Assembly (NCBI GenBank): GCA_947581755.1
Contig: CANPVN010000002.1
Coordinates: forward strand, 1-64,000
Length of the DNA stretch: 64,000 nt
Direction: 5' to 3'
Source of the DNA: an uncultured Clostridia bacterium
Lineage (GTDB): Bacteria > Bacillota > Clostridia > Christensenellales > Pumilibacteraceae
Below are positions 1 to 64,000 of this stretch, in pieces (the stretch's first letter is position 1; every line of letters starts with the position of its first letter). Under the pieces are notes generated by a model that saw only the letters and a program-made list of their open reading frames with translations, did no database searches and was not told the origin of the DNA. Both the position numbers and the translations under genes were made by a program.

Positions 1-57
1 CTGGGGCTGAGGTTGCGGTTGAGGCTGGGGCTGAGGTTGCGGTTGAGGCTGGGGCTG
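1..57 (-). repeat. 24-bp tandem repeat encoding a Gln-Pro linker in ftsZ
   Basis: A 24-base unit is present in two full copies plus a partial third and probably continues past the edge. In the ftsZ frame every six bases encode Gln-Pro, so gain or loss of a unit changes the linker by eight residues without a frameshift. This is the disordered tether between the FtsZ core and its membrane-anchor-binding tail. Confidence 0.85.
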
Positions 58-1179
58 TACGATAGTATTCTGCGGTTGCATTGTAGGCTGTTGAGGATAA
101 GGCTGCGCAAAAACAGGATTCGGTTGAGGTTTTGCAAAGATATCCTGTCTTTGAGTTTCGTTTATTTTTGCCCTGAAATCATTGTTCGTCGGAACATCGG
201 TCGCCGCGGGGATTCCCTTCGCGGGATCGTTTCTGAATCCCGTAGCGATGATGGTTACGATTATCTCATCATTCAAAGTATCTCTTACATCTGCGCCGAA
301 AATAACGTTTGCGCCCTCATGCACAACTTGTTTTACAAGATCCGCCGCTTCGCTGATTTCGCCGAGCGTCATATTCTGGCTGCCCATGATATTCAATATG
401 ACACTTGTTGCACCCTCGATAGACGTCTCGAGCAAAGGACTGTAAACGGCTTGCTTTACGGCTTCGATAGTTCTGTTTTCTCCGCTGCCTCTGCCTATTC
501 CCATATGAGCGACGCCCTTATCTCTCATTACCGTGCATACATCGGCAAAGTCGAGGTTTATAAGCGCAGGCGTAACAATAAGGTCGCTGATACCCTGAAT
601 ACCTTGTCTCAAAGCGTCATCGGCATATTTGAACGCTTCCATAATGGGTAATTTATCTGCGACTTTCATCAATTTTTCATTGGGAATAACGACCAACGTA
701 TCTACCGCTTTTCGAAGATTTGCAATACCGAGTTCGGCATATTCCATACGTACTTTACCCTCGAACGCAAAAGGCTTGGTTACAACGGCTATCGTAAGTT
801 TACCCATTTCTTTTGCAATGCTTGCAACAACGGGAGCCGCTCCTGTACCCGTTCCGCCGCCCATACCTGCCGTAACAAATACGAGGTCCGCGTCCTTGAT
901 CGCTTCGGATATGGCAACCTTACTTTCTTCGGCGGCTTTTTGTCCGACTTCGGGATCTGCGCCCGCTCCTTTGCCTTTTGTAAGTTTGTCTCCGATCTGT
1001 ATCCTATATTGTGCTTTGGACATATTAAGAGCTTGAAGATCGGTATTGACCGCAATAAACTGCGCGCTCTTTATATTTGCGCCGATCATTCTGTTAACGG
1101 CATTGTTTCCGCCGCCGCCGACACCGACGACTTTTATGACTGCAGGCGAAGTTGCCCAATCACGACTTTTTACTTCCAT
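1..1179 (-). CDS. ftsZ: Cell division protein FtsZ (C-terminus cut by window edge)
   Basis: Tubulin-like GTPase that forms the cytokinetic Z ring. The reading frame starts at an ATG (1177-1179) behind a strong CAGGAGG site and is open to base 1, giving 393 residues. The tubulin signature GGGTGTG is at about residues 107-113, the N-terminal nucleotide loop is near residues 20-26, and the T7 synergy motif (NLDFAD) is near residue 205. The globular core ends near residue 320, followed by a Gln/Pro-rich linker that becomes a pure QP repeat at the edge. The conserved C-terminal peptide that binds FtsA lies outside the window. It sits 32 bases behind ftsA and probably shares its mRNA. Identification is secure. 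Confidence 0.97.
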
Positions 1180-1211
1180 AATTCCTCCTGTATTTCCTTT
1201 TTTATCTACTT

Positions 1212-2405
1212 TTAATTTTTGTTTTTATTTTTGAATAATCTTTCGATTTTGTCAGAGAGTTTTCCGAAGAAACCTTTCGGTTGAACCTCGAGACTGTCGA
1301 TAACCATATCGAGCAAACCATAATAACTTGACTTCTCGGGAAAACGAAGTTGCGGCAACTTGGCTACAGGCACTTCAACCTTCTTATCGAGACAAGATGA
1401 CAAAAATTCTCTGCCGCCGTTGAGATACAGCAATCCGCCGCCTGTAATATAATAATCAAGATCCGAAGGAAAATCATATTGACAATTTTCCAACGCAAGC
1501 ATGATCGTATAAGCAATCTTGGCAATGGAATTTCGCACAACTTCATTTACAAATTCGGTATTGAACGACAAAGAACCCTCTACGCCCTGAATTTCTATAA
1601 CTTCGTCTTTTACCGGAGTCAAAGACAAATTGACTTTTCTTTTAACTTCTTCAGCCGTTTCATAATCGATCTCGAGATTCATAGCCAAATCCGCAGTTAT
1701 GTATCCTCCGCCCAAAGCAAAACTTGCCTGATGCAAAATACCGTCGCCCCTTATCACGGCAACACTCGAAGTTATATGTCCGATGTCAATCAATATCGCA
1801 TATCGATCGCGTCTCGAGTCGTCGAACAAGAACAACGCCTGCGCGAGCAAAGAACTCACGAAATCGTAAGTGGCGATTCCCTTATGTTCGAGAATTTCTG
1901 AAATAGTCTCGATAAAAGTCCGTTCGGCAAGTATGTATGAAATGCATCCTCCGAGTCTGGTCGAGGATTTGCCGACAGGCTCAAGCAAACGCACTTCGTC
2001 ATCCAAAGTGTAATAAAGCGGCTGAGAATTTATAAGCTTGTACACTTTATCGTCCGAAAAATCATCGCCCTGCGCATGCAACTCATCGACATCGGCTTCG
2101 GTAATCTTATGTTTTTTACTGAAATTTATATTCAATTCCTTTACTACACAGGTAGTAAAGTCGGCGGGAACGCCTACATAAATTTCTTTTATTTTAATTC
2201 GCGAATTTGTTTCCGCAATGGAAATCGCTCTGGTGACCGCATATTCAAGCTCATCCGGAGCATACCATTCGCCATCGGAAAAACCGGCATATTCACATTC
2301 GCCTATACCGCTTATGCTTATATTGCCGTTCGGTCCCTTTCTTCCGACTACCGCGGAAATTTTACTCGAACCTATATCTAAAATCGCTACTTCTTCTTGC
2401 GTCAC
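1212..2405 (-). CDS. ftsA: FtsA-like cell division ATPase, membrane anchor of the Z ring
   Basis: Actin-fold ATPase that ties FtsZ filaments to the membrane. The first phosphate loop ([15 protein letters not shown]) is at residues 6-20, the SHS2 insertion follows near residues 85-160, and the second phosphate region ([15 protein letters not shown]) is near residue 200. The last ~18 residues ([19 protein letters not shown]) form the amphipathic helix that inserts in the inner leaflet. At 397 residues it is slightly shorter than typical FtsA. The start is a GTG, chosen because GGAGG lies six bases upstream. It has its own consensus promoter and is followed by ftsZ. Confidence 0.93.
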
Positions 2406-2483
2406 AATTATCCTCCGAATACGTCTTTTCGTCCGTGAAATTAAAACACACTGAAAAACATCTATTTAAAATAGTATATTTTT

Positions 2484-2512
2484 ATTATACACCATAATAG
2501 AATTTATGTCAA
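2484..2512 (-). promoter_or_regulatory. Consensus sigma-A promoter of ftsA-ftsZ
   Basis: On the minus strand a perfect TTGACA (2507-2512) and a perfect TATAAT (2484-2489) are separated by 17 bases. The predicted start near 2477 gives a leader of about 70 bases before the ftsA GTG. Confidence 0.9.
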
Positions 2513-2526
2513 TTGTTTTTTTATCT

Positions 2527-3348
2527 TTAATAATCTGAATTTTCGCTATATGAGGCGTCTATCCTCGATTGGGTTTCGTTTCTGTAGGCGGTAATCTGAC
2601 CGCTATGCCTCATAGTGGGATAATTTACGAACAGAGAAACAGCCAATCTCAACTTTTCTTCTATGTAGTCGGTTCCCAATAATTTAATCAAAACGCCCGA
2701 ATGAGTCTCGAGATAAACATTGCCGTTCTTGGATAAATTAATGCTTTTCAGTAGGGCTTTAGCTTTTGAAAATTCATAATCCAATTTTTCGAGAGTCGTC
2801 AGAATATCGGTAAGTATAACTCCGTCGTTATTCGACAATTCTATCTTTTCGCCCACATTGCATTTTATAACGGGACCCGACAAGGTGACATTTATAATGT
2901 TCTCGGGAGATAATCTTTCGGGAACTATCTCGGACACCATACAATCTCTGTCGAGCAAGGCGTAGCCTTCTTCGAGTTTGATTTGGACATAACGATAACT
3001 CTTTATAACATTAATATATATTCTGTTGGGGAATTTCCTTTCCACATTCATAAGCACGACATAGCCAAGAGAGTTTACTTTCTTTTCTATAGCCTTGTCG
3101 TCAATCAAAAATACGCTCTTCCCCATAAGAGAATCCTCGACAAGAGCCAATACGGCATCGCGAATAGTCTCGTCATCCACTTGAGTAAACAGATCATCAT
3201 TTTCGGTTTGAGTCGGAGTTTTATTGCTGTCATAGTTATAACAATAGACTTCTACTTGCCTTACCGAAAAAATCAAACTTCCCAACAAAATCAGCAACGC
3301 AAAAGAGCAAATAACTATAAATATGATTATTAGCTTTTTATTCCTCAT
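2527..3348 (-). CDS. ftsQ: FtsQ/DivIB family division protein
   Basis: Bitopic septal protein that stabilises the FtsB/FtsL complex during division. A short cytoplasmic tail is followed by one membrane helix (about residues 5-28), a POTRA-like domain (about 30-115, including FPNRIYINV) and a beta-rich FtsQ domain to about residue 240. Its place between murA and ftsA matches the conserved division cluster. A promoter lies immediately upstream, and no ribosome site is visible before the ATG. The -10 box ends only nine bases before the start, so the transcript is predicted to be leaderless or nearly so. The family call is firm; FtsQ versus DivIB is naming only. Confidence 0.88.
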   Translation of the reverse strand: MRNKKLIIIFIVICSFALLILLGSLIFSVRQVEVYCYNYDSNKTPTQTENDDLFTQVDDETIRDAVLALVEDSLMGKSVFLIDDKAIEKKVNSLGYVVLMNVERKFPNRIYINVIKSYRYVQIKLEEGYALLDRDCMVSEIVPERLSPENIINVTLSGPVIKCNVGEKIELSNNDGVILTDILTTLEKLDYEFSKAKALLKSINLSKNGNVYLETHSGVLIKLLGTDYIEEKLRLAVSLFVNYPTMRHSGQITAYRNETQSRIDASYSENSDY

Positions 3349-3357
3349 AATGCGTTA

Positions 3358-3386
3358 ATTATAACAAAAAATTATAAGAAATGCAA
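3358..3386 (-). promoter_or_regulatory. Promoter of ftsQ, predicted leaderless start
   Basis: TTGCAT (3381-3386), 17-base spacer and TATAAT (3358-3363) on the minus strand. Transcription is expected to begin near 3350, two to three bases before the ATG at 3348. Confidence 0.8.
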
Positions 3387-3444
3387 GCATTAATAATAAA
3401 TTATCGAAAAAGCGTGTTCCCGAGAGCCGAAAATAATAAATTTA

Positions 3445-4701
3445 TCAGTCCGACAATCTTTTTACTTCCGCTCCCAAAGCCCGATATGCTTCTTCCGCCT
3501 TTTCATATCCTCTGTCTATATAATGGATTCCGAAAAGAGTACTTTCGCCTTCGGCGCATAAAGCGGCGGAAAGTAAAGCCGCTCCGCCCCTGAGATCCGT
3601 CGCATCGACTTCGGCTCCATGCAAAGTGTTTACCCCCGTGATAAAAGCCTCGTTTTCTTTGCAAATTATTTTCGCGCCCATTTTATTCAGTCTCGGAACA
3701 TATCTGAATCTGTTCTCGAAAATAGTCTCTTCTATAACGGAATCTCCCGCTGCTATGCTCAACAGAGCCACTGTTTGTGATTGCATATCCGTCGGAAATC
3801 CGGGATAAGGAGATGTTTTCAAGAACCCGCAAGGTCTTATTATATCTGACATAATTACCTCAAAACCATTATTATGCCAGATAAAATCTGCTCCACAACC
3901 CTCTAAAAGGCGGATTACCGAGCCCATTTGCTTCTTGTCGGCATTTTTAAGAAAAACTTTTCCGCCGCACATACATACGGCTTCCGCAAAAGTTCCCGCG
4001 ACTATTCTGTCACAAACAGGAGTGTATTCCGAACCCGATAAAGTATCGACTCCTTTTATAACGATCTTCGTACTCCCCGCGCCTTTGACGTTGCCGCCCA
4101 AGGTATTTATAAAATTTTGCAAATCGACAATTTCGGGCTCAGCGGCGGCATTCAAAATCGTAGTCTCGCCTTTTGACAGCGTTGCCGCCATAATAAGATT
4201 TTCCGTTGCTCCGACACTCGGAAATCTCAAATTGATTGTTCCGCTTTTCAAACCGCTTGCGTCGCAACGAATTTCGTTCTCGTCATCTATTACTTTGACG
4301 CCCATTTGAATAAGCCCGCCGATATGTAAATCTATTGGGCGTGCTCCTATTTCGCAGCCTCCCGGATAAGAGATTATCGCTCGTTTGAATCTCGAAAGAA
4401 CGGGACCGAGAATAAATACCGACGAACGCATCTTTTTCGTAAGAGAAGCGTCGATGGAAACGGGATTGACATCGGCGCAATTGATCACAATATTGTCTCC
4501 ATCGAAAAAAACTTTTCCACCGAGGTCTTTTATGATCTCGGACATGCTGAAAACATCCGAAATTTTCGGACAATTTTTCAATACTACCGTTTCATTTGTC
4601 ATGATACAAGCAGCCATGATGGGCAATACGGAATTTTTTGCGGATTTGATTACGACATCGCCCTTCAATTTTTTTCCGCCCTTAATTGAAAATCTCTCCA
4701 C
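3445..4701 (-). CDS. murA: UDP-N-acetylglucosamine 1-carboxyvinyltransferase (MurA)
   Basis: Catalyses the first committed step of peptidoglycan synthesis, transfer of enolpyruvate from PEP to UDP-GlcNAc in the cytoplasm. The Lys22-Asn23 pair is present in the SAKNSVLPIMAA motif. The catalytic, fosfomycin-reactive cysteine is Cys116 in PGGCEIGARPIDLH. Length 418 residues is normal. The start is a GTG eight bases behind AAGGTGAG. The upstream leader has a small GTTAC/GTAAC hairpin with a UCUUCG loop (about 4765-4780). It lies upstream of ftsQ, on the same strand. Confidence 0.97.
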   Translation of the reverse strand: MERFSIKGGKKLKGDVVIKSAKNSVLPIMAACIMTNETVVLKNCPKISDVFSMSEIIKDLGGKVFFDGDNIVINCADVNPVSIDASLTKKMRSSVFILGPVLSRFKRAIISYPGGCEIGARPIDLHIGGLIQMGVKVIDDENEIRCDASGLKSGTINLRFPSVGATENLIMAATLSKGETTILNAAAEPEIVDLQNFINTLGGNVKGAGSTKIVIKGVDTLSGSEYTPVCDRIVAGTFAEAVCMCGGKVFLKNADKKQMGSVIRLLEGCGADFIWHNNGFEVIMSDIIRPCGFLKTSPYPGFPTDMQSQTVALLSIAAGDSVIEETIFENRFRYVPRLNKMGAKIICKENEAFITGVNTLHGAEVDATDLRGGAALLSAALCAEGESTLFGIHYIDRGYEKAEEAYRALGAEVKRLSD

Positions 4702-4863
4702 CTTTACATCTCACCTTAAGTAATAAACTAATATCAGTCTATGTATTTCCGCCCTTTTCTGTTACCGAAGAGTAACGAAACCCTTTTTGCATACATAAAT
4801 ATTATAACTTATGTCAAAGTCAGTTATATAACCATTAATAATATGCAAACTGATTAAAAATGC

Positions 4864-4892
4864 TTGCTTTTTAATTTTTTGTGCCGTATAAT
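4864..4892 (+). promoter_or_regulatory. Promoter of serC-serA
   Basis: TTGCTT (4864-4869), 17 bases, TATAAT (4887-4892). The serC ATG follows 29 bases later behind AAGGAG. Confidence 0.8.
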
Positions 4893-4921
4893 AAAGATAA
4901 CAAATTTTAAGGAGATTTGAA

Positions 4922-5998
4922 ATGAGAAATTACAATTTTTCTGCCGGCCCTTCTATGCTTCCGTTAGAAGTGCTCGAAAAAGTACAAGCCCAGCTTCTCG
5001 ACTATGAGGGCTCCGGTATGAGTGTTATGGAGATGAGTCACCGTTCCAAATATTACGATGCCATCAATAACGAAGTAGAAGCTTCGTTGAGAGAACTTAT
5101 GCATGTACCCGATAACTATGACATTATCTTTGTTCAAGGCGGTGCATCCACACAGTTTGAAGCTATACCTCTTAATATTGCGAAAAATAAAAAGGCTGAC
5201 TATGTCATCACCGGTAACTTCTCTAAAAAAGCGTATAAAGAAGCACAAAAATACGGCGACTATAAGGCAGCCGCTTCAAGTGAAGATAAGAATTTCACTT
5301 ACATCCCCGAACTTAAGAGAGATATGTTCCGCCCCGATGCGGATTATGTTCATATCTGCTATAACAATACCATTTTCGGTACTCGTTATACTTCCATTCC
5401 CGATACGGGAAATGTTCCCCTTATCGGCGACCTTTCCTCTTGCATTTTGAGCGAGGAAATCGATGTTTCCAAGTTCGGCGTTCTCTATGCAGGCGCACAG
5501 AAGAACATCGCGCCCGCAGGCGTTACGATTGTCATCGTTCGTAAAGATTTGCAAGAACTTTTCGATCCTCTCTGCCCTACCATGTTAAAGTGGAAAACGC
5601 AAATCGACAATAAGAGCCTTTACAATACTCCTCCTTGCTTCTCTACCTATGTTGCTATGGAAGTATTCCGTTGGCTTAAAGCCCTCGGCGGCGTAAAAGT
5701 TATGCAGAAGATAAACGAAGAAAAAGCTAAGATCCTTTATGACTTCATCGACAATTCCTCGTTCTACACCAACAAAGTCAACAAGAAAGACCGTTCCATC
5801 ATGAACGTTCCTTTCGTTTCTCCTTCCGAAGAACTCAACGCAAAGTTCGTTGCCGAAGCCGCAAAAGAAGGACTCCTTACTCTTAAGGGTCACAAACTTG
5901 TCGGCGGTATGAGAGCAAGTATCTATAACGCTATGCCTATAGAGGGCGTCAAGAAACTCGTCGAATTCATGAAGAAATTCGAGATGGAAAACAAATAA
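4922..5998 (+). CDS. serC: Phosphoserine aminotransferase
   Basis: PLP enzyme of the phosphorylated serine pathway that converts 3-phosphohydroxypyruvate and glutamate to phosphoserine and 2-oxoglutarate. The N-terminus NFSAGPSMLP is diagnostic of the family. The Schiff-base lysine is Lys194 in GAQKNIAPAG, and the C-terminal GGMRASIYNAM motif binds substrate phosphate. Length 358 residues is typical. A strong AAGGAG site precedes the ATG. serA follows after 24 bases with its own ribosome site, so the two steps are co-expressed. No serB was found nearby. Confidence 0.97.
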   Translation: MRNYNFSAGPSMLPLEVLEKVQAQLLDYEGSGMSVMEMSHRSKYYDAINNEVEASLRELMHVPDNYDIIFVQGGASTQFEAIPLNIAKNKKADYVITGNFSKKAYKEAQKYGDYKAAASSEDKNFTYIPELKRDMFRPDADYVHICYNNTIFGTRYTSIPDTGNVPLIGDLSSCILSEEIDVSKFGVLYAGAQKNIAPAGVTIVIVRKDLQELFDPLCPTMLKWKTQIDNKSLYNTPPCFSTYVAMEVFRWLKALGGVKVMQKINEEKAKILYDFIDNSSFYTNKVNKKDRSIMNVPFVSPSEELNAKFVAEAAKEGLLTLKGHKLVGGMRASIYNAMPIEGVKKLVEFMKKFEMENK

Positions 5999-6022
5999 TA
6001 AAATTTCAAAGAGGTTTATATA

Positions 6023-7150
6023 ATGACTAATATCCTTAAACTGAATAAAATCAGTCCCCTCGCCGATAAGGTTTTCCCCCAAGGCTATGTAATGAAGGAC
6101 GAAATCGAAAATCCCGTCGGTATCATGGTCCGCTCTTTCAAAATGCACGACTATGAAATCCCCGAGTCTGTTCTCTGCGTTGCAAGAGCCGGCGCCGGCG
6201 TCAACAACATCCCTCTCGACAAATGCGCGGATAAAGGTATCGTTGTTTTCAACACCCCCGGAGCAAACTCCAATGCGGTAAAAGAACTCGTGATCTGCTC
6301 TTTGTTGCTTTGCGGTCGTAAAATCATAGACTCCGTTAACTGGACTCAGAAACTTACCGGTGATGATATCGGCAAGCAGGTCGAGGACGGTAAAAAAGCA
6401 TTTATAGGCGGAGAAATCCTCGGAAAAACCATTGCCGTTATCGGTATGGGCGCTATCGGTATCAAAGTCGCAAATGCTTGTGTCGCTTTGGGAATGAAGG
6501 TCGTTGGATACGATCCCAATTTCGGCCCCGAAAAGAAAGCGCTCACAAATCCCGAAGTCGTTATTATGTCCGATTTGCAAAAGGCTATGGACAGCGCGGA
6601 CTTCGTAACGATCCACGTGCCTTTCCTTGATTCCACCAAGTATATGATCAACTCAAAGTCTCTCGCTTCCATGAAAGACGGCGTTGTTATTATCAACTGC
6701 GCTCGTGGCGAACTCGTAAACAATGACGACATCAAAGCCGCTATAAAAAGCGGAAAGGTTGCAAAATATGTCACCGACTTCCCCGCAGCAGACGTTATCG
6801 GAGTCGAGAATATTATCACCACTCCCCATATCGGAGCAAGTACTCCCGAAGCCGAGGACAACTGCGCTGTTATGGCAGCAGAAGAGATGGTTGACTATAT
6901 CGAAAACGGAAATATCCGCAACTCGGTCAACTTCCCCGCTCTTAAAAAGGACAGAAACGGAAAACGCCTTTGCGTTCTCTTCAAAGCCGAAGCGGAAGCA
7001 AAAGTCAAATCTCTTTTATCGGACGATACCGTTACTGCCGTAAGAGGAAATTACGGTTATGCAATTTCCGACTTTTCGGGTTGCAGAGCAAGTTGCGAAG
7101 AAGCTTTGGCTCAAGTTCCGGGAGTTCTTAAAGTAAGAAAAATAGGCTAA
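6023..7150 (+). CDS. serA: D-3-phosphoglycerate dehydrogenase, short form
   Basis: NAD-dependent first enzyme of serine synthesis, acting before serC. The Rossmann motif VIGMGAIGIKVA is near residue 140, the catalytic Arg is in NCARGELVN, and the catalytic His is in TTPHIGAST. The protein is 375 residues, about 150 shorter than the long SerA type. After the catalytic part only about 65 residues remain, enough for a small ACT-like end but not for the intervening domain. Feedback control by serine therefore cannot be assumed. It ends 33 bases before a strong terminator. Confidence 0.93.
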   Translation: MTNILKLNKISPLADKVFPQGYVMKDEIENPVGIMVRSFKMHDYEIPESVLCVARAGAGVNNIPLDKCADKGIVVFNTPGANSNAVKELVICSLLLCGRKIIDSVNWTQKLTGDDIGKQVEDGKKAFIGGEILGKTIAVIGMGAIGIKVANACVALGMKVVGYDPNFGPEKKALTNPEVVIMSDLQKAMDSADFVTIHVPFLDSTKYMINSKSLASMKDGVVIINCARGELVNNDDIKAAIKSGKVAKYVTDFPAADVIGVENIITTPHIGASTPEAEDNCAVMAAEEMVDYIENGNIRNSVNFPALKKDRNGKRLCVLFKAEAEAKVKSLLSDDTVTAVRGNYGYAISDFSGCRASCEEALAQVPGVLKVRKIG

Positions 7151-7182
7151 ATCATCTAAATATAAATATTTTAACCTAAGAT

Positions 7183-7220
7183 AAAGAGGCTGTCGCATTA
7201 AGCGTACCGCCTCTTTTTTT
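7183..7220 (+). terminator. Terminator of serC-serA
   Basis: AAGAGGC and GCCTCTT pair around an 18-base loop and are followed by a run of T. Confidence 0.85.
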
Positions 7221-7539
7221 GTCTGAAACATATAAAAGCGTCAATATTCAAAATCTATCACCGCCAACAGAGCAAATGTATATACATTCGGCTCTACGGT
7301 CAATTTATCATACACATTTTAATTTTTCCAATTCGATATATTATCCATTTTTCAACTCTACTCTCAATAAATCATGTTCAACCGCAAAATACGCAAAAGA
7401 ATAAGGTTGCGATTATTTATTTTACGATCCCTTCAGTTGCCGTAAAGCGGCAACAGCCACCCTTACTAAGGGTGGCAAAGGGGTGACGCGTCCAAAGGGA
7501 GCCAAGGAAAAGGAAGGCAAAAGGAATCAATGCTTGTCT
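7221..7539. other. Intergenic stretch between serA and the membrane-protein operon
   Basis: No convincing gene is present. The first ~200 bases are AT-rich and featureless. The last ~110 bases hold the palindromic repeat at 7429-7508, described separately. It lies at the left end of the accessory block. Confidence 0.6.
7429..7508. repeat. Dispersed palindromic repeat, copy 1
   Basis: The element begins CCCTTCAGT and contains two perfect inverted repeats: 7436-7442 with 7448-7454, and 7456-7464 with 7468-7476. It ends in a 17-base stretch (7492-7508) identical to 44930-44946. There is no ORF and no obvious target duplication. The look is that of a non-coding dispersed repeat (REP or MITE type). 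Confidence 0.65.
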
Positions 7540-7800
7540 TTAAGAGATATTATCCGATTTATCATCAAAATCGTTTGTATCGCTTCTTGATTTTTTGTCA
7601 TTCAGCTTGAAAATGCATATATTGATACCATTGACAATCGAACCCGATCCAAAAAAGATGAGTGATAAATGTATAAGAAAATCGATTTCTTTCAGTAACC
7701 CCACCAATCCCGTTACAAAAGCCGCAATCAATATGAGTGTGACGCATCCGAAAATTATACAATAAATGATTTTCTTGGTTTTATCGGTCTTTTTTTTCAT
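7540..7800 (-). CDS. Unknown small membrane protein
   Basis: I do not recognise this 86-residue protein. It has a lysine-rich N-terminus, two predicted membrane helices (about residues 11-35 and 40-62) and an acidic, Asp/Ser-rich cytoplasmic tail. Its start overlaps the end of the upstream gene by 20 bases, so translation is probably coupled. It is the last gene of the three-gene operon that starts at 9204. Overlap with a better supported reading frame and its membrane profile argue for a real gene. Confidence 0.65.
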   Translation of the reverse strand: MKKKTDKTKKIIYCIIFGCVTLILIAAFVTGLVGLLKEIDFLIHLSLIFFGSGSIVNGINICIFKLNDKKSRSDTNDFDDKSDNIS

Positions 7801-8518
7801 CGTCGTTCTCCTCTGTATTTTCTTTTTTGTTCAAGGCTGAATTTTCGGCTTTGATTTTTTTTATAAATTCTTGTATATAATATAATTCGCACCCTATCAG
7901 CAGAGAAGAGACAATGATAAATCCTATAATAGTACAATTATCGTAAATGCTAAAATGAGTCGATCTTTGTTTTATAAGATAGACCGTAAACAACGCGACT
8001 ACACCGATAAGCAATATGGTCGTTGTAATGATCCCGACAAGCGCCGAGTTTTGATTTTTGGATCTTTTCAATTTTCTCAGCGCATAGTCTATGTAACATA
8101 CTTCGTTCTTCTCTTTTTTGCGAAAAAGCATTATTACCCCAAAGTAGAACAACCCCGTCGCAACGATTATATATAAACAAAGCAATAAATATTTTAAGTA
8201 ATTTTCCATAGTGGACTTAAAAGATAAAATCATCACGACGTAGCCCAACATAAATATTATCGGCTTAGATAAAAACATAAAAATTCTCGCCGTCGGCATA
8301 AGAAATTCGCCTGTTTTTCTGACGATCCTTATTTCAAAAACGCAACTCAAAAATGAAGATGTTAACGCAAAAAACAGAAGCAGCAATAAGCCATTTCTCG
8401 TATTATTTATGTTGTCGCTTAAAACACCAAACATAAAAGCCGTCATGAATACAAAGAAAATCGAATTTCTTATAATCACGCTCTTATATAATTGTTTTAT
8501 CGTTTTTTCTTTGATCAT
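7781..8518 (-). CDS. Unknown polytopic membrane protein
   Basis: The 245-residue protein is not recognised. About six hydrophobic segments are visible (roughly residues 18-36, 42-60, 80-100, 108-130, 162-182 and 195-214). The charged C-terminal tail is rich in Lys, Glu and Asn. A positively charged loop (RKKEKNEV to KRSKNQN) separates helices 4 and 5. It shares style and a tail type with the neighbouring 218-residue protein, which suggests paralogues. It is the middle gene of the operon. Confidence 0.7.
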   Translation of the reverse strand: MIKEKTIKQLYKSVIIRNSIFFVFMTAFMFGVLSDNINNTRNGLLLLLFFALTSSFLSCVFEIRIVRKTGEFLMPTARIFMFLSKPIIFMLGYVVMILSFKSTMENYLKYLLLCLYIIVATGLFYFGVIMLFRKKEKNEVCYIDYALRKLKRSKNQNSALVGIITTTILLIGVVALFTVYLIKQRSTHFSIYDNCTIIGFIIVSSLLIGCELYYIQEFIKKIKAENSALNKKENTEENDDEKKDR

Positions 8519-8547
8519 ATTCGCTTATCCATATAGATTTTTTTGTC

Positions 8548-9204
8548 TTATCGCTCATTCGTTTTATCTTCGTTCTCCTCGTTTTCGATTTCCTCGATTT
8601 GTTTTATGTACTTGCGGGTTTTTATGGAACATATCGTCTCAAGCGTGACAAGCACAACAACAACGGCAAGCGAAATCCCCGCAAATATCTTGCCGAAAAG
8701 AAAAGGCGCTTTCTGTTCAAAGTCGATAAATTCTTTCAGCATAGCCAATAAAAATAATCCTATCCAGCAAACCCAAATGAATATTCTCGTAACTGTGCGA
8801 ATTTTAGACCACTTTACAAATTTCTCAAAGTCATTGTTAATATCGTCGTTTCCCGTCTTTATTGTCTTATCGGTCATTCGTCGCATCGTCGCTCTTCTCC
8901 GCTTGTTCCTTATTTTTGTTTTTTTCGCATAGATCTTTTTGAGTAAACAAGTATATATGACTAACGCCGCTGTCGCCACAACAAAAAGTAAAATCGGAGC
9001 AAGATACTTTATATTTAAGCCGTCGATGTAATAAGAACTCGTAATCATCGCCGAAAATATGCCCGACGAAACAACGATAATGCCTATCAGCAACTCCCTT
9101 TTCTGTGTCATTTTGTTATATTCCCTGTCGTATAAACCGACAAACAAGCAGTATGTAACAATGATTAAAGCCACCGATAATAACGTCAACAAATAATTTG
9201 TCAT
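8548..9204 (-). CDS. Unknown polytopic membrane protein
   Basis: First gene of the three-gene operon. The 218 residues show five hydrophobic segments (about 3-26, 38-57, 68-90, 138-158 and 168-192). A basic loop lies between the third and fourth, and the tail is Glu/Asn-rich, like that of the downstream protein. AGGAGG sits just before the ATG. It is expressed from a promoter whose sequence is almost repeated 1.8 kb away in front of a second membrane-protein operon. No family is recognised. Confidence 0.7.
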   Translation of the reverse strand: MTNYLLTLLSVALIIVTYCLFVGLYDREYNKMTQKRELLIGIIVVSSGIFSAMITSSYYIDGLNIKYLAPILLFVVATAALVIYTCLLKKIYAKKTKIRNKRRRATMRRMTDKTIKTGNDDINNDFEKFVKWSKIRTVTRIFIWVCWIGLFLLAMLKEFIDFEQKAPFLFGKIFAGISLAVVVVLVTLETICSIKTRKYIKQIEEIENEENEDKTNER

Positions 9205-9227
9205 ATACTCCTCCTATAAATCTGCGC

Positions 9228-9365
9228 TTGCCCTTTGCGGCAAACTTAACTTTATCATTATACCACTTATTCTTAAAAACGCGAAGCCTTTGGACTTGAC
9301 ATTTTCTTTACAATTTGTTGACAACTCATTTTTTGCAAAAAAAAGAATCTTTATTTTCAATTCCT
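9228..9365 (-). promoter_or_regulatory. Duplicated promoter region, copy A
   Basis: On the minus strand TTCGCG (9280-9285), 17 bases, TATAAT (9257-9262). About 90 bases around it are nearly identical to 11029-11110, including a shared upstream stretch (rich in TTGT/ACAA words) that could bind a regulator. Confidence 0.75.
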
Positions 9366-9385
9366 CTTTTGGCATCGGTGCGACT

Positions 9386-9679
9386 TCACTTCTTGATGCA
9401 ACTTTTTATATATAAATAAGCAAAATACGGCGAGATAAAAAAGAAAAGGACATATCCCGAATGAAAAGGAAATTTATCCAAAAAACTCCTTTCCCCTCTC
9501 ACATGAAGGTCGATATGGTAGCAAAAAGCCCAAGGAAAAAATACCGCGTCGATGCACACGATCAGTAGCAAAATAAAATCCAATATATTTTCTATGCCGA
9601 GACATATTAGCGCGTAGACAGACAGCGCCGTAACTAAAATTGATATTATCGCAAGAATAAAATTGGTATGTGATTCCAT
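9386..9679 (-). CDS. Unknown small membrane protein
   Basis: 97 residues with three predicted membrane helices (about 7-26, 29-53 and 75-93) and a basic end. It is the last of four genes in the operon that starts at 10995, three bases after the preceding gene. The family is not recognised. Downstream lies the promoter region of the next operon without a clear terminator. Confidence 0.65.
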   Translation of the reverse strand: MESHTNFILAIISILVTALSVYALICLGIENILDFILLLIVCIDAVFFPWAFCYHIDLHVRGERSFLDKFPFHSGYVLFFFISPYFAYLYIKSCIKK

Positions 9680-9682
9680 TGT

Positions 9683-10438
9683 TTACGATCGCTCCGAAAG
9701 ACTAATCAATTTCTCTATAACAAGCGGTCTGTCAAATATAAAATAATCTGTCATAAGGACAATGATTATAAGCGCTACATATCCCAAATTCTGTAAAGCA
9801 TCTCGCAAAATTATCGCATTTATAAGCGTGGCAATCAACCAAAATGCCACAAAGATATACTCCTTTATATTTGATTTCCGTCCGAAAACGGTTCTTTTGT
9901 ACAGTTGCTTTATAAAAATGAGTGTTAAAGAAATAAGGCAAATAATACATACGAGCGCAATTCTGAATATAAGATTTTCGGATACCTCAAACAGCAACGC
10001 AAAAAGTCCGACGACACATATCATATTTGCAAAAAGATTAAATTTGTTTATCTGAGAAAAAACAGGCTCGGTCAGTCGTTTTCTTTCAACGATTTTTATC
10101 ATCTTCGTGTTTCTGTATTTTATAAGCAAAAATATCGATAATCCAATCGAAAGCGCGCAAACGCTCGATTGTATAACTGCGTTTTCAAAATAAAGATCGG
10201 TAATCAACAGTGATTGCAAAACAACCGCTCCCGAATAAATCAAATATCCCGACTGTTTCGTATTCGCAAAATAGCAAGAGAAAACCGAGCAAGCAGATAG
10301 AAATATGTATGCCCAAAATTTACTATCAAAACCTTCGAGCCGAACAAAGTCGAATATTCCGTTTGCGAAAAGAAGCAAACCAAATAATGTAAATACGCTC
10401 CATATCCAAGCGTCTCTCTTTTTTGATGTTTTTATCAT
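9683..10438 (-). CDS. Unknown polytopic membrane protein
   Basis: 251 residues with about seven to eight hydrophobic segments spread over the whole length and short loops. A basic stretch near residues 108-122 (KYRNTKMIKIVERKR) marks a cytoplasmic loop. Its ATG overlaps the stop of the upstream gene by four bases (ATGA), a sign of coupled translation. No catalytic motif and no family were recognised. Confidence 0.7.
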   Translation of the reverse strand: MIKTSKKRDAWIWSVFTLFGLLLFANGIFDFVRLEGFDSKFWAYIFLSACSVFSCYFANTKQSGYLIYSGAVVLQSLLITDLYFENAVIQSSVCALSIGLSIFLLIKYRNTKMIKIVERKRLTEPVFSQINKFNLFANMICVVGLFALLFEVSENLIFRIALVCIICLISLTLIFIKQLYKRTVFGRKSNIKEYIFVAFWLIATLINAIILRDALQNLGYVALIIIVLMTDYFIFDRPLVIEKLISLSERS

Positions 10439-10794
10439 AACAGATTAGAATACTTGTTTTTAAGGATTTTATAACGTATAAAATCGCACACAGGCAACGC
10501 CATGCCGAAAGCGCATAGCGCAGTAACAACCACTAACGCGGTGTAAATATCATTATCAAATACGGCTATATCGAATCCAAACTCCAACACACACCAAAGA
10601 ATTAAGCCGAACAAGAACATAGAAGTAGCGGCGACAGGATATTTTACCAAGTTGAATTTTTTATCCGCAACGCCAAAGACTGCAATTTTCTTTATTATTC
10701 GGTAGTCTATTATAATAAAAGGAAAAAATATAACCGCTTCCAACACAACAATTATAATCTCGGTCAAAAAACCGTGCAATAATAAATCGTTCAT
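10435..10794 (-). CDS. Unknown small membrane protein
   Basis: 119 residues with three predicted membrane helices (about 8-30, 48-70 and 80-104) and a basic C-terminus. It follows a 50-residue membrane protein after 48 bases and overlaps the next gene by four. Its function is unknown. The operon context suggests subunits of one membrane assembly. Confidence 0.68.
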   Translation of the reverse strand: MNDLLLHGFLTEIIIVVLEAVIFFPFIIIDYRIIKKIAVFGVADKKFNLVKYPVAATSMFLFGLILWCVLEFGFDIAVFDNDIYTALVVVTALCAFGMALPVCDFIRYKILKNKYSNLL

Positions 10795-10842
10795 TTTGTT
10801 ATTTTCTCCTCATCCGATGTCCTATCGCCCTTTTTGACTTTC

Positions 10843-10995
10843 CTACTTGCCTCTGTAAATCAGGTTGCTTATAAGCGCAAATACACAAGGAATAACCGCA
10901 TATCCCGCATTCAAGTCGTAACATATAACCAATACTGCGCCGATAAGAGTTAAAACTATAAATAGTATATTTAATATTAAAGCCGCCTTTTTCAT
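10843..10995 (-). CDS. 50-residue membrane microprotein
   Basis: The short frame starts at ATG 10993-10995, seven bases behind GGAAGGAG, and encodes 50 residues. The N-terminus MKKAALILNILFIVLTLIG is a membrane helix or uncleaved signal, followed by a second hydrophobic stretch and a basic end (YRGK). It is the first gene after promoter copy B, which argues that it is real despite its size. No family is recognised. Confidence 0.65.
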   Translation of the reverse strand: MKKAALILNILFIVLTLIGAVLVICYDLNAGYAVIPCVFALISNLIYRGK

Positions 10996-11028
10996 CTTCG
11001 CGCTCCTTCCTTATAAGTTTGCGTTTAC

Positions 11029-11110
11029 TTTTCGTCGCAAACTTAACTTTTATCATTATACCACTTTTCTTCAAAACTGCAAAGCCTTTGGACTTGACAT
11101 TTTCTTTGCA
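11029..11110 (-). promoter_or_regulatory. Duplicated promoter region, copy B
   Basis: TTTGCA (11078-11083), 17 bases, TATAAT (11055-11060) on the minus strand, with flanks nearly identical to copy A at 9228-9365. It drives the four-gene membrane-protein operon 10995 to 9386. Confidence 0.75.
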
Positions 11111-11138
11111 AGTTATTTGCAATGTTTTTTTACAAAAA

Positions 11139-11162
11139 AAAGAACGGCTTTTTGCCGTCCTT
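11139..11162 (-). terminator. Terminator of the small membrane-bound XRE regulator
   Basis: GGACGGC pairs with GCCGTTC around a five-base loop and is followed by eight T on the minus strand. It separates the regulator from operon B. Confidence 0.85.
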
Positions 11163-11163
11163 T

Positions 11164-11655
11164 TTAAGATCTGTTATGTTTATCTTTTATCATTATCGCA
11201 ATTATGGCTACATCGATAAGAATCAATATCAAGGTCAGAGCCAACACCACATAAAAAGCATATTGAGGTATACTGTACGAGTTATCCATCATATCGCCTG
11301 TGTTGGACGTAAAACAGATGGGCGCCATTAAAGCCGTTAGAATTGCCATAACGACAGCCAAGGACGAAATAATCGCTATGAGTATCTTATAAATTTTTTG
11401 ATTATTTATGCGTTTCTCGTTTTTCAATTCCGCGTTATCGTTATTTACAACTTCGGATTTTCCGACAAATACTTCTCTTGACAAATCAAGAACTTGACAT
11501 AACAAATTTATATTGTCGTTATTCGGTTGGAATTTATCATTCTCCCATTGAGAAATAGTTTGGCGGGACACGCCGACCAATCCTGCCAAATATTCTTGCG
11601 AAAATCCTTTCGCTCTTCGCGCTTTATAAATTATATCTCCAAAATTATTCTCCAA
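11164..11655 (-). CDS. Membrane-anchored XRE-family regulator
   Basis: 163 residues from a TTG start. An XRE helix-turn-helix fills residues 5-58 (recognition region LVGVSRQTISQWEND). A charged linker and two membrane helices follow (about 85-113 and 128-150), ending in a basic tail. Upstream in-frame ATGs (11715, 11700) are excluded because a promoter -10 box covers 11692-11697, so transcription begins after them. A GGTGG stretch precedes the TTG. It lies between the larger membrane regulator and the membrane-protein operons and is a likely controller of them; that link is inferred from position. Confidence 0.8.
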   Translation of the reverse strand: MENNFGDIIYKARRAKGFSQEYLAGLVGVSRQTISQWENDKFQPNNDNINLLCQVLDLSREVFVGKSEVVNNDNAELKNEKRINNQKIYKILIAIISSLAVVMAILTALMAPICFTSNTGDMMDNSYSIPQYAFYVVLALTLILILIDVAIIAIMIKDKHNRS

Positions 11656-11691
11656 AATATTACCACCACCGTCTCCCAATGTTTCGCTTTT

Positions 11692-11720
11692 ATTATACAT
11701 AAAAATGAGACGCAAATCAA
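11692..11720 (-). promoter_or_regulatory. Promoter of the small XRE regulator
   Basis: TTGATT (11715-11720), 17 bases, TATAAT (11692-11697) on the minus strand. It decides the start codon of the downstream gene. Confidence 0.8.
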
Positions 11721-11738
11721 GCGGAATATCTATACGAA

Positions 11739-13220
11739 TTATTTAATATAGATCGCGCTATGTTTTTTAACGTACAGGCAAATACAAACACATATATCGA
11801 CAAGTATTCCCAATATGCCTATTCCGAATGCGCCTATTATTGTAAAGGGATAATTTTGCGTCGATTTTTGAGAAAGAATGTAACGATCGTCGGATACTTG
11901 GATATAAGGCTCGGAAACATACTCGTGAACGCCCCAAATTGTAATCACGGAATTGCCCTCGAAAGAGTTATAAAAAACAAAGAAAACTTCTTCATTCTTA
12001 ATGCCCGAAAGCAGATCTTCGGCGGTTAAGTCGGGATGATCTTGTTCGAATTTTTCTTTATCTCGATACAGAATATGTCCGTAATAGAACGTTATTTCAA
12101 ACGCTTCCGAAACGTTCGGAATATATGAAATATAACAAAGGTCGTTCACCTCGTAATTGAGGTTATATCTTAAATACAGATTTCCTTCGATATGATAAAC
12201 ATATTCCCGTTTTTCGGAAAATACTCTTTCTATCGGATTTGAAAGCGCGGCTTGGATATCGACAAAATAGTTGCCGAACTCGTCGCCGCTGTCAACCTTT
12301 ATCCCATAATCATCGGCGTCATTTACATTTATCTCAATGGTTTGCACTGCGCGAATGAACTCGGCTTTGGGCAAATCGAGAATATTTTGGGTATGAGTGA
12401 AGGACACGCTCGAAAGACCGAAAGCAGTCGCAAACAAAACGACGGCGATTGCGGCTCCTACCGAAAAAATCTTTATCGCAAGTTTTTTGTTGCGAGTATG
12501 GGACGCCGCTTCTTCTGCGGTATAAAATTCTTTCCCCCGACCCGAAAGCCATACGAGAAGTATCACAAATGCCGTTATAAGGAGCAAAGACGCAATCGCA
12601 ACTACCAATCTCACTGAAATACCACCTTTTAATGATAGTTGAATTGCAATTACAACGCACACAATGGGTGCGCACATTGCGCATACGATCTTGAACACTG
12701 CTCTGTAAGTCATATTTTTGATAATCAGCGAATACCGTGATTTTTCCTCTTCGATAATCAATGCCGACTTTTCGAACACGACAAAAAGAATTATAACAAT
12801 AAGTTCGGTAAGTATCGAAAGTACGGCAAACAAAACCAAAAGCCAACTTGCGACAAACATTCCCAAAAGCAGCGCAAGTACAAAAAGCCCGACTCCGCCT
12901 ATACCTATTCCCACTAACGTTGTACACTTTACAGAATATCTTTTTGCCGCATTGTTCAGCAATTTCTTTTGAGACTTTTCGCTTATTTCGCAGGCTTTAT
13001 TTTCCGACGAAGTACGCTCTCCGTTCAAAATTTCATCCACTGTAACGCCGTAAATTTCGGCAAGCGCAGGCAAAATAAGTATGTCGGGATACGAACGCCC
13101 CGACTCCCAAGACGAAAGAGTCCTATTGGATACGCCGAGTATATCGGCAACTTCCTGTTGCGTCATTCCTTTTGCTTTTCGTTGAATGGCGAGAAATTCG
13201 CCGATCGTCTGTTTGGACAT
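11739..13220 (-). CDS. Transmembrane XRE-family regulator with extracellular domain
   Basis: 493 residues from ATG 13218-13220, six bases behind AGGAGG. An XRE helix-turn-helix occupies about residues 4-58 (LGVSNRTLSSWESG). About five membrane helices follow (roughly 85-135, two helices; 160-185; 190-215; 235-258), then some 185 residues outside the membrane, then a last helix near 455-480. The plan DNA-binding head, membrane bundle, outer domain suggests a one-component sensor that binds DNA directly. The outer domain is beta-rich with no recognised family. It is the gene furthest upstream in the 7.5-13.2 kb minus-strand block. Confidence 0.8.
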   Translation of the reverse strand: MSKQTIGEFLAIQRKAKGMTQQEVADILGVSNRTLSSWESGRSYPDILILPALAEIYGVTVDEILNGERTSSENKACEISEKSQKKLLNNAAKRYSVKCTTLVGIGIGGVGLFVLALLLGMFVASWLLVLFAVLSILTELIVIILFVVFEKSALIIEEEKSRYSLIIKNMTYRAVFKIVCAMCAPIVCVVIAIQLSLKGGISVRLVVAIASLLLITAFVILLVWLSGRGKEFYTAEEAASHTRNKKLAIKIFSVGAAIAVVLFATAFGLSSVSFTHTQNILDLPKAEFIRAVQTIEINVNDADDYGIKVDSGDEFGNYFVDIQAALSNPIERVFSEKREYVYHIEGNLYLRYNLNYEVNDLCYISYIPNVSEAFEITFYYGHILYRDKEKFEQDHPDLTAEDLLSGIKNEEVFFVFYNSFEGNSVITIWGVHEYVSEPYIQVSDDRYILSQKSTQNYPFTIIGAFGIGILGILVDICVCICLYVKKHSAIYIK

Positions 13221-13241
13221 AATCAACCTCCTTACGGAGAT

Positions 13242-13270
13242 ATTCTACAACTTTACGGACAAAATGACAA
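13242..13270 (-). promoter_or_regulatory. Promoter of the large XRE regulator, with flanking inverted words
   Basis: TTGTCA (13265-13270), 17 bases, TAGAAT (13242-13247) on the minus strand. Further upstream a GACAA word faces TTGTC across about 17 bases, a possible autoregulatory operator. Confidence 0.65.
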
Positions 13271-13481
13271 CTCTTATAATTTGGAATTTGTCTACAAACT
13301 CAAGAATTTTATCTACCGACATACGAAACCCGCATTGACTCATTCGTTGAATCTTAAAGCACACAAAGACAGCCCTGCAAATTAAAAATCGTCTGTTTTT
13401 GTCTGCATTTTTTTCAATGAAAAGCAAAAATAAGAAACCTGAAATGCAAGATTTCTCGGATAAAAGAAAATTTGACAAATT

Positions 13482-13510
13482 TTTACATATTTTACGGTAC
13501 CGTTTAAAAT
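13482..13510 (+). promoter_or_regulatory. mazEF promoter with operator palindrome
   Basis: TTTACA (13482-13487), 17 bases, TAAAAT (13505-13510). The spacer contains the perfect ten-base palindrome ACGGTACCGT (13494-13503), placed where a bound antitoxin would block RNA polymerase. Confidence 0.7.
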
Positions 13511-13547
13511 ACTAAGGTTATAAAAATCTATATTAAAGGAGATAACA

Positions 13548-13751
13548 ATGATTAGTTATAAAATCGAGGTGAGCGAAGAGTTGAGCGAATTAATACGAAG
13601 CAATGCCGAAAGATTGAATATATCGCCCGAAAAAGTAATCGAACAAATCATTAACCGATTTCTTGTCCCCTTGCATAATATAAACCGAGAAGAGATGGCG
13701 CAAGGCTATGAACAATGGGGCGATATAAATCTCGAACTTGCCAACTTATAG
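13548..13751 (+). CDS. mazE: MazE/EndoAI-type antitoxin
   Basis: 67-residue antitoxin. Residues 1-45 look like a ribbon-helix-helix DNA-binding and dimer domain, and the C-terminal segment [18 protein letters not shown] matches the toxin-binding tail of Bacillus EndoAI. It should bind and neutralise the toxin encoded eight bases downstream and repress its own operon. AAAGGAG precedes the ATG. It is shorter than Bacillus EndoAI (about 93 residues), lacking the acidic extension. Confidence 0.85.
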
Positions 13752-13759
13752 AGGTAAAC

Positions 13760-14107
13760 ATGACAGAAGTTAAACGAGGAGAAATCTATTATGCCGACTT
13801 AAGCCCTGTAATAGGCTCGGAACAAGGCGGCATAAGACCTGTACTTATAATCCAAAACGATGTGGGAAACAAATATTCTCCCACCATAATCGCTTGCGCA
13901 ATAACAAGTCAACTTACCAAAGCAAAACTCCCGACTCATATAGAAGTCAAAGGCGGCAGTTTCGGATTGCAAAAAGATTCCGTCATTTTGTTGGAACAAA
14001 TAAGAACTTTGGATAAACGACGCTTGCGCGAACGTCTCGGAGTGCTTGACAGGACTATGCTTGCGCGAGTCGAAAGAGCCATGCTCATATCTTTGGGCTT
14101 TATGTAA
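13760..14107 (+). CDS. mazF: MazF/NdoA-type mRNA interferase toxin
   Basis: Sequence-specific endoribonuclease that cleaves mRNA when freed from its antitoxin. The start [16 protein letters not shown] is typical, followed by the conserved [16 protein letters not shown] segment (residues ~19-34) and the [11 protein letters not shown] and [16 protein letters not shown] blocks. Length 115 residues is standard. The ATG at 13760 is used, behind GAGG, rather than an upstream in-frame ATG within mazE. The gene is intact, with no frameshift or missing active-site region. Confidence 0.93.
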
Positions 14108-14131
14108 TACAAAATCAAAATATTTTCTTCG

Positions 14132-14158
14132 GCGGATGCGTGTTGCTCCGCTCTTTTT
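14132..14158 (+). terminator. Terminator of mazEF
   Basis: GCGGA and TCCGC pair around a ten-base loop, followed by CTCTTTTT. Confidence 0.6.
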
Positions 14159-14160
14159 AA

Positions 14161-14189
14161 TTGCAAAAAAAATTCTTTTATGATATAAT
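14161..14189 (+). promoter_or_regulatory. Promoter of the NifU-like/GGGtGRT pair
   Basis: TTGCAA (14161-14166), 17 bases, TATAAT (14184-14189). The expected start near 14196 rules out the earlier in-frame start codons. Confidence 0.8.
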
Positions 14190-14220
14190 CAAAAAAATAA
14201 CATCGGAGGCAAAAAAATCA

Positions 14221-14913
14221 ATGAATTTTTCCAAAGAAATAGAAAATATGGTTTGCGTGAAAAAAGGCTGTAATCACGGCCCCGCGCCCATTCCCGAAGA
14301 AGGAAAATGGGTTCAGGCACGCGAAATCAAAGATATCAGCGGACTTACTCACGGCATAGGTTGGTGCGCTCCTCAACAGGGCGCTTGCAAGTTGACGCTC
14401 AATGTCAAAGAAGGAATTATAAGAGAAGCCCTTGTGGAAACTATAGGATGCTCGGGCATGACTCACTCTGCCGCAATGGCGGGAGAAATTCTTACGGGAA
14501 AAACCATTCTCGAAGCGCTCAACACAGACCTTGTTTGCGACGCAATCAATACCGCTATGCGCGAACTTTTCCTGCAAATCGTTTACGGACGAACACAATC
14601 CGCTTTTTCCGAGGACGGCTTGGAAATCGGCGCAGGACTTGAGGATCTCGGAAAAGGACACCGTTCTCAAGTCGCTACGATATACAGCACCGAAGCAAAG
14701 GGCGTAAGATACCTTGAAATGGCAGAAGGCTATATCACGAAAATCGCTCTTGACGCCGAAGGACAAGTTATCGGCTACGAGTTCGTAAGACTCGGCGTAA
14801 TGATGGATAAAATCAAACAGGGTATCCCTTGTGAACAGGCTTTGAAAGAAGCGACGGGAACTTACGGCAGATTCAACGAAGCCGTTCAAGTAATTGACCC
14901 CAGAAAACAGTAA
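14221..14913 (+). CDS. NifU-like iron-sulfur scaffold-type protein
   Basis: 230 residues. The central segment (GCSGMTHSAAMAGEILTGKT, about residues 80-99) resembles the NifU/IscU core, where a Cys-Gly motif is followed by a helix ending in GKT. Further cysteines at about residues 11, 17, 48 and 55 could hold a cluster. The usual third IscU-type ligand region is replaced by an unrelated sequence. The ATG at 14221 lies behind GGAGG (spacing 11). The next gene starts 12 bases later, and I know this pairing from other gut anaerobes. A role in cluster binding is inferred, not shown. Confidence 0.7.
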   Translation: MNFSKEIENMVCVKKGCNHGPAPIPEEGKWVQAREIKDISGLTHGIGWCAPQQGACKLTLNVKEGIIREALVETIGCSGMTHSAAMAGEILTGKTILEALNTDLVCDAINTAMRELFLQIVYGRTQSAFSEDGLEIGAGLEDLGKGHRSQVATIYSTEAKGVRYLEMAEGYITKIALDAEGQVIGYEFVRLGVMMDKIKQGIPCEQALKEATGTYGRFNEAVQVIDPRKQ

Positions 14914-14925
14914 AGGAGAAGAATT

Positions 14926-15927
14926 ATGGTTAAATTTGAAGGATACGAAAAAAGAATAGATAAAATCAATGCTTCTCTTAAAGATTTCGGATTGGAAAGT
15001 CTCGAGCAAGCGCAGGAAATTTGCTTACAACACGGTATAAACGTCGATGAAATCGTAAAGGGAACTCAAACTATCGCCTTTGAAAACGCTACTTGGGCAT
15101 ACACTTTGGGTTGCGCAATTGCATTAAAACGAAATTGCAAGCGCGCTACCGACGCCGCAAAAGCAATCGGAGAAGGACTGCAAGCCTTTTGCGTCCCCGG
15201 CTCCGTTGCCGAACAAAGAAAGGTCGGACTCGGACACGGCAATCTCGCCTCTATGCTTTTGGACGAAAAGACAGATTGCTTCTGCTTCCTTGCGGGACAC
15301 GAAAGTTTTGCCGCAGCCGAAGGCGCTATCGGAATTGCAAAAACAGCAAACAAAGTACGCACAAAACCCTTAAGAGTTATTTTGAACGGTCTCGGAAAAG
15401 ACGCGGCAATGATAATCAGCAGAATTAACGGCTTTACTTATGTTCAGACAAAATTCGACTACTACTCGGATAAACTCAATATAGTAAGAGAAATAGCCTA
15501 CTCCAACGGAGAACGCGCAAAAGTCCGTTGTTACGGCGCAGACGACGTTCGCGAAGGCGTTGCTATAATGGAATACGAAAAAGTAGACGTATCGATAACG
15601 GGCAATTCCACAAATCCCACAAGATTCCAGCACCCCGTTGCAGGTACTTACAAAAAATTATGCTACGATACGGGAAAGAAATACTTCTCGGTCGCAAGCG
15701 GCGGCGGAACGGGAAGAACACTCCACCCCGACAATATGGCGGCAGGTCCCGCTTCTTACGGAATGACAGATACCATGGGAAGGATGCATTCGGACGCTCA
15801 ATTCGCAGGCTCGAGTTCCGTTCCCGCGCACGTCGAAATGATGGGACTTATCGGTATGGGAAACAACCCTATGGTAGGCGCAACCGTAGCTATTGCAGTG
15901 GCTGTCGAAGAAGCCTTGAAAAAGTAA
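14926..15927 (+). CDS. GGGtGRT family protein, function unknown
   Basis: 333 residues carrying the motif that names the family, SGGGTGRTLHPDNMAAGPAS, near residues 258-277. Other strongly patterned blocks are GLGHGNLASMLL (about 102), LAGHESFAAAEGAIG (about 121), RVILNGLGKDAAM (about 149) and a Gly/Met-rich end. The glycine-rich motif and the alternating hydrophobic segments suggest a nucleotide- or cofactor-binding fold, but no reaction is known to me. Co-transcribed with the NifU-like gene and closed by a strong terminator. Confidence 0.85.
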   Translation: MVKFEGYEKRIDKINASLKDFGLESLEQAQEICLQHGINVDEIVKGTQTIAFENATWAYTLGCAIALKRNCKRATDAAKAIGEGLQAFCVPGSVAEQRKVGLGHGNLASMLLDEKTDCFCFLAGHESFAAAEGAIGIAKTANKVRTKPLRVILNGLGKDAAMIISRINGFTYVQTKFDYYSDKLNIVREIAYSNGERAKVRCYGADDVREGVAIMEYEKVDVSITGNSTNPTRFQHPVAGTYKKLCYDTGKKYFSVASGGGTGRTLHPDNMAAGPASYGMTDTMGRMHSDAQFAGSSSVPAHVEMMGLIGMGNNPMVGATVAIAVAVEEALKK

Positions 15928-15956
15928 TCGAAAAATCCTAAAACATATAAAAAAAT

Positions 15957-16000
15957 ACATCTCCGAAGGACATTTGACTTTCGGAGATGTTTGTTTTTTT
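15957..16000 (+). terminator. Terminator of the NifU-like/GGGtGRT operon
   Basis: Eleven perfect base pairs (15957-15967 with 15980-15990) followed by TTGTTTTTTT. Confidence 0.92.
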
Positions 16001-16016
16001 CAATCGGTTATTTGTT

Positions 16017-16808
16017 CTACTCTCTCTTTTCTCTGAACTTTATATTTATAGGATTAAACAACATATTGTTTATTTTACGATAGAGCTTAAAAACATGGGT
16101 GGGACAATTATAGGCGCTCAACTCGTTACCGAACAATGATTTGAGTTCTTCAAACAATCGGATATTTTTATCGTCTTTCGGCTCGTATTTAATGCAATAA
16201 GTATCCAATGGCGTCTTGTAAAGATATGTTTCCAACTCTTTCGCTTTGAGCAAACTTCGCAACTCCTTATACTCTGTTTTCTCTTTTATCAGACCGTTTA
16301 CAACCAGTTTCTTATCATAAGGTATCTCAAAGATGTAAGCGTCATAATATGCCTGAGCCCTAGTCAACTTTTCGCACAAATGGGTATAATCATCCCTGTC
16401 GGCGCCGTCTACACTCAACCATATCGATACCAACTTTACCAATTTGCATATATCCATAAAGTCGGAACCGATACCGATAAACAAGAATAAAGTTTCGGGC
16501 GTATAGACAAACTCCCACATTTTTTCTTTCTGCCACGCGTTTCCTTTGACGGAGGCTTTATTCGCTTTTTCCTCGGTCAGAACAGATCTTACCGCATTTG
16601 TACTTTGCTTCAAATTACCGAATGATGGAAAAAAGCCATACTGCTTTTCAAAGGCGGCTTTGGCAGATAAGACATGCTCATTTTCCGAGCGCAAATCCCC
16701 ATTTTCATCATATAAGAAATCTTTCAGAGTTTCAATCACTTTTTCGTAAGCGCAAAGTTCGCTCTTGGTTATAATAATCTCCAAATCTTCAAACGGTTTT
16801 TTGTTCAT
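16017..16808 (-). CDS. Unknown cytoplasmic protein
   Basis: 263 residues, highly charged, without signal peptide or membrane helices. No family recognised. It has a Lys/Glu-rich N-terminal part with predicted helices, an aromatic-rich middle (KMWEFVYTPETLFLFIGIG), and many Tyr and Lys residues towards the end. ATAAGGAG stands before the ATG. It is a single-gene unit between two terminators. Confidence 0.7.
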   Translation of the reverse strand: MNKKPFEDLEIIITKSELCAYEKVIETLKDFLYDENGDLRSENEHVLSAKAAFEKQYGFFPSFGNLKQSTNAVRSVLTEEKANKASVKGNAWQKEKMWEFVYTPETLFLFIGIGSDFMDICKLVKLVSIWLSVDGADRDDYTHLCEKLTRAQAYYDAYIFEIPYDKKLVVNGLIKEKTEYKELRSLLKAKELETYLYKTPLDTYCIKYEPKDDKNIRLFEELKSLFGNELSAYNCPTHVFKLYRKINNMLFNPINIKFREKRE

Positions 16809-17048
16809 AATAATTTTTCTCCTTATATTTTTTTATTATTACAACTCTTTCGAGGAGTTTTTCAGAGGAATTGTTTAATTTATCTCGCTTTCGTTGTGAC
16901 ACCGCGAATCCCGTTTCTCGCTCGGGGAAAATAAGAGCAAGGAGAGAGACCTTGCTTTTTATTACGCTCTTCGGTTGAGCGATGTATTACAATAAAGTTT
17001 TGATTTGGCGAATTTATATTTGCGATTCGTCGTTATTATCGATTATTT
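16809..17048. other. Intergenic region before the phosphoribosyltransferase remnant
   Basis: No ORF. It holds the hairpin at 16937-16955 (GCAAGG/CCTTGC) and a CGCTC/GAGCG hairpin near 16965-16982, both probably ending transcription from the right. Confidence 0.5.
16930..16955 (-). terminator. Terminator of the phosphoribosyltransferase gene
   Basis: GCAAGG (16937-16942) pairs with CCTTGC (16950-16955). On the minus strand it is followed by TCTTATTTT. Confidence 0.6.
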
Positions 17049-17592
17049 TCACAGTAGCGGAATAGACGCAAGGTAAATTATATCTTTTCTGTCTTTCGCG
17101 TCGCCTTCTGCAAGCACGAAGCATTTTGCGACTACGCTACCGCCTGCCAAGGCTACGAGTTGTTCCAAAGATTGCAACGAGCCGCCCGTGGAAATAACGT
17201 CGTCAACTATAGCGACTCTCCTATCCTTTATCAACTCCACATCATGTTGAGATAAATACAATGTCTGTTTATCTCCCGTTGTAATGGATTTTGTTTCGAC
17301 TTTTATGCCGTCTTGCATATACAACTTTTGACTCTTTCGCGCAGCCGCATAATATTTATGTCCGAGATTTCTTGCCATACAATGAGCAAGTTGCAAGCCT
17401 TTGCTTTCTGCCGTAAGTAAGACGTCAACGGCAAGGCTTTCAAGTCTTTCCGAAAGTTTTGCGGCGCAATATTCGGTTAAATCGGCATCGCCGTGAAGAT
17501 TGAAAAAAACAAATCCTTACGCCCGAAGGCAAAGTCAGAATAGGCAAATCCTCGTCTCTTCCGCATATAGAAACTTTGTAAGTTGAAGGCAT
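17049..17592 (-). pseudogene. Adenine-type phosphoribosyltransferase, single-base frameshift
   Basis: Two adjacent frames together encode one phosphoribosyltransferase of about 180 residues. The PRPP-binding loop VAIVDDVISTGGS and the SKGLQLAHCMA and KSQKLYM segments resemble the apt-like branch. The span from ATG 17592 to the stop is 544 bases, one more than a multiple of three. Reading seven T (minus strand, 17503-17509) as six restores a continuous frame with a normal sequence on both sides. Promoter and ribosome site are intact. It may be a recent mutation, a sequencing error, or slippage at the T run. Confidence 0.8.
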
Positions 17593-17626
17593 AAAAAAAC
17601 ATTCTCCTCTGTAAACGTATGCTGTC

Positions 17627-17655
17627 AGTATACCATTAATTTCGCCTGTTGTCAA
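17627..17655 (-). promoter_or_regulatory. Promoter of the phosphoribosyltransferase gene
   Basis: TTGACA (17650-17655), 17 bases, TATACT (17627-17632) on the minus strand. Confidence 0.8.
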
Positions 17656-17680
17656 TATCGGAGATTCGAATAAAATATGC

Positions 17681-17709
17681 TTGACGAAAATAAATTAAAA
17701 TTATATAAT
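17681..17709 (+). promoter_or_regulatory. Promoter of marR-cysS
   Basis: TTGACG (17681-17686), 17 bases, TATAAT (17704-17709). It is divergent from the phosphoribosyltransferase promoter, only 25 bases apart. Confidence 0.85.
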
Positions 17710-17743
17710 AAAGTTATTAATACAAAACTTTTCGGAGCTTTCT

Positions 17744-18157
17744 TTGATACGCATTAGTGAAAAAATAATACAATTGAGGATCGCAACAAGAAGGGCGACT
17801 TTCTATGAAACTCCCGCGGGAGGAAAAAATACCTTAAGTCTGAAGAGTAAGATACTTTTCCTACTGAAAGACAAGGATTTAACGCCTGCCGATATTATTG
17901 CCGCGCTCGGAATGGCAAAAACGAATTTGGCTATTCTGACCTCTTCTATGATAGAAGAAAATTTGATTTCCAAGTACAGAAAACAAAACGATCAACGTTC
18001 GGTATTATACTCCATAGCGCCAAGGGGCAAAGAATATATAAACAAACTACTCGATTATATAGACTCTGCTTTTGAAAAAATCATCCCCGACGAGGAAAGT
18101 AAATCAAAATATATAACGGAAATGAGCGATATAATCGATCTTATTTCGTTTCTATAA
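17744..18157 (+). CDS. MarR-family transcription regulator
   Basis: 137 residues with a winged helix from about residue 30 to 100 (KILFLLKDKDLTPADIIAAL, then NLAILTSSMIEENLI, then the wing KQNDQRSVLYSIAP). Helices at both ends would form the dimer interface. The start is a TTG seven bases behind CGGAG; no ATG lies near. It precedes cysS by 17 bases and is co-transcribed. Whether it controls cysS or the divergent phosphoribosyltransferase cannot be told. No inverted operator was noticed. Confidence 0.82.
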   Translation: MIRISEKIIQLRIATRRATFYETPAGGKNTLSLKSKILFLLKDKDLTPADIIAALGMAKTNLAILTSSMIEENLISKYRKQNDQRSVLYSIAPRGKEYINKLLDYIDSAFEKIIPDEESKSKYITEMSDIIDLISFL

Positions 18158-18174
18158 AATTTTCGGAGGAATCA

Positions 18175-19560
18175 ATGCTTAAGTTTTATAACACCCTATC
18201 TCGACAAAAAGAAGAATTCGTACCCATCGGAAACAAAGTGACAATGTATTCTTGCGGTCCTACCGTTTACAATTACGCTCATATAGGAAATATGCGCTCC
18301 TATATCTTTATGGATATTTTACGCCGCACCCTCTTGTATAACGGCTATAAATTAAAGGGAGTAATGAATATAACGGATGTCGGACACCTTCTTTCGGACG
18401 CAGACGAAGGCGAAGATAAACTCGAAAAGGCGGGTCGCGAACAGAATAAATCTCCTTTTGAAATAGCGGAGTTCTATACAAACGCTTTCTTTGCCGACCT
18501 TAAAAAATTGAATATTCAAAAGCCCGAACTTACGCCGAAAGCGACCGATCATATTCAGGATATGATAAACTATGTTCTGGCTTTGCAAGAAAAGGGCTAT
18601 GCCTACGAAACCGATGACGGCATATATTTCGATATTTCCAAATTCCCCGAATACGGAAAACTCTCCCGCCTCAATTTAGACGATCAGATAGCGGGCGCAA
18701 GAGTCGAAGTCAACAGTTTCAAAAGACACCCCGCCGACTTCGCTTTATGGAAAAAAGCACCGAAAAATCATATCATGCAATGGGAATCTCCTTGGGGCAT
18801 GGGCTACCCCGGATGGCACATCGAATGTTCTGCAATGAGTAAAAAATATCTCGGCAAAGTCTTTGACATCCATACGGGCGGAGTGGATCATATCCCCGTC
18901 CACCATGAAAACGAGATCGCTCAATCCGAATCTTTGGAAGGTTGCAAAACCGTAAATTATTGGCTCCACGGCGAATTTATGCTCGTTGACGGCGGCAAAA
19001 TGAGTAAGTCCTTGGGAAATACTTATACCATCTCGCAACTCGAAGAAATGGGATATTCGGCAATGGATTTCAGATACTTCTGTCTGAACGCTCATTATCG
19101 CAAAAAACTCAATTTTACTTTCGAAGGATTGAAAGCCGCGCAAACCGCTTACAAACGATTGCTCGAAAGTCTTTATGAACACAAAATCAGTCCGTTGGAT
19201 ACTCCCGACACAGAAATACAAGAGATTAAGCAAAAATTCCTCGACGCCATAAACGATGATCTTAATTTGCCATTGGCTCTCGGAATAGTATGGACCGCGC
19301 TCAAAAATCCGCCTTCGCATAGTATTTATGAAATGTGCCTTGACTTCGATAAAGTGATTGCGCTCTCTTTCGATAAAGCCGCGCCCGCAGAAAAGAATGA
19401 CGTCGAGATAGACGAAGAGACTCGCGCCATTGCGGAAAGACGTTTCGAAGCGCGTAAAAACAAAGACTGGAAACTGTCGGACGAATTGAGAGAAGAACTT
19501 AAACAGCGAGGTTACGCCGTCGAGGACAGAAAAGACGGATACGAATTGAAAAAAATATAA
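18175..19560 (+). CDS. cysS: Cysteine--tRNA ligase
   Basis: Class I aminoacyl-tRNA synthetase that charges tRNA-Cys. The HIGH-type motif is HIGN near residue 38 (GPTVYNYAHIGNMRS), and KMSKSLGNT is near residue 277. Zinc ligands are Cys28, the Cys in GWHIECSAM, and the following His and Glu region. Length 461 residues is standard. RBS is CGGAGG. It is the second gene after marR and ends before a hairpin terminator. Confidence 0.97.
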   Translation: MLKFYNTLSRQKEEFVPIGNKVTMYSCGPTVYNYAHIGNMRSYIFMDILRRTLLYNGYKLKGVMNITDVGHLLSDADEGEDKLEKAGREQNKSPFEIAEFYTNAFFADLKKLNIQKPELTPKATDHIQDMINYVLALQEKGYAYETDDGIYFDISKFPEYGKLSRLNLDDQIAGARVEVNSFKRHPADFALWKKAPKNHIMQWESPWGMGYPGWHIECSAMSKKYLGKVFDIHTGGVDHIPVHHENEIAQSESLEGCKTVNYWLHGEFMLVDGGKMSKSLGNTYTISQLEEMGYSAMDFRYFCLNAHYRKKLNFTFEGLKAAQTAYKRLLESLYEHKISPLDTPDTEIQEIKQKFLDAINDDLNLPLALGIVWTALKNPPSHSIYEMCLDFDKVIALSFDKAAPAEKNDVEIDEETRAIAERRFEARKNKDWKLSDELREELKQRGYAVEDRKDGYELKKI

Positions 19561-19576
19561 CCCATAATTACAAAAA

Positions 19577-19619
19577 AAGAATTCGCAGACACGGGATTTT
19601 CGGTTGCGGATTCTTTTTT
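19577..19619 (+). terminator. Terminator of cysS
   Basis: GAATTCGCA and TGCGGATTC pair with one mismatch, followed by TTTTTT. The convergent ABC ATPase gene ends at the same place. Confidence 0.75.
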
Positions 19620-20553
19620 ATGTTATTATTTTAATGTATTTCCCTTGCAAATCGAACAAAGTCGCCTGTTTCGCTCCGACTTTTGCAATGTGTATCCGAG
19701 AATAAACAAAATAAGGGACTCCCTTGATTTTATTTACATAATACCCGTTCTGTTCAAAACTCTCCTCGACTTCGCTCGCTTGCCCATCTGTCATATTTTC
19801 GGGAGTTACGGCAACATAATATTCCCCGTCGGGCAAAACGAGATTCCCGTTATAAAAAGGAGAACTCGCCTTTCCGTCCTTTATCGCGAGTTTGCAAACA
19901 TTGAGCAGAGGCTCGAAAAACTTCGATGAAAACAAATCGTTCTCATCGCGGATCCTGCCCTCTCTCAATACAATTCGTCGATCGGCATTGCGACAGACGG
20001 CATCGTTTTCCGAAGTAAGATATAATACAGTAGCGCCGAAAAAATGCGTTAACTTAATGATTTCTTCCGATAGTTCGGGCATTTCGCAATCAATGATATA
20101 CAATCCGTTGTCTCGCATAAAAAGCCGCGCGAGCGCAACTCGTTTTTTTTCGTCATAACTTAAAGACGAAACCTTTTTATTTGTTATTGCCTTTATACCG
20201 CAAATTTCCGTTACTTGCGAAAGACGTTCCTTCGGCGCGCTCTGCTTGCGGATTTTGTGGGAATAAACCAAGTTTTTATATACCGTAGAGGCGGTTAAAT
20301 TCAACTCGCGCGGGAGGAAACCCACTCCCCGCGTTTTGCTCTTCACTTCGGGCGGAACGTTGCCGTCGAACAAAATTTCGCCCTCATAATCGACAAGACC
20401 GCAAAAGGCATACGCTATGCTCGTTTTACCGCTTCCGCTCAAACCGCATAGCGATGTAAGCGTTTTGTCCGAGAGCATAAAAGTTGCTTTGTCCACCGCG
20501 ACAAAATCATCGGAATATTTAACCGTAAGGTTTTTTACTGAAACTCGACTCAT
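19618..20553 (-). CDS. Degenerate solo ABC transporter ATPase
   Basis: 311 residues with the general plan of a sugar-type (MalK-like) ATPase. Walker A is GLSGSGKTS (residues ~37-45) and the signature is SLSYDEKKRVALARL. Several catalytic positions are changed. The Q-loop reads GFLPRE without Gln, Walker B ends IIDC so the catalytic Glu is Cys, and the switch His is missing (LYLTSEND). The last ~90 residues look like a TOBE-type domain. No permease or binding protein is adjacent. It may bind but not efficiently hydrolyse ATP. The ATG lies six bases behind its -10 box. Confidence 0.8.
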   Translation of the reverse strand: MSRVSVKNLTVKYSDDFVAVDKATFMLSDKTLTSLCGLSGSGKTSIAYAFCGLVDYEGEILFDGNVPPEVKSKTRGVGFLPRELNLTASTVYKNLVYSHKIRKQSAPKERLSQVTEICGIKAITNKKVSSLSYDEKKRVALARLFMRDNGLYIIDCEMPELSEEIIKLTHFFGATVLYLTSENDAVCRNADRRIVLREGRIRDENDLFSSKFFEPLLNVCKLAIKDGKASSPFYNGNLVLPDGEYYVAVTPENMTDGQASEVEESFEQNGYYVNKIKGVPYFVYSRIHIAKVGAKQATLFDLQGKYIKIIT

Positions 20554-20559
20554 AAAATG

Positions 20560-20588
20560 ATTATAGTCTATACCGAAAACAATGTAAA
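20560..20588 (-). promoter_or_regulatory. Promoter of the degenerate ABC ATPase, predicted leaderless
   Basis: TTTACA (20583-20588), 17 bases, TATAAT (20560-20565) on the minus strand. Seven bases downstream of the -10 box is the A of the ATG itself. Confidence 0.8.
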
Positions 20589-20608
20589 GTGAATACCCTG
20601 TATTTTGT

Positions 20609-20637
20609 TTGCACTTTTCGGAAATTTTTGATATACT
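20609..20637 (+). promoter_or_regulatory. Promoter of the divergent aminotransferase
   Basis: TTGCAC (20609-20614), 17 bases, TATACT (20632-20637). The leader would be only about eight bases and begins within the AAAGGG that would serve as ribosome site. Confidence 0.75.
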
Positions 20638-20651
20638 GTAAAGGGTATCCG

Positions 20652-21815
20652 ATGGAAAACAATATTATAAAAGAGACAGCACGCAAATATTATCTCAAAT
20701 CTTACCGCACCAATTTGGTCATAGACCACGGCGACGGTAATTTGTTGTATGACGATAGCGGTAATTTCTATATAGATTTTATCGCAGGCAGAGGTGAAAA
20801 CATTCTCGGTTATAACGTGCCCGAACTTCATCATGCCATTGAAGAACAGTCAAAGAAATTAATCAATATTTCCGATATGTACTTCAACGATACTCAATCT
20901 CAATTGATATCGACATTGCTCGAGGGTACGAGTTTCAAAAAAGTCTTGCTCGTCATGAACGGTTTCGAGGCGCTTTCCGCTTCGATTCAGATGATTCGAA
21001 ACTATTATCGTTCCAATAAAATAAAAAAGAATGCCATTCTCGTTGTAACGGATTCGATAAAAACTTTGAGTTTGGGCAAATCTTTCGTAGACCAATATTC
21101 GGGAACGATGAATATAAAATTTACTCCTCAAAACGATTTCGAGAAATTCAGGCAGAATCTTACCGACGATGTTGGCGCGATTGTTCTGGAAACCATTCAA
21201 GTCGAAAACAGTATGAATATGACAAGTTATGACTTTATGCTCAACGCCTATGCCCTTGCAAAATCCAAAGGCGCTTTTATCATTATGAACGAATTAGTCA
21301 CAGGCGTGGGCAGAACGGGATATATGTTTTCTTATGAACCCACAGGAATACAGCCTGATATTGTCATTATCTCTAAAGGGTTGGGCGCGGGTTTGCCTAT
21401 AAGCGCAGTACTTGCAACCAAAGCGGCGGCATCTTGCTATAATGCCGAAAACTCTTCTGTCTTTTATACCAATCCTCTCGCTTGCGCCGCAGCCAATGTC
21501 GTAATGAGTAAATTGAAAAACGGACTTATGGAAAAAGTCATACAAATCGGAGATTATCTGAAAGCCAAACTTTCCAAATTCAGTAAATATAATTTTATTC
21601 TCGATATAAAAGGCAACGGACTCATTATCGGTATAGAACTCTCACATAAACTCAATGCGAAAGAAGTCGTCGGCAGAATGGAAAAGGAAGGCATCCTTAT
21701 AGGAAACGCAAACAAAAACACTTTGATATTCACTCCGCCCTACACCATAACTCGTCAGGATATAGATTTTATGTGCGAAAAATTGGGCGCTTTCTTTGCC
21801 TCGACAAATATTTAA
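20652..21815 (+). CDS. Class III aminotransferase homologue with altered PLP site
   Basis: 387 residues resembling acetylornithine/ornithine-type aminotransferases. The PLP lysine is kept in SKGLGAGLPISA (near residue 246), as are TNPLACAAA, GNGLIIGIEL and PPYTITRQDID. The motif usually DEVxTGxGRTG reads NELVTGVGRTG, so the aspartate that contacts the pyridine nitrogen is Asn. The phosphate-binding NSGTEANE region is replaced by MNGFEALSA. The start at 20652 follows the promoter; an earlier in-frame ATG is upstream of transcription. No arginine synthesis gene is nearby, so substrate is unknown. Confidence 0.8.
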   Translation: MENNIIKETARKYYLKSYRTNLVIDHGDGNLLYDDSGNFYIDFIAGRGENILGYNVPELHHAIEEQSKKLINISDMYFNDTQSQLISTLLEGTSFKKVLLVMNGFEALSASIQMIRNYYRSNKIKKNAILVVTDSIKTLSLGKSFVDQYSGTMNIKFTPQNDFEKFRQNLTDDVGAIVLETIQVENSMNMTSYDFMLNAYALAKSKGAFIIMNELVTGVGRTGYMFSYEPTGIQPDIVIISKGLGAGLPISAVLATKAAASCYNAENSSVFYTNPLACAAANVVMSKLKNGLMEKVIQIGDYLKAKLSKFSKYNFILDIKGNGLIIGIELSHKLNAKEVVGRMEKEGILIGNANKNTLIFTPPYTITRQDIDFMCEKLGAFFASTNI

Positions 21816-21846
21816 CGACGGAACAAAACTATAGAACATAATGAAC

Positions 21847-21886
21847 GACGCCCCGAAAGTATTTGACTCTCGGGGCGCGTTTGTTA
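21847..21886. terminator. Terminator between the aminotransferase and rnc
   Basis: A GC-rich stem CGCCCCGA with TCGGGGCG, followed on the plus strand by CGTTTGTT. It can serve both converging genes. Confidence 0.75.
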
Positions 21887-21905
21887 TAATAATTGATAAA
21901 TGTTG

Positions 21906-22562
21906 TCAGATTATTTTCAACTTAAAGCAGGTTTGACGAGCCGCCTGTTGCTCCGCTTCTTTCTTTCGCTTTCCCTTGCCCTTTCCCATTTCGCGACCGT
22001 CGAGAAACGCTTTCGCTTCGAACATTCCGTCGTTGGTTGCTTCTGTCGTGTAAAGAAGCTCGCATCTTTTTGTTCTTGATTGCAAATATTCCTGCAAATA
22101 AGATTTATAATCCATATTGAAAATATTGTCGGTGGAAATATTGTTGAAAATAAATTTTTTACATTGCTCGAGATCGCTGTCAAGATAGATTGCCGCCACC
22201 ACCGTTTCGAAAAGATTGCTTCTCGCTTTCACGGAAAGATCGCTCTTTTTCAAGCCTCCCGCTATCTGTAAATATTCTACAAGCCCCAATTTATCAACGG
22301 CTTTTGCAAGAGGCAATCGGGAAACCAACTTTGAACGAACAATCGTCATATCTCCTTCTGTTTTAAGATGATCTTGATATAACCTTTCGGCAACAATAAA
22401 ATTAAGAATACTGTCGCCCAAAAACTCCAACTTTTCATTGTTCTCGCCGCCGTGCTCGTAACTGTAAGTGGAATGAGTAAAAGCCGTCGTAAGCAAACTT
22501 TTATCCTTAAATGTATAGTCAATCGATTTTTCGATTCTTATGATTCGATCTCTGTCAAGCAT
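21906..22562 (-). CDS. rnc: Ribonuclease III
   Basis: Double-strand-specific endonuclease that processes rRNA and other RNAs. The catalytic signature NEKLEFLGDSILN is at about residues 41-53, a second acidic cluster (ARSNLFETVVAAIYLDSD) near 112-130, and a dsRNA-binding domain fills the last ~70 residues. Length 218 is normal. Its start overlaps the end of plsX by eight bases, as in many Bacillota, but acpP, which often sits between them, is here 19 kb away. Confidence 0.96.
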   Translation of the reverse strand: MLDRDRIIRIEKSIDYTFKDKSLLTTAFTHSTYSYEHGGENNEKLEFLGDSILNFIVAERLYQDHLKTEGDMTIVRSKLVSRLPLAKAVDKLGLVEYLQIAGGLKKSDLSVKARSNLFETVVAAIYLDSDLEQCKKFIFNNISTDNIFNMDYKSYLQEYLQSRTKRCELLYTTEATNDGMFEAKAFLDGREMGKGKGKRKKEAEQQAARQTCFKLKII

Positions 22563-23562
22563 TTTCTACCGCCAAAGAACTCTTGATTTTTCCTATTAAA
22601 TCGTTCTCAACCATGGCGCAAGCCTGAAAAATCGAGGCGCAAATCGCCGCTTCTTGGGAACCGCCGTGACTTTTGACAATCACTTTTTTTACACCAAGCA
22701 AAGGCGCTCCGCCTTTTGCGTTATAATCCATGTCGCTCTTCAATTGAGCAAACGCTTTTTTCATAAACAGCGCGCCTATCTTTGCCGAAGCGCTGTCCAT
22801 AATCGCGCTCTTCAATTTTTTTATTACCATGGACGCAGTTCCTTCAACGCTCTTCAAAAGTACGTTTCCTATAAAACCGTCGCAAACGAGTACGTCGAAA
22901 TCTCCGCTTAAAGCGTCTCGGGCTTCCATGTTGCCGACAAAATTCAAGCCCGAATTTTTCAAAAGTTCGAAAGCCTCATGAGTCTGTTTATTGCCCTTTT
23001 TATCTTCCACTCCCACCGAAACCAATGCAACACGAGGACTCTTTATGCCGTGAACGCTCTGCATATACGCCGAGCCCATGTGAGCAAAATGCAACAAAAA
23101 CTCAGGCAAGCAATCCATATTGGCACCGCAATCTATAAGACACGTCCCGCCGCCTTTCAGATTTGGTAAAACGGGAGCAAGCGCAGGTCTTAAAACGCCC
23201 TCCAATCTCCCTACGCGCAATACGCCGCCCGCAAGCACGGCGCCCGTACTTCCGGCCGACACGAGAGCCGAAATATCCTCTCTTTGTTTGAGAGCATCCA
23301 ACGCAACCACCAATGAAGAGTCTCTTTTTGTCTTGACAGCCATTGTGGGCACGTCATCGTTGGTTATAACGGAAGGAGCATCCAAAATCTCCGTTCTTTG
23401 CGTATATTGTCCGCCGCAATCTTTCAAAATGTTTTCTATTTCTTCCTTCTTTCCCGTAAGAACCAAATCGAGATCCGCCCTTTTCTTCAAGGCTTCCACC
23501 GCGCCCTTGACTATTGCCACAGGCGCATGATCTCCGCCGTAAACATCCAAAACTATTTTCAT
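22555..23562 (-). CDS. plsX: Phosphate acyltransferase PlsX
   Basis: Converts acyl-ACP to acyl-phosphate for phospholipid synthesis. The N-terminus MKIVLDVYGGDHAPVA is diagnostic (most members have DAMGGD, here DVYGGD). ALVSAGSTGAVLAGG and DCGANMDCLPEFLLHFAHMG are the conserved central blocks. 335 residues. The ATG at 23562 is preferred, six bases behind AAGAGG; an in-frame start nine codons upstream has no support. Operon order rpmF-plsX-rnc. Confidence 0.96.
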   Translation of the reverse strand: MKIVLDVYGGDHAPVAIVKGAVEALKKRADLDLVLTGKKEEIENILKDCGGQYTQRTEILDAPSVITNDDVPTMAVKTKRDSSLVVALDALKQREDISALVSAGSTGAVLAGGVLRVGRLEGVLRPALAPVLPNLKGGGTCLIDCGANMDCLPEFLLHFAHMGSAYMQSVHGIKSPRVALVSVGVEDKKGNKQTHEAFELLKNSGLNFVGNMEARDALSGDFDVLVCDGFIGNVLLKSVEGTASMVIKKLKSAIMDSASAKIGALFMKKAFAQLKSDMDYNAKGGAPLLGVKKVIVKSHGGSQEAAICASIFQACAMVENDLIGKIKSSLAVENA

Positions 23563-23614
23563 TCCGTACCTCTTGATTATAAAATTCAAGCCCCGCTTTC
23601 GGCGAGGCTTGTGC

Positions 23615-23806
23615 TTACTCTTCTTTTTCGGCTTTTATTGTGATTTTTTGTACGCCGTCATAATAGCCGCAATGCTTGCAAACTCTGTGATTAAGTTTGG
23701 TTTCGTGGCATTGAGGGCATTCACTAATAGAAGGGTTTGATAACTTCCAATTAGCATACCTTGTATTCGTTCTTTGCTTCGAGGTTTTGTGCTTGGGTAC
23801 TGCCAT
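23615..23806 (-). CDS. rpmF: Ribosomal protein bL32
   Basis: 63-residue large-subunit protein. The N-terminus MAVPKHKTSKQRTNTRYAN is typical, and the zinc ribbon is the C-x2-C-x9-C-x2-C type (CPQCH and CKHCGYYDG). The start at 23806 is fixed by AGGAGG and by homology; the longer frame upstream is not used. The usual upstream gene yceD is absent. Confidence 0.97.
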   Translation of the reverse strand: MAVPKHKTSKQRTNTRYANWKLSNPSISECPQCHETKLNHRVCKHCGYYDGVQKITIKAEKEE

Positions 23807-23851
23807 ATTAACACCTCCTATAGAAATTCCTCTTGATCGATTAGCTACATT

Positions 23852-23880
23852 ATTATAAACTAATACAAACAAGATGTCAA
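23852..23880 (-). promoter_or_regulatory. Consensus promoter of rpmF-plsX-rnc
   Basis: A perfect TTGACA (23875-23880), 17 bases and a perfect TATAAT (23852-23857) on the minus strand, fitting a highly expressed ribosomal gene. Confidence 0.9.
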
Positions 23881-24050
23881 ACGTTTTTAATTAATTTGTT
23901 CGAATTTTTTATTTTTTGTCGGTTGTAATATTAAATACTAAAATAATCGGTCGTAACGACTCCCCCCCCCGGCGTTTTCGGATAAAGAATAACGCAAATA
24001 ATTCGGAAAGTCACGATATGTCACGTATTTTGAAACATACAAATCGTAAC
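23881..24050. other. Intergenic region left of the small RNAs
   Basis: No gene or structure was found. A run of eight C lies at 23963-23970. Confidence 0.5.
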
Positions 24051-24136
24051 AAAAAAAGAAGTCCCCGAGACTATCCGCTCGGGGCAATGCCGCTATCTCG
24101 ACGGCAGGTGTAAGCACATTATAAGTTGCTTACCTA
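24051..24136 (-). ncRNA. Candidate small RNA 1 (three serial hairpins)
   Basis: A complete transcription unit without an ORF. The promoter at 24143-24171 would start transcription near 24136. The ~85-base product can fold into GTAAGC/GCTTAC, then TGCCG/CGGCA, then a terminator stem CCCCGAG/CTCGGGG (24062-24084) followed by ACTTC and seven T. It matches no RNA family that I recognise (not 6S, SRP, tmRNA or a known riboswitch). It is independent of the downstream rpmF promoter. Confidence 0.7.
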
Positions 24137-24142
24137 ATGTTT

Positions 24143-24171
24143 ATTATAGACATTTTTACTTAAAAAGTCAA
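24143..24171 (-). promoter_or_regulatory. Promoter of candidate small RNA 1
   Basis: TTGACT (24166-24171), 17 bases, TATAAT (24143-24148) on the minus strand. The flank upstream of -35 resembles that of small RNA 2. Confidence 0.8.
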
Positions 24172-24237
24172 GGAAATTGAGAAGATTTGGAGTATAGTAT
24201 GGAAGCGGGTATTTACCGTGGTTTTATAAAAAACGGT

Positions 24238-24302
24238 AAAAAAAGTAGCGCCCGCAAGAAGCATTATCTTCTCGCATTTGACTTTTTGAAGTCGCGCTAC
24301 AA
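24238..24302 (-). ncRNA. Candidate small RNA 2 (closed three-way junction)
   Basis: The predicted ~65-base transcript begins right at an outer stem GTAGCGC (24294-24300) that pairs perfectly with GCGCTAC (24245-24251) and is followed by seven T, so the outer stem is also the terminator. Inside are two hairpins, GACTT/AAGTC and GCGAGAAG/CTTCTTGC (one G-U), giving a compact three-way junction. No ORF fits. No known family is recognised. Confidence 0.72.
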
Positions 24303-24308
24303 AATATA

Positions 24309-24336
24309 ATTATAAATAGAAAAATAAAAAAGTCAA
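24309..24336 (-). promoter_or_regulatory. Promoter of candidate small RNA 2
   Basis: TTGACT (24331-24336), 16 bases, TATAAT (24309-24314) on the minus strand. Confidence 0.78.
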
Positions 24337-24458
24337 GAAAATTGAAGTAGGAAAGGCTGAGAGAAGTAAAACAATCTTGCTAAATAGGCTATTCCGATTG
24401 GTTTTGATATAAATGACGACGCATTGTCGTTCGCGGTTTCAGAGAACTGTAAAAGTTT

Positions 24459-25253
24459 CTATTCGATTATTTCTTTGATTTTGTCTATCATAAGTTCCGC
24501 AGCGACGCGTCCCGCCTCTATGGAAGCCATATTATCTTTGAACAGATAGATGGATCTGTTGCCTTGATCGGGGGTAATAACCAAATCGGCTTGCATGACA
24601 TTCTCGACGGCATTTTTCCAATCCATGAGAAGATATGAACGCTCTATCATATCTCCTATGTTCCTTAATCCTTTGGAAGGGACAAAGTTATCCCGAGCGG
24701 GTCCGAGAGCGTCTACCGCAATCACTATATCCGCTCCTATACTTCTGAGAGCGTTAATGGGGATCCGTTCCAATACTCCTCCGTCCACAAGCAAATCTCC
24801 GTTTTTATCGGGGACGGCTCTGTAAATTGCGGGAATGGACATACTTGCGCGCATTGCGGGAATAATCAATCCCGAATCGAAAACCACCAAATTACCGTGA
24901 GTTATGTTTGTTGCGGTAATCCTCAAGGGAATTTTAGTCTGTTCGAAAGTACTGTCGCTGATAATATCCTTTACCATTTCCATGGCTCTTTCTCCTTTGA
25001 AAAAGCCCGTCTTATCTATCCCGAACCCCAAATCCATAACCGACAACTGAGAAACCTTTACGCTTGCTTCTATCAATCGCTCTGTCGGAGCCCCCAACGC
25101 GTAACAGCCGGCTACGAGGGAACCCATAGAACAGCCTGAAATAAAATCAATGGGAATATGATTTTTTTCCAAAACTTCCAATACGCCGATATGACAAAAG
25201 CCCCTTGCTCCGCCCGATCCCAACGCAAGACCTATCTTTTTTCTTTCAGACAT
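24459..25253 (-). CDS. Patatin-like phospholipase
   Basis: Serine hydrolase of the RssA/NTE type, probably acting on membrane lipids from the cytoplasm. The oxyanion motif GSGGARGFCHIGVLEVL is at residues 12-28, the nucleophile is Ser in GCSMG (G-x-S-x-G, near residue 42), and the dyad aspartate is in DGGVLERIPI near residue 162. Length 264 residues. It is the last gene of the long minus-strand series and directly abuts the DAHP synthase gene. Substrate unknown. Confidence 0.9.
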   Translation of the reverse strand: MSERKKIGLALGSGGARGFCHIGVLEVLEKNHIPIDFISGCSMGSLVAGCYALGAPTERLIEASVKVSQLSVMDLGFGIDKTGFFKGERAMEMVKDIISDSTFEQTKIPLRITATNITHGNLVVFDSGLIIPAMRASMSIPAIYRAVPDKNGDLLVDGGVLERIPINALRSIGADIVIAVDALGPARDNFVPSKGLRNIGDMIERSYLLMDWKNAVENVMQADLVITPDQGNRSIYLFKDNMASIEAGRVAAELMIDKIKEIIE

Positions 25254-26255
25254 TCAGATCCCTCCGTAAAGTTTTTCTTTCAAAATTTCCAATAATTTTT
25301 TCGTGTTTTCAATGCCGAGGCAAGCGTCCGTAAGAGAATATCCGTTGCCGTTTCCCCTTCCGTCATACAGATAACTCTCTATCATAAAACCTTTTATCCT
25401 TTCGTCCCGTATCACGTCACCCATAAGTTCGAGAGAATCGAATTGCTTCATCGCATCTTTGCCGCTGTTTCCGTGATTCAAGTCCACTATCACCGACGGA
25501 GACAAGGAATTTGCTTCGAGTCTTTCAAAAGTTCCGATAAGATCTTCTTTCCTTATATTGGCGCGATAGCCCTCTTCGGTATTTATTCCTCTTAAAATCG
25601 CATGAACATAGGGATTTCCCGAAGTTCGATACTGCATCCCGTTCATCAAAAGAACATTCGGAGCTTTTATGCTTACGAGCCCTTCCACAAGAGTTTTCAA
25701 ATTCCCCGATAAGTCGTTTTTCAAACCCACGGGCGTCGAAAGCCCGCTTGCGATTTGCCTGTGAAAAGGATCGGCGGAACACCTTGCTCCCACAACATAA
25801 TAAGAAACTACGTCATTGAGATAAGAAAAAAGTTCGGTATAAACCATTTCATCTGCGCCCGAAAACCCAAAGTTCTCGATAGTTTTTATGTGCAAACGTC
25901 TTGCCGCCGCTATACCCTTAGCATAATTCACGCTTTTACAATCGGGAGAAGCCGTCATGCCGTTATATGAAAAACTAAGGCTTCTTGATTTGGAAGTATA
26001 TATTCTTGGAATAATCAAAAAATATTTACCGTTATTTTCGGCAATTTCGGCAAGCGCTTCATAATAACGTAAAGCGGCGCTTTCGCTGTCTGCCGAGCAT
26101 GGACCGATAATAAGCAATCGTCTCGGATCCTTGCCGTCGAGTATGGCTCTTATCGCGCAATCGGTTTCGGATTTGATTTTTGCGGCAGCCTTGCCGAGCG
26201 GCATCGCCTCTTTTATTTGTTCGGGATTGGGAATTTCGTATTCTTTTGTAAACAT
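25254..26255 (-). CDS. Class I DAHP synthase (3-deoxy-7-phosphoheptulonate synthase)
   Basis: First enzyme of the shikimate pathway, joining PEP and erythrose 4-phosphate. Metal ligands are present: Cys in IGPCSAD, His in DLNHGNSGKD, Glu in MIESYLYDG and Asp in SLTDACLG. PEP contacts are seen in RIYTSKSR, VGARCSADPFHRQ and GLKND. The usual KPRTTVGWKG segment is strongly altered (KSRSLSFSYNG). Length 333 is a little short, lacking part of the N-terminal regulatory extension of AroF/G/H. No other aro gene is in the window. Confidence 0.92.
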   Translation of the reverse strand: MFTKEYEIPNPEQIKEAMPLGKAAAKIKSETDCAIRAILDGKDPRRLLIIGPCSADSESAALRYYEALAEIAENNGKYFLIIPRIYTSKSRSLSFSYNGMTASPDCKSVNYAKGIAAARRLHIKTIENFGFSGADEMVYTELFSYLNDVVSYYVVGARCSADPFHRQIASGLSTPVGLKNDLSGNLKTLVEGLVSIKAPNVLLMNGMQYRTSGNPYVHAILRGINTEEGYRANIRKEDLIGTFERLEANSLSPSVIVDLNHGNSGKDAMKQFDSLELMGDVIRDERIKGFMIESYLYDGRGNGNGYSLTDACLGIENTKKLLEILKEKLYGGI

Positions 26256-26261
26256 TGTGCT

Positions 26262-26702
26262 TTATTTCAATTTCAGCTTAAGCGCCTTAAGTTCCTCTCT
26301 GTTTTTTCTTACAAGTTCCGCCATTGAGTCGAGATATTCTTCAACTTCGCGGAATATCATATCTATTTGTTTTTTGGTCTTATCGAATATTTCTTCGCAA
26401 CTTTCGCCTGTCGAAGAGAACAGTTGATCGGATTCTTCTCCGTCACGATATATGTAACGCCCCGTCTTTACCGTATACTCGCCGTGCTTTCCCGCATCTT
26501 TTATCGTCTTTTTGGCAATCGCATCGGCATTTGCAAGTATCTCGTTCCGCGCGGAAATTATCTTATCCGCCTCTTTCATTGACGATTCGTAATTTGTTTT
26601 GAGCGTATGCAATATCTCGATACATTTATCGAGATCGATCCTGCGCGCAAACAAACCCTGTTTGCTGAGTTCCTCTTCAAGTTGATTGAACAACTCCTCC
26701 AT
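26262..26702 (-). CDS. Unknown coiled-coil protein
   Basis: 146 residues, almost entirely helical, rich in Glu and Lys with heptad patterns at both ends and a short break in the middle (KTGRYIYRDGEES). It resembles the small coiled-coil ATPase-like (V-type subunit H or E) proteins seen next to coaD in Clostridia, but I cannot assign a function. The ATG at 26702 has GGGTGG upstream; a GTG three codons earlier is possible. The frame overlaps the end of coaD by 26 bases. Confidence 0.72.
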   Translation of the reverse strand: MEELFNQLEEELSKQGLFARRIDLDKCIEILHTLKTNYESSMKEADKIISARNEILANADAIAKKTIKDAGKHGEYTVKTGRYIYRDGEESDQLFSSTGESCEEIFDKTKKQIDMIFREVEEYLDSMAELVRKNREELKALKLKLK

Positions 26703-27186
26703 TTTGTCCACCCTTGCCGTATATTTGCGTTACCTTTTCAAGTATAGAGTCGGGCACATATCCCGATAAGTCTCCTCCGACCGCCGCTATACTTCGTACC
26801 GCGCTGCTGCTTACGTGATTTAATTCGGGTGAAGCCATATAATATACGCCGTCTATACGCCCGTCCTGACTTTTGTAAATTCCGAGTAATTCTTTTTCGT
26901 ACTCGAAGTCAACGGTGTTTCTGATACCTCTTGCTATGGTAAATACCTTGAGAGCGCGACACAGACTCGGCAAAGACCCCGAAAAACTCAATGTCTTTAT
27001 ACCCGCCTCTTCTTTGAAAGAAAGATTGACAAGCGCCATTCTTTCTCCGATAGACACGGTATTTTTACCCGTCTCTTCGGCAACTGCTACGTATACCGTA
27101 TCAAAATCACGAGCCGCCCTTATAATTATATCTTTATGCCCCAAAGTTATCGGGTCAAAAGAACCGGCAAAAATACAACTTCTCAT
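26677..27186 (-). CDS. coaD: Phosphopantetheine adenylyltransferase
   Basis: Penultimate enzyme of coenzyme A synthesis. The nucleotidyltransferase motif is GSFDPITLGH (residues 8-17), and IARGIRNTVDFEYE and the SSSAVRSIA end motif are conserved. The C-terminal extension (GKGGQNGGVVQST) is a little longer than usual because it runs into the next gene. Length 169 residues. It directly follows rsmD, the conserved order in Bacillota. Confidence 0.96.
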   Translation of the reverse strand: MRSCIFAGSFDPITLGHKDIIIRAARDFDTVYVAVAEETGKNTVSIGERMALVNLSFKEEAGIKTLSFSGSLPSLCRALKVFTIARGIRNTVDFEYEKELLGIYKSQDGRIDGVYYMASPELNHVSSSAVRSIAAVGGDLSGYVPDSILEKVTQIYGKGGQNGGVVQST

Positions 27187-27738
27187 TTATTTACTCCTTT
27201 GCAAAAAACTTATCGCGGTATTGCCGCATTCTCTTGTATCTATTATAAATCCATTCGGAGGATTTTGCAATTTATTTTCGGATGAGTGCTCGATAAAAAT
27301 TATTCCGTCCTCGCTTAAAATGTCGTATTTTTGTATAAGTTGAAGAATTTGTTGCTCATAGCCTGCCGCATAAGGCGGATCGCAAAAAATAATATCGAAT
27401 TTTTTCCCCGATAATTTCTTGAGCGCCACGGTAAAATCGGTACAATAAACCTCGGCTTCGCCGTTTATGCCCACATGACGAAGATTCTCTCGCACAAGTC
27501 GGTACGCATATCTGTCCTTCTCTATGAATATTGCGCGTTTCGCGCCTCTGCTTAGCGCTTCTATTCCCAACGCTCCGCTTCCCGCAAACAGATCCAATAT
27601 TACAGCTCCCGTCATTTCCGTCTTGGAAAACAAAATATTGAAAACCGTCTCTTTTATCTTGTCCGTTGTGGGACGCGTTGTATTCCCTTCGGGAGAAAAC
27701 AACGTTTTCCCTTTGTATTTTCCCGCTATTACTCTCAT
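27187..27738 (-). CDS. rsmD: 16S rRNA (guanine966-N2)-methyltransferase RsmD
   Basis: SAM-dependent methyltransferase for small-subunit rRNA. The N-terminal RVIAGKYKGKTL and RPTTDKIKETVFNIL blocks, the SAM motif LDLFAGSGALGIEALSRGA (residues ~46-64) and the catalytic FCDPPY are present. Length 183 residues. The start overlaps the preceding gene by four bases. Confidence 0.95.
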   Translation of the reverse strand: MRVIAGKYKGKTLFSPEGNTTRPTTDKIKETVFNILFSKTEMTGAVILDLFAGSGALGIEALSRGAKRAIFIEKDRYAYRLVRENLRHVGINGEAEVYCTDFTVALKKLSGKKFDIIFCDPPYAAGYEQQILQLIQKYDILSEDGIIFIEHSSENKLQNPPNGFIIDTRECGNTAISFLQRSK

Positions 27739-28268
27739 AAATAAATTTTATCCTGTGTAATTATAATATTTAGAATAGCGTCATGAGATTCCACCGGCAG
27801 ATCTTTTACGAATTGTTCGTCATAAGCAAGCCCGACAGTAAAGGTCTCGTGAGTCGAAAGATATTTGTCATAATATCCTCCGCCGTACCCCATTCGCTTC
27901 TTTTCCTCGTTGAAGCCTACAAGCGGAATTATCGATACGGAACAACTCGTCCTTTCTTCTCCCAAACAAGACTCTTCGACGTTCCCAAGCTTGTCCGTAC
28001 TTAAATTCATAACGGATCTGAGACGGCGCAAAGTCATGTTGCCATCCGATGTATAAGGCGCATAAATCTCCGTTTTATCAAAATACTCCGCAATGAATTT
28101 TTTTGTATCGACTTCGCTGTTCATAGATACATAGCAAAAAACGCTCTCGGGTTTTATCTTGTCGATCAAATCCTTTAAGGTCGCATAAATACGCGCGTCC
28201 TTCTTCTCTCTGTCTTTGATTTCTCTCCGTATGCCGAGTAATTCCTTTCTGACTTCACTCTTATTCAT
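27735..28268 (-). CDS. 5-formyltetrahydrofolate cyclo-ligase
   Basis: Converts 5-formyl-THF to methenyl-THF with ATP. The diagnostic GYGGGYYDKYL motif is near residue 131, with LVGFNEEKKRMG before it and an N-terminal basic helix (KSEVRKELLGIRREI). Length 177 residues. Both ends overlap neighbouring genes by four bases, so translation is coupled with alr and rsmD. Confidence 0.93.
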   Translation of the reverse strand: MNKSEVRKELLGIRREIKDREKKDARIYATLKDLIDKIKPESVFCYVSMNSEVDTKKFIAEYFDKTEIYAPYTSDGNMTLRRLRSVMNLSTDKLGNVEESCLGEERTSCSVSIIPLVGFNEEKKRMGYGGGYYDKYLSTHETFTVGLAYDEQFVKDLPVESHDAILNIIITQDKIYL

Positions 28269-29254
28269 AAATATTCTCTCCTGACTCTGCCTCTGAACGA
28301 TGTAAGAATTTCATATACTATTGTTCCGCAATTTTCGGCAAGATCCTCGGCGTCCGATACCTCGCTTATAAAATAAGCCCGATCCCTTTCCGAAACATCG
28401 ACGCCGCTCACATCCGCCATGCACATGTCCATACATATATTGCCCACTATAGGACAAAGACAACCGTTTATTTCTATGTTTTTCCCTGTATTTCTGCGGT
28501 TTATACCATCCGCATATCCCGCTGAAATCGTTGCGACCGTCATATCGCGCTCCGCTTGCGTTCTGCCGTATCCTATATAATCGCCACACTTCAAAGTGTG
28601 AATATCGACGACTTCCGAATATGCCTTCGCTATCGGTTTTACTCCCGTATATCCGTAACCGTAGATCGCCAAGCCGCACCTTACCATATCGAACTCGTAA
28701 TTTTTTCCCAAAGTCAAAAAGTTACTTGCGGCGCAATGTCTTTTTATTCCTCTCGCTTTGAACTCCTCAAACAGCAATTTTTGTTTTACCGCGTTCTCGG
28801 TAGTCGGATCAAACAGATGAGTATACACGCTGTCGATTTTTACTCTTTTCGAAACAAGTTGTTCCATTGCGGTTTGCGCCTCGCTCAATGAAAATCCGAG
28901 TCTGTTCATGCCCGTGTTGAGTTTTAACGCAACTTGTTTGACTCCGCATTCCGTCGCTCTTTGTATTTGCTTAAAAGACGAAACCGTATAGATAAATTCA
29001 TCGTTGAAACAATAAGGATCGAATCCTCCGAGAACATATATCGGCTTATGAGTATAGCGACGCAAGATCTCGGCTTCCTTTCCGTTCGCCACCGCAAAAC
29101 TCGAACAATGAGCCTCGATAAATTTAACGATCTCGAAACCATGCCCGTACGCTTCCGCTTTAACCACGGCGCACATTGGGGTTCCGTCAAGTTTATGCGT
29201 GATATAATCAAGATTATCGGACAATATTTTTGTATCTATAACCAAATTCAGCAC
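28265..29254 (-). CDS. alr: Alanine racemase
   Basis: PLP enzyme making D-alanine for peptidoglycan. The PLP lysine is in VVKAEAYGHG (near residue 32), and the second catalytic residue Tyr is in GDYIGYGRTQ. The C-terminal ICMDMCMADVSG block is conserved. At 329 residues it is about 40 shorter than common Alr. The start is GTG behind GGGG. Confidence 0.93.
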   Translation of the reverse strand: MLNLVIDTKILSDNLDYITHKLDGTPMCAVVKAEAYGHGFEIVKFIEAHCSSFAVANGKEAEILRRYTHKPIYVLGGFDPYCFNDEFIYTVSSFKQIQRATECGVKQVALKLNTGMNRLGFSLSEAQTAMEQLVSKRVKIDSVYTHLFDPTTENAVKQKLLFEEFKARGIKRHCAASNFLTLGKNYEFDMVRCGLAIYGYGYTGVKPIAKAYSEVVDIHTLKCGDYIGYGRTQAERDMTVATISAGYADGINRRNTGKNIEINGCLCPIVGNICMDMCMADVSGVDVSERDRAYFISEVSDAEDLAENCGTIVYEILTSFRGRVRREYL

Positions 29255-29325
29255 TGATTTTATCCCCGTTTTCGGAATAATAATTAATATATGAACGGAG
29301 AAAATTTATGTGCTTATATGTTTTG

Positions 29326-29691
29326 TCAATATCTCAGGCAACAATCAAAGGCATTTTCTATATGATTTATTTCCTTGATATCCATTCGTACTTCTATTAT
29401 ATCAAATCTTACATCGCAATCAAAGTATCTGTATTTTGTTATGAATTGAGAAGCAACTTGACTTATTTTTCGCTGCTTGTAAACGGTAACGGCTTCCGAA
29501 GGTTCTCCGTATTTGTCGCTCATTCTCGCCTTGACTTCAACAAAAACAAGGCAACCGTCATAAGCGGCAACGATATCTATCTCGCCGATGTTGGTCTTGA
29601 AATTTGTCGCGATTATCTCGTACCCCTTTCTTTTCAAATACGCCGCGGCAAGTTGTTCTCCGCTTCCGCCTTTTATTTTATTGTTAAGCAT
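29326..29691 (-). CDS. yraN: YraN family (UPF0102) protein
   Basis: 121-residue protein with the endonuclease-like core GEQLAAAYLKRKGY, GEIDIVAAYDGCLVFVEVKAR (acidic and E-V-K residues of a PD-(D/E)XK-type fold). Its precise role is unknown in the family; it is usually placed next to rnhB as here, overlapping it by eight bases. Confidence 0.92.
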   Translation of the reverse strand: MLNNKIKGGSGEQLAAAYLKRKGYEIIATNFKTNIGEIDIVAAYDGCLVFVEVKARMSDKYGEPSEAVTVYKQRKISQVASQFITKYRYFDCDVRFDIIEVRMDIKEINHIENAFDCCLRY

Positions 29692-30298
29692 CTCGAAGCC
29701 CTTCTTCCGTAAAATTTCTTACAAACAACTTCCTGTGAATGGGCGTCAATCCGAATTTCCTTATCGCCGCTATATGAGCCGAAGTTCCGTAGCCTTTATG
29801 CGACGCAAAATTATATTCGGGATAAATTTTATCATAGTCTATCATAATATCATCTCTCGTCACTTTTGCCAATATCGACGCCGCCGCTATATTATAACTC
29901 GTGGCGTCGCCTTTGATTATGGACTTGGAATCGTATATCAAATTCAATTTAGACACCGCGTCTATAAGGACAATATCGGGAGGAATCTCCAAAGAATTTA
30001 TTACCGTTTCCATTCCCAATCTTGTGGCTTGCAAAATGTTTATCTCGTCTATGATTTTATTGTCTATTGCCGTAATTCGATATGCCAACGCTTTTTCTTT
30101 GATCTCGGCAAATAACAAACGACGCTTTTTATCGGTAAGTTTTTTACTGTCGTTTATTCCCTCGATAATATTATCCAAAGGCATTATGCAAGCGGCGCAA
30201 ACGACGGGCCCCGCCAAAGGTCCCCTTCCCGCCTCGTCGCAACCCGCCACTGCGAGATGTAACGCTCTGTCGTAATCGAACATTTCTTTTGTAGTCAT
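29684..30298 (-). CDS. rnhB: Ribonuclease HII
   Basis: Removes ribonucleotides from DNA. Active-site acids are in AGCDEAGRGPLAGPV (residues 18-32, DE pair) and in IDAVSKL near residue 113. SYNIAAASILAKVTRDD and SHKGYGTSAH are conserved. Length 204 residues. It follows rbgA with one base between the frames. Confidence 0.96.
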   Translation of the reverse strand: MTTKEMFDYDRALHLAVAGCDEAGRGPLAGPVVCAACIMPLDNIIEGINDSKKLTDKKRRLLFAEIKEKALAYRITAIDNKIIDEINILQATRLGMETVINSLEIPPDIVLIDAVSKLNLIYDSKSIIKGDATSYNIAAASILAKVTRDDIMIDYDKIYPEYNFASHKGYGTSAHIAAIRKFGLTPIHRKLFVRNFTEEGLRDA

Positions 30299-30299
30299 T

Positions 30300-31139
30300 C
30301 TAACAATCTTCCAAAATTATTTTCCCGCATTTTCCTTTGCGAAAATCATCCAACAGCGCATTCGCCGCTCTCAATAAATCGGGTTCTCTGCCCTTCAAAA
30401 GATAACCTCTTGCCGCGGCGATTGCTTCAAGCGTCGATAAATCGGTTTCGGCAAACTCGGTATTATACCTTATCTGTATGTTTTCGGGTGCAATCGTTCT
30501 GAGTTCGGATAAAAAGTCAAGCGCAAGTTCCGTTGTATCCAAAACCTCGTCTTTTATGCTGCCTATATACGCAAGATGCCGCGCCGTGACTTGATCCGTT
30601 AACTTCGGATAGAGAGTACCGGGGGTGTCCATCACCTCGAGATAATCTCCGACTCTCACCCATTGTTTTCCTCTTGTGACTCCTGCGCGATTTCCCGTAA
30701 CCGTTTTCGCGCCTCTCGCAAGGTTATTTATAAGCGTCGATTTCCCGCAATTCGGAACGCCCATTACCATCGCTTTGACGCTGAGTTTAACGCCTTTGCT
30801 TCGATATTTTTCAATCTTGTCCTTGCATAATCGCATTATCACGGGAGTCAAAAGTTTGTTTCCCGAGTCCTTGATGCAATTCATTATCAATGCGGCGCGG
30901 TTCTCTCCACTCAACGCGTCTACCCATTTTCGCGCCTTATCCGCGGGGACAAGATCCGCCTTATTCAAAATATAAATCACGGGCTTGTTTGCAACGAGTT
31001 TTTCAAAATCGGGATTGATGCAACTTCTCGGCGCCCGCGCATCCAATACATAAAGACAACAATCTGCGGATTCCGCTTCTTGAGTCATCATTCTTATTGA
31101 TTTTGTCATGTGCCCGGGATACCAATTTATATTCGTCAT
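30300..31139 (-). CDS. rbgA: Ribosome biogenesis GTPase (YlqF/RbgA)
   Basis: Circularly permuted GTPase needed for late 50S assembly. G4 is NKAD (residues ~57), G1 is GVPNCGKSTLIN near residue 128 and G3 DTPGTL follows near 174. The N-terminus NINWYPGHMTKS is diagnostic. 279 residues. The ATG at 31139 overlaps the trmD stop (ATGA); a longer frame upstream is ignored. Confidence 0.95.
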   Translation of the reverse strand: MTNINWYPGHMTKSIRMMTQEAESADCCLYVLDARAPRSCINPDFEKLVANKPVIYILNKADLVPADKARKWVDALSGENRAALIMNCIKDSGNKLLTPVIMRLCKDKIEKYRSKGVKLSVKAMVMGVPNCGKSTLINNLARGAKTVTGNRAGVTRGKQWVRVGDYLEVMDTPGTLYPKLTDQVTARHLAYIGSIKDEVLDTTELALDFLSELRTIAPENIQIRYNTEFAETDLSTLEAIAAARGYLLKGREPDLLRAANALLDDFRKGKCGKIILEDC

Positions 31140-31819
31140 TTCTTCTCCTTGAAAAGCTCGGGGCGCTTCTTCTTCGTTATCGATTCGGACTGCTCTTTTC
31201 GCCACTTGGCTATATTTTCGTGATGCCCCGACAAAAGAACCTCGGGTACTTCCATTCCTTTGAAAACCCGAGGTCTCGTATATTGCGGATACTCCAAAAG
31301 TCCGTCCGAAAAACTGTCGGAATAAGCGGACTCTCCGTTTCCCAATACTCCGTCAATATATCGCGAAACCGCATCGGTGACTATCATTGCAGGCAATTCT
31401 CCGCCCGTCAATATAAAGTCTCCTATCGAGATTTCCTCGTCTATGCAAAGATCCACGACTCGTTGATCTACGCCCTCATAATGCCCGCATAAAAGTATTA
31501 AATCTTTGTTTTCCTGTGCCAATTCTCTCGCTTTGTCATTGTTGAAGATCTCTCCCGCGGGGGAAAGAAAAATTCGCCTGCAACAATGATTCGGATCCAA
31601 TGCTTCGATTGCGTTATAGATGGGTTCGGGCATCATAAGCATGCCGCAACCTCCTCCGAAAGCATAATCGTCGCATTTGAAATGTTTGCGATCGGGAGAA
31701 TAGTCGCGAATATTTACTATATCGATTTTAAGTTTTCCGTTCTCGGTCGCTCTGCCTATTATACTCTCGTTTAAGGGAGCAAACATCTCGGGAAACAACG
31801 TCAATATGCTAATCTTCAT
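31136..31819 (-). CDS. trmD: tRNA (guanine37-N1)-methyltransferase
   Basis: SPOUT-family enzyme making m1G37 in tRNA. ISILTLFPEMF at the N-terminus, GGGCGMLM, the knot region CGHYEGVDQR and DFILTGGELPAM are all conserved. 227 residues, slightly short of the common 240. The start overlaps rimM by eleven bases. Confidence 0.97.
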   Translation of the reverse strand: MKISILTLFPEMFAPLNESIIGRATENGKLKIDIVNIRDYSPDRKHFKCDDYAFGGGCGMLMMPEPIYNAIEALDPNHCCRRIFLSPAGEIFNNDKARELAQENKDLILLCGHYEGVDQRVVDLCIDEEISIGDFILTGGELPAMIVTDAVSRYIDGVLGNGESAYSDSFSDGLLEYPQYTRPRVFKGMEVPEVLLSGHHENIAKWRKEQSESITKKKRPELFKEKK

Positions 31820-32318
31820 AGACTACCACCTGTTCCCATTCCTCGCGCTTAACGGTAAAAATTTTCGAATCTATATCGATAGCGGCGATAATTTTCTTCA
31901 AAAAGGGAAAACGCAATACGCCTTTGTCGCTCTCCGCTTCTATGACGTCGGCTGCTCCGAAAGATAAAATTTCCTTTATCTTTCCCAACTCTTCCCCGTC
32001 TTGAGTAATGAGTTTACATCCTATAAGATCCGCAATAAAATATTCGTCGTCGTCCAAGTCTATGGCGTTGACTCTGTCCACGCTTACGTATTTGCCCTTA
32101 AACGATTCTGCGGCGTTGCGGTCGGTTATACCCGAAAAACGAAGATATACAAATTCTCCCGCATCCCTCATTTGCGCTATTTTATACGGATTGCCGTCTA
32201 TATAGACTACTTTAAGTCGTCGGTATCTGTCGGGATCTGCGGTTATCTTCTTGATTTTGAGTTCACCGTTAATTCCGTGCGCCCTTACTATCTCGCCTAT
32301 TTCGATAAATTCTTCCAT
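31809..32318 (-). CDS. rimM: 16S rRNA processing protein RimM
   Basis: Assembly factor for the 30S head. The N-terminal IGEIVRAHGINGELKIKK barrel and the C-terminal PRC-barrel (DLIGCKLITQDGEELGKI, then PFLKKIIAAIDID) are present. 169 residues. A hairpin separates it from khpA upstream. Confidence 0.95.
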   Translation of the reverse strand: MEEFIEIGEIVRAHGINGELKIKKITADPDRYRRLKVVYIDGNPYKIAQMRDAGEFVYLRFSGITDRNAAESFKGKYVSVDRVNAIDLDDDEYFIADLIGCKLITQDGEELGKIKEILSFGAADVIEAESDKGVLRFPFLKKIIAAIDIDSKIFTVKREEWEQVVVYED

Positions 32319-32345
32319 CGCGTCTCTCCGAAAAAATGAAATAAT

Positions 32346-32376
32346 CCGAAAATAGAGAGAAAATTCTCTCTATTCG
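32346..32376 (-). other. Intercistronic hairpin between khpA and rimM
   Basis: A near-perfect 15-base-pair stem built on AATAGAGAGAA/TTCTCTCTATT, with only weak T-richness after it on the minus strand. It may attenuate or protect the rpsP-khpA part of the mRNA. Confidence 0.6.
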
Positions 32377-32384
32377 GCTGTGTG

Positions 32385-32612
32385 TTATTTATCCTCTTCC
32401 ACTATCTCGAGATTGTATTTGATTTCGGATTTTGCGGAAGCAACTTTTAATATGGTTCTGAGCGCCTTTGCGTTACGACCTTGCTTGCCTATTATTTTAC
32501 CCATATCCGAAGGCGCAACCTTCAGAAAAATCGTGCCGTTCTCTTCCGTAACTTCCACTTGCTCGGGATTGTCTACAAGATTAACGGCAATGTATTTAAC
32601 AAGTTCTACCAT
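32385..32612 (-). CDS. khpA: KH-domain RNA-binding protein KhpA
   Basis: 75-residue single KH domain. The RNA-contacting loop is GKIIGKQGRNAKALRTIL. It sits between rpsP and rimM as in other Bacillota. It probably acts with KhpB in RNA binding and cell-length control; that is family knowledge. Confidence 0.95.
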   Translation of the reverse strand: MVELVKYIAVNLVDNPEQVEVTEENGTIFLKVAPSDMGKIIGKQGRNAKALRTILKVASAKSEIKYNLEIVEEDK

Positions 32613-32618
32613 AAAAAA

Positions 32619-32912
32619 TTATTCCTTCTTTTTCTTTTCGACCTTGGTCTTTGCGGGCGCCTTGAAACTTTCGATAATGCCTTCTTTTGCAAGCATTGCC
32701 TTTACCGTATCCGTAGGTTGAGCGCCTTTTACAAGCCAATCTTTTACTTTATCGGTATCGAGTTTTATCTCTGCGGGTTCTTTAAGCGGATTGTATGTGC
32801 CCACTATATCGATGAATTTTCCGTCTCTCGGCGCGCGAGCGTCCGCAACCACAATACGATAGAAAGGATTTTTCTTATCGCCCATTCTGGTAAGTCTGAT
32901 TTTTACTGCCAT
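32619..32912 (-). CDS. rpsP: Ribosomal protein bS16
   Basis: 97-residue small-subunit protein. [20 protein letters not shown] and [10 protein letters not shown] are diagnostic, and the C-terminus is a lysine-rich tail. AAGGAG precedes the ATG. It heads the 30S/tRNA modification group khpA-rimM-trmD. Confidence 0.97.
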
Positions 32913-32972
32913 TGTTTTTATTCTCCTTAAAAAGATTTATAATTAAAGTTTTTCCACTGTTATGGACTTGTC

Positions 32973-34295
32973 TTAAAAGGGCAATCTGAAACGTTTGTTT
33001 TTCCCGCCCTTCATCATTTTCATCATATCCTTGGCTTGGTCGAATTGCTTCAAAAGTTTGTTGACGTCCTGTACCGTAGTACCGCTGCCTTTTGCAATTC
33101 TTACGCGCCTCGAGGATTTGATGATTTCGGGATGTTCCCTCTCGTACGGAGTCATTGACTGTATTATTGCTTTATAATAAGTCAACCTCTTCTCGTCAAA
33201 ATCATTTGCGTTTATCCTTTTTCCGTTCATTCCCGGAATCATATTTATAAGATCGTTGATATTTCCCATCTTGGAAATACTTTCGAATTGTATCAAAAAG
33301 TCGTTCAAAGTAAAGCGATTTTCCTTTATCCTTTGTTCCATCTTTTTGAGTTCTTCTTCGTTTACGGCATTTTGCGCCTTGTCTATCAAGGTAAGCACGT
33401 CGCCCATTCCCAATATTCGGGACGCCATTCTGTCGGGATAGAAAGGTTCGAGATCTTCGAGTTTTTCTCCCACACCGCAAAGTTTTATCGGTTTGCCCGT
33501 TACCGCCTTTATAGATAATGCGGCACCGCCTCGCGTATCGCCGTCGAGTTTGGTAAGAATAACTCCCGTAACTTCGAGTCTCTCGTTGAATTTTTGAGCA
33601 ACCGTTACGGCATCCTGACCTATCATCGCATCTACTGTAAGCAATATCTCAATGGGTTTTACTGCCTTTTTTATATCATCGAGTTCATTCATCAATTCCT
33701 CGTTGATATGAAGTCGTCCCGCCGTATCTATGATCACGGTATCGTAGCCTTTGCTTTCGGCATACTTTACCGCTTCCGACGCTGTTTTGTGCGGCTTTTG
33801 AGTTCCCTTCTCGAACACCTCGACGCCTGCGCGTTTTCCTACGACTTGCAACTGGTTTATCGCCGCGGGACGATATATGTCGCATGCCGCAAGCATGGGT
33901 TTTTTACCTTGCTTTTTGAGCATATATGCAAGTTTACCGCACATGGTAGTCTTGCCCGCGCCTTGAAGTCCCACCATCATTATTACCGTAGGCGGTTTGC
34001 TGTCCACTTCGAGTTTGCTGAGAGTTCCGCCCATCAGTTCGATCAAAGACTCGTTGACTATTTTGACTACTTGCTGACCTGGAGTGAGGCTCTTTAATAT
34101 CTCCTCTCCCACCGCCTTTTCGCTGACTTTGGCAATAAAGTCTTTGACAACGGAAAAACTGACGTCCGCTTCCAAAAGCGCAATGCGAATCTCGCGCATC
34201 GCTTGCTTTATTTCGAGTTCGCTCAGTTTTCCGCGCGCTTTTATCTTGCTGAATATGTGATTGAGCCTGTCGCTCAAATTGCCGAATAATGCCAT
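32973..34295 (-). CDS. ffh: Signal recognition particle GTPase Ffh
   Basis: SRP54 homologue that binds signal peptides and the SRP RNA. N domain residues 1-90, G1 GLQGAGKTTMCGKLA near 108, DTAGR and TKLDGD motifs, then a methionine-rich M domain with the RNA-binding SSRRVRIAKGSGTTVQDVN segment. 440 residues. Its start follows ylxM with no spacer. The SRP RNA and ftsY lie within 8 kb. Confidence 0.97.
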   Translation of the reverse strand: MALFGNLSDRLNHIFSKIKARGKLSELEIKQAMREIRIALLEADVSFSVVKDFIAKVSEKAVGEEILKSLTPGQQVVKIVNESLIELMGGTLSKLEVDSKPPTVIMMVGLQGAGKTTMCGKLAYMLKKQGKKPMLAACDIYRPAAINQLQVVGKRAGVEVFEKGTQKPHKTASEAVKYAESKGYDTVIIDTAGRLHINEELMNELDDIKKAVKPIEILLTVDAMIGQDAVTVAQKFNERLEVTGVILTKLDGDTRGGAALSIKAVTGKPIKLCGVGEKLEDLEPFYPDRMASRILGMGDVLTLIDKAQNAVNEEELKKMEQRIKENRFTLNDFLIQFESISKMGNINDLINMIPGMNGKRINANDFDEKRLTYYKAIIQSMTPYEREHPEIIKSSRRVRIAKGSGTTVQDVNKLLKQFDQAKDMMKMMKGGKNKRFRLPF

Positions 34296-34613
34296 TTATC
34301 CTCCTATGGAATCCGCAAGCGCTCTTATCCGTTTTGCCGCAGTCTCGGGCAAATCGCCTTCGTTTTCCAACTTTATCAAAGCGGTTTTCAATTCCGATAA
34401 TCCGAGTTTTTCCTCGAACTCCTTCAACGAAACTTCCGCCTTGTGTTTCGAATCGCTCACCGCTTGTCTCGAAATACCGAGATTGTTTGCGATCTCGCCC
34501 AACGACAAGTCGTAATCATAAAAACTTTTCATAATATCTCGTTGATTTTCAGTGAGAAAATACCCGTAAATATCTATTAATTGTCCGAAGTAAATCTTAT
34601 CTTCCATAAACAA
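34296..34613 (-). CDS. ylxM: YlxM family SRP-associated DNA-binding-type protein
   Basis: 105 residues. A sigma-factor-like helix-turn-helix (LSLGEIANNLGISRQAVSDS) fills the middle, preceded by QRDIMKSFYDYDLSL. In other Bacillota YlxM is encoded before ffh and modulates SRP GTPase activity; here too it directly precedes ffh. It has a consensus promoter just upstream. Confidence 0.92.
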   Translation of the reverse strand: MFMEDKIYFGQLIDIYGYFLTENQRDIMKSFYDYDLSLGEIANNLGISRQAVSDSKHKAEVSLKEFEEKLGLSELKTALIKLENEGDLPETAAKRIRALADSIGG

Positions 34614-34643
34614 AGGTGTAAAGCTTTTTTGCTTTACACCTTT
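34612..34643 (-). terminator. Hairpin ending smc-ftsY transcription, abutting the ylxM promoter
   Basis: A perfect 13-base-pair stem (34612-34624 with 34631-34643) with a six-base loop. On the minus strand it lies directly after the ylxM -10 box, so the ylxM transcript begins inside it. Confidence 0.7.
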
Positions 34644-34672
34644 ATTGTATCCTCTTTTTTATGTTTTGTCAA
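34644..34672 (-). promoter_or_regulatory. Promoter of ylxM-ffh
   Basis: TTGACA (34667-34672), 17 bases, TACAAT (34644-34649) on the minus strand. Predicted start near 34637. Confidence 0.85.
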
Positions 34673-34708
34673 GTGTTTTACAAGGTAATTTGAGATTTTT
34701 ATTGGAAT

Positions 34709-35611
34709 CTATTCCGACATGAGAGCCATCGCAAAGTCACGGCTGTTGAAATCTATGAGATCGTCAATGCCTTCTCCCACTCCGACATAGACGACGGGGA
34801 TCTGCAATTCCTCGGTTATCGCAAGTACTATACCGCCCTTTGCGGTACCGTCGAGTTTGGTGAGAATTATTCCGTCGAGATCCGTTGACTCGTTGAACAG
34901 ATCCGCCTGACTTACGCCGTTCTGTCCCGTCGTTGCATCTATTACGAGATAATTAAGGAACAGAGCCTCGGGCATTTCTCTCTCGACGACACGAGCTATT
35001 TTGTTCAGTTCGTTCATGAGGTTTGCTTTATTATGCAGTCTGCCCGCGGTATCTATCAACAAAACGTCGGTTTTCTTGCTCTTTACCGAGGCTATCGCGT
35101 CGTATACTACCGCCGCGGGATCCGCGCCTTCTCCTTGTTTTATGATTCGGACTCCCGCTCTGTCCGCCCATACGGTAAGTTGCTCTGCCGCAGCCGCGCG
35201 GAATGTATCGGCAGCCGCTATCGTAACGCTCTTTTTTTCGGCAACGAATTTATGAGCGAGTTTTCCTATCGTAGTGGTTTTTCCTACGCCGTTGACTCCG
35301 CTGATCATTATTACAAGCGGATAAGAATATTCGGGTTTTTCGGCGGAATCGAGAATATTCTCGATGATAACCGCAAGTTCGTCACGCACTTTGGAAACGT
35401 CCCGTATATGTTTTTCATCCACGACTTCACGCAGGTCTTCCAAAATTCTTTCCGTGGCTTCGCTTCCTATATCGGAGACGATAAGAGTCTCTTCCAACTC
35501 GTCATAAAATTCGTCATTCAATACTCCGCCCGTAAACAGTTTGTTAAGTCTGTACGAAATGGTTTCCTTTGTCTTTTTCAGACCTTCTTTGATCTTGGCA
35601 AACAATCCCAT
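34709..35611 (-). CDS. ftsY: SRP receptor FtsY
   Basis: Membrane-associated SRP receptor GTPase. An NG domain only: helical N part 1-90, G1 GVNGVGKTTTIGKLAHK near 107, DTAGRLHNK near 190, TKLDGTAKGG near 250. There is no acidic A domain, as in many Bacillota, and the amphipathic N-terminal helix (FAKIKEGLKKTKETI) would bind membrane. 300 residues. Its ATG overlaps the smc stop (TGATG). Confidence 0.97.
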   Translation of the reverse strand: MGLFAKIKEGLKKTKETISYRLNKLFTGGVLNDEFYDELEETLIVSDIGSEATERILEDLREVVDEKHIRDVSKVRDELAVIIENILDSAEKPEYSYPLVIMISGVNGVGKTTTIGKLAHKFVAEKKSVTIAAADTFRAAAAEQLTVWADRAGVRIIKQGEGADPAAVVYDAIASVKSKKTDVLLIDTAGRLHNKANLMNELNKIARVVEREMPEALFLNYLVIDATTGQNGVSQADLFNESTDLDGIILTKLDGTAKGGIVLAITEELQIPVVYVGVGEGIDDLIDFNSRDFAMALMSE

Positions 35612-38600
35612 CAGTTACCTATAGCCTCCTCTTGCGCAATTGCATCGCTTAATTTGACGGATACGATCTTACTTACTCCTTTTTCCTCCATGGTTATACC
35701 GTAAAGATTGTCCGCAAGTTCCATAGTGGGTTTTCTGTGAGTGATTACTATAAATTGAGTTTCTTCGCTGAAACGTCTGAGATACTTTGCAAAACGAGTA
35801 GCGTTCGCATCATCGAGCGCTGCCTCGATTTCGTCGAGAATACAAAAAGGCATGGGTCTCAATTTCAATATCGCAAAAAGTATTGCGATTGCGGTAAGCG
35901 CCCTTTCTCCACCCGAAAGCAACGAAATAGTTTGCAATTTCTTTTGCGGCGGCTGCGCGACTATCTCTATTCCCGCGTCGAGAGGATTTTCGCTGTCAAG
36001 AAGCAAAAGATCCGCTTTTCCTCCGTCGAAAAGTTCTTTGAATATTTTGATAAAGTTCTCTCTTATCTTCTGAAATTCCGTATCGAAGCGAGACAACATT
36101 TCTTTGCCGAGATCTTTTATTATATTTTGCAAATCGCATTCCGCTTTGCTCAAATCGTCGCGTTCCGTCTCGAGTTCGAGATATTCGGCATAGAAAGTTT
36201 TGCTCTGCTCTATCGCGTCTATGTTGATATTGCCCAAAGAATGCATCTGTCGCGATATTCTCGTGATCTCGGTACTTGCCTTTGAGGAATCAAAAGCGTC
36301 GTCTTTCATTTCAAGGCACGCAGAATAGTCCATTTGATATTCTTCGGATATTCTTTGTTCCATAGCCTGTATATCCACATCGACTCTTTCCAACTTATAT
36401 TCTTCCGCACCCTTTGCGTCCGTCAATTTTTGTATATTTTCGACAAGCCCTGCGCGCTCATTATTTATGACAGCCACTTTATCTTGTTGTTTTTGTCTGT
36501 AAACATCAAGATTGCGGATGATTTCCTTTATCTCTTTGAGTCGGGAGCCGTCCTTGTCATCCATCAAATCCGCAATCTCGCCTATTTCGGTATCTATAAC
36601 GTCCGTCTTTTGTTTCAAACTTTGAATTTCCTTGTCGTTCTGTTCGATTGTCGTACGCATGGAAGAGACGCTTGCAAGCAATCTTTCCTTGTCGGCGTCC
36701 AAAGATTTAAGGTCGTTTTCCAATGCCGAGATTTTAAGTTTAAGGTCGGTAAGAGTATCGGAAAGAATATTGCGCTGAGAACGCAACTGTTCGAATTCCT
36801 GAGTCTTTTGTTCGTTTGTGGTGGTAACGCTTTCCTTCTTCGCCGTGACAGTCTGTTCGAGTTCTCCGACGCTTCCTATATCGTTATCTATTGTTTCTAT
36901 TCTTTTTTTCGCCGCTTCGTTCTCGGCGGTCTCGGTCTCTATTGTCTTAACGATTTCTTCGAGTTCGCTTTTGCTCTTGAGATAATTTTGTTTAAGTTCT
37001 GCTATCCTTATCTTCAAATCGTTGTATTCCGCCGAGGAAGCCGTAAGAGCCGAAGAGCAAGCCGTCTGCTTATCAACCAAACCGTTACGAGATTCCGTCA
37101 ATGCGGCGATCTCTTTTTCGAGGTCGCCTATGTCTTTATCGAGTTTTTTCAATTCTCTTTCCTGCGAGAAAATATTGGCGCTGTCCGCCTTCTTGCTGCC
37201 GCCCGTATAACTTCCTCGGGTAGAGACGATATCCCCTTCCAAAGTGATTATTCTGAAATTATATCCCGTCTCGGATGCAAGACTCACCGCCATATTCATA
37301 TCGCTTACTATTACAGTGTCTCCGAGTAATCCCGAAATTATATTGTCGAAGGTGTTATCGTAAGTCACGAACTCCGTCGCTTTGCCTATCGCCAACCTTT
37401 TGATGGGATCATCGAAACGCGAATCTATGCGGCGAGACTTGAACGAAGAAATCGGCAAAAAGGTCGCTCTGCCGTATCTCTTTGTTTTTATGTAGTCTAT
37501 CAAGAATTTTACATCATCGGTATCGTCTGTTATAAAGTTTTGCAAACTCGCGCCCAATGCGTTTTCTATCGCCGTCTCGAAACCTTCTTTGACCTCGATA
37601 ACTTGCGCTACGAGTCCTCTTATATGCTTTTTGACTTCGGGATCCTTTTTCATATCCGCCACGAGATTGCGAACACAGTACGAAAAACTGTCCATTGCGT
37701 CGCGCATTTCTCGCATCATTTTCCGACTTCCGTTCTTTGTATGGAGTTCGGTTTGCGCCTTATCGAGTTTAACCGCTATCTTGGCAATCTCTCCCGACAA
37801 AGAGGAATTTTCGTTTTCGGAATTATCTATATCGTTATGTAAAACTTCGAGCCTTTCTTCAAGTTTTGTTATTTCTTTCTCGGTGTCGCCGAGAGCGTTG
37901 CGTTTCTCGTCTATGCCCGTACTTAAACCGATGATTTTTGCCGATAAACTTTCGGATCTTTCTTTTAACGCTTCTCGTTCAGCCAAAAGTCTGCTCATAT
38001 TGGCTTTTATATCGGCAAGTCTGTCGGCGGCGTCAAGTACCGCAAAATAGTTTGCCTGAACTTCGTCTTCGCCTGCGGTGAGCTTGTCCGCGATGGCAAG
38101 ATATTCGTCGGTCTTTTCCTCCAAAAGTTTGTTGGTCTCGGACAACTCGTTGGTCTTTTCGAGTTTGATCTTTTCTCCGTTTTCTATAAAAGTCTCGGCG
38201 GACAATATGTCGTTTTTCAATTTCTCATTGGTTTTGGACAATTCTTCCGAGTTGCGAATAAAGGACTGTTTGCGTTCATTGAGCACCTTTATGTCGCCTG
38301 CATTCCTTTCGAGATTTACCGACAAATGCAGATGCTCTTCCCTCAGCCCTTCGAGTTTTTTATCCAAAGAAGCGATCTCCGCGGTTATGGTATCGTATTC
38401 CTCATTCGCGCGATTGTATTCGTCCTGACGATGATTAAATTCATCCGTGATAGAATCCAACCTTTCCTTTATCGCGCGTTTTGCTTCGCTGGCGGTATCG
38501 TATTGATAAATATAACTGTTTATCTCGTAATATTTGAGATTTTCCCGCAACGCGAGCCATTTTCGGGCGGTCTCCGCCTGCTTCGTCAAAGGCTCTAGTA

Positions 38601-39207
38601 TTTTCGATTTTTCGGTAAGAATGTCGTTAATACGCGTCAAATTATCTTGGGTGCGGGCAAGTTTGCGCTCCGCTTCGAGTTTTCTGACCTTGAATTTGGA
38701 TATTCCCGCCGCCTCTTCGAAAATGGCGCGTCTGTCCTCGGGCTTTGCGCTCAACAACTCGTCGATACGCCCCTGTCCTATTATGGAATAGCCCTCTCTG
38801 CCCATTCCGCCGTCGCGCAATAATTCCGCCACGTCTTTCAGTCTGCACGGATTTTTATTTATGGCATATTCGCTCTCGCCCGATCTGTAGAGTTTTCGGG
38901 AAATAACAACTTCATCATAATCGAGATTGGGAAACAACTGTTTGTTCTTGTTATCGAAATATAATTGTACTTCGCAAAAAGACAGCGACTTTCTTTTTTC
39001 GGTACCCGAAAATATGACGTCCTGCATTTTCGTTCCGCGCAATAATTTTGCGGATTGTTCGCCCAATACCCAACGAACGCTATCGGCAACATTGCTTTTT
39101 CCGCAACCGTTAGGTCCGACTATTGCGGTAATACCCGAATCGAACTTTACTTCGAGTTTGTCGGCAAAAGATTTAAAGCCGTAAACTTCCAATTTTTTGA
39201 ATTTCAA
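35611..39207 (-). CDS. smc: Chromosome segregation ATPase SMC
   Basis: 1198-residue condensin subunit. Walker A GPNGCGKSNVADSVRW is near residue 22. Two long coiled coils flank a hinge around residues 500-640 (GLVAQVIEVKEGFETAIENA to TRGSYTGGS). The signature LLSGGERALTAIAIL and Walker B FCILDEIEAALDDAN close the head at the C-terminus. The TTG at 39207 is the best start (GAGGA eight bases upstream). ftsY is co-transcribed. scpA and scpB are not in the window. Confidence 0.97.
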   Translation of the reverse strand: MKFKKLEVYGFKSFADKLEVKFDSGITAIVGPNGCGKSNVADSVRWVLGEQSAKLLRGTKMQDVIFSGTEKRKSLSFCEVQLYFDNKNKQLFPNLDYDEVVISRKLYRSGESEYAINKNPCRLKDVAELLRDGGMGREGYSIIGQGRIDELLSAKPEDRRAIFEEAAGISKFKVRKLEAERKLARTQDNLTRINDILTEKSKILEPLTKQAETARKWLALRENLKYYEINSYIYQYDTASEAKRAIKERLDSITDEFNHRQDEYNRANEEYDTITAEIASLDKKLEGLREEHLHLSVNLERNAGDIKVLNERKQSFIRNSEELSKTNEKLKNDILSAETFIENGEKIKLEKTNELSETNKLLEEKTDEYLAIADKLTAGEDEVQANYFAVLDAADRLADIKANMSRLLAEREALKERSESLSAKIIGLSTGIDEKRNALGDTEKEITKLEERLEVLHNDIDNSENENSSLSGEIAKIAVKLDKAQTELHTKNGSRKMMREMRDAMDSFSYCVRNLVADMKKDPEVKKHIRGLVAQVIEVKEGFETAIENALGASLQNFITDDTDDVKFLIDYIKTKRYGRATFLPISSFKSRRIDSRFDDPIKRLAIGKATEFVTYDNTFDNIISGLLGDTVIVSDMNMAVSLASETGYNFRIITLEGDIVSTRGSYTGGSKKADSANIFSQERELKKLDKDIGDLEKEIAALTESRNGLVDKQTACSSALTASSAEYNDLKIRIAELKQNYLKSKSELEEIVKTIETETAENEAAKKRIETIDNDIGSVGELEQTVTAKKESVTTTNEQKTQEFEQLRSQRNILSDTLTDLKLKISALENDLKSLDADKERLLASVSSMRTTIEQNDKEIQSLKQKTDVIDTEIGEIADLMDDKDGSRLKEIKEIIRNLDVYRQKQQDKVAVINNERAGLVENIQKLTDAKGAEEYKLERVDVDIQAMEQRISEEYQMDYSACLEMKDDAFDSSKASTEITRISRQMHSLGNINIDAIEQSKTFYAEYLELETERDDLSKAECDLQNIIKDLGKEMLSRFDTEFQKIRENFIKIFKELFDGGKADLLLLDSENPLDAGIEIVAQPPQKKLQTISLLSGGERALTAIAILFAILKLRPMPFCILDEIEAALDDANATRFAKYLRRFSEETQFIVITHRKPTMELADNLYGITMEEKGVSKIVSVKLSDAIAQEEAIGN

Positions 39208-39259
39208 TATAAGTATCCTCGGATTTGTTTTTTTATTCAAACAAAAGTATTCTGTATAT

Positions 39260-39289
39260 ATTATAACAAATATTATCTGCTTTTGGCAA
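39260..39289 (-). promoter_or_regulatory. Promoter of smc-ftsY
   Basis: TTGCCA (39284-39289), 18 bases, TATAAT (39260-39265) on the minus strand. Confidence 0.75.
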
Positions 39290-39329
39290 GGAAAATTTAC
39301 CTTGTGCCACTCTAAACTTATCGACGGGC

Positions 39330-39375
39330 TTAAAAAAATAAGCGACAGAGTTATTCCAAACCGACGCCGCTTATT
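39330..39375 (-). terminator. Terminator of the acyltransferase gene
   Basis: AATAAGCG/CGCTTATT stem (39337-39344 with 39368-39375) followed by seven T on the minus strand. Confidence 0.8.
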
Positions 39376-39396
39376 GCTTACAACATATTATGCTCT

Positions 39397-40695
39397 TTAA
39401 TTATGTGTGTTCTTGTATTTTTCTTCGCTCTTTATGCGATAGATCTCATCGGTGGCAAGAGAAAGTTTTGTTATGCAATCTTTCACCGTCTTGGGATACA
39501 ACCAATAACTTTCGGTATTAGTGGAAATATCTATCACATCGCCTTTTCCTTTATAGTTATATTCAATATGAAGTCCATCGGTATCTATACCGTCCCATGT
39601 CTCGACCGTCTTTTCTCCGTAAGCATAACACTCGAGACGGAAACCGTCAATGGAATGAACAAATTTTCCCATACCGTGATGATAAAAGCCCTTCGCGTTG
39701 GGTAAAGTATCGACTTCGACTTCATCCTCGAAATAATAATTGCCCGAGGCGATTTCTTTTGCGACTTCCGCCTTCTCCCAAGAAAACCAATCGGGAATGT
39801 GGGAAAATTCCGTTTCACCGTTTACCGCGCAAAGTTCGCCGTACTCGGTCATGAACCACTTTTTACCGCAATGATCGCATCTTAAAAGCGCGCCCGACGA
39901 CGACATTCGGTGTTCCTCTCCGCAATGAGGGCATTTATACAACAACTTATTGAGTCCTTCCGCTCTGTCTTGCAGATCTATTATTATATTATTGTCTTTC
40001 TGATATTTGAAATCATCATAAAGAAAAGCCGCGTCAAAACGCCTTTGCAGTTCTTCTTCGGGTAAATTCATTACTTCGGTTTTTGTGGCAATAAGCTTGA
40101 CTTCTGCGCAAAGAGGTACTTTGGGAAGAGCTTTGAAATTGATTTCCGAAACGGAACGCTTTGCCCATTGAGGTTGCGCTATATAATTTCCCTTGAATAT
40201 AACCACGACAAGAGGAACTTTCAAAAATTTGGCAAGTTTACCTGCGGTAGGCGGATAATACGATGTGGTTCCGTCCAAAGAAAACTTCGCTTCGGGATAA
40301 AGCACCATGCAATGATTGCGATAATTCTCAACCGCATACTTCATATTTTTAAGCAAACTTACGTCTTTTATGAATTTGCGCTTGCCTATGATACCGAGTT
40401 GTCTCATAAGCAACTCACCGTGATCCTTGATTGCGTCCAACGCCGATACATAATTTACGCTGAAAGGACTCAATGCCTTTACCATAAACGCCATATCGAT
40501 ATACGAATGGTGATTGGAAAGAACCAAAAACGGAGGTCTTAATCCCTCGATAGACATCTTATCTATTGTAATAGGGAATTTCCTTAACTTGAAATTAGCA
40601 ACCATTTTGGTTATGGGTTTAAGAATCGGATTGCATCTCTTTACTCTTTTCGTAAAGTCAAAACGTTTCACTTTATCCTTCGGGATTTGTGTCAT
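39397..40695 (-). CDS. PlsC-type acyltransferase fused to a zinc ribbon and a C-terminal domain
   Basis: 432 residues. The first ~230 residues are a 1-acyl-glycerol-3-phosphate acyltransferase domain with NHHSYID (H-x4-D) and the YPEAKFSLDG block in place of the usual PEGTRS. Then comes a four-cysteine zinc ribbon (YKCPHCGEEH and LLRCDHCGKKW, about residues 253-282), followed by some 140 residues of beta-rich sequence ending in a charged tail. It probably makes phosphatidate or a related lipid; the role of the added part is unknown. The start at 40695 is chosen because the promoter excludes an earlier frame. Confidence 0.85.
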   Translation of the reverse strand: MTQIPKDKVKRFDFTKRVKRCNPILKPITKMVANFKLRKFPITIDKMSIEGLRPPFLVLSNHHSYIDMAFMVKALSPFSVNYVSALDAIKDHGELLMRQLGIIGKRKFIKDVSLLKNMKYAVENYRNHCMVLYPEAKFSLDGTTSYYPPTAGKLAKFLKVPLVVVIFKGNYIAQPQWAKRSVSEINFKALPKVPLCAEVKLIATKTEVMNLPEEELQRRFDAAFLYDDFKYQKDNNIIIDLQDRAEGLNKLLYKCPHCGEEHRMSSSGALLRCDHCGKKWFMTEYGELCAVNGETEFSHIPDWFSWEKAEVAKEIASGNYYFEDEVEVDTLPNAKGFYHHGMGKFVHSIDGFRLECYAYGEKTVETWDGIDTDGLHIEYNYKGKGDVIDISTNTESYWLYPKTVKDCITKLSLATDEIYRIKSEEKYKNTHN

Positions 40696-40723
40696 TCTTT
40701 TATTCTCAACTCCTATTGAAAAT

Positions 40724-40752
40724 ATTATACTTTTTATCGGATACAAAGTCAA
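40724..40752 (-). promoter_or_regulatory. Promoter of the acyltransferase gene
   Basis: TTGACT (40747-40752), 17 bases, TATAAT (40724-40729) on the minus strand, ten bases beyond the SRP RNA terminator. Confidence 0.85.
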
Positions 40753-40762
40753 GTATATACAG

Positions 40763-40790
40763 AAAAACGACGGATTTTATCCGCCGTCTG
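40763..40790 (-). terminator. Second terminator behind the SRP RNA
   Basis: ACGGCGGAT/ATCCGTCGT stem with a three-base loop, followed by TTTT on the minus strand. Confidence 0.75.
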
Positions 40791-40794
40791 TTTC

Positions 40795-41068
40795 AAAAAA
40801 ACTGTGCATCCATCTTCGATGACGCAAACCGAACCGTTTCCCCGTCGGTTACCTCTCCCGAAGCTACCTTGTGGCACATACCATGGTCTCCTTAGTGCTG
40901 CTGCGGTCAAGCTCTGACACGGTTCAAAGTATGATATTGCACAAGACCCCGATGTCATCGGCACCTAACGGATACAGACGTCCCATAAACGAAACCTCGG
41001 ATGGCATTCTGCCCTACTATAGCGGATTGTAGGTTACAGGGCACCGCTGGCTCCCCGCATAGCACAGT
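40795..41068 (-). ncRNA. ffs: Signal recognition particle RNA, large form
   Basis: About 270 bases. The 5' Alu-type part (GCGGGGAG, GCGGTGCCCTGTAACC, AATCCGCTATAG, GGGCAGAAT) is typical of Bacillota scRNA. Helix 8 has GTGTCAG on one side and AGCAGCACTAAG on the other. The flanks CTTGTGC/GCCACAAG pair as helix 5. The ends ACTGTGC and GCACAGT pair and are followed by seven T. The apical part between GTCAG and AGCAGC (AGCTTGACCGC) has the usual eleven bases but no GGAA tetraloop. It partners Ffh, which is encoded 7 kb away. Confidence 0.92.
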
Positions 41069-41074
41069 TATTAT

Positions 41075-41103
41075 ATTATAGCGCAATTTTTTTAGTTTGG
41101 CAA
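41075..41103 (-). promoter_or_regulatory. Promoter of the SRP RNA
   Basis: TTGCCA (41098-41103), 17 bases, TATAAT (41075-41080) on the minus strand, seven bases before the RNA's 5' end. Confidence 0.85.
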
Positions 41104-41108
41104 GCGTT

Positions 41109-41480
41109 TTACTGCTTTTTCAATACAATACTCTTGCCGAAAAATTTATGAGTTACCGTTACCGTTCTTTTTTCGGCGTTGTATTTTGCCGTTTTTTCCA
41201 AAGGAAAAGCCGAATTCGAAGATGAGAAAGAAATCTTTCCGTCCTCGGTTATCGTATAACTACCCGAAAAAAGTTCGGTTTCGCCTTTATCCTGTTTCAA
41301 CGAGACGGTAAAATTATCGCCTTTAAGCGACAACTTTACGGAAACAGAAGAGTTTATCAATTCCGTCGTTCCCGAATATGTTCCCTTTTCGGAATCGCTA
41401 TTTACGCATCCAAAGCAAAAAAGCACCGAAAAACATAATATTATGCATAACAGCGAAGTCTTTTTATTTATTGATTTCAT
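41109..41480 (-). CDS. Small predicted lipoprotein
   Basis: 123 residues with a lipoprotein signal peptide whose lipobox is CFGC (Cys near residue 25). The mature part is a beta-rich, Ser/Lys-rich domain with repeated short strands (YSGTTELIN, FSGSYTITEDGKISF). It resembles small lipocalin-like lipoproteins of Clostridia but no family was assigned. It overlaps the acpP end by 17 bases, so it is co-transcribed with it. Confidence 0.75.
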   Translation of the reverse strand: MKSINKKTSLLCIILCFSVLFCFGCVNSDSEKGTYSGTTELINSSVSVKLSLKGDNFTVSLKQDKGETELFSGSYTITEDGKISFSSSNSAFPLEKTAKYNAEKRTVTVTHKFFGKSIVLKKQ

Positions 41481-41694
41481 TTTCGAGATATTTTACAAGA
41501 TCGCCGACTTTGGTAAGTTTATCCACCATGTCGTCGGGAATCGTAATATGATATTCGTCTTCGAGATTAAACAACATCTCTACAACGACCAAAGAATCCG
41601 CGTTCAAGTCCTTTCTTATGTCGGTTTCGGGAGTGATCTTGGCTTTGTCTACATTGAGATATTCGCTGAGTAAATTGGCTACCTTTTCAAACAT
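41464..41694 (-). CDS. acpP: Acyl carrier protein
   Basis: 76-residue carrier for fatty acid synthesis. The phosphopantetheine serine is in NADSLVVVEM near residue 36 (the usual DSLD is DSLV). Acidic overall. It stands apart from the fab genes and from plsX, with its own promoter. Confidence 0.95.
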   Translation of the reverse strand: MFEKVANLLSEYLNVDKAKITPETDIRKDLNADSLVVVEMLFNLEDEYHITIPDDMVDKLTKVGDLVKYLENEINK

Positions 41695-41726
41695 TTTTGT
41701 ATTCTCCTGTAATTATTGTCTCTAAT

Positions 41727-41755
41727 ATTTTAGCATTATATTTTACGTATGTCAA
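41727..41755 (-). promoter_or_regulatory. Promoter of acpP
   Basis: TTGACA (41750-41755), 17 bases, TAAAAT (41727-41732) on the minus strand. Confidence 0.82.
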
Positions 41756-41874
41756 ATCTATATTATCTCTTATCGGCACAAATTGTATAATATTACATAT
41801 ATTAATAGCGACAGTCCTTTTTTTGCATTTACATACTTAATCGTATGAATCTATTTTCCAAAAGGAGAACGGCT

Positions 41875-42159
41875 ATGCAAGAACGTATGAGACTGCCTAA
41901 AGCAAAATTCGAACTTCTTGATTGTTTCAAACGCCCCATTATGTGCGTCGTTACCGATAACAACGGCGAAGCGATCATCGAAAACCTTCCTCTCGGCACA
42001 TACTTTTTGAGAGAAACGGAAGCGCCTATGGGCTACGAAAAAAATTGCGATCTCGTTCAAATCGTAATCGACGAACAAAACTCTTTCGGCTGCGTCGAGT
42101 TCGTCAACCGAAAAAAGAAAGGCGCGATAAAAATCATAAAACTCGGTTTGAATTGCTGA
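41875..42159 (+). CDS. Free-standing SpaA/Cna-B-like domain protein
   Basis: 94 residues that form a single prealbumin-like domain of the kind used as a repeat in pili and adhesins. KFELLD is the typical first strand with its lysine, and YFLRETEAPMGYEK holds the conserved glutamate that promotes an isopeptide bond. No signal peptide, membrane helix or sorting signal is visible, which is odd for such a domain. The ATG at 41875 sits behind AAGGAG. A single-gene unit with its own terminator. Confidence 0.8.
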   Translation: MQERMRLPKAKFELLDCFKRPIMCVVTDNNGEAIIENLPLGTYFLRETEAPMGYEKNCDLVQIVIDEQNSFGCVEFVNRKKKGAIKIIKLGLNC

Positions 42160-42165
42160 AGTGTG

Positions 42166-42201
42166 CAAAGAACAGATGCGCTTTTTTGCATCTGTTCTTT
42201 G
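42166..42201. terminator. Bidirectional terminator between the SpaA-like gene and ung
   Basis: A perfect 14-base-pair stem (42166-42179 with 42188-42201) with an eight-base T-rich loop. Confidence 0.85.
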
Positions 42202-42921
42202 TTATATCCTCTTGATTTTTCCTGCGGTAAGATAATATGAATTAATATTATAGTCGTCTATACGACTCCAATCGACAGGTTGCTCTCCTATCGACTTCAA
42301 AAATTCGTTAACTTTGGAAAAAGGTTTGGAACCGAAAAATCCCCGATATGCCGACAACGGACTCGGATGCGGAGAGGAAACTATAAAATGCCTCGAATCG
42401 ATAAGAAGCTTTTTGGAATTGGCTCCGCTCCCCCACAATATAAAAGCAATAGGTTTTTTCCTTAAATTCAACGCGCGGAACACGGCGTCGGTAAATTCTT
42501 TCCAGCCGAGTTCGGCATGAGAATAAGCGACTCCCGAACGAACAGTCAAAACAGTGTTCAAAAGTAAAACGCCTTGTTTCGCCCAACCGATAAGCGTACC
42601 TTTACAGTCGGGCTTTATACCCAAATCATTTTCGAGTTCTTTGAAAATATTTTCCAAAGAAGGCGGAAAGCGTACGCCTTCCTGAACGGCAAACGCCATA
42701 CCGTTTGCCTGTCCTTGCTCGTGATAAGGGTCTTGTCCCAAAATAACAACTCGCGTATCGGCATAACTTACCGTTTTAAGCGCCGAAAATATCAAAGGTT
42801 TGGGCGGATAACAAGTATGCTCGAGATACTCTTTTCCGACTTTTTCCTTCAATGCCGAAAAATAAGGTTTTTGATACTCTTCGCTTAAAATCTCGTCCCA
42901 ATCGTTTCCTATTATATTCAT
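42202..42921 (-). CDS. ung: Uracil-DNA glycosylase
   Basis: Family 1 enzyme that removes uracil from DNA. The water-activating motif GQDPYHEQGQANG is near residue 61 and the minor-groove motif SSPHPSPLSAYRGFFGSKPF near residue 183. 239 residues. The ATG at 42921 lies seven bases after a TATAAT, with no ribosome site, so the mRNA is predicted leaderless. Confidence 0.96.
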   Translation of the reverse strand: MNIIGNDWDEILSEEYQKPYFSALKEKVGKEYLEHTCYPPKPLIFSALKTVSYADTRVVILGQDPYHEQGQANGMAFAVQEGVRFPPSLENIFKELENDLGIKPDCKGTLIGWAKQGVLLLNTVLTVRSGVAYSHAELGWKEFTDAVFRALNLRKKPIAFILWGSGANSKKLLIDSRHFIVSSPHPSPLSAYRGFFGSKPFSKVNEFLKSIGEQPVDWSRIDDYNINSYYLTAGKIKRI

Positions 42922-42928
42922 AGATAAT

Positions 42929-42957
42929 ATTATACAATATTTGCCGTAATAAATCAA
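42929..42957 (-). promoter_or_regulatory. Promoter of ung, predicted leaderless
   Basis: TTGATT (42952-42957), 17 bases, TATAAT (42929-42934) on the minus strand. Seven bases separate it from the ATG. Confidence 0.82.
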
Positions 42958-43016
42958 GTTCTGACGCGCAATACTTTTATTAGCTCGATAAGAGCCTTAC
43001 AAAAGAAAAACATAAG

Positions 43017-43049
43017 AAAAGGGTTGGACGTTTTTGCGTTCGACCCTTT
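43017..43049 (-). terminator. Terminator of the ArsR-type gene
   Basis: A 13-position stem with two mismatches built on AAAGGGT/ACCCTTT, followed by TCTT on the minus strand. Confidence 0.65.
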
Positions 43050-43055
43050 GCTTAT

Positions 43056-43385
43056 CTAAATGGTATTTACTGCGTTTAGCATCATTTCGGCTAAATTTTG
43101 ATCCGATAAATAATAAAAGGAAATTTTTCCTTGCTTGCGATAATCCACCGCGCCTATGCCCCTTAGCAGCCGCAATTGGTGCGAAACCGTCGTTTGGTTG
43201 AGATTCAGTAATGTACATAAATCACTTACGCACATGCTCGAAACCGACAATGCGGTTATGAGTTTTATTCTCGTTTCATCGCTTAAAGCAGTAAAATATG
43301 ACGCAATTTTTCTGAGCATGGTATGAGTGGGCATGCACTCCTCTACCATCTGCTGCGTTCGTCTGTCTATCAATAAATCTTGCAT
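43056..43385 (-). CDS. ArsR/SmtB-family transcription regulator
   Basis: 109 residues with a winged helix (about 25-95): MCVSDLCTLLNLNQTTVSHQLRLLR is the recognition region. The Cys pair in MCVSDLC corresponds to the metal site of ArsR-type sensors, although the classic CVC triplet is not exact. It stands alone, so its target is unknown. A TAAAAT lies six bases before the ATG, with no ribosome site, but the -35 is weak. Confidence 0.85.
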   Translation of the reverse strand: MQDLLIDRRTQQMVEECMPTHTMLRKIASYFTALSDETRIKLITALSVSSMCVSDLCTLLNLNQTTVSHQLRLLRGIGAVDYRKQGKISFYYLSDQNLAEMMLNAVNTI

Positions 43386-43471
43386 ACCCGTATTTTAACA
43401 TAGTATCAAATGCCGCTTTTGTAGCATATATTATAAAAAAAGCGTTTATTGTCGAAACGGGAGGAGATGTT

Positions 43472-43681
43472 TTGGACAGAGAGGAAATATTCAGACTGCT
43501 TATGATAATTCTGCTGCTAAGCAATAATGCCGATTTCGGCTCCGATAACGATAACGGAAATTGTTGTCACAATAACTCTTACATAGGCAATATCAATATG
43601 GTGATCATTATCCTTTTATTGATCAACAGTAATTTCGAGAACGGCTCTACGGAAGATAACAACGACTCCGCAAGTTTTTGA
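43472..43681 (+). CDS. Small hydrophobic/Asn-rich protein of unknown function
   Basis: 69 residues from a TTG behind GGGAGGAG. Two hydrophobic stretches (FRLLMIILLL and MVIIILLLI) are separated by an Asn-, Asp- and Cys-rich segment, and the tail is acidic. The strong ribosome site and a following terminator argue for a real gene. It is not recognised. Confidence 0.6.
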   Translation: MDREEIFRLLMIILLLSNNADFGSDNDNGNCCHNNSYIGNINMVIIILLLINSNFENGSTEDNNDSASF

Positions 43682-43708
43682 CAGAGAAATATATCCTTAA
43701 AATGCTCG

Positions 43709-43746
43709 AAAACAGCGACATAAATAATTTGCCGCTGTTTTTTTTA
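43709..43746 (+). terminator. Terminator of the 69-residue gene
   Basis: AAACAGCG/CGCTGTTT stem with a 15-base loop and a long T run. Confidence 0.8.
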
Positions 43747-43820
43747 ATTTAATTTTAATTTTTACCTGTTATAATCTCAGTCGATAGTTTGAAAAATTCT
43801 CTTATCGGGAGGAAAAATCA

Positions 43821-44645
43821 ATGAAAAAAAGATCGGTTATAATTGTTGTTATATTGCTTTGCGTTCTCGCGTTGTTCGGTTGCGGAAGCAAAAACGAAAC
43901 TTCTTTTTATCCCGACAGGCAACCTTCATTTGATTCCGATTACAGCATTACTTCTGCGGAAAGAAAAGTTGTTTACAATGTGGATCTCGAGTATGCCGTC
44001 GAAGATATAAACAAGGCTTTCGATGAGATAAAAGCAAAGTTGAATGTCGATGAATGGTCGGAATTTGAAAACATTTCCGAAAGTTATGCGAGCCTTCGTT
44101 TGAGAATTGCTTCCGCGCGTTTGGATGATTTTATCGCTTCGCTCTCCTCTGTGGGAACTCGGACAAGATACAATAAGACTGCTTTTGATATTACGGGTTC
44201 TTACGAAGATACAAATGCCAAAATCCAATCCTTACAATCCACTCTCGAAAAACTCGAAGCATTGAAAAAAGAGGCGGCAAACAATATCGACGAATTGATA
44301 CGCATTGAAAATTATATAAGCCAAACCGAAAGCGAATTGAAAGAATATCAAAAACAACTCAGCAGTTATAATTCGCAGATCGATTACAGTTATGTCAATA
44401 TTTATCTTTCGGAAGAAAAAACAATACAGAATAAAAGTTTCGGCTCGGAAATAGGCAACGCTTTCAAGAACGGTTGGAACGGTTTCATAACTTTCGTCAA
44501 ATATATTTTCATAGGATTATGCTATATCTTTGTGTTTTTCTCTATTCCCGCCGTTATTGTAGGCATAATTCTTATTACCGTCTTTACCGTCAGAAAGAAA
44601 AGACGAAACGCCGTAAATAAAAAAGACGAAACGCCTAAGACATAA
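43821..44645 (+). CDS. DUF4349 family lipoprotein
   Basis: 274 residues. The signal peptide ends in the lipobox LFGC (Cys near residue 21). A mixed domain follows (residues ~45-110), then a long coiled coil (about 120-185, SLQSTLEKLEALKKEA) and, near residues 220-255, a membrane helix with a basic cytoplasmic end. The pattern is that of DUF4349 proteins. Their role is not established. RBS GGGAGGA. Confidence 0.85.
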   Translation: MKKRSVIIVVILLCVLALFGCGSKNETSFYPDRQPSFDSDYSITSAERKVVYNVDLEYAVEDINKAFDEIKAKLNVDEWSEFENISESYASLRLRIASARLDDFIASLSSVGTRTRYNKTAFDITGSYEDTNAKIQSLQSTLEKLEALKKEAANNIDELIRIENYISQTESELKEYQKQLSSYNSQIDYSYVNIYLSEEKTIQNKSFGSEIGNAFKNGWNGFITFVKYIFIGLCYIFVFFSIPAVIVGIILITVFTVRKKRRNAVNKKDETPKT

Positions 44646-45074
44646 GGTTGGATTGATTATAACAATCCCTTCAGTCTCGTCGCAACACGACATTATGAGT
44701 CGCTTTCGGCAGCGTGACGCTGCACCCAAAATCGCGAGTTGCTTGAATTTTAATTTAAGCGTGGTTTCCGCATTTGAAAGTAATGTGTACTCTTATATTG
44801 TTTTTTGTTTTGCGGCAAAAGTATCCTCTTTAGGTCGGTTGCTCCTCTTTCGTCAAAAAGGTAAACTTTTTGACGAGGTAAGAAAAAGGTTAGATTGATT
44901 GCTGCCGGCTCCCCTTAGTGGCAAAGCCACCAAAGGGAGCCAAGGAGTGCGGGTTCAAAGGGAACCTTTGCAGTGAAAAACAACTTGATATAAACTGTTT
45001 CTTATTATAAAGTAAAACAGCGGGGATTTGATTCCTCGCTGTCTCTTGATTCCTTATGAAATAAAGCCAAAAAC
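44646..45074. repeat. Repeat-rich intergenic region, palindromic repeat copy 2
   Basis: Non-coding. It begins with CCCTTCAGT (44667-44675) as copy 1 does, and contains several hairpins (CGTCG/CGACA near 44680, GGCAGCGT/CGCTGC near 44709, a long GGCTCCCC hairpin at 44907-44941). The 17 bases 44930-44946 are identical to 7492-7508. The middle part (about 44730-44900) shows nothing clear. Confidence 0.6.
45009..45042 (-). terminator. Terminator of ychF-argS
   Basis: ACAGCG/CGCTGT stem with inner GG/CC pairs, followed by TTTACTTT on the minus strand. Confidence 0.65.
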
Positions 45075-46769
45075 TTACATTCTTTCGGGGGCGTTGATAA
45101 GAAGTAATTTCAATCCGTTATACAATGTGTTGCAGACGCACTCGGTAAGGAAAAGTCGGGCGTCCGAGATGCGAGATTCCTCGCCCGAAATTCTGTTATT
45201 AAGGTAAAATCTGTTGAATGACTGCGCCAAATCTATAAGATATTTGGAGATACAACTCGGTTCGTATTTGAGAGCGGCAGTCTCGACTGTCTCGTCGAAA
45301 GCCGACAAGAGCATAACGACCTCGAAAGAATAGGGATCCGAAAGTACAGAAAAATCTATATTATTTCCCGAATACTGTATTTTGGAAAGCAACGAACAGC
45401 ATCTTGCGTGCGTGTACTGCAAATAAGGCGCGGTCTCGCCGTCAAAATTGAGCGCTTTCTCGAAAGAAAACACCATATCCTTTATTCTCGCATTGGTCAA
45501 GGCTCCGAATACGACTGCGCCGATACCGACGTCTCGCGCCGTCTGCTCTTTCGCTTCCAAGTCGGGATTTTTCTTGTCTATTATTTCATACGCTTGTTTT
45601 ATCGAAGTATTGAGAACGTCTTCCAAAAGCACGACATTTCCCGTTCTTGTAGAGAGAGAACCGCCGTTTTCGAGACTCACCATACCGAAAGCCACGTGCT
45701 TGCAACGCTTAGCCCAATCATAGCCCATAAGTTCCAATACTTTGAACACTTGCTTGAAATGCAGATCCTGTTGATAAGCCACTACATATAAGCATTGATC
45801 GAAATCATAAGTATTGTGACGGTAAACAGCCGCGGCAAGGTCTCGCGTCGCATAAAGAGAGGCTCCGTCGGAACGCAATATCAGACAAGGAGGCATCCCA
45901 TACTCAGAGAGATCCACTATCTGCGCGCCGTCGCTTTCGACAAGCAATCCTTTGGCTTTAAGGTCATCTATTATGGGTTGCATCTTGTCGTTATAAAAAC
46001 TCTCGCCGTTGTAACTGTCAAAGGTAATGCCGAGCATCTTGTAAATTTTATCCACTTCTCGGAGAGTAATCTTTTTGAATGATTCGAAAATGGAAAGAGC
46101 CGTTGCGTCTCCGTCCTCTATCTTTTTGAACCAAAATCTGCCCTCGTCGTTGAGTTTTTCGTCCTTTTCGGCTTCGGAATGGAACCTTACATACAACTTG
46201 GACAATTCAGCCATCGTAAGGTCGTCGGCTTTCTTGCCCTCTCCCCACTTCAAATAGGCGCAAATAAGTTTTCCGAACTGCGTGCCCCAATCGCCGAGAT
46301 GATTTATACCCACGGTCTTGTATCCGAGAAAAGAAAAAATCCTGTATAAGGAACCGCCTATTACCGTCGTCAATAAATGCCCTATATGAAAAGGTTTTGC
46401 AATATTCACCGAAGAGTAATCGATACATACCGTTTTGCCGTTACTCTCCTTTGCTTTCCATTCTCTTCCGCGTTCTTTGACACAAGGTAAAACGGTACTT
46501 GCCGCAAATCCGTGATTTATCTTAAAGTTGATATAACCGTTTACCGCGGAGATCTCGTCCAGCCACTCGGGTTTGTTTTGTTCGAGTTTTTTTACCGACT
46601 CGTTCGCTATCACGACGGGACTCAAACGCAACTGCTTTGCCAACTTAAAACAAGGCAAACTGAAATCGCCGAGATTTTTTTCGGCACATACGGTCAAATT
46701 CTCGTCTATAAATTCTTGGGATATATCTATATTTTTCAGAAGTTCAGCCAATAATTCTTTGAAATTCAT
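45075..46769 (-). CDS. argS: Arginine--tRNA ligase
   Basis: Class I synthetase charging tRNA-Arg. N-terminal Add1 domain residues 1-100, HIGH in KPFHIGHLLTT near residue 128, and LSTRTGNVV in the KMSKS position near 364. The anticodon domain ends with INAPERM, the typical PERM terminus. 564 residues. Eight bases after ychF, so probably co-transcribed. Confidence 0.97.
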   Translation of the reverse strand: MNFKELLAELLKNIDISQEFIDENLTVCAEKNLGDFSLPCFKLAKQLRLSPVVIANESVKKLEQNKPEWLDEISAVNGYINFKINHGFAASTVLPCVKERGREWKAKESNGKTVCIDYSSVNIAKPFHIGHLLTTVIGGSLYRIFSFLGYKTVGINHLGDWGTQFGKLICAYLKWGEGKKADDLTMAELSKLYVRFHSEAEKDEKLNDEGRFWFKKIEDGDATALSIFESFKKITLREVDKIYKMLGITFDSYNGESFYNDKMQPIIDDLKAKGLLVESDGAQIVDLSEYGMPPCLILRSDGASLYATRDLAAAVYRHNTYDFDQCLYVVAYQQDLHFKQVFKVLELMGYDWAKRCKHVAFGMVSLENGGSLSTRTGNVVLLEDVLNTSIKQAYEIIDKKNPDLEAKEQTARDVGIGAVVFGALTNARIKDMVFSFEKALNFDGETAPYLQYTHARCCSLLSKIQYSGNNIDFSVLSDPYSFEVVMLLSAFDETVETAALKYEPSCISKYLIDLAQSFNRFYLNNRISGEESRISDARLFLTECVCNTLYNGLKLLLINAPERM

Positions 46770-46777
46770 ATATACCT

Positions 46778-47866
46778 CTATACGTTAAATCTGAAAAGTA
46801 CAACGTCTCCGTCTTGCACCACATAGTCCTTTCCTTCGCTTCGTACCTTTCCTTTCTCTTTGGCGGCATTGAAACTGCCGCACGCTATCAACTCATCATA
46901 AGATACAACTTCGGCTCTTATAAAGCCGCGTTCAAAGTCGCTGTGTATCTTGCCCGCCGCTTGAGGCGCTTTCGTTCCCCGCTCTATCGTCCAGGCGCGT
47001 ACTTCTTTTTCTCCCGCAGTCAAATAACTGATGAGTCCCAATATATTATATCCCGCCTTTATCATTCTTTTGAGTCCGCTGTCTCCGAGTCCCAATTCGT
47101 CTATGAACATCTGTCGCTCTTCGGGTGGAAGTTGAACGATTTCGGCTTCTACCTTCGCGCAAATCTCTATGACTTCGGCATTTTCGACCTTTGCCGCTTC
47201 TTTTACTGCGTCCACGTATTTGTTGCTCTTTCCTATATCGTTTTCGGAAATGTTGGCGCAATAAATTATTGGCTTACTCGTCAAAAGGAAAAACTCGTTC
47301 ACCGTCTCTTTTTCTTTCTCGGTAAGTTGCATCGTCCTTACGGGTAAACCCTTTTTCAAATGCTCGTCTATGCGTGAAAGCAAATCCGCCTCGTCGATAT
47401 ATTTCTTTTCACCGACTTTAAGATATTTTTGCGCCTTTTCGAGTCTCTTTGTCACGCTGTCCATATCGGCAAATATCAATTCGAGATTTATTATCTCCAT
47501 ATCGCGTTTGGGATCGACACTGCCCTCGACGTGAGTGATATTGCTGTCCTCGAAACAGCGAACCACTTCGGCTATGGCATCCACCTCTCTTATATGAGAG
47601 AGAAACTTATTTCCGAGTCCCTCGCCTTCCGACGCTCCCTTTACAAGTCCCGCAATATCCACAAATTCTATGACAGCGGGCGTGATTTTCTTGGGATTGT
47701 AAATTTCGGCAAGCCTATCCAATCGCTCGTCGGGAACATTTACTATTCCCACATTGGGTTCTATTGTACAAAAAGGATAATTTGCGCATTCTGCGCCCGC
47801 CTCTGTTATTGCGTTGAACAATGTGCTTTTTCCTACGTTGGGAAGTCCGACAACTCCTATTTTCAT
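46778..47866 (-). CDS. ychF: YchF/Ola1 family ATPase
   Basis: OBG-related P-loop protein that binds the ribosome and prefers ATP. G1 GLPNVGKSTLFN (residues 6-17), DIAGLVKGAS near 68, and the C-terminal TGS domain with the AGKIHSDFERGFIRAEV block near 305. 362 residues, standard. Its promoter uses the terminator of the preceding gene as part of its -35 region. Confidence 0.97.
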   Translation of the reverse strand: MKIGVVGLPNVGKSTLFNAITEAGAECANYPFCTIEPNVGIVNVPDERLDRLAEIYNPKKITPAVIEFVDIAGLVKGASEGEGLGNKFLSHIREVDAIAEVVRCFEDSNITHVEGSVDPKRDMEIINLELIFADMDSVTKRLEKAQKYLKVGEKKYIDEADLLSRIDEHLKKGLPVRTMQLTEKEKETVNEFFLLTSKPIIYCANISENDIGKSNKYVDAVKEAAKVENAEVIEICAKVEAEIVQLPPEERQMFIDELGLGDSGLKRMIKAGYNILGLISYLTAGEKEVRAWTIERGTKAPQAAGKIHSDFERGFIRAEVVSYDELIACGSFNAAKEKGKVRSEGKDYVVQDGDVVLFRFNV

Positions 47867-47897
47867 AAATTAACCTCTTGATCTTTTTGTCCCCTTT

Positions 47898-47926
47898 ATT
47901 ATATAACAAAACCTCGCATTTGGCAA
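47898..47926 (-). promoter_or_regulatory. Promoter of ychF-argS, overlapping a terminator
   Basis: TTGCCA (47921-47926), 17 bases, TATAAT (47898-47903) on the minus strand. The -35 lies inside the hairpin at 47912-47938. Confidence 0.8.
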
Positions 47927-47938
47927 CCAAATGCGAGG
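47905..47938 (-). terminator. Terminator of the Asn-rich secreted protein gene
   Basis: A perfect 12-base-pair stem (CCTCGCATTTGG with its complement) and a three-base loop, followed by TTTTGTT on the minus strand. Confidence 0.8.
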
Positions 47939-47962
47939 TACTCTCCGCCTTTTTAGAGCGTT

Positions 47963-48676
47963 TTAGTCATTGTTCCATTTCTCTACCAAAGACTTTAATC
48001 TTTCCTGATACAAATTCTGGTGAATCATAAGCTCGGTCTCTTTGCTCATGAGTTCTCTTCTCAACTCGTCAACGTCGCTCTGTAAAGTAAACATAGTGTC
48101 AAACTTACCCTTAAGCGCGTCATACGCTTCCTGATAACTCGAATATGTCTTGTCTCCGTCATCTATAGTAACTATCGGATTTGTATTGTCCTTACGGTCG
48201 GGGCTTACGTTATCGGCGGTATTATTCATAGAGTCTTTTTTATCCGTCGTATAACCTCTGTTTGCGGAATTTCTTCTGTTTGTACCGTTATTATTTGCAT
48301 TACCGCTGTTTGTGTTGCCGTCGGTACTGCTTCCGTTGGTATTATTACGATCGTTATCGGTCATATAAATACCCTTTCGAGAACTGTCGGAATCGTTTAC
48401 GGTATTATTCGAGGAGTTATTCGTGTTGCCGTTGTAATCGGAAACGGTACTTCCGTTACGTCGTCCATAATAAGGAATGGGCGTGGGAACGTCTGTGATC
48501 GTATTTTCCTTTCCGACTTCGTAAACCGAATCCACATATTCGGGCATACGAGGGTCAACGGGAACTTCAACCTCGATACAGTATCTTTGCATTTCGGGCA
48601 CGGATACTTGGGTCTGAACTGTCGCCGCCTGTGTATTGAACATCAACGGCAATAAGAGTAGAACTGTTTTTAACAT
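47963..48676 (-). CDS. Secreted Asn/Ser-rich low-complexity protein
   Basis: 237 residues. A short signal peptide (MLKTVLLLLPLMFNTQA) precedes a ~60-residue head (VSVPEMQRYCIEVEVPVDP). Residues ~75-170 are low complexity, dominated by Asn, Asp, Ser and Gly, and probably disordered. The last ~55 residues form a coiled coil (LQSDVDELRRELMSKETEL). Function unknown; the plan suggests a surface or spacer protein. Gene identity as protein-coding is well supported. Confidence 0.72.
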   Translation of the reverse strand: MLKTVLLLLPLMFNTQAATVQTQVSVPEMQRYCIEVEVPVDPRMPEYVDSVYEVGKENTITDVPTPIPYYGRRNGSTVSDYNGNTNNSSNNTVNDSDSSRKGIYMTDNDRNNTNGSSTDGNTNSGNANNNGTNRRNSANRGYTTDKKDSMNNTADNVSPDRKDNTNPIVTIDDGDKTYSSYQEAYDALKGKFDTMFTLQSDVDELRRELMSKETELMIHQNLYQERLKSLVEKWNND

Positions 48677-48734
48677 TTTTTTACATCTCCTTTTGTCTTT
48701 AGTATAGTTATTCCGAGAGGATTTTATTTACAAA

Positions 48735-48772
48735 TAAAAAAATCCCGCAACTTTTTTTCAAGTTACGGGATC
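48735..48772 (-). terminator. Terminator of secG
   Basis: A 12-base-pair stem ATCCCGTAACTT/AAGTTGCGGGAT (one wobble) and seven T on the minus strand. Confidence 0.9.
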
Positions 48773-48791
48773 AAACATTCAAATGTATTAT

Positions 48792-49151
48792 TTATTTGAT
48801 AAGCGATCTGATTGCCGATGCGGCAACATCGCCCGATTCGGGATTGTATATTATAAGCGAAACCAAGAACAATACCGTCAAAACCAAAATAACTATCGAA
48901 CCGATCACTGTCAATTTCTTCATAAGTCCTTCGATCGTGTGCGACTTGTTCTTGCTGTAGTAAGTCTCGGATTGTCCCGATATAGCGCCCATTCCCGAAC
49001 TGTTGCTCGGTTGAATGAGTACCACGATAACCAACATAATGGACAATAAAACTATAAGAATCATCATTACAAGTCTTATAATAGGGAAGGAATTGGCAAC
49101 CCAATTCGGTACCGTTGCCCCGAATATTAAATCTGCGATATAATTATTCAC
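48792..49151 (-). CDS. secG: SecG-type preprotein translocase subunit
   Basis: 119 residues. Two membrane helices (about 25-50 and 80-102) and the conserved cytoplasmic loop VVLIQPSNSSGMGAISGQSE between them identify SecG. Most SecG are 75-80 residues; the excess is a longer N-terminus and tail. RBS GAGAGG. Confidence 0.92.
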   Translation of the reverse strand: MNNYIADLIFGATVPNWVANSFPIIRLVMMILIVLLSIMLVIVVLIQPSNSSGMGAISGQSETYYSKNKSHTIEGLMKKLTVIGSIVILVLTVLFLVSLIIYNPESGDVAASAIRSLIK

Positions 49152-49185
49152 CTTATTTAACCTCTCTTGCTAAACTAACTGAATT

Positions 49186-49214
49186 ATTATAGCATAGAAA
49201 TTTCAATAAGGCAA
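49186..49214 (-). promoter_or_regulatory. Promoter of secG
   Basis: TTGCCT (49209-49214), 17 bases, TATAAT (49186-49191) on the minus strand. Confidence 0.8.
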
Positions 49215-49230
49215 GCGTTTTTAGCAAATT

Positions 49231-49767
49231 TTAGTATTTTTGCAAACTTTCGCCTATCAGTCGTCCCGCAATCCTCAAAGTAGTCAGATTTGCATCCGAA
49301 ACAGGCGTGTCGGAAGCAACAAATATCCCTCCGAAACAATCGTCGGAGCCCATAACGGGCGCAAACGCCAAATACATAAATCCCGTATCCGATAACTTAA
49401 AGCCCTCGTTCTCGTTGTCGATAAGTCCGTTATATGTACGCCTGTCCTTTAACATCTTTGTGAGCGCATGAGGAAGTTCTCGGTCGATAAAGGCGTTTTT
49501 CCCCGTCCCTTGCGCCACTATGAATTTGTTCAAATCCGAAACCGCCGCAAGACAATTAAATTCTATATTTATGTTTTCCACGGCGGATACGGCGGCATTA
49601 CGCAACTCGGAGCCCGAGTCAACCTTACTTATAATTATATCTCCGTTTTCCATTGCCGTGATCTCCAACGGATCTCCTATATTTATTCTGTGCGTCTTTC
49701 TGTACTCTCTCGGGATAACTATCCTGCCGAGTTCATCCAAACGACGTACTATTCCCATTGTTTTCAA
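49231..49767 (-). CDS. spoVT: Stage V sporulation protein T-like regulator
   Basis: 178 residues. An AbrB-type swapped-hairpin DNA-binding domain (GIVRRLDELGRIVIPREYRK, residues 5-24) is followed by a GAF-like domain (about 60-178, YLAFAPVMGSDDCFGGIFVA). This two-domain plan is SpoVT, which controls late forespore genes in Bacillus. AAGGAGG precedes the start. The presence of the gene suggests, but does not prove, that the organism forms spores. Confidence 0.9.
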   Translation of the reverse strand: MKTMGIVRRLDELGRIVIPREYRKTHRINIGDPLEITAMENGDIIISKVDSGSELRNAAVSAVENINIEFNCLAAVSDLNKFIVAQGTGKNAFIDRELPHALTKMLKDRRTYNGLIDNENEGFKLSDTGFMYLAFAPVMGSDDCFGGIFVASDTPVSDANLTTLRIAGRLIGESLQKY

Positions 49768-49829
49768 AATTTATATCCTCCTTATTACACTATTAGTTTG
49801 TCGGAAAATGTTATAATATATACAATTTG

Positions 49830-49858
49830 TTGACAAATTTTAAGTAAAAACATATAAT
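49830..49858 (+). promoter_or_regulatory. Promoter of the DUF1934 gene, predicted leaderless
   Basis: Perfect TTGACA (49830-49835), 17 bases, perfect TATAAT (49853-49858). Nine bases separate it from the ATG, so the leader would be about three bases. Confidence 0.85.
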
Positions 49859-49867
49859 TATTTCTAT

Positions 49868-50269
49868 ATGAATAATGCAAAATTTTATCTGTATACTTCC
49901 GAGAATGGCGAAGAAAAATATTCAATGATCTCGGACTGCGAACTGACGCGTCTCGGAGATTCGGTTTCGATGTATATTTCCGAACCCGAAGGGAATTTTA
50001 TTATCGGCATCTCCGAAGGCATAATAACTCTTACCCGAACAGGCGAACATAATTACACTCTCGTACTCGAAGAAGGCGTTACTCGCCCTTTTGCCATAAA
50101 AACTCAATATGGTGTAATCAATGCCAACCTCATGCCGCACAGAGTAATTATAAAAGATCATACCGACGAAATAAAAGTATATCTCAAATATCAGATCTGT
50201 TTCGCCGATTCCGCAGTGGTATCGAATATAGTCAAAATAAAGTGCATTATCAATAAGGAGGAAAAATGA
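49868..50269 (+). CDS. DUF1934 (YwiB-like) beta-barrel protein
   Basis: 133 residues, beta-strand-rich, resembling the calycin-like DUF1934 family (GIITLTRTGEHNYTLVLEEG and YGVINANLMPHRVIIK are typical). Cytoplasmic, role unknown. No ribosome site precedes the ATG. The stop overlaps the next start by four bases. Confidence 0.8.
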   Translation: MNNAKFYLYTSENGEEKYSMISDCELTRLGDSVSMYISEPEGNFIIGISEGIITLTRTGEHNYTLVLEEGVTRPFAIKTQYGVINANLMPHRVIIKDHTDEIKVYLKYQICFADSAVVSNIVKIKCIINKEEK

Positions 50270-50907
50270 TAATAGAATATTTGGGACACAGTTGTTTCCT
50301 TGTTACAACTGTCGGAAAAAAGTTTTTATTCGACCCTTTCGACCCGAAAATGGTAGGACTGCCGCTCAAAAAGCAAAAATGCGATTATTGCCTCACAAGC
50401 CATGGACACGCCGACCACAATTATTTTTCGGCGGCTGCGGGAGCGCGTCTAATCGATATTCCTCAAAATATCACCGAAAAAGATTTCTCCGTTACCGCTT
50501 ACTCCACCTTTCATGATGACTGCAAAGGACTCAAAAGAGGAAAAGACATCGTTTTCAAACTTGAAAGCGAAAATTTTTCCTTTGTCCACTTCGGAGATAT
50601 AGGCTTTTTGGATTATTCTTTGATAAGACACTTGAAAAATGTAGATGCGATTGCCATTCCCGTGGGCGGTAATTACACGATAGACGGCGAGACAGCCGCG
50701 GAATATATACGGGAAATCAATCCAAAAGCGGTTTTTCCCATGCATTATAAAGTCAACGGCTGTAAAATAGATATATCTCCTATCGACGGTTTTTTGCAAA
50801 AAGTTGCGGATTTGGAAACGATAAATATTTCCGCATTTGACTCCTCTGCATTTAAGCCAACCGACAGACCCGTTATTTTCATACCGAAAAACATAATGAT
50901 GAAATAA
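50266..50907 (+). CDS. UPF0173-type metallo-beta-lactamase-fold hydrolase
   Basis: 213 residues. Metal site SHGHADHN near residue 45 and further His in FVHFGDIG and PMHYKVNG. This is the short UlaG-like class of cytoplasmic metal hydrolases. The substrate is unknown. It has a strong AAGGAGG inside the end of the DUF1934 gene, so the two are translated from one message. Confidence 0.88.
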   Translation: MIIEYLGHSCFLVTTVGKKFLFDPFDPKMVGLPLKKQKCDYCLTSHGHADHNYFSAAAGARLIDIPQNITEKDFSVTAYSTFHDDCKGLKRGKDIVFKLESENFSFVHFGDIGFLDYSLIRHLKNVDAIAIPVGGNYTIDGETAAEYIREINPKAVFPMHYKVNGCKIDISPIDGFLQKVADLETINISAFDSSAFKPTDRPVIFIPKNIMMK

Positions 50908-51010
50908 AAACTCAAAGAACAGGCGGATTTTACGGAAAGTCGGTCAAATCAAAAAAAGCCGACAATGCAAAAAACGACGCCTCTCCCTTAAAAAATATAT
51001 TACGGTAAAA

Positions 51011-51154
51011 TCAATTATAGAACAAAAATTCGCCCTGATCGTGACTGCAAAAACTGCCGAGTTTTGCGCACCTTTGGCAAACGGTGGTTCCGCAAATCGA
51101 ACAGTGCATCGCTTGTGACTTTTCTATTCTTTCTCCGCAAATTGCGCATTTCAT
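51011..51154 (-). CDS. 47-residue zinc-finger microprotein
   Basis: MKCAICGERIEKSQAMHCSI and CGTTVCQRCAKLGSFC give four cysteine pairs or near pairs, a double zinc ribbon of the kind seen in small B-box-like proteins. It starts at ATG 51154. The ribosome site is weak, and a TATACT lies six bases upstream of the ATG without a good -35. It is probably real because of the cysteine pattern. Confidence 0.6.
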   Translation of the reverse strand: MKCAICGERIEKSQAMHCSICGTTVCQRCAKLGSFCSHDQGEFLFYN

Positions 51155-51219
51155 AAACCAAGTATAAGCAAAATATAAAAAAAATATGCGTCTCGGAATG
51201 TCCCTATGACGCATATATT

Positions 51220-53091
51220 TTATTTTACGGATTTGATTTTAAGATTGACTATCAGAACATTTATATCGGCGGGATTTACTCCGCTTATTCTGCTTGCTTG
51301 CCCTATGGTCAAGGGCTTTATTTTATTCAATTTTTCCGCCGCCTCGTATCTCAATCCCTTTATGGAAAAATAGTCCATATCGGGCTCCAGACGCATAACG
51401 GCAAGCCGCGCGTTCTCTCTGCGGGTGCGTTCCTCTCTTATGAGATAGCCCTCGTATTTGACCTCGGTGAACAATCTATGCAAAACGCTTTGGGGAATAG
51501 CACCGAAAATATCGCAATGCTTTGTAAAATTGTCCGTGTTTACCGCCGTCCTCTTTATGATTTCTTTTACGCTCATCGCGGCATTGACATTTTCTCCTAT
51601 TTCATTGAGCCATTCGAGTTGAGCGGGAGGAATAATACAGTCGAGTTTTTTTCTCGCTTCCTCTTCGGTTTTTACCGATCGTTTGAATTTTCGCCACCTT
51701 CGATCATCGACAAGCCCGATCTTACGCCCTATCGGCGTCAATCTGAGGTCGGCATTGTCTTGTCTTAACAACAAGCGAAACTCCGCTCTGCTTGTAAGCA
51801 TTCTGTAAGGTTCGTCTGCGCCTTTTGTTACCAAATCATCTATCAAAACGCCTATATAACTGTTTTCACGCGACAATATCAAAGGGTCTTTACCTTCCAA
51901 TGCCAGCGCGGCGTTGATACCTGCGACAAGCCCTTGCGCGGCAGCCTCTTCATAACCGCTCGTGCCCACAATTTGCCCCGCAAAATACAAGCCGTCTATC
52001 TTTTTATGCATGAGTGTGGGAAACAACTCTGTGGAATCTATACAATCATACTCTATCGCATAAGCGTCGCGCATAATCTGTACGTTTTCAAACCCTTTGA
52101 TAGTTCTGTAAAGCGCATATTGCACCGATGCGGGAAGAGAAGTGGAAATCCCTTGCACATACATCTCTTTGGTGTCGAGTCCTTCGTGCTCCAAAAAGAA
52201 TTGGTGGCGTTCTTTGTCCGCAAAGCGTACTATCTTATCCTCTATAGAGGGACAATATCTCGCGCCAACACCGCTTATAAGTCCCAATCTCCTTGCCGTC
52301 AAGTCGAGATTTTCTTCTATAACTTTGTGAGTCACGGGATTTGTATAGCCGAGATAGCAGTCCTGTCGCTTGCTGTCGACCTTGTTGCTCAGAGCGCTGA
52401 AAGAATATATATTGTCCTCTCCGTACTGAATTTCCAATTCATTGAGATTAACGCTGTCCTTGTGTATTCTCGCGGGGGTGCCCGTTTTGAAGCGTCTTAA
52501 ACGGATATTGTTCTTTTCGAGGCTGTCGGACAGCGAATTTGCCGAAGGAAACCCGTTAGGTCCCGTCTCGACGACGCTCTTTCCCGTTATGACATGAGAT
52601 TTCAAATAAACTCCGCAAGCCAAAATTACTTTTGGCGCATAATAAGTCAACTGTCTTGTCCTTACTCCGCATATTTTGTCGGACTCTACGATAAGTTCCG
52701 TCGCTTCTCCTTGTCTGAGAAAAATATTGGGTTGATTTTCCAACAAGGATTTCATGTAAGTATGGTAGCGTTGCTTGTCCACTTGCGCGCGTAAAGACTG
52801 TACCGCGGGACCCTTGCCCGAGTTAAGCATTCTGAGTTGAGTAAGAGTCTTATCCGCCGCAATGCCCATACAGCCGCCGAGAGCGTCTATTTCTCGCACA
52901 AGATGCCCTTTTGCCGTACCGCCTATGCTTGGATTGCAAGCCAAAAATCCCACGTTGTCGAGACTTACCGAAAGCATGAGCGTACGATGACCCTTTCTTG
53001 CAAGAGCCATTCCCGCCTCGATACCTGCGTGTCCTACTCCGACGACTATGGCGTCATAATAAAAATCCGTTGTGTTAACTTTTTCGTCCAT
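51220..53091 (-). CDS. mnmG: tRNA uridine-5-carboxymethylaminomethyl modification enzyme MnmG
   Basis: FAD-dependent partner of MnmE in wobble-uridine modification. FAD motif [19 protein letters not shown] near residue 14, [20 protein letters not shown] near 43, [15 protein letters not shown] and [16 protein letters not shown] in the core, and a C-terminal helical domain ([14 protein letters not shown] type end). 623 residues. ATG 53091 chosen by homology; its ribosome site is weak. Confidence 0.97.
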
Positions 53092-53164
53092 AAAAAATAT
53101 CCAATCAACGGTAATTATATATAATTTTGCCAAACTTAGTCAACTGTATTTTGCCTTATTTTGA

Positions 53165-53193
53165 TTGATTTTTCTTTTTACTTGTGATATAAT
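53165..53193 (+). promoter_or_regulatory. Promoter of divIC
   Basis: TTGATT (53165-53170), 17 bases, TATAAT (53188-53193), followed by AAGGAGG. Confidence 0.8.
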
Positions 53194-53211
53194 TTTAAGA
53201 AGGAGGTTATT

Positions 53212-53490
53212 ATGAGCGAAAAAGCCAAAATGATAAAAATAATTACCGTTTCTGCCGTTATTTTTCTTGTTTTACTTGTATGCTCTTTGATCATCAACCT
53301 CGTGCAATTATCAAGACTTAAGAGCAAAGAAGCGCAATTACAAGCGCAAATAGAAGAATTTAACCGACAAATAAACGATAATCAGGCAATAATAGATTAT
53401 CTCGATTCCGATGAGGCTATCGAAAGATATGCTCGGGAATATTTGAATATGCAAAATAAAAACGATAATACCTTTACAGGTGAAGAATAA
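53212..53490 (+). CDS. divIC: FtsB/DivIC septum formation protein
   Basis: 92 residues: short cytoplasmic start, one membrane helix (about 8-30), a coiled coil (about 33-65, LKSKEAQLQAQIEEFNRQI) and the end motif YAREYLNM. It forms a complex with FtsL and the FtsQ/DivIB protein, which is encoded at the other end of this window. RBS AAGGAGG. A small hairpin at 53497-53526 separates it from the phosphatase gene. Confidence 0.88.
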   Translation: MSEKAKMIKIITVSAVIFLVLLVCSLIINLVQLSRLKSKEAQLQAQIEEFNRQINDNQAIIDYLDSDEAIERYAREYLNMQNKNDNTFTGEE

Positions 53491-53536
53491 CTGACAAAAG
53501 CGGTCTTTGGACTGCTTTCTTTTTAGGCTGAATATT

Positions 53537-54400
53537 ATGAAAAGAGTAAATACTGCCATCATAGATATAGGAAGCAACTCGGTCAGGCTTATGTTCGCCG
53601 AAAACGAGGGGCTGAATAAAAAACATTTGTATTCCACCGTTCTTGCCGAAGGACTTCAGGTCTCGGGAAAACTCTCGGAACACGCTATCGAACGCACCGT
53701 CAATGCAATTGCCGAGTGCGTTGCTCTGTCTCACGCTCATAATTGTAATCGGGTTTTTGCTTTTGCGACAGAAGCAGTCCGAGCCGCCTCCAACGGCTCC
53801 GACTTTACGACAGCCGTCAAATCACGATGCGGAATCGACGTCGATGTAATTTCGGGTTCCGACGAAGCTATGCTCGGCTTTATGGGAGCGGCGGAAATTT
53901 TACCCAAACCTATAACCGTCATAGACATCGGCGGAGCGAGTGTGGAACTTGTCAACGGAAATTCAAAAATCGATTATGCCGTCAGTTTGCCCTTGGGTGT
54001 AGTAAGATTGAACGAGACTTTCGGAAAAGACGTCTCTGCCTTGAAAGAGTTTCTCGGTAAAGAAATAAAAAATTACGGCGTCGTCCCTCCCGCTCCCCTT
54101 GTCGGCATTGGCGGCACGGCGACCGCTTTATCCGCAATGAATATGGGCTTGGCAATATACGACGAAAATAAGGTTCATCAATCATCTTTGACATTGACGG
54201 AACTTGACTTACTTACCGAACAAATATTCGCATCGCATGACTTACTCGGAGATTTCCCCACATTGTCGCCTAACCGAGCCAAAGTCATAGGTCAAGGCGC
54301 GGTTTTGTTGTCTATGCTTATGAAATATCTCGGTCAAGAAAAAATTACCATCTCCGAATACGATAATATCGAAGGATATATAGTGTATAAAAACATATAA
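53537..54400 (+). CDS. Ppx/GppA-type phosphatase
   Basis: 287 residues of the sugar-kinase/actin fold. Phosphate loop IIDIGSNSVRLMFAE (residues 7-21) and second loop VIDIGGASVELVNG near 130, with GIGGTATALSAMN near 196. It hydrolyses polyphosphate or (p)ppGpp; the short single-domain form does not tell which. The HD and C-terminal domains of longer Ppx are absent. It starts at 53537, after the divIC gene. Confidence 0.9.
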   Translation: MKRVNTAIIDIGSNSVRLMFAENEGLNKKHLYSTVLAEGLQVSGKLSEHAIERTVNAIAECVALSHAHNCNRVFAFATEAVRAASNGSDFTTAVKSRCGIDVDVISGSDEAMLGFMGAAEILPKPITVIDIGGASVELVNGNSKIDYAVSLPLGVVRLNETFGKDVSALKEFLGKEIKNYGVVPPAPLVGIGGTATALSAMNMGLAIYDENKVHQSSLTLTELDLLTEQIFASHDLLGDFPTLSPNRAKVIGQGAVLLSMLMKYLGQEKITISEYDNIEGYIVYKNI

Positions 54401-54457
54401 TCTGCTCACAATATTAGTGCGAGGGGAAACCCGGCAATTACAAAGGAGAGGATTATC

Positions 54458-54604
54458 ATGGCAACTTCTACAAGGAATTGCAGCAATTCGAAGTCTAACA
54501 GCACAAGCGCGGCAAAGACTTCGAGCAGCAAGGCAAAGACTTCGAGCAAAACCAATGCAAAAAGCAGATCTAATAAGACGTCCAATGCAAAGGACTGCAA
54601 ATAA
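54458..54604 (+). CDS. 48-residue basic Ser/Lys/Asn-rich microprotein
   Basis: The frame is 48 residues, with AAAGGAGAGG ahead of the ATG. It has about 14 Ser, 11 Lys/Arg and a single Asp, no hydrophobic core, and repeats like SKAKTSS. A Cys is near each end. The composition resembles small histone-like or spore/nucleoid-binding tails; function is not known. An exceptionally strong terminator follows. The strong ribosome site and terminator support a real, abundant product. Confidence 0.7.
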   Translation: MATSTRNCSNSKSNSTSAAKTSSSKAKTSSKTNAKSRSNKTSNAKDCK

Positions 54605-54616
54605 TCGATCTTAATG

Positions 54617-54665
54617 CCGAAAACAAAGGGAAAACGATTTTCGTTTTCCCTTTGTTTTCGGTTTT
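54617..54665 (+). terminator. Very strong terminator of the 48-residue gene
   Basis: A perfect 21-base-pair stem (54617-54637 with 54641-54661), three-base loop, then TTTTCTT. It also faces the convergent gene. Confidence 0.9.
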
Positions 54666-54683
54666 CTTATTTGATATTATATT

Positions 54684-54926
54684 TTATTTTAACCAAAGCC
54701 AAATCAAAAGCGCGACAAGACAAAAAGAACCCAAAGTTATCAGAAATTTAGGCAACATTGCAAGATACGCGGCACGCACCATGGCCTGGCGTTCTTTTTT
54801 GCTAACTTTAACCTTTTTTATACCCTTATTATGCTCGCGAATCTCCTCTTTTTCATAAAAAGGCATTCCGTCGAGATTCATTTCGGTTATGGTTCTTCCG
54901 TCATCATCGTCATATTCTTTCTTCAT
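54684..54926 (-). CDS. Unknown 80-residue tail-anchored membrane protein
   Basis: Acidic N-terminus (MKKEYDDDDGR), a charged middle with KKVKVSKKERQAMVR, and one membrane helix at the C-terminus (about 60-79). A TATAAT ends six bases before the ATG and there is no ribosome site, so the mRNA is probably leaderless, although the -35 is poor. No family is recognised. Confidence 0.7.
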   Translation of the reverse strand: MKKEYDDDDGRTITEMNLDGMPFYEKEEIREHNKGIKKVKVSKKERQAMVRAAYLAMLPKFLITLGSFCLVALLIWLWLK

Positions 54927-54989
54927 AATTCTATTATATCCATTTTATTTGTAAAATAAAGGGCAGTCGCTTGTAACTGCCCTCTTGAA

Positions 54990-56102
54990 TTAATCTTGCG
55001 GATAAAGGTGACATGCCACACGATGTCCGGGCTCATATTCACGATATACGGGAGGGAACTCCTTACATATATCCATACATTTGGAACATCTGGTGTGGAA
55101 CTTGCAACCTCGGGGCGGATTTGCAGGTGAAGGAATATCGCCCTTAAGGATTATACGATTCATCTTTACATTGGGATCGGGCACGGGAACCGCCGAGAAC
55201 AAAGCCTGTGTATAAGGGTGCATGGGGTTAGAGAATATCTTCTTTCTGTCTCCGCTCTCTACCATGCTTCCGAGATACATAACGCCCAACTCGTCGGATA
55301 TATGCTCGACGACAGACAAATCGTGAGATATAAACATATAGGTAAGATTACGTTCACGCTGTAAATCCTCGAGCAAGTTTATGATCTGCGCCTGAATAGA
55401 CACGTCCAACGCGCTGACAGGCTCGTCGCAGACAACAAACTTGGGCTGTAATGCCAACGCTCTTGCGATACAAATACGCTGTCTTTGTCCGCCGCTGAAC
55501 TCATGAGGATATCGATCGAAGTAATGAGGCTGAAGTCCGCATTCCTTCATGACTCCGATAACATAATCTCTGTAATCTTTCTTGGAAACCAAACCGTGCG
55601 CTCTGACTGCCTCGCCTATGATTTCGCCGACAGGCATACGAGGTGAAAGGCTTGAATAAGGGTCCTGAAATATTATCTGCATTTCGGGACGGATCGCCCT
55701 CAGTTCTTTGTGAGAAAGAGAGCCGACATCTTTACCGTCGAATTTTACTTCTCCGCCCGTAACGCTGTGCAGGCGCAAAATAGTACGTCCCATTGTGGTC
55801 TTTCCGCAACCTGACTCTCCGACTATACCCATCGTATGACCGCGCTCTATTGCAAGAGATACGTCATCGACGGCACGAAGAAATCTTGTGGGTTTTCCGA
55901 AGAAGTTCTTTGCGACGGGGAAATACTTTTTCAAATGCTTGACAATAAGAATCTTGTTTTCCTCGTTCTCTTCTGTCGCCCAACGAGCATTCTTCTCTTC
56001 CCATTCTTTCCTTACTCTTTCATCTTCCGCCACCTGCTGCTTGTAAGCATCGCTTGCGGCTTTTTTATCCTTAAAATATTGAACAGGATTCTTTACTTTC
56101 AT
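54990..56102 (-). CDS. oppF: Oligopeptide ABC transporter ATPase, OppF type
   Basis: 370 residues. Walker A GESGCGKTT near 100, Q-loop IFQDPYSSLSPRM, signature FSGGQRQRICIARA near 205, Walker B FVVCDEPVSALDVS. The C-terminal oligopeptide domain has four Cys (GCKFHTRCSKCMDICKEFPP), typical of the Fe-S or metal-binding Opp/Dpp ATPases. An N-terminal charged helix of ~50 residues is extra. It overlaps oppD by four bases. Confidence 0.94.
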   Translation of the reverse strand: MKVKNPVQYFKDKKAASDAYKQQVAEDERVRKEWEEKNARWATEENEENKILIVKHLKKYFPVAKNFFGKPTRFLRAVDDVSLAIERGHTMGIVGESGCGKTTMGRTILRLHSVTGGEVKFDGKDVGSLSHKELRAIRPEMQIIFQDPYSSLSPRMPVGEIIGEAVRAHGLVSKKDYRDYVIGVMKECGLQPHYFDRYPHEFSGGQRQRICIARALALQPKFVVCDEPVSALDVSIQAQIINLLEDLQRERNLTYMFISHDLSVVEHISDELGVMYLGSMVESGDRKKIFSNPMHPYTQALFSAVPVPDPNVKMNRIILKGDIPSPANPPRGCKFHTRCSKCMDICKEFPPVYREYEPGHRVACHLYPQD

Positions 56103-57565
56103 TTATTTTCCTCCTTCGCCATATCGCTGTAGAGGTGACATGCTACTTTGTGCGTAGGACTTACCTGAATCATGTCGGGATAAGGTCCTTTGCACTTTTC
56201 TATACAACGATTGCATCTGTCTTTAAAGTAGCAATAATTCGGCATGTTTATAGGGTTAGGGACATTACCGGGAATGCTGTACAATCTATCGACGGGTCTG
56301 TTTACAACAGGTTTGCTCTTCTGCAAGCCTACGGTGTAAGGGTGCATGGGATTATTGAATATCTCATCTACGGTACCCGTTTCGATAATACGTCCCGCAT
56401 ACATGACAACCACAAAGTCCGCCATCTCGGCAATAACTCCGAGGTCGTGAGTAATAAGCATGATACTGCCGTTTATCTTGTTCTTTATATCCCTTAACAA
56501 CTCGAGAATCTGCGCCTGAATCGTAACGTCGAGCGCGGTAGTCGGCTCGTCGGCAATGATAAGTTTGGGACGACAAGCAAGCGCCATCGCTATCATAACT
56601 CTCTGTCTCATACCACCCGACAACTCGTGAGGATAACGTTTGTAAACATTCTCGGGAATGATGCCGACCAATTTCAACATTTCGTAAGTACGATTTTTTG
56701 CGGTTTCCTTTGTCGCGCCGGGGACGTGCAATAATACGACCTCGTCAAGTTGATAACCGATGGTAAATATCGGGTTAAGGCTTGTCATAGGCTCCTGGAA
56801 GATCATCGTTATTTCTCTTCCTCTTATTTTACGCATGTGTTCCGTCGGCATTTTTGCGACATCGTAAACTTTTTCTTCGGTCTCGAATTGAGGTATGCCG
56901 TTCTGATCACGAAGCTGTTTGGGTTGCATTTCGGGGTTGCCCTCGGAATCTTTCACAACTCGACCCTTCTTGTCCAGCTTAGGCTCCATAACGCATATCT
57001 TTTCGCCGTTTTCGTCAAGTTTATAAGAGCCGTCCTCGTTCATCTCGTACTCATAGATGGGAATACGCTCTTTATGCTCGTCAAGCACATAGTCGGTGCT
57101 TTTGAATCTTATACTCGATCCGTCTATAACTTGTCCTTGAGGCGCCTGAACCAACTGCATCAAGGAAAGCGAAGTAACGCTCTTTCCGCAACCTGATTCT
57201 CCGACGACGCCGACGGTACTGCCCTGAGGTATACTGAAAGTAACACCGTTAACAGCCTTTACGACGCCTGTATCGGTAAAGAAATAGGTGTGCAAATTAT
57301 CAAATTCGACGATATTCTTATCGTCTTTCATTTCGGTTATATATTCATCGGGAGAGACGTTCTTTCTTTTTTTCTTCTTTTCATAGTAACGACTCTGTTG
57401 AAAACTTTCCTTGGCTATACGACGAGCCTCTTTACCTGTCAAAAAGTGACTGGTATCTTTTTTGGAACCCGAGATCTTACCTTTTACGGAATTTACGGCT
57501 TTCTTCAAAAAGTTGGGTTTGTTTTCGTCTTTCGCTTCGGTAGTCTTATTTTCTTGTTCGCTCAT
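56099..57565 (-). CDS. oppD: Oligopeptide ABC transporter ATPase, OppD type, with insertion
   Basis: 488 residues, about 150 more than usual. A Lys-rich N-terminal extension of ~85 residues precedes the domain. Walker A GESGCGKSV is near residue 128. Between it and the Q-loop (IFQEPMTSLNP) lies an extra charged stretch of about 80 residues (from DEHKERIP to VAKMPTEHMRK). Signature LSGGMRQRVMIAMAL and Walker B IIADEPTTALDVT are intact, as is the Cys-rich end. ATG 57565 is five bases behind GGAGG. Confidence 0.92.
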   Translation of the reverse strand: MSEQENKTTEAKDENKPNFLKKAVNSVKGKISGSKKDTSHFLTGKEARRIAKESFQQSRYYEKKKKRKNVSPDEYITEMKDDKNIVEFDNLHTYFFTDTGVVKAVNGVTFSIPQGSTVGVVGESGCGKSVTSLSLMQLVQAPQGQVIDGSSIRFKSTDYVLDEHKERIPIYEYEMNEDGSYKLDENGEKICVMEPKLDKKGRVVKDSEGNPEMQPKQLRDQNGIPQFETEEKVYDVAKMPTEHMRKIRGREITMIFQEPMTSLNPIFTIGYQLDEVVLLHVPGATKETAKNRTYEMLKLVGIIPENVYKRYPHELSGGMRQRVMIAMALACRPKLIIADEPTTALDVTIQAQILELLRDIKNKINGSIMLITHDLGVIAEMADFVVVMYAGRIIETGTVDEIFNNPMHPYTVGLQKSKPVVNRPVDRLYSIPGNVPNPINMPNYCYFKDRCNRCIEKCKGPYPDMIQVSPTHKVACHLYSDMAKEENK

Positions 57566-57621
57566 GTTATCCTCCAAAAAGATCCCGCTCCCACTCCGTT
57601 ACTCAAGTGGGAGCAGACTGT

Positions 57622-58755
57622 TTATCGTTTCATTTTAGGGTCAAATGCGTCACGCAGACCATCGCCGACAAAGTTGAATCCCAACGTTGCTATAATTATA
57701 CAAACACCGGGCAAGAACCACAAGTTGAAATAGTAGTTCATAACGGTCGTATCCTTTGCCTGACTTATCATACTACCCCAGGCTGCGTTGGGCGGCTGAA
57801 TACCCAAGCCCAAGTAACTGAGAGTCGATTCGGTAAGAATTATACCACCTAAGCCCAAAGTCATACTGACTATCAATTGCGGTAGCACATTCGGCAATAG
57901 GTGTTTGAATATCTTTCTTGCCGTAGATAGACCCGTCGCCTCCGCCGCAATCATGTATTCTTGCTCTCGTAGCATCAGTATCTGTCCACGGACAAGTCGC
58001 GCAACACTTGCCCAACCCATCAAACATAGTATTAACATCAGCGCGAATATTCGCATACTGTCCGGAATGATTTCTTTAAGTATCCAACCGTCTATCGCCG
58101 TACCTGCAATAAGCATTATAGGCATCGAAGGCAAACAGTACAGAATATCTACTATACGCATTATCAATTGATCGACCCATTTGCCGAAATATCCGGCGAG
58201 GCCGCCCAAAATTACACCCAATATAGTCTCGACTATAACGACAGTAAAACTCAATAACAATGAAATTCGTCCGCCATACATAACGCGGGTAAACACGTCC
58301 ATCGAGAGTTGGTCGGTACCGAGCCAATGCTGAAGCGAAGGCTTCGCGTACATGTTCAAGGATTTTTGCTGTATGCTGACAACATAATATTCCCAAGTTT
58401 CGGAGTCGCCTGTCGATTCGTCCGTTATCGTGAGATCTTTCTTCGTCTGCATGTATATAGGAGCGCCGGGAGAGAAATCCTTTTCCGTTTCGCCCCAAGG
58501 CGAGAACCAAGGTCCCACAAAGCAGAACAAGAACAATCCGATGAGCATACAAAGACCGATTATAGACAACTTAGAACGGAAAAATCTTTTAAGGACAAGT
58601 CTTCCCGGAGAAAGAACTTTGTTTCTGTCGCTTAAAGCAACTTCTTCTGTTTCTTCGTTATTGTCGCCGTCGTTCTGTAATGCCGCAGTGTTTTCGTCTT
58701 CAAGAACGGTCTCGGACTCGGATGCAGATAAATTTTCGTTATTTTCCAATTCCAT
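57622..58755 (-). CDS. oppC: Oligopeptide ABC transporter permease, OppC type
   Basis: 377 residues. A ~50-residue acidic cytoplasmic extension precedes the first helix (about 63-85). A large outer loop follows, then five more helices. The EAA loop is EYMIAAEATGLSTARKIF near residue 268, which docks on the ATPases. The YLGLGIQPPNAAWGSM block is diagnostic. RBS AGGAGGGGA. It is 11 bases after oppB. Confidence 0.94.
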   Translation of the reverse strand: MELENNENLSASESETVLEDENTAALQNDGDNNEETEEVALSDRNKVLSPGRLVLKRFFRSKLSIIGLCMLIGLFLFCFVGPWFSPWGETEKDFSPGAPIYMQTKKDLTITDESTGDSETWEYYVVSIQQKSLNMYAKPSLQHWLGTDQLSMDVFTRVMYGGRISLLLSFTVVIVETILGVILGGLAGYFGKWVDQLIMRIVDILYCLPSMPIMLIAGTAIDGWILKEIIPDSMRIFALMLILCLMGWASVARLVRGQILMLREQEYMIAAEATGLSTARKIFKHLLPNVLPQLIVSMTLGLGGIILTESTLSYLGLGIQPPNAAWGSMISQAKDTTVMNYYFNLWFLPGVCIIIATLGFNFVGDGLRDAFDPKMKR

Positions 58756-58766
58756 CTTATCCCCTC

Positions 58767-59768
58767 CTATTTAACAAGTTTGACTCGAGGGTCAACTATC
58801 GAATACATGATATCGGAAAGGAAAGTTCCGATAACCGTAAGCAATGCAACGAACATATTGTATCCCATTATGAAAGGCACGTCGCCTTGCGTAGTAGCCT
58901 TATACGCGGCAAGACCGATACCTTCGATAGAGAATACTTCCTCGGTTATCATTGCGCCCGAGAACAATCCGGGCAAAATACCTGCAAACATAGTTGCCAA
59001 AGGAACCAAGGTATTTCTGAAAGCGTGCTTATAAATGACAGATCGCTCGCTGAGACCCTTTGCTCTTGCCGTTCTTATGTAATCGGCATTCAAAACTTCC
59101 AAAGTATTCGTTCTTGTATGTCGCATAAGTCCGCCCAAGCTCAATATCAACAAGACCAACACAGGCAATATGAAGTGCTTTATCGTATCAAAAAATCTTT
59201 CCGCGGCAGTAGAGTTCGATGCGGTAAGTCCCGGATCTTTCATACCGCCGATAGGAAGCCAACCAAGGTCAACGGCAAAGATCTTTATTGCAAGGTTTGC
59301 CATGAAGAAGGTGGGAAGCGAAATACCTATCATGACTATTATGGTAACCGTATAGTCCAGCACACCATACTGATTTACAGCCGCTTTGATACCCAAAGGA
59401 ATGGAAATCGCAAATTGGAATATTGTGGATACAAGAGAGAATCCGAACGAATACCACATTCTTTCGCCTATGACGGTGGAAACTTTATCGCCGTAAATGA
59501 AAGATTGTCCCATATCGCCCGAAATAAATTTTGTAAACCATTTCCAATATCCTTTGAGAATACCGACAAAACTGTTATCAAGCAAGCCATATAACTCTTT
59601 CATTCTGTCCAAGTCCGCTTGTTGCATGGTACCTTGAGCAAGCTGCGCCGAGTATTTCATATCCACATAGTCGGAAGGCATCAATCTTACCAAACCATAC
59701 AAGATAACAGATACACCGAACAGAATCAAAAGGGTCAATAATATTCTTTTAACAACATAGTTAAACAT
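58767..59768 (-). CDS. oppB: Oligopeptide ABC transporter permease, OppB type
   Basis: 333 residues with six membrane helices. N-terminal FNYVVKRILLTLLILFGVSV is typical, the EAA loop is DYIRTARAKGLSERSVIYKH near residue 230, and the end reads VDPRVKL. RBS AGAGGA. It is 67 bases behind oppA, beyond a hairpin. Confidence 0.95.
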   Translation of the reverse strand: MFNYVVKRILLTLLILFGVSVILYGLVRLMPSDYVDMKYSAQLAQGTMQQADLDRMKELYGLLDNSFVGILKGYWKWFTKFISGDMGQSFIYGDKVSTVIGERMWYSFGFSLVSTIFQFAISIPLGIKAAVNQYGVLDYTVTIIVMIGISLPTFFMANLAIKIFAVDLGWLPIGGMKDPGLTASNSTAAERFFDTIKHFILPVLVLLILSLGGLMRHTRTNTLEVLNADYIRTARAKGLSERSVIYKHAFRNTLVPLATMFAGILPGLFSGAMITEEVFSIEGIGLAAYKATTQGDVPFIMGYNMFVALLTVIGTFLSDIMYSIVDPRVKLVK

Positions 59769-59785
59769 ATTTTTTCCTCTTTTAG

Positions 59786-59822
59786 GATCACGGGAAAGAC
59801 GAGAAACATCTTTCCCGTGATC
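59786..59822 (-). other. Hairpin between oppA and oppB
   Basis: A perfect 14-base-pair stem (59786-59799 with 59809-59822) with a nine-base loop. There is no T run behind it on the minus strand. This is more likely a mRNA-protecting structure that favours oppA over the permease genes than a full terminator. Confidence 0.8.
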
Positions 59823-59835
59823 TCAGATTGTTTAA

Positions 59836-62800
59836 TTAATTATTACCTACAAAGCTGAGGTTCCAAATCTTGTCGATAGGTCCCTGATATGCGCTGATTT
59901 CAGATTCGGAAAGCAAAGTGCTTTCATCGATAATATCGTTTCTGAATACGTACAAATTCTTTCTCTGGTAAGTGGGAAGTTCTACGGCGAGTTTCATAAC
60001 GATATCAAGAGCTTCATGATACTTCTCGGCACGATAACTGTCCTTGCCGCCCTCGTTGCTGGCTCTTGCTTCATCGATAATCTGACTCAACTCCTCGATA
60101 AGAGCTCTCTCGTAATCGGCATTAAGAGCAGTGTTGCCATCGTATGCAGACCAAATACCTACGGGAGCGTCGTTCTCGCTGTATTCGACAGCGGTCTTAC
60201 CGTTGAGTCCGAGGATCTCGTCATAACCCCAGTTAAGAGTGGAAGTAGCCTTTGATTCTTTATGATATACCTGATACATATCGGGGTCGATCGTCGAACT
60301 CCATGCTGCCGCCCATACCTGAAGGGTACCCGAAGCCAACTTACTGAGCGCTTGAGCATCGTTTACGACTTTGACGTCGAATCCGCATTCGTTAAGCAAA
60401 TCTGCGGCATTGGACATCGTTGCATACGCGGGGTGGTCGGAGTCGGAACCTGCTACGGTGAAAGTGAATTTACAAGTAAAGTTACCTACCGTACCGCCGA
60501 GATTCTTATACATAACTTTCTGGCTGTTTTCTCTGTAGCCAGCATCTTTAAGTATCTCTTTAATTCTGTCCCTTACTTTATCGGTAGAGAAAACCATATC
60601 GGAGCCCGACTGAGTCATGAGATCTTCTGTGACATAGAAGGAAGTCGCACCCTCGGGATAAGCCCAAGACTGGTCGGTCATAGGACGATAAAGAATCTTC
60701 GCGCCTCTGCTACCATAGAAGTTGAGACAAGAAGCGACATTCATCGCAGTCATGATACATCTTCTTATAACTATATCTTTTACATACTTGGGGTTGACGC
60801 CGATGTAGCCGTAACCGTTGTTATCCTGCATACGGCTGCCGATATGCAATGCTTCCGAGTCTCTCTCGACCTCGTTCAAAGTCTCGATCTTTGCGGAAGG
60901 ATCGGCATAATGGACCTGTCCTGTCTTTACCGCGTCATAAAGACGGTTGGAAGAAACTACTTGGTAACGGAACTTTTTGATCTTTGCATTCGTTACTTCT
61001 TTACCTGTAGTCTCGAAATATTTATTTCTCGTATAATAAACGATCTGGTCTCCGAAGAATCCGTTGTTTGTGCTCTTCTTCGCGATCTTCTCGACCCATC
61101 TGCCGTTTTCTTTCTTGACAACACAATAATCATCGTCTGCATAGTTTTCTATGTCCGCGCCGTAATCAAGTGCGGTAGTAGCCTGATATGTGCCTGCTCC
61201 CAAAGGAACGAGTCTTGTCTTGACAACTTCGGAGAAATAATTCGCATCACCGAAGGGGAAGCCGAAATGTCCCTTGGACTCGTCGAAACCTGCCCAACCA
61301 TCCTGAGCGGTATAATTAGTTGCAGTATTGTCTATATCCTGAGCAATTGTAGGATCGGAATAATAGTGTCCCGGAGCGATAGTGAAACCGAAGTTCCATA
61401 TAGCCTTGGGGTCAACGCCTTTGATCGTAATCTCGAGAACTTCATGCGACTCATCAAGAGTCTCTCTTTTAACGCCGACTTCTTCCGTTCCTTTGTCGGT
61501 AATAGTTTTGCTGCCTGTTTCGAAGGTATCGGAAACGGAGTAATGGGTAATACCCGAAATATTGGGTACAAGCAATGCTCCGCCGTTTTCTTTCTTTTTG
61601 TTGTTGAAATATTCGGTCAATGCAGACGCCATAAACTGTTGACGAACGGTGGTACCCGTTGCCCAATAATAAAGGATATTTTGAATATTGGAGAAAATAT
61701 TTACGGGAATTCCGCTTTCGGAATCGGGTGAACCGCCGAGTTTGGAATCGAATACCAAGCAAACAAGGAAATCTTTCAATTCATCGAAGTTATTGTAAGT
61801 CTTTCTTATTTCATCTTTCTGTTTCTGATCGGTGATATCCTTATATAGGCTACCGAAGATATAAGAATTTATCGCATTTTCTTTGTTGGATTTGTAAGCG
61901 TTTACCATATCCGCGAAATTGGAGTAGTTAACGCCGACAACGACGTCTTTATCGTCGGTATCATAGTCAACCGTTATAGCGCCCTCTCTTGCAAGGAACA
62001 ACTGCCAATCTTCGGTAACCCATTCTATGGGGCTGGTAACTTCTTCGCCCGTGATCTTGTTGGTATAATGAGATACGCCCGCGGGTTTCTTGGTGTTTTC
62101 TTTCAAAACAGCGGGAGTGGTATACTCTTTAACCGAGTCCGCTACAGATGAAGATGCGCCGTTCCAATCGGAATAAAGTTCCTCTCTGAAATTTCTTTGT
62201 ACTATTGCGAGATCGGATTCGAGTTTCGCAAGGTTTTCATCAACAGAACCTGTACCGTTTACATCTCCGCCGGGATGATCCGTGGTTCTGTAATAATATG
62301 CGATAAGGTTATTTATTCTTTCGCCCGCAGCCAAGGAAGCCGCGTTATCGGCTGCCTGAGTAGTACTGCTATCTGCGTTGGGATCCTGAGCGCGGTATGC
62401 GTCAAGACCTACTATAGCGGTAGAATACAAAGTCGAAGAACCTGTATACGAAGGATCGAGGTATAAATACAAATTGAAGAGAACGTCCTTTATAGTCAAC
62501 GGTTTTCCGTCGCTGAACTTTATATTATTCTTCAATAAGAATTTATATGTAGTATGATATCTGTTGACATCAATCTCACCCGTATAATCGGGATTCTTTT
62601 CCTCTTCTGTTCTGTAGTCTGTGGTCTCGATACTGTAATATTTAACTACAGTAGGTTGATCCTCTCCTACATAAACATTACCATCCTTATCGCTGCTAAG
62701 CATGGATACCTGAGTCATGCCGACAACGGAACTGTCATAACCCGATGTCGAGAAGAACGGATTAAACATTTGATCCAATTCTTGCGTAGCCACGGTTAAT

Positions 62801-62916
62801 GCGTCTTTTTCGTTGTCTTTTTCTCCCGTCTTGGGGGTACAAGCCACAGAAGGGAAAGCAATACAACATACGAGAAGCATACACAAAATAATTTGTGTGA
62901 ATCTCTTAATCTTCAT
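59836..62916 (-). CDS. oppA: Very long family 5 solute-binding lipoprotein (OppA type)
   Basis: 1026 residues, about twice a normal OppA. The signal peptide ends at a lipobox SVAC (Cys26). Blocks such as ATQELDQMFNPFFST, KFSDGKPLTIKDVLFNLYL (near 130) and NGYGYIGVNPKYVKDIVIRR (near 708) are typical of the family. Some 400-450 extra residues lie between them, in the region 170-620. They carry Asn/Asp-rich and aromatic stretches. It captures the substrate for the oppB-F transporter. RBS GGAGG. Confidence 0.92.
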   Translation of the reverse strand: MKIKRFTQIILCMLLVCCIAFPSVACTPKTGEKDNEKDALTVATQELDQMFNPFFSTSGYDSSVVGMTQVSMLSSDKDGNVYVGEDQPTVVKYYSIETTDYRTEEEKNPDYTGEIDVNRYHTTYKFLLKNNIKFSDGKPLTIKDVLFNLYLYLDPSYTGSSTLYSTAIVGLDAYRAQDPNADSSTTQAADNAASLAAGERINNLIAYYYRTTDHPGGDVNGTGSVDENLAKLESDLAIVQRNFREELYSDWNGASSSVADSVKEYTTPAVLKENTKKPAGVSHYTNKITGEEVTSPIEWVTEDWQLFLAREGAITVDYDTDDKDVVVGVNYSNFADMVNAYKSNKENAINSYIFGSLYKDITDQKQKDEIRKTYNNFDELKDFLVCLVFDSKLGGSPDSESGIPVNIFSNIQNILYYWATGTTVRQQFMASALTEYFNNKKKENGGALLVPNISGITHYSVSDTFETGSKTITDKGTEEVGVKRETLDESHEVLEITIKGVDPKAIWNFGFTIAPGHYYSDPTIAQDIDNTATNYTAQDGWAGFDESKGHFGFPFGDANYFSEVVKTRLVPLGAGTYQATTALDYGADIENYADDDYCVVKKENGRWVEKIAKKSTNNGFFGDQIVYYTRNKYFETTGKEVTNAKIKKFRYQVVSSNRLYDAVKTGQVHYADPSAKIETLNEVERDSEALHIGSRMQDNNGYGYIGVNPKYVKDIVIRRCIMTAMNVASCLNFYGSRGAKILYRPMTDQSWAYPEGATSFYVTEDLMTQSGSDMVFSTDKVRDRIKEILKDAGYRENSQKVMYKNLGGTVGNFTCKFTFTVAGSDSDHPAYATMSNAADLLNECGFDVKVVNDAQALSKLASGTLQVWAAAWSSTIDPDMYQVYHKESKATSTLNWGYDEILGLNGKTAVEYSENDAPVGIWSAYDGNTALNADYERALIEELSQIIDEARASNEGGKDSYRAEKYHEALDIVMKLAVELPTYQRKNLYVFRNDIIDESTLLSESEISAYQGPIDKIWNLSFVGNN

Positions 62917-62964
62917 AATTAACCTCCATTATTTTTTTTGTTTTAAAATATTTATTGTACTCAA

Positions 62965-64000
62965 TTAACGACCCAAACCATCGGGATCGTAAATTGAAAT
63001 ATCCGCTGTAAATCCGTTTATAACGCCGCCCGTAACGGTATCGAAAGCGCCGAAATACTTTTCATTGGATCTGTATAAAACGGAATCAACCGTTCCGCCC
63101 GACTCCGACGTATTCGCGATATTGATTATTCCGTTGAGGATCCTCAATCCGTTTATCGTGGAATTTGTCACAGACGCAGCTACCAAACCTATTGTATGAG
63201 GCGGTATGGAATTGTTCAAAGATACATTGATATTCAATGTGCAATCTTCGAGAGTCAAATCGGAGATAACGGCTCCCGACAAATTTCCGAACAGACCTAC
63301 CGACGATTGAGAAACTCCCATATCCACAGTAGCGTTTATACCTTTTATCGTATGACCGTTTCCTATCATCTTTCCCGTGAAGGCAGATGTGGGCATCGTG
63401 TATTCCAAACCTGTGAAGTCAATGTCTTTAAGGAAATAATAATTTGCTTTGTTCCAAGTAAAATCATCGGCGTCGGAAACAAATGCAAAATCTCCGCCTA
63501 ACCATTTTGTATAAATACGGAAATGCTCCTCGCCTTCGATGGGCGCGCCGTTTTCATCCAATGCGGGATAAGCGCCGCCCGAGGGAGATAACTCGCTGTA
63601 AGAAAGAATTTCTCTCGTGCAGTTTTCGTCATAATAATATCCCGTATTGATCCTGTCGCCGTTTTCATCAAAATGAGGCAAGAAAGTATGGTTGGGCCAC
63701 TCCCTTTGAGTGAAATAGGCATCAAAACCTTCGGTACTGTATCTGGAATTTGCGGTTATCGTTCTGACGATCATGTGTTGAGAACCGTCGTCGGCAATAC
63801 AAACTATCTCGTATGCGAGATCTTTTTGCCAATTGGGGTGCAAAATCAATTCGTAAAGACCTTCCGCTTCGTTCCATTCAACGCCGGGATGAGTAGCACT
63901 GATCCTGTCGCGTTTGAAATCCCAAGGCACCATTTGAGGCATTCCGTCCTCACCCTCTATTTCGTATTCCCAATCGGTATGCTTATAACCTGCGCGAACA
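62965..64000 (-). CDS. Surface protein with GLUG-like repeats (N-terminus cut by window edge)
   Basis: The frame is open to the right edge, so only the C-terminal ~344 residues are seen. Near the edge is RAGYKHTDWEYEIEG, like the end of a Listeria-Bacteroides repeat. The rest includes GLUG-type short repeats (GLFGNLSGAVISDLTL). No sorting signal is visible at the C-terminus. It lies 48 bases upstream of oppA on the same strand, so it may be co-transcribed. Its exact role is unknown. Confidence 0.75.
   Translation of the reverse strand, partial: VRAGYKHTDWEYEIEGEDGMPQMVPWDFKRDRISATHPGVEWNEAEGLYELILHPNWQKDLAYEIVCIADDGSQHMIVRTITANSRYSTEGFDAYFTQREWPNHTFLPHFDENGDRINTGYYYDENCTREILSYSELSPSGGAYPALDENGAPIEGEEHFRIYTKWLGGDFAFVSDADDFTWNKANYYFLKDIDFTGLEYTMPTSAFTGKMIGNGHTIKGINATVDMGVSQSSVGLFGNLSGAVISDLTLEDCTLNINVSLNNSIPPHTIGLVAASVTNSTINGLRILNGIINIANTSESGGTVDSVLYRSNEKYFGAFDTVTGGVINGFTADISIYDPDGLGR

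Follow-up and report, generated by a model that had tools for sequence, protein, structure and literature searches.

A terminator-closed small RNA gene associated with inovirus-like elements of Clostridia and its neighbouring protein of predicted MazF fold

A small RNA gene of no described family, here called RNA A, lies in the window (the whole stretch of 64,000 nucleotides that was analysed, from an uncultured Clostridia bacterium), and comparison with homologous sequences indicates that the gene is real. RNA A is best read as a non-coding RNA gene of inovirus-like elements of Christensenellales-type Clostridia. We give about an even chance to the further reading that it belongs to a phage protein–RNA module in which a protein of predicted MazF fold (SP), probably a toxin, is restrained by the structured RNA, the window having kept the RNA only. 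Both the phage origin and the membership in a protein–RNA pair were missed by a preliminary description of the locus made from the DNA letters.

RNA A and RNA B: genes, folds and conservation

RNA A (~63 nt) is encoded on the minus strand near a second small RNA, RNA B (Table 1). Its promoter (TTGACT-16-TATAAT) is near-consensus for sigma-70 and strong by sequence. The outer stem GTAGCGC begins at 24300, eight bases past the -10 box, which makes it reasonable to place the transcription start on the stem's first base or immediately ahead of it. Inside the stem (P1), two hairpins, P2 (GACUU/AAGUC) and P3 (GCGAGAAG/CUUCUUGC), complete a small closed three-way junction, and the 3' partner of P1 is followed by seven T, so that the closing stem doubles as the terminator. 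This terminator was overlooked by a simple terminator scan because the scan is limited to loops of 3–8, and 42 nt lie within the closing stem. The fold has a minimum free energy of -25.7 kcal/mol, compared with -13.7 +/- 2.7 for shuffled sequences (z -4.45; 0/200 shuffles equally stable). The promoter–terminator unit, the double role of its outer stem and the two inner hairpins had all been recognized in the preliminary description. Convergent to RNA A, a scrap of about ten codons, below useful BLAST length, reads TAT TTA CCG TGG TTT TAT AAA AAA CGG TAA (YLPWFYKKR*) and would be the 3' end of an SP gene, which ends in PLPWKYPKK* in intact phage copies.

Table 1. Features of the RNA A–RNA B locus (window positions unless stated otherwise)
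Feature	Position	Strand	Basis or remark
-35 box TTGACT of RNA A	24336-24331	(-)	11/12 consensus score together with -10
-10 box TATAAT of RNA A	24314-24309	(-)	16-nt spacer from -35
RNA A, three-way-junction small RNA	24238..24300	(-)	fold, covariation, covariance-model matches
P1, closing stem of RNA A	24300-24294 with 24251-24245	(-)	GUAGCGC/GCGCUAC
T7 tract of RNA A, 3' of P1	24244-24238	(-)	P1 + T7 form the intrinsic terminator
Putative scrap of SP gene 3' end	24210..24239	(+), convergent to RNA A	from position and reading frame
-35 box TTGACT of RNA B	24166..24171	(-)	promoter scan
-10 box TATAAT of RNA B	24143..24148	(-)	promoter scan
RNA B, three-hairpin RNA	24053..24135	(-)	terminator hairpin CCCCGAG..CTCGGGG + T-run
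Possible scrap of RNA B partner gene 3' end	24045..24071	(+)	RNKKRSPRD, cf. RGKKNPRN; weak, by eye
Second RNA B copy, source genome	contig C3 25734-25818 (L003 2235-2319)		between recF and rpoB, upstream of rpoB
rpmF (ribosomal protein L32), host gene, outside the module	23627..23804	(-)	own consensus promoter 23880-23852

RNA A has zero matches at or above the gathering threshold among all 4227 Rfam families, and none even at permissive thresholds, in agreement with its having been proposed as an undescribed element. A blastn comparison with relatives yielded three copies in other genomes, in which the promoter, three stems and T-tract are kept and the stem sequences differ. A covariance model built from these and the window sequence (four in all) was searched against the order, where 14 of 297 genomes matched at E <= 0.01 (nine with E no higher than 2e-11), and against the family, where 10 of 74 matched; outside the source genome, 0 genomes matched among 341 sampled from the class. 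Since homologues in many genomes share the three stems, the promoter and the T-tract, the layout is not due to chance. At least three P3 types occur: UGCGAGAAG..CUUCUUGYGG, UGAAUGGGC..GCCCGUGGG and UGAACGAA..UUUGGCGG.

Among 17 distinct copies, two-sided (compensatory) changes are found in 14 of 20 pairs, and 95.8% of pair cells are compatible with the nested structure. The preliminary description had let its reading of the inner stems depend on covariation, and every helix has at least four pairs changed on both sides. The covariation score is 0.513, compared with 0.228 after shuffling (0/500 reach it) and 0.110 for the best slid version; the alignment was fitted to the covariance model and leans towards the structure, and the slid controls still leave a wide margin. 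The transcribed strand is more stable than its complement in 21/21 copies, because conserved G-U pairs would be A-C on the other strand. Together, covariation and strand-specific stability argue that it is the transcript whose structure is maintained.

RNA B, which also has its own promoter and terminator, occurs in about a dozen of the order's genomes and displays its own covariation in 16/20 pairs. The similar -35 neighbourhoods noted in the preliminary description are present as a 19-nt match of 95% (24162-24180); its proposal that the two units are tandem duplicates with diverged bodies did not hold. The two RNAs belong to distinct families: their folds differ, each has its own homologues, and each is linked to a different protein of predicted MazF fold.

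Phage elements and partner proteins

About half of the RNA A copies sit inside integrated inovirus-like (filamentous phage) elements, one RNA unit per element. The element genes encode a Zot-type ATPase (PF05707), the initiators Rep_1, Rep_OBD and REP_ORF2-G2P, membrane proteins resembling coat proteins, and either an integrase or an IS30 transposase; some elements with RNA A show only part of this set. The combination by which inovirus-like elements are recognized, a Zot/pI-type ATPase with a rolling-circle initiator, is present in genome G022 (Zot PF05707 and Rep_1); initiators found elsewhere are REP_ORF2-G2P in G085 and Rep_OBD in G018. The G022 element is flanked by a 23-nt direct repeat resembling a tRNA 3' end (L034 5694 and 16394). 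RNA A lies inside this repeat-bounded prophage and thus is not its attachment site, and an attachment-site scar was rejected as a general account of RNA A. The named hosts comprise Pumilibacter intestinalis, Candidatus Protoclostridium and Candidatus Limadaptatus. Searches of IMG/VR and of GenBank phages and plasmids found no SP relatives. The single IMG/VR match to the RNA pattern was taken as chance, the genes of its contig resembling those of an unrelated tailed phage.

In the elements, RNA A stands tail-to-tail with the gene for SP, the 3' ends of the two genes abutting or overlapping slightly. SP is basic and all-beta, with a length of about 96 aa (SP and SP2, the partner of RNA B, together cover 80-150 aa). 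A search with the SP sequence gave 17 loci, part of them in the same genomes as the RNA-model matches. At 17/17 SP gene ends, a convergent promoter (at least 10/12) and a terminator lie no more than about 200 bases away, compared with 10/228 other gene ends at the same loci. The RNA is a three-way junction or close to it at 15 of these loci and of another kind at two (L051, L059). Together with L126, these two loci have a main-group SP and a different convergent RNA with the 5' start GCGUGAGUUUC and a separate terminator hairpin. Remote SP relatives (E 1e-5 to 1e-12) also face a convergent RNA closed by a terminator stem, with a promoter also detected by the scan at most of them, and their RNA bodies cannot be aligned to RNA A. 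Because the layout is kept with unrelated RNA bodies, it predates the RNA sequence. At the remote loci L136-L141 and L145, the convergent, terminator-closed RNAs contain motifs, CGAAUUAAGUUUCG and GUCGAAAGGAC among them, that differ from RNA A.

The sequence pattern HPALIVGE...YRKVMHS suggested MazF/PemK, an expectation for SP that was set down before the fold search. The AlphaFold model of SP (pLDDT 84.4, pTM 0.75) retrieved MazF in all of the first 41 PDB rows in Foldseek (probability up to 0.99, E 0.05), and the best rows in VIA were all MazF/CcdB (Z 8.6, 77 residues, 2.8 A), although a Z near 8 may reflect the common small beta barrel. These scores are moderate, and the weight of the predicted MazF fold comes from one family filling the list and from the prior prediction. 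Sequence profiles found no PDB relatives of SP, PADLOC and NCBIfam gave no matches, and a fold search of BFVD gave weak matches only. As judged by eye, the catalytic Arg of MazF appears to be lost in SP, with His in the HPALIV motif. SP would share the MazF fold with the type II modules MazEF and Kid-Kis but has no apparent adjacent MazE-like gene in the ORF lists, which are non-exhaustive; phage structural genes precede it.

SP also follows the RNA type: its identity is 0.706 within and 0.674 between types (p 0.004), and one SP column splits type I (6/6) from the others (0/10). This is as expected of a binding pair, although shared descent of linked genes could suffice.

The analogous partner of RNA B is SP2, encoded tail-to-tail with it in G076 and G284 with 3' ends overlapping by a few bases. 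At the SP2-family loci, where RNA bodies are unrelated, a convergent promoter of at least 9/12 is found in 10/10 and a terminator was seen by the scan in nine; a promoter of at least 10/12 together with a terminator is found in 8/10. The SP2 pattern RPVVVIE..NDLAVVPLSS likewise suggested MazF/PemK, and comparison with Pfam PemK_toxin gave a weak match below the cutoff (E 0.002-0.005). The SP2 model matched MazF and the type III toxin CptN (4rmo) in Foldseek with probability 1.00, AbiQ and ToxN scoring lower, and reached a VIA Z of 10.0. SP2 is thus predicted to be a MazF/CptN-like protein.

Solo copies and arrays

SP and SP2 are absent from the source genome, which has retained RNA A and two copies of RNA B, so that both window RNAs are solo. 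They are flanked by a patatin-like gene on one side and rpmF-plsX-rnc on the other, and RNAs and genes are all encoded on one strand. RNA A is also found without SP in G033, G027, G210 and G289. The positions of solo RNA A vary: at rpmF (two genomes, of different genera), at argG-argH, at dnaG-rpoD and upstream of ctsR. In the argG-argH case (L039 9748-9806), RNA A is antisense between the two genes with no recognisable SP scrap.

Complete promoter–RNA–terminator units also form arrays, in some genomes only and with mixed P3 types. In G085, an array in the order B-A-B-C-B-C-B-A (L035 4380-6450) adjoins a XerS-like recombinase gene, and G289, a related genome, has a related array in the same place (L036 8800-9400). 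RNA C is a third small-RNA family of about 120 nt with its own promoters and terminators within the G085 array (three copies on the minus strand, L035 4555-4708, 5387-5531 and 5707-5850); an Rfam match was not found. G027 carries two RNA A P3 types in tandem and a further copy on another contig (L041 8742-8961; L095 1-250). Between G085 and G289, the RNAs are 94-97% identical, compared with 65-77% for the promoter regions and 50-72% for downstream sequence. High RNA identity amid diverged flanks is consistent with selection on the RNA, and gene conversion or relatedness could contribute. The -10 boxes of several solo RNA A copies (G033, G210, G289, G645) are weakened, which would fit relics as well as protection.

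Proposed module and alternative explanations

A MazF-fold protein (as predicted), a constant structured RNA neighbour and no apparent protein antitoxin are most simply read as an RNA-restrained toxin. In the module proposed here, a strong promoter of its own would drive RNA A, tail-to-tail with SP, and the transcript would end at its closing-stem terminator. SP would be a MazF/CptN-like RNA-binding protein, toxic to the cell and probably an endoribonuclease, and the folded RNA would bind and inhibit it by analogy with type III antitoxins, although linkage of protein and RNA is no proof of interaction. The RNA body would diversify together with SP, and RNA B would derive from a similar pair whose protein is a different MazF/CptN-like one. 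A solo RNA would be either an anti-addiction or immunity RNA that protects the host against related incoming phages or a well-preserved relic. It is possible, and put forward only tentatively, that these pairs represent a new toxin–antitoxin (TA) type, in which MazF-fold proteins of filamentous phages, from at least two sequence families, each stand tail-to-tail with an autonomously transcribed RNA inhibitor. These inhibitors would be structurally diverse and would terminate at their closing stem or last hairpin, and hosts would collect them as solo RNAs and mixed arrays that serve as RNA-based anti-addiction or immunity memory against these phages.

The closest known systems are type III TA modules (ToxIN, CptIN, TenpIN; AbiQ), which also combine a MazF-like-fold protein with a structured RNA gene and intrinsic terminator on mobile elements, and the predicted folds of SP and SP2 have the ToxN/CptN/MazF-like beta core. 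Type III TA is defined as an operon with an upstream, tandemly repeated antitoxin RNA (PMC5086642). Here, the RNA lies downstream, convergent and with its own promoter (17/17 SP gene ends), as a single unit per element rather than a tandem repeat, and is a three-way junction or a set of hairpins with bodies of several unrelated kinds. The SP–RNA pair is not filed as type III because its RNA is neither upstream in an operon nor tandemly repeated; by analogy it may work like type III despite the different layout. AbiF/RCd22 of C. difficile is a prophage-borne toxin with a structured RNA acting in cis and trans (PMC12373285) and resembles the present pair as a phage-borne protein beside a structured RNA, the toxin role being proposed here. 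Its protein belongs to the Abi_2/AbiD/F family, however, and its RNA precedes the gene with two abiF motifs; an Rfam search did not find the abiF motif (RF03085) in the RNAs here. Inoviruses are known to carry TA genes, all predicted as type II except one type IV and all but one in proteobacterial inoviruses, with no RNA partner reported (Roux et al., 2019; PMC6813254), whereas the partner here is an RNA. As far as the open-access literature was searched, an inovirus RNA antitoxin or MazF pair is nowhere described. Should the proposed mode of action hold, RNA antitoxins would be brought to inoviruses in a layout invisible to current searches, which look for upstream repeats, and the pair would be a tractable system for studying how a MazF-fold protein is held in check by a small folded RNA. 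With solo RNAs and arrays, one could then examine directly whether hosts retain antitoxin RNAs as phage protection.

The alternative that ranks first, although unlikely, is a cis-acting phage element (a complementary-strand start, a packaging signal or a transcription block between convergent units) whose solo copies are dead relics. The intergenic position is like that in f1/M13, with the gene-sense strand as template, and the recombinase gene adjoining the G085 and G289 arrays is where Xer-using inoviruses would insert repeatedly. A cis element accounts poorly for bodies that differ wholly between related phages while promoter and terminator persist, for structure selected on the transcript strand and for RNA identity of 94-97% amid diverged flanks in solo and array copies; the internal G022 copy speaks against an attachment site. 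Also unlikely, and placed just after it, is a type I-like antisense RNA that pairs with the SP mRNA over the mRNA's 3' portion and whose fold merely gives stability. With abutting or slightly overlapping 3' ends, read-through SP mRNA would be complementary to the RNA, and convergent type I modules are known from Clostridia prophages: in TxpA/RatA and RCd8-10 of C. difficile, a prophage RNA converges with a small gene whose 3' end it overlaps or abuts (PMC6563280). Those RNAs are long antisense transcripts, however, whereas the RNA here is conserved and folded, as its compensatory changes and strand-specific G-U pairs indicate, and P3 sequence and fold are kept across phages with diverged flanks. 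SP and SP2 also differ in size and predicted fold from the small hydrophobic toxins of type I. The preliminary description had suggested a search for base-pairing targets; a duplex screen, run over SP-sense sequence as far as the end of SP and leaving aside the complement of the RNA itself, gave an RNA no preference for its own phage (p 0.14).

That screen also weighs against a phage small RNA with another target (replication control, or superinfection immunity by base pairing) and SP as an accidental neighbour. The strong autonomous promoter, the arrays with mixed P3 types and the retention in hosts would all suit such an RNA, but SP or SP2 is linked in essentially every element copy found, remote homologues included, and we regard this explanation as quite improbable. 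That the host has recently domesticated RNA A to regulate its rpmF-plsX locus is very improbable: the two genomes of different genera with RNA A upstream of rpmF speak for it, but of 25 other genomes searched only 1 has RNA A near plsX, and other solo copies lie at the different positions given above. An ancestral rpmF leader was rejected on the same ground, the other plsX loci being without the RNA. A replication terminus at the RNA A locus was also rejected, the window having no GC-skew switch. Two minor features of the window are a run of about nine C at 23962-23971, between RNA B and the rpmF promoter, and a bacterial large SRP RNA (RF01854) at 40802-41067 on the minus strand.
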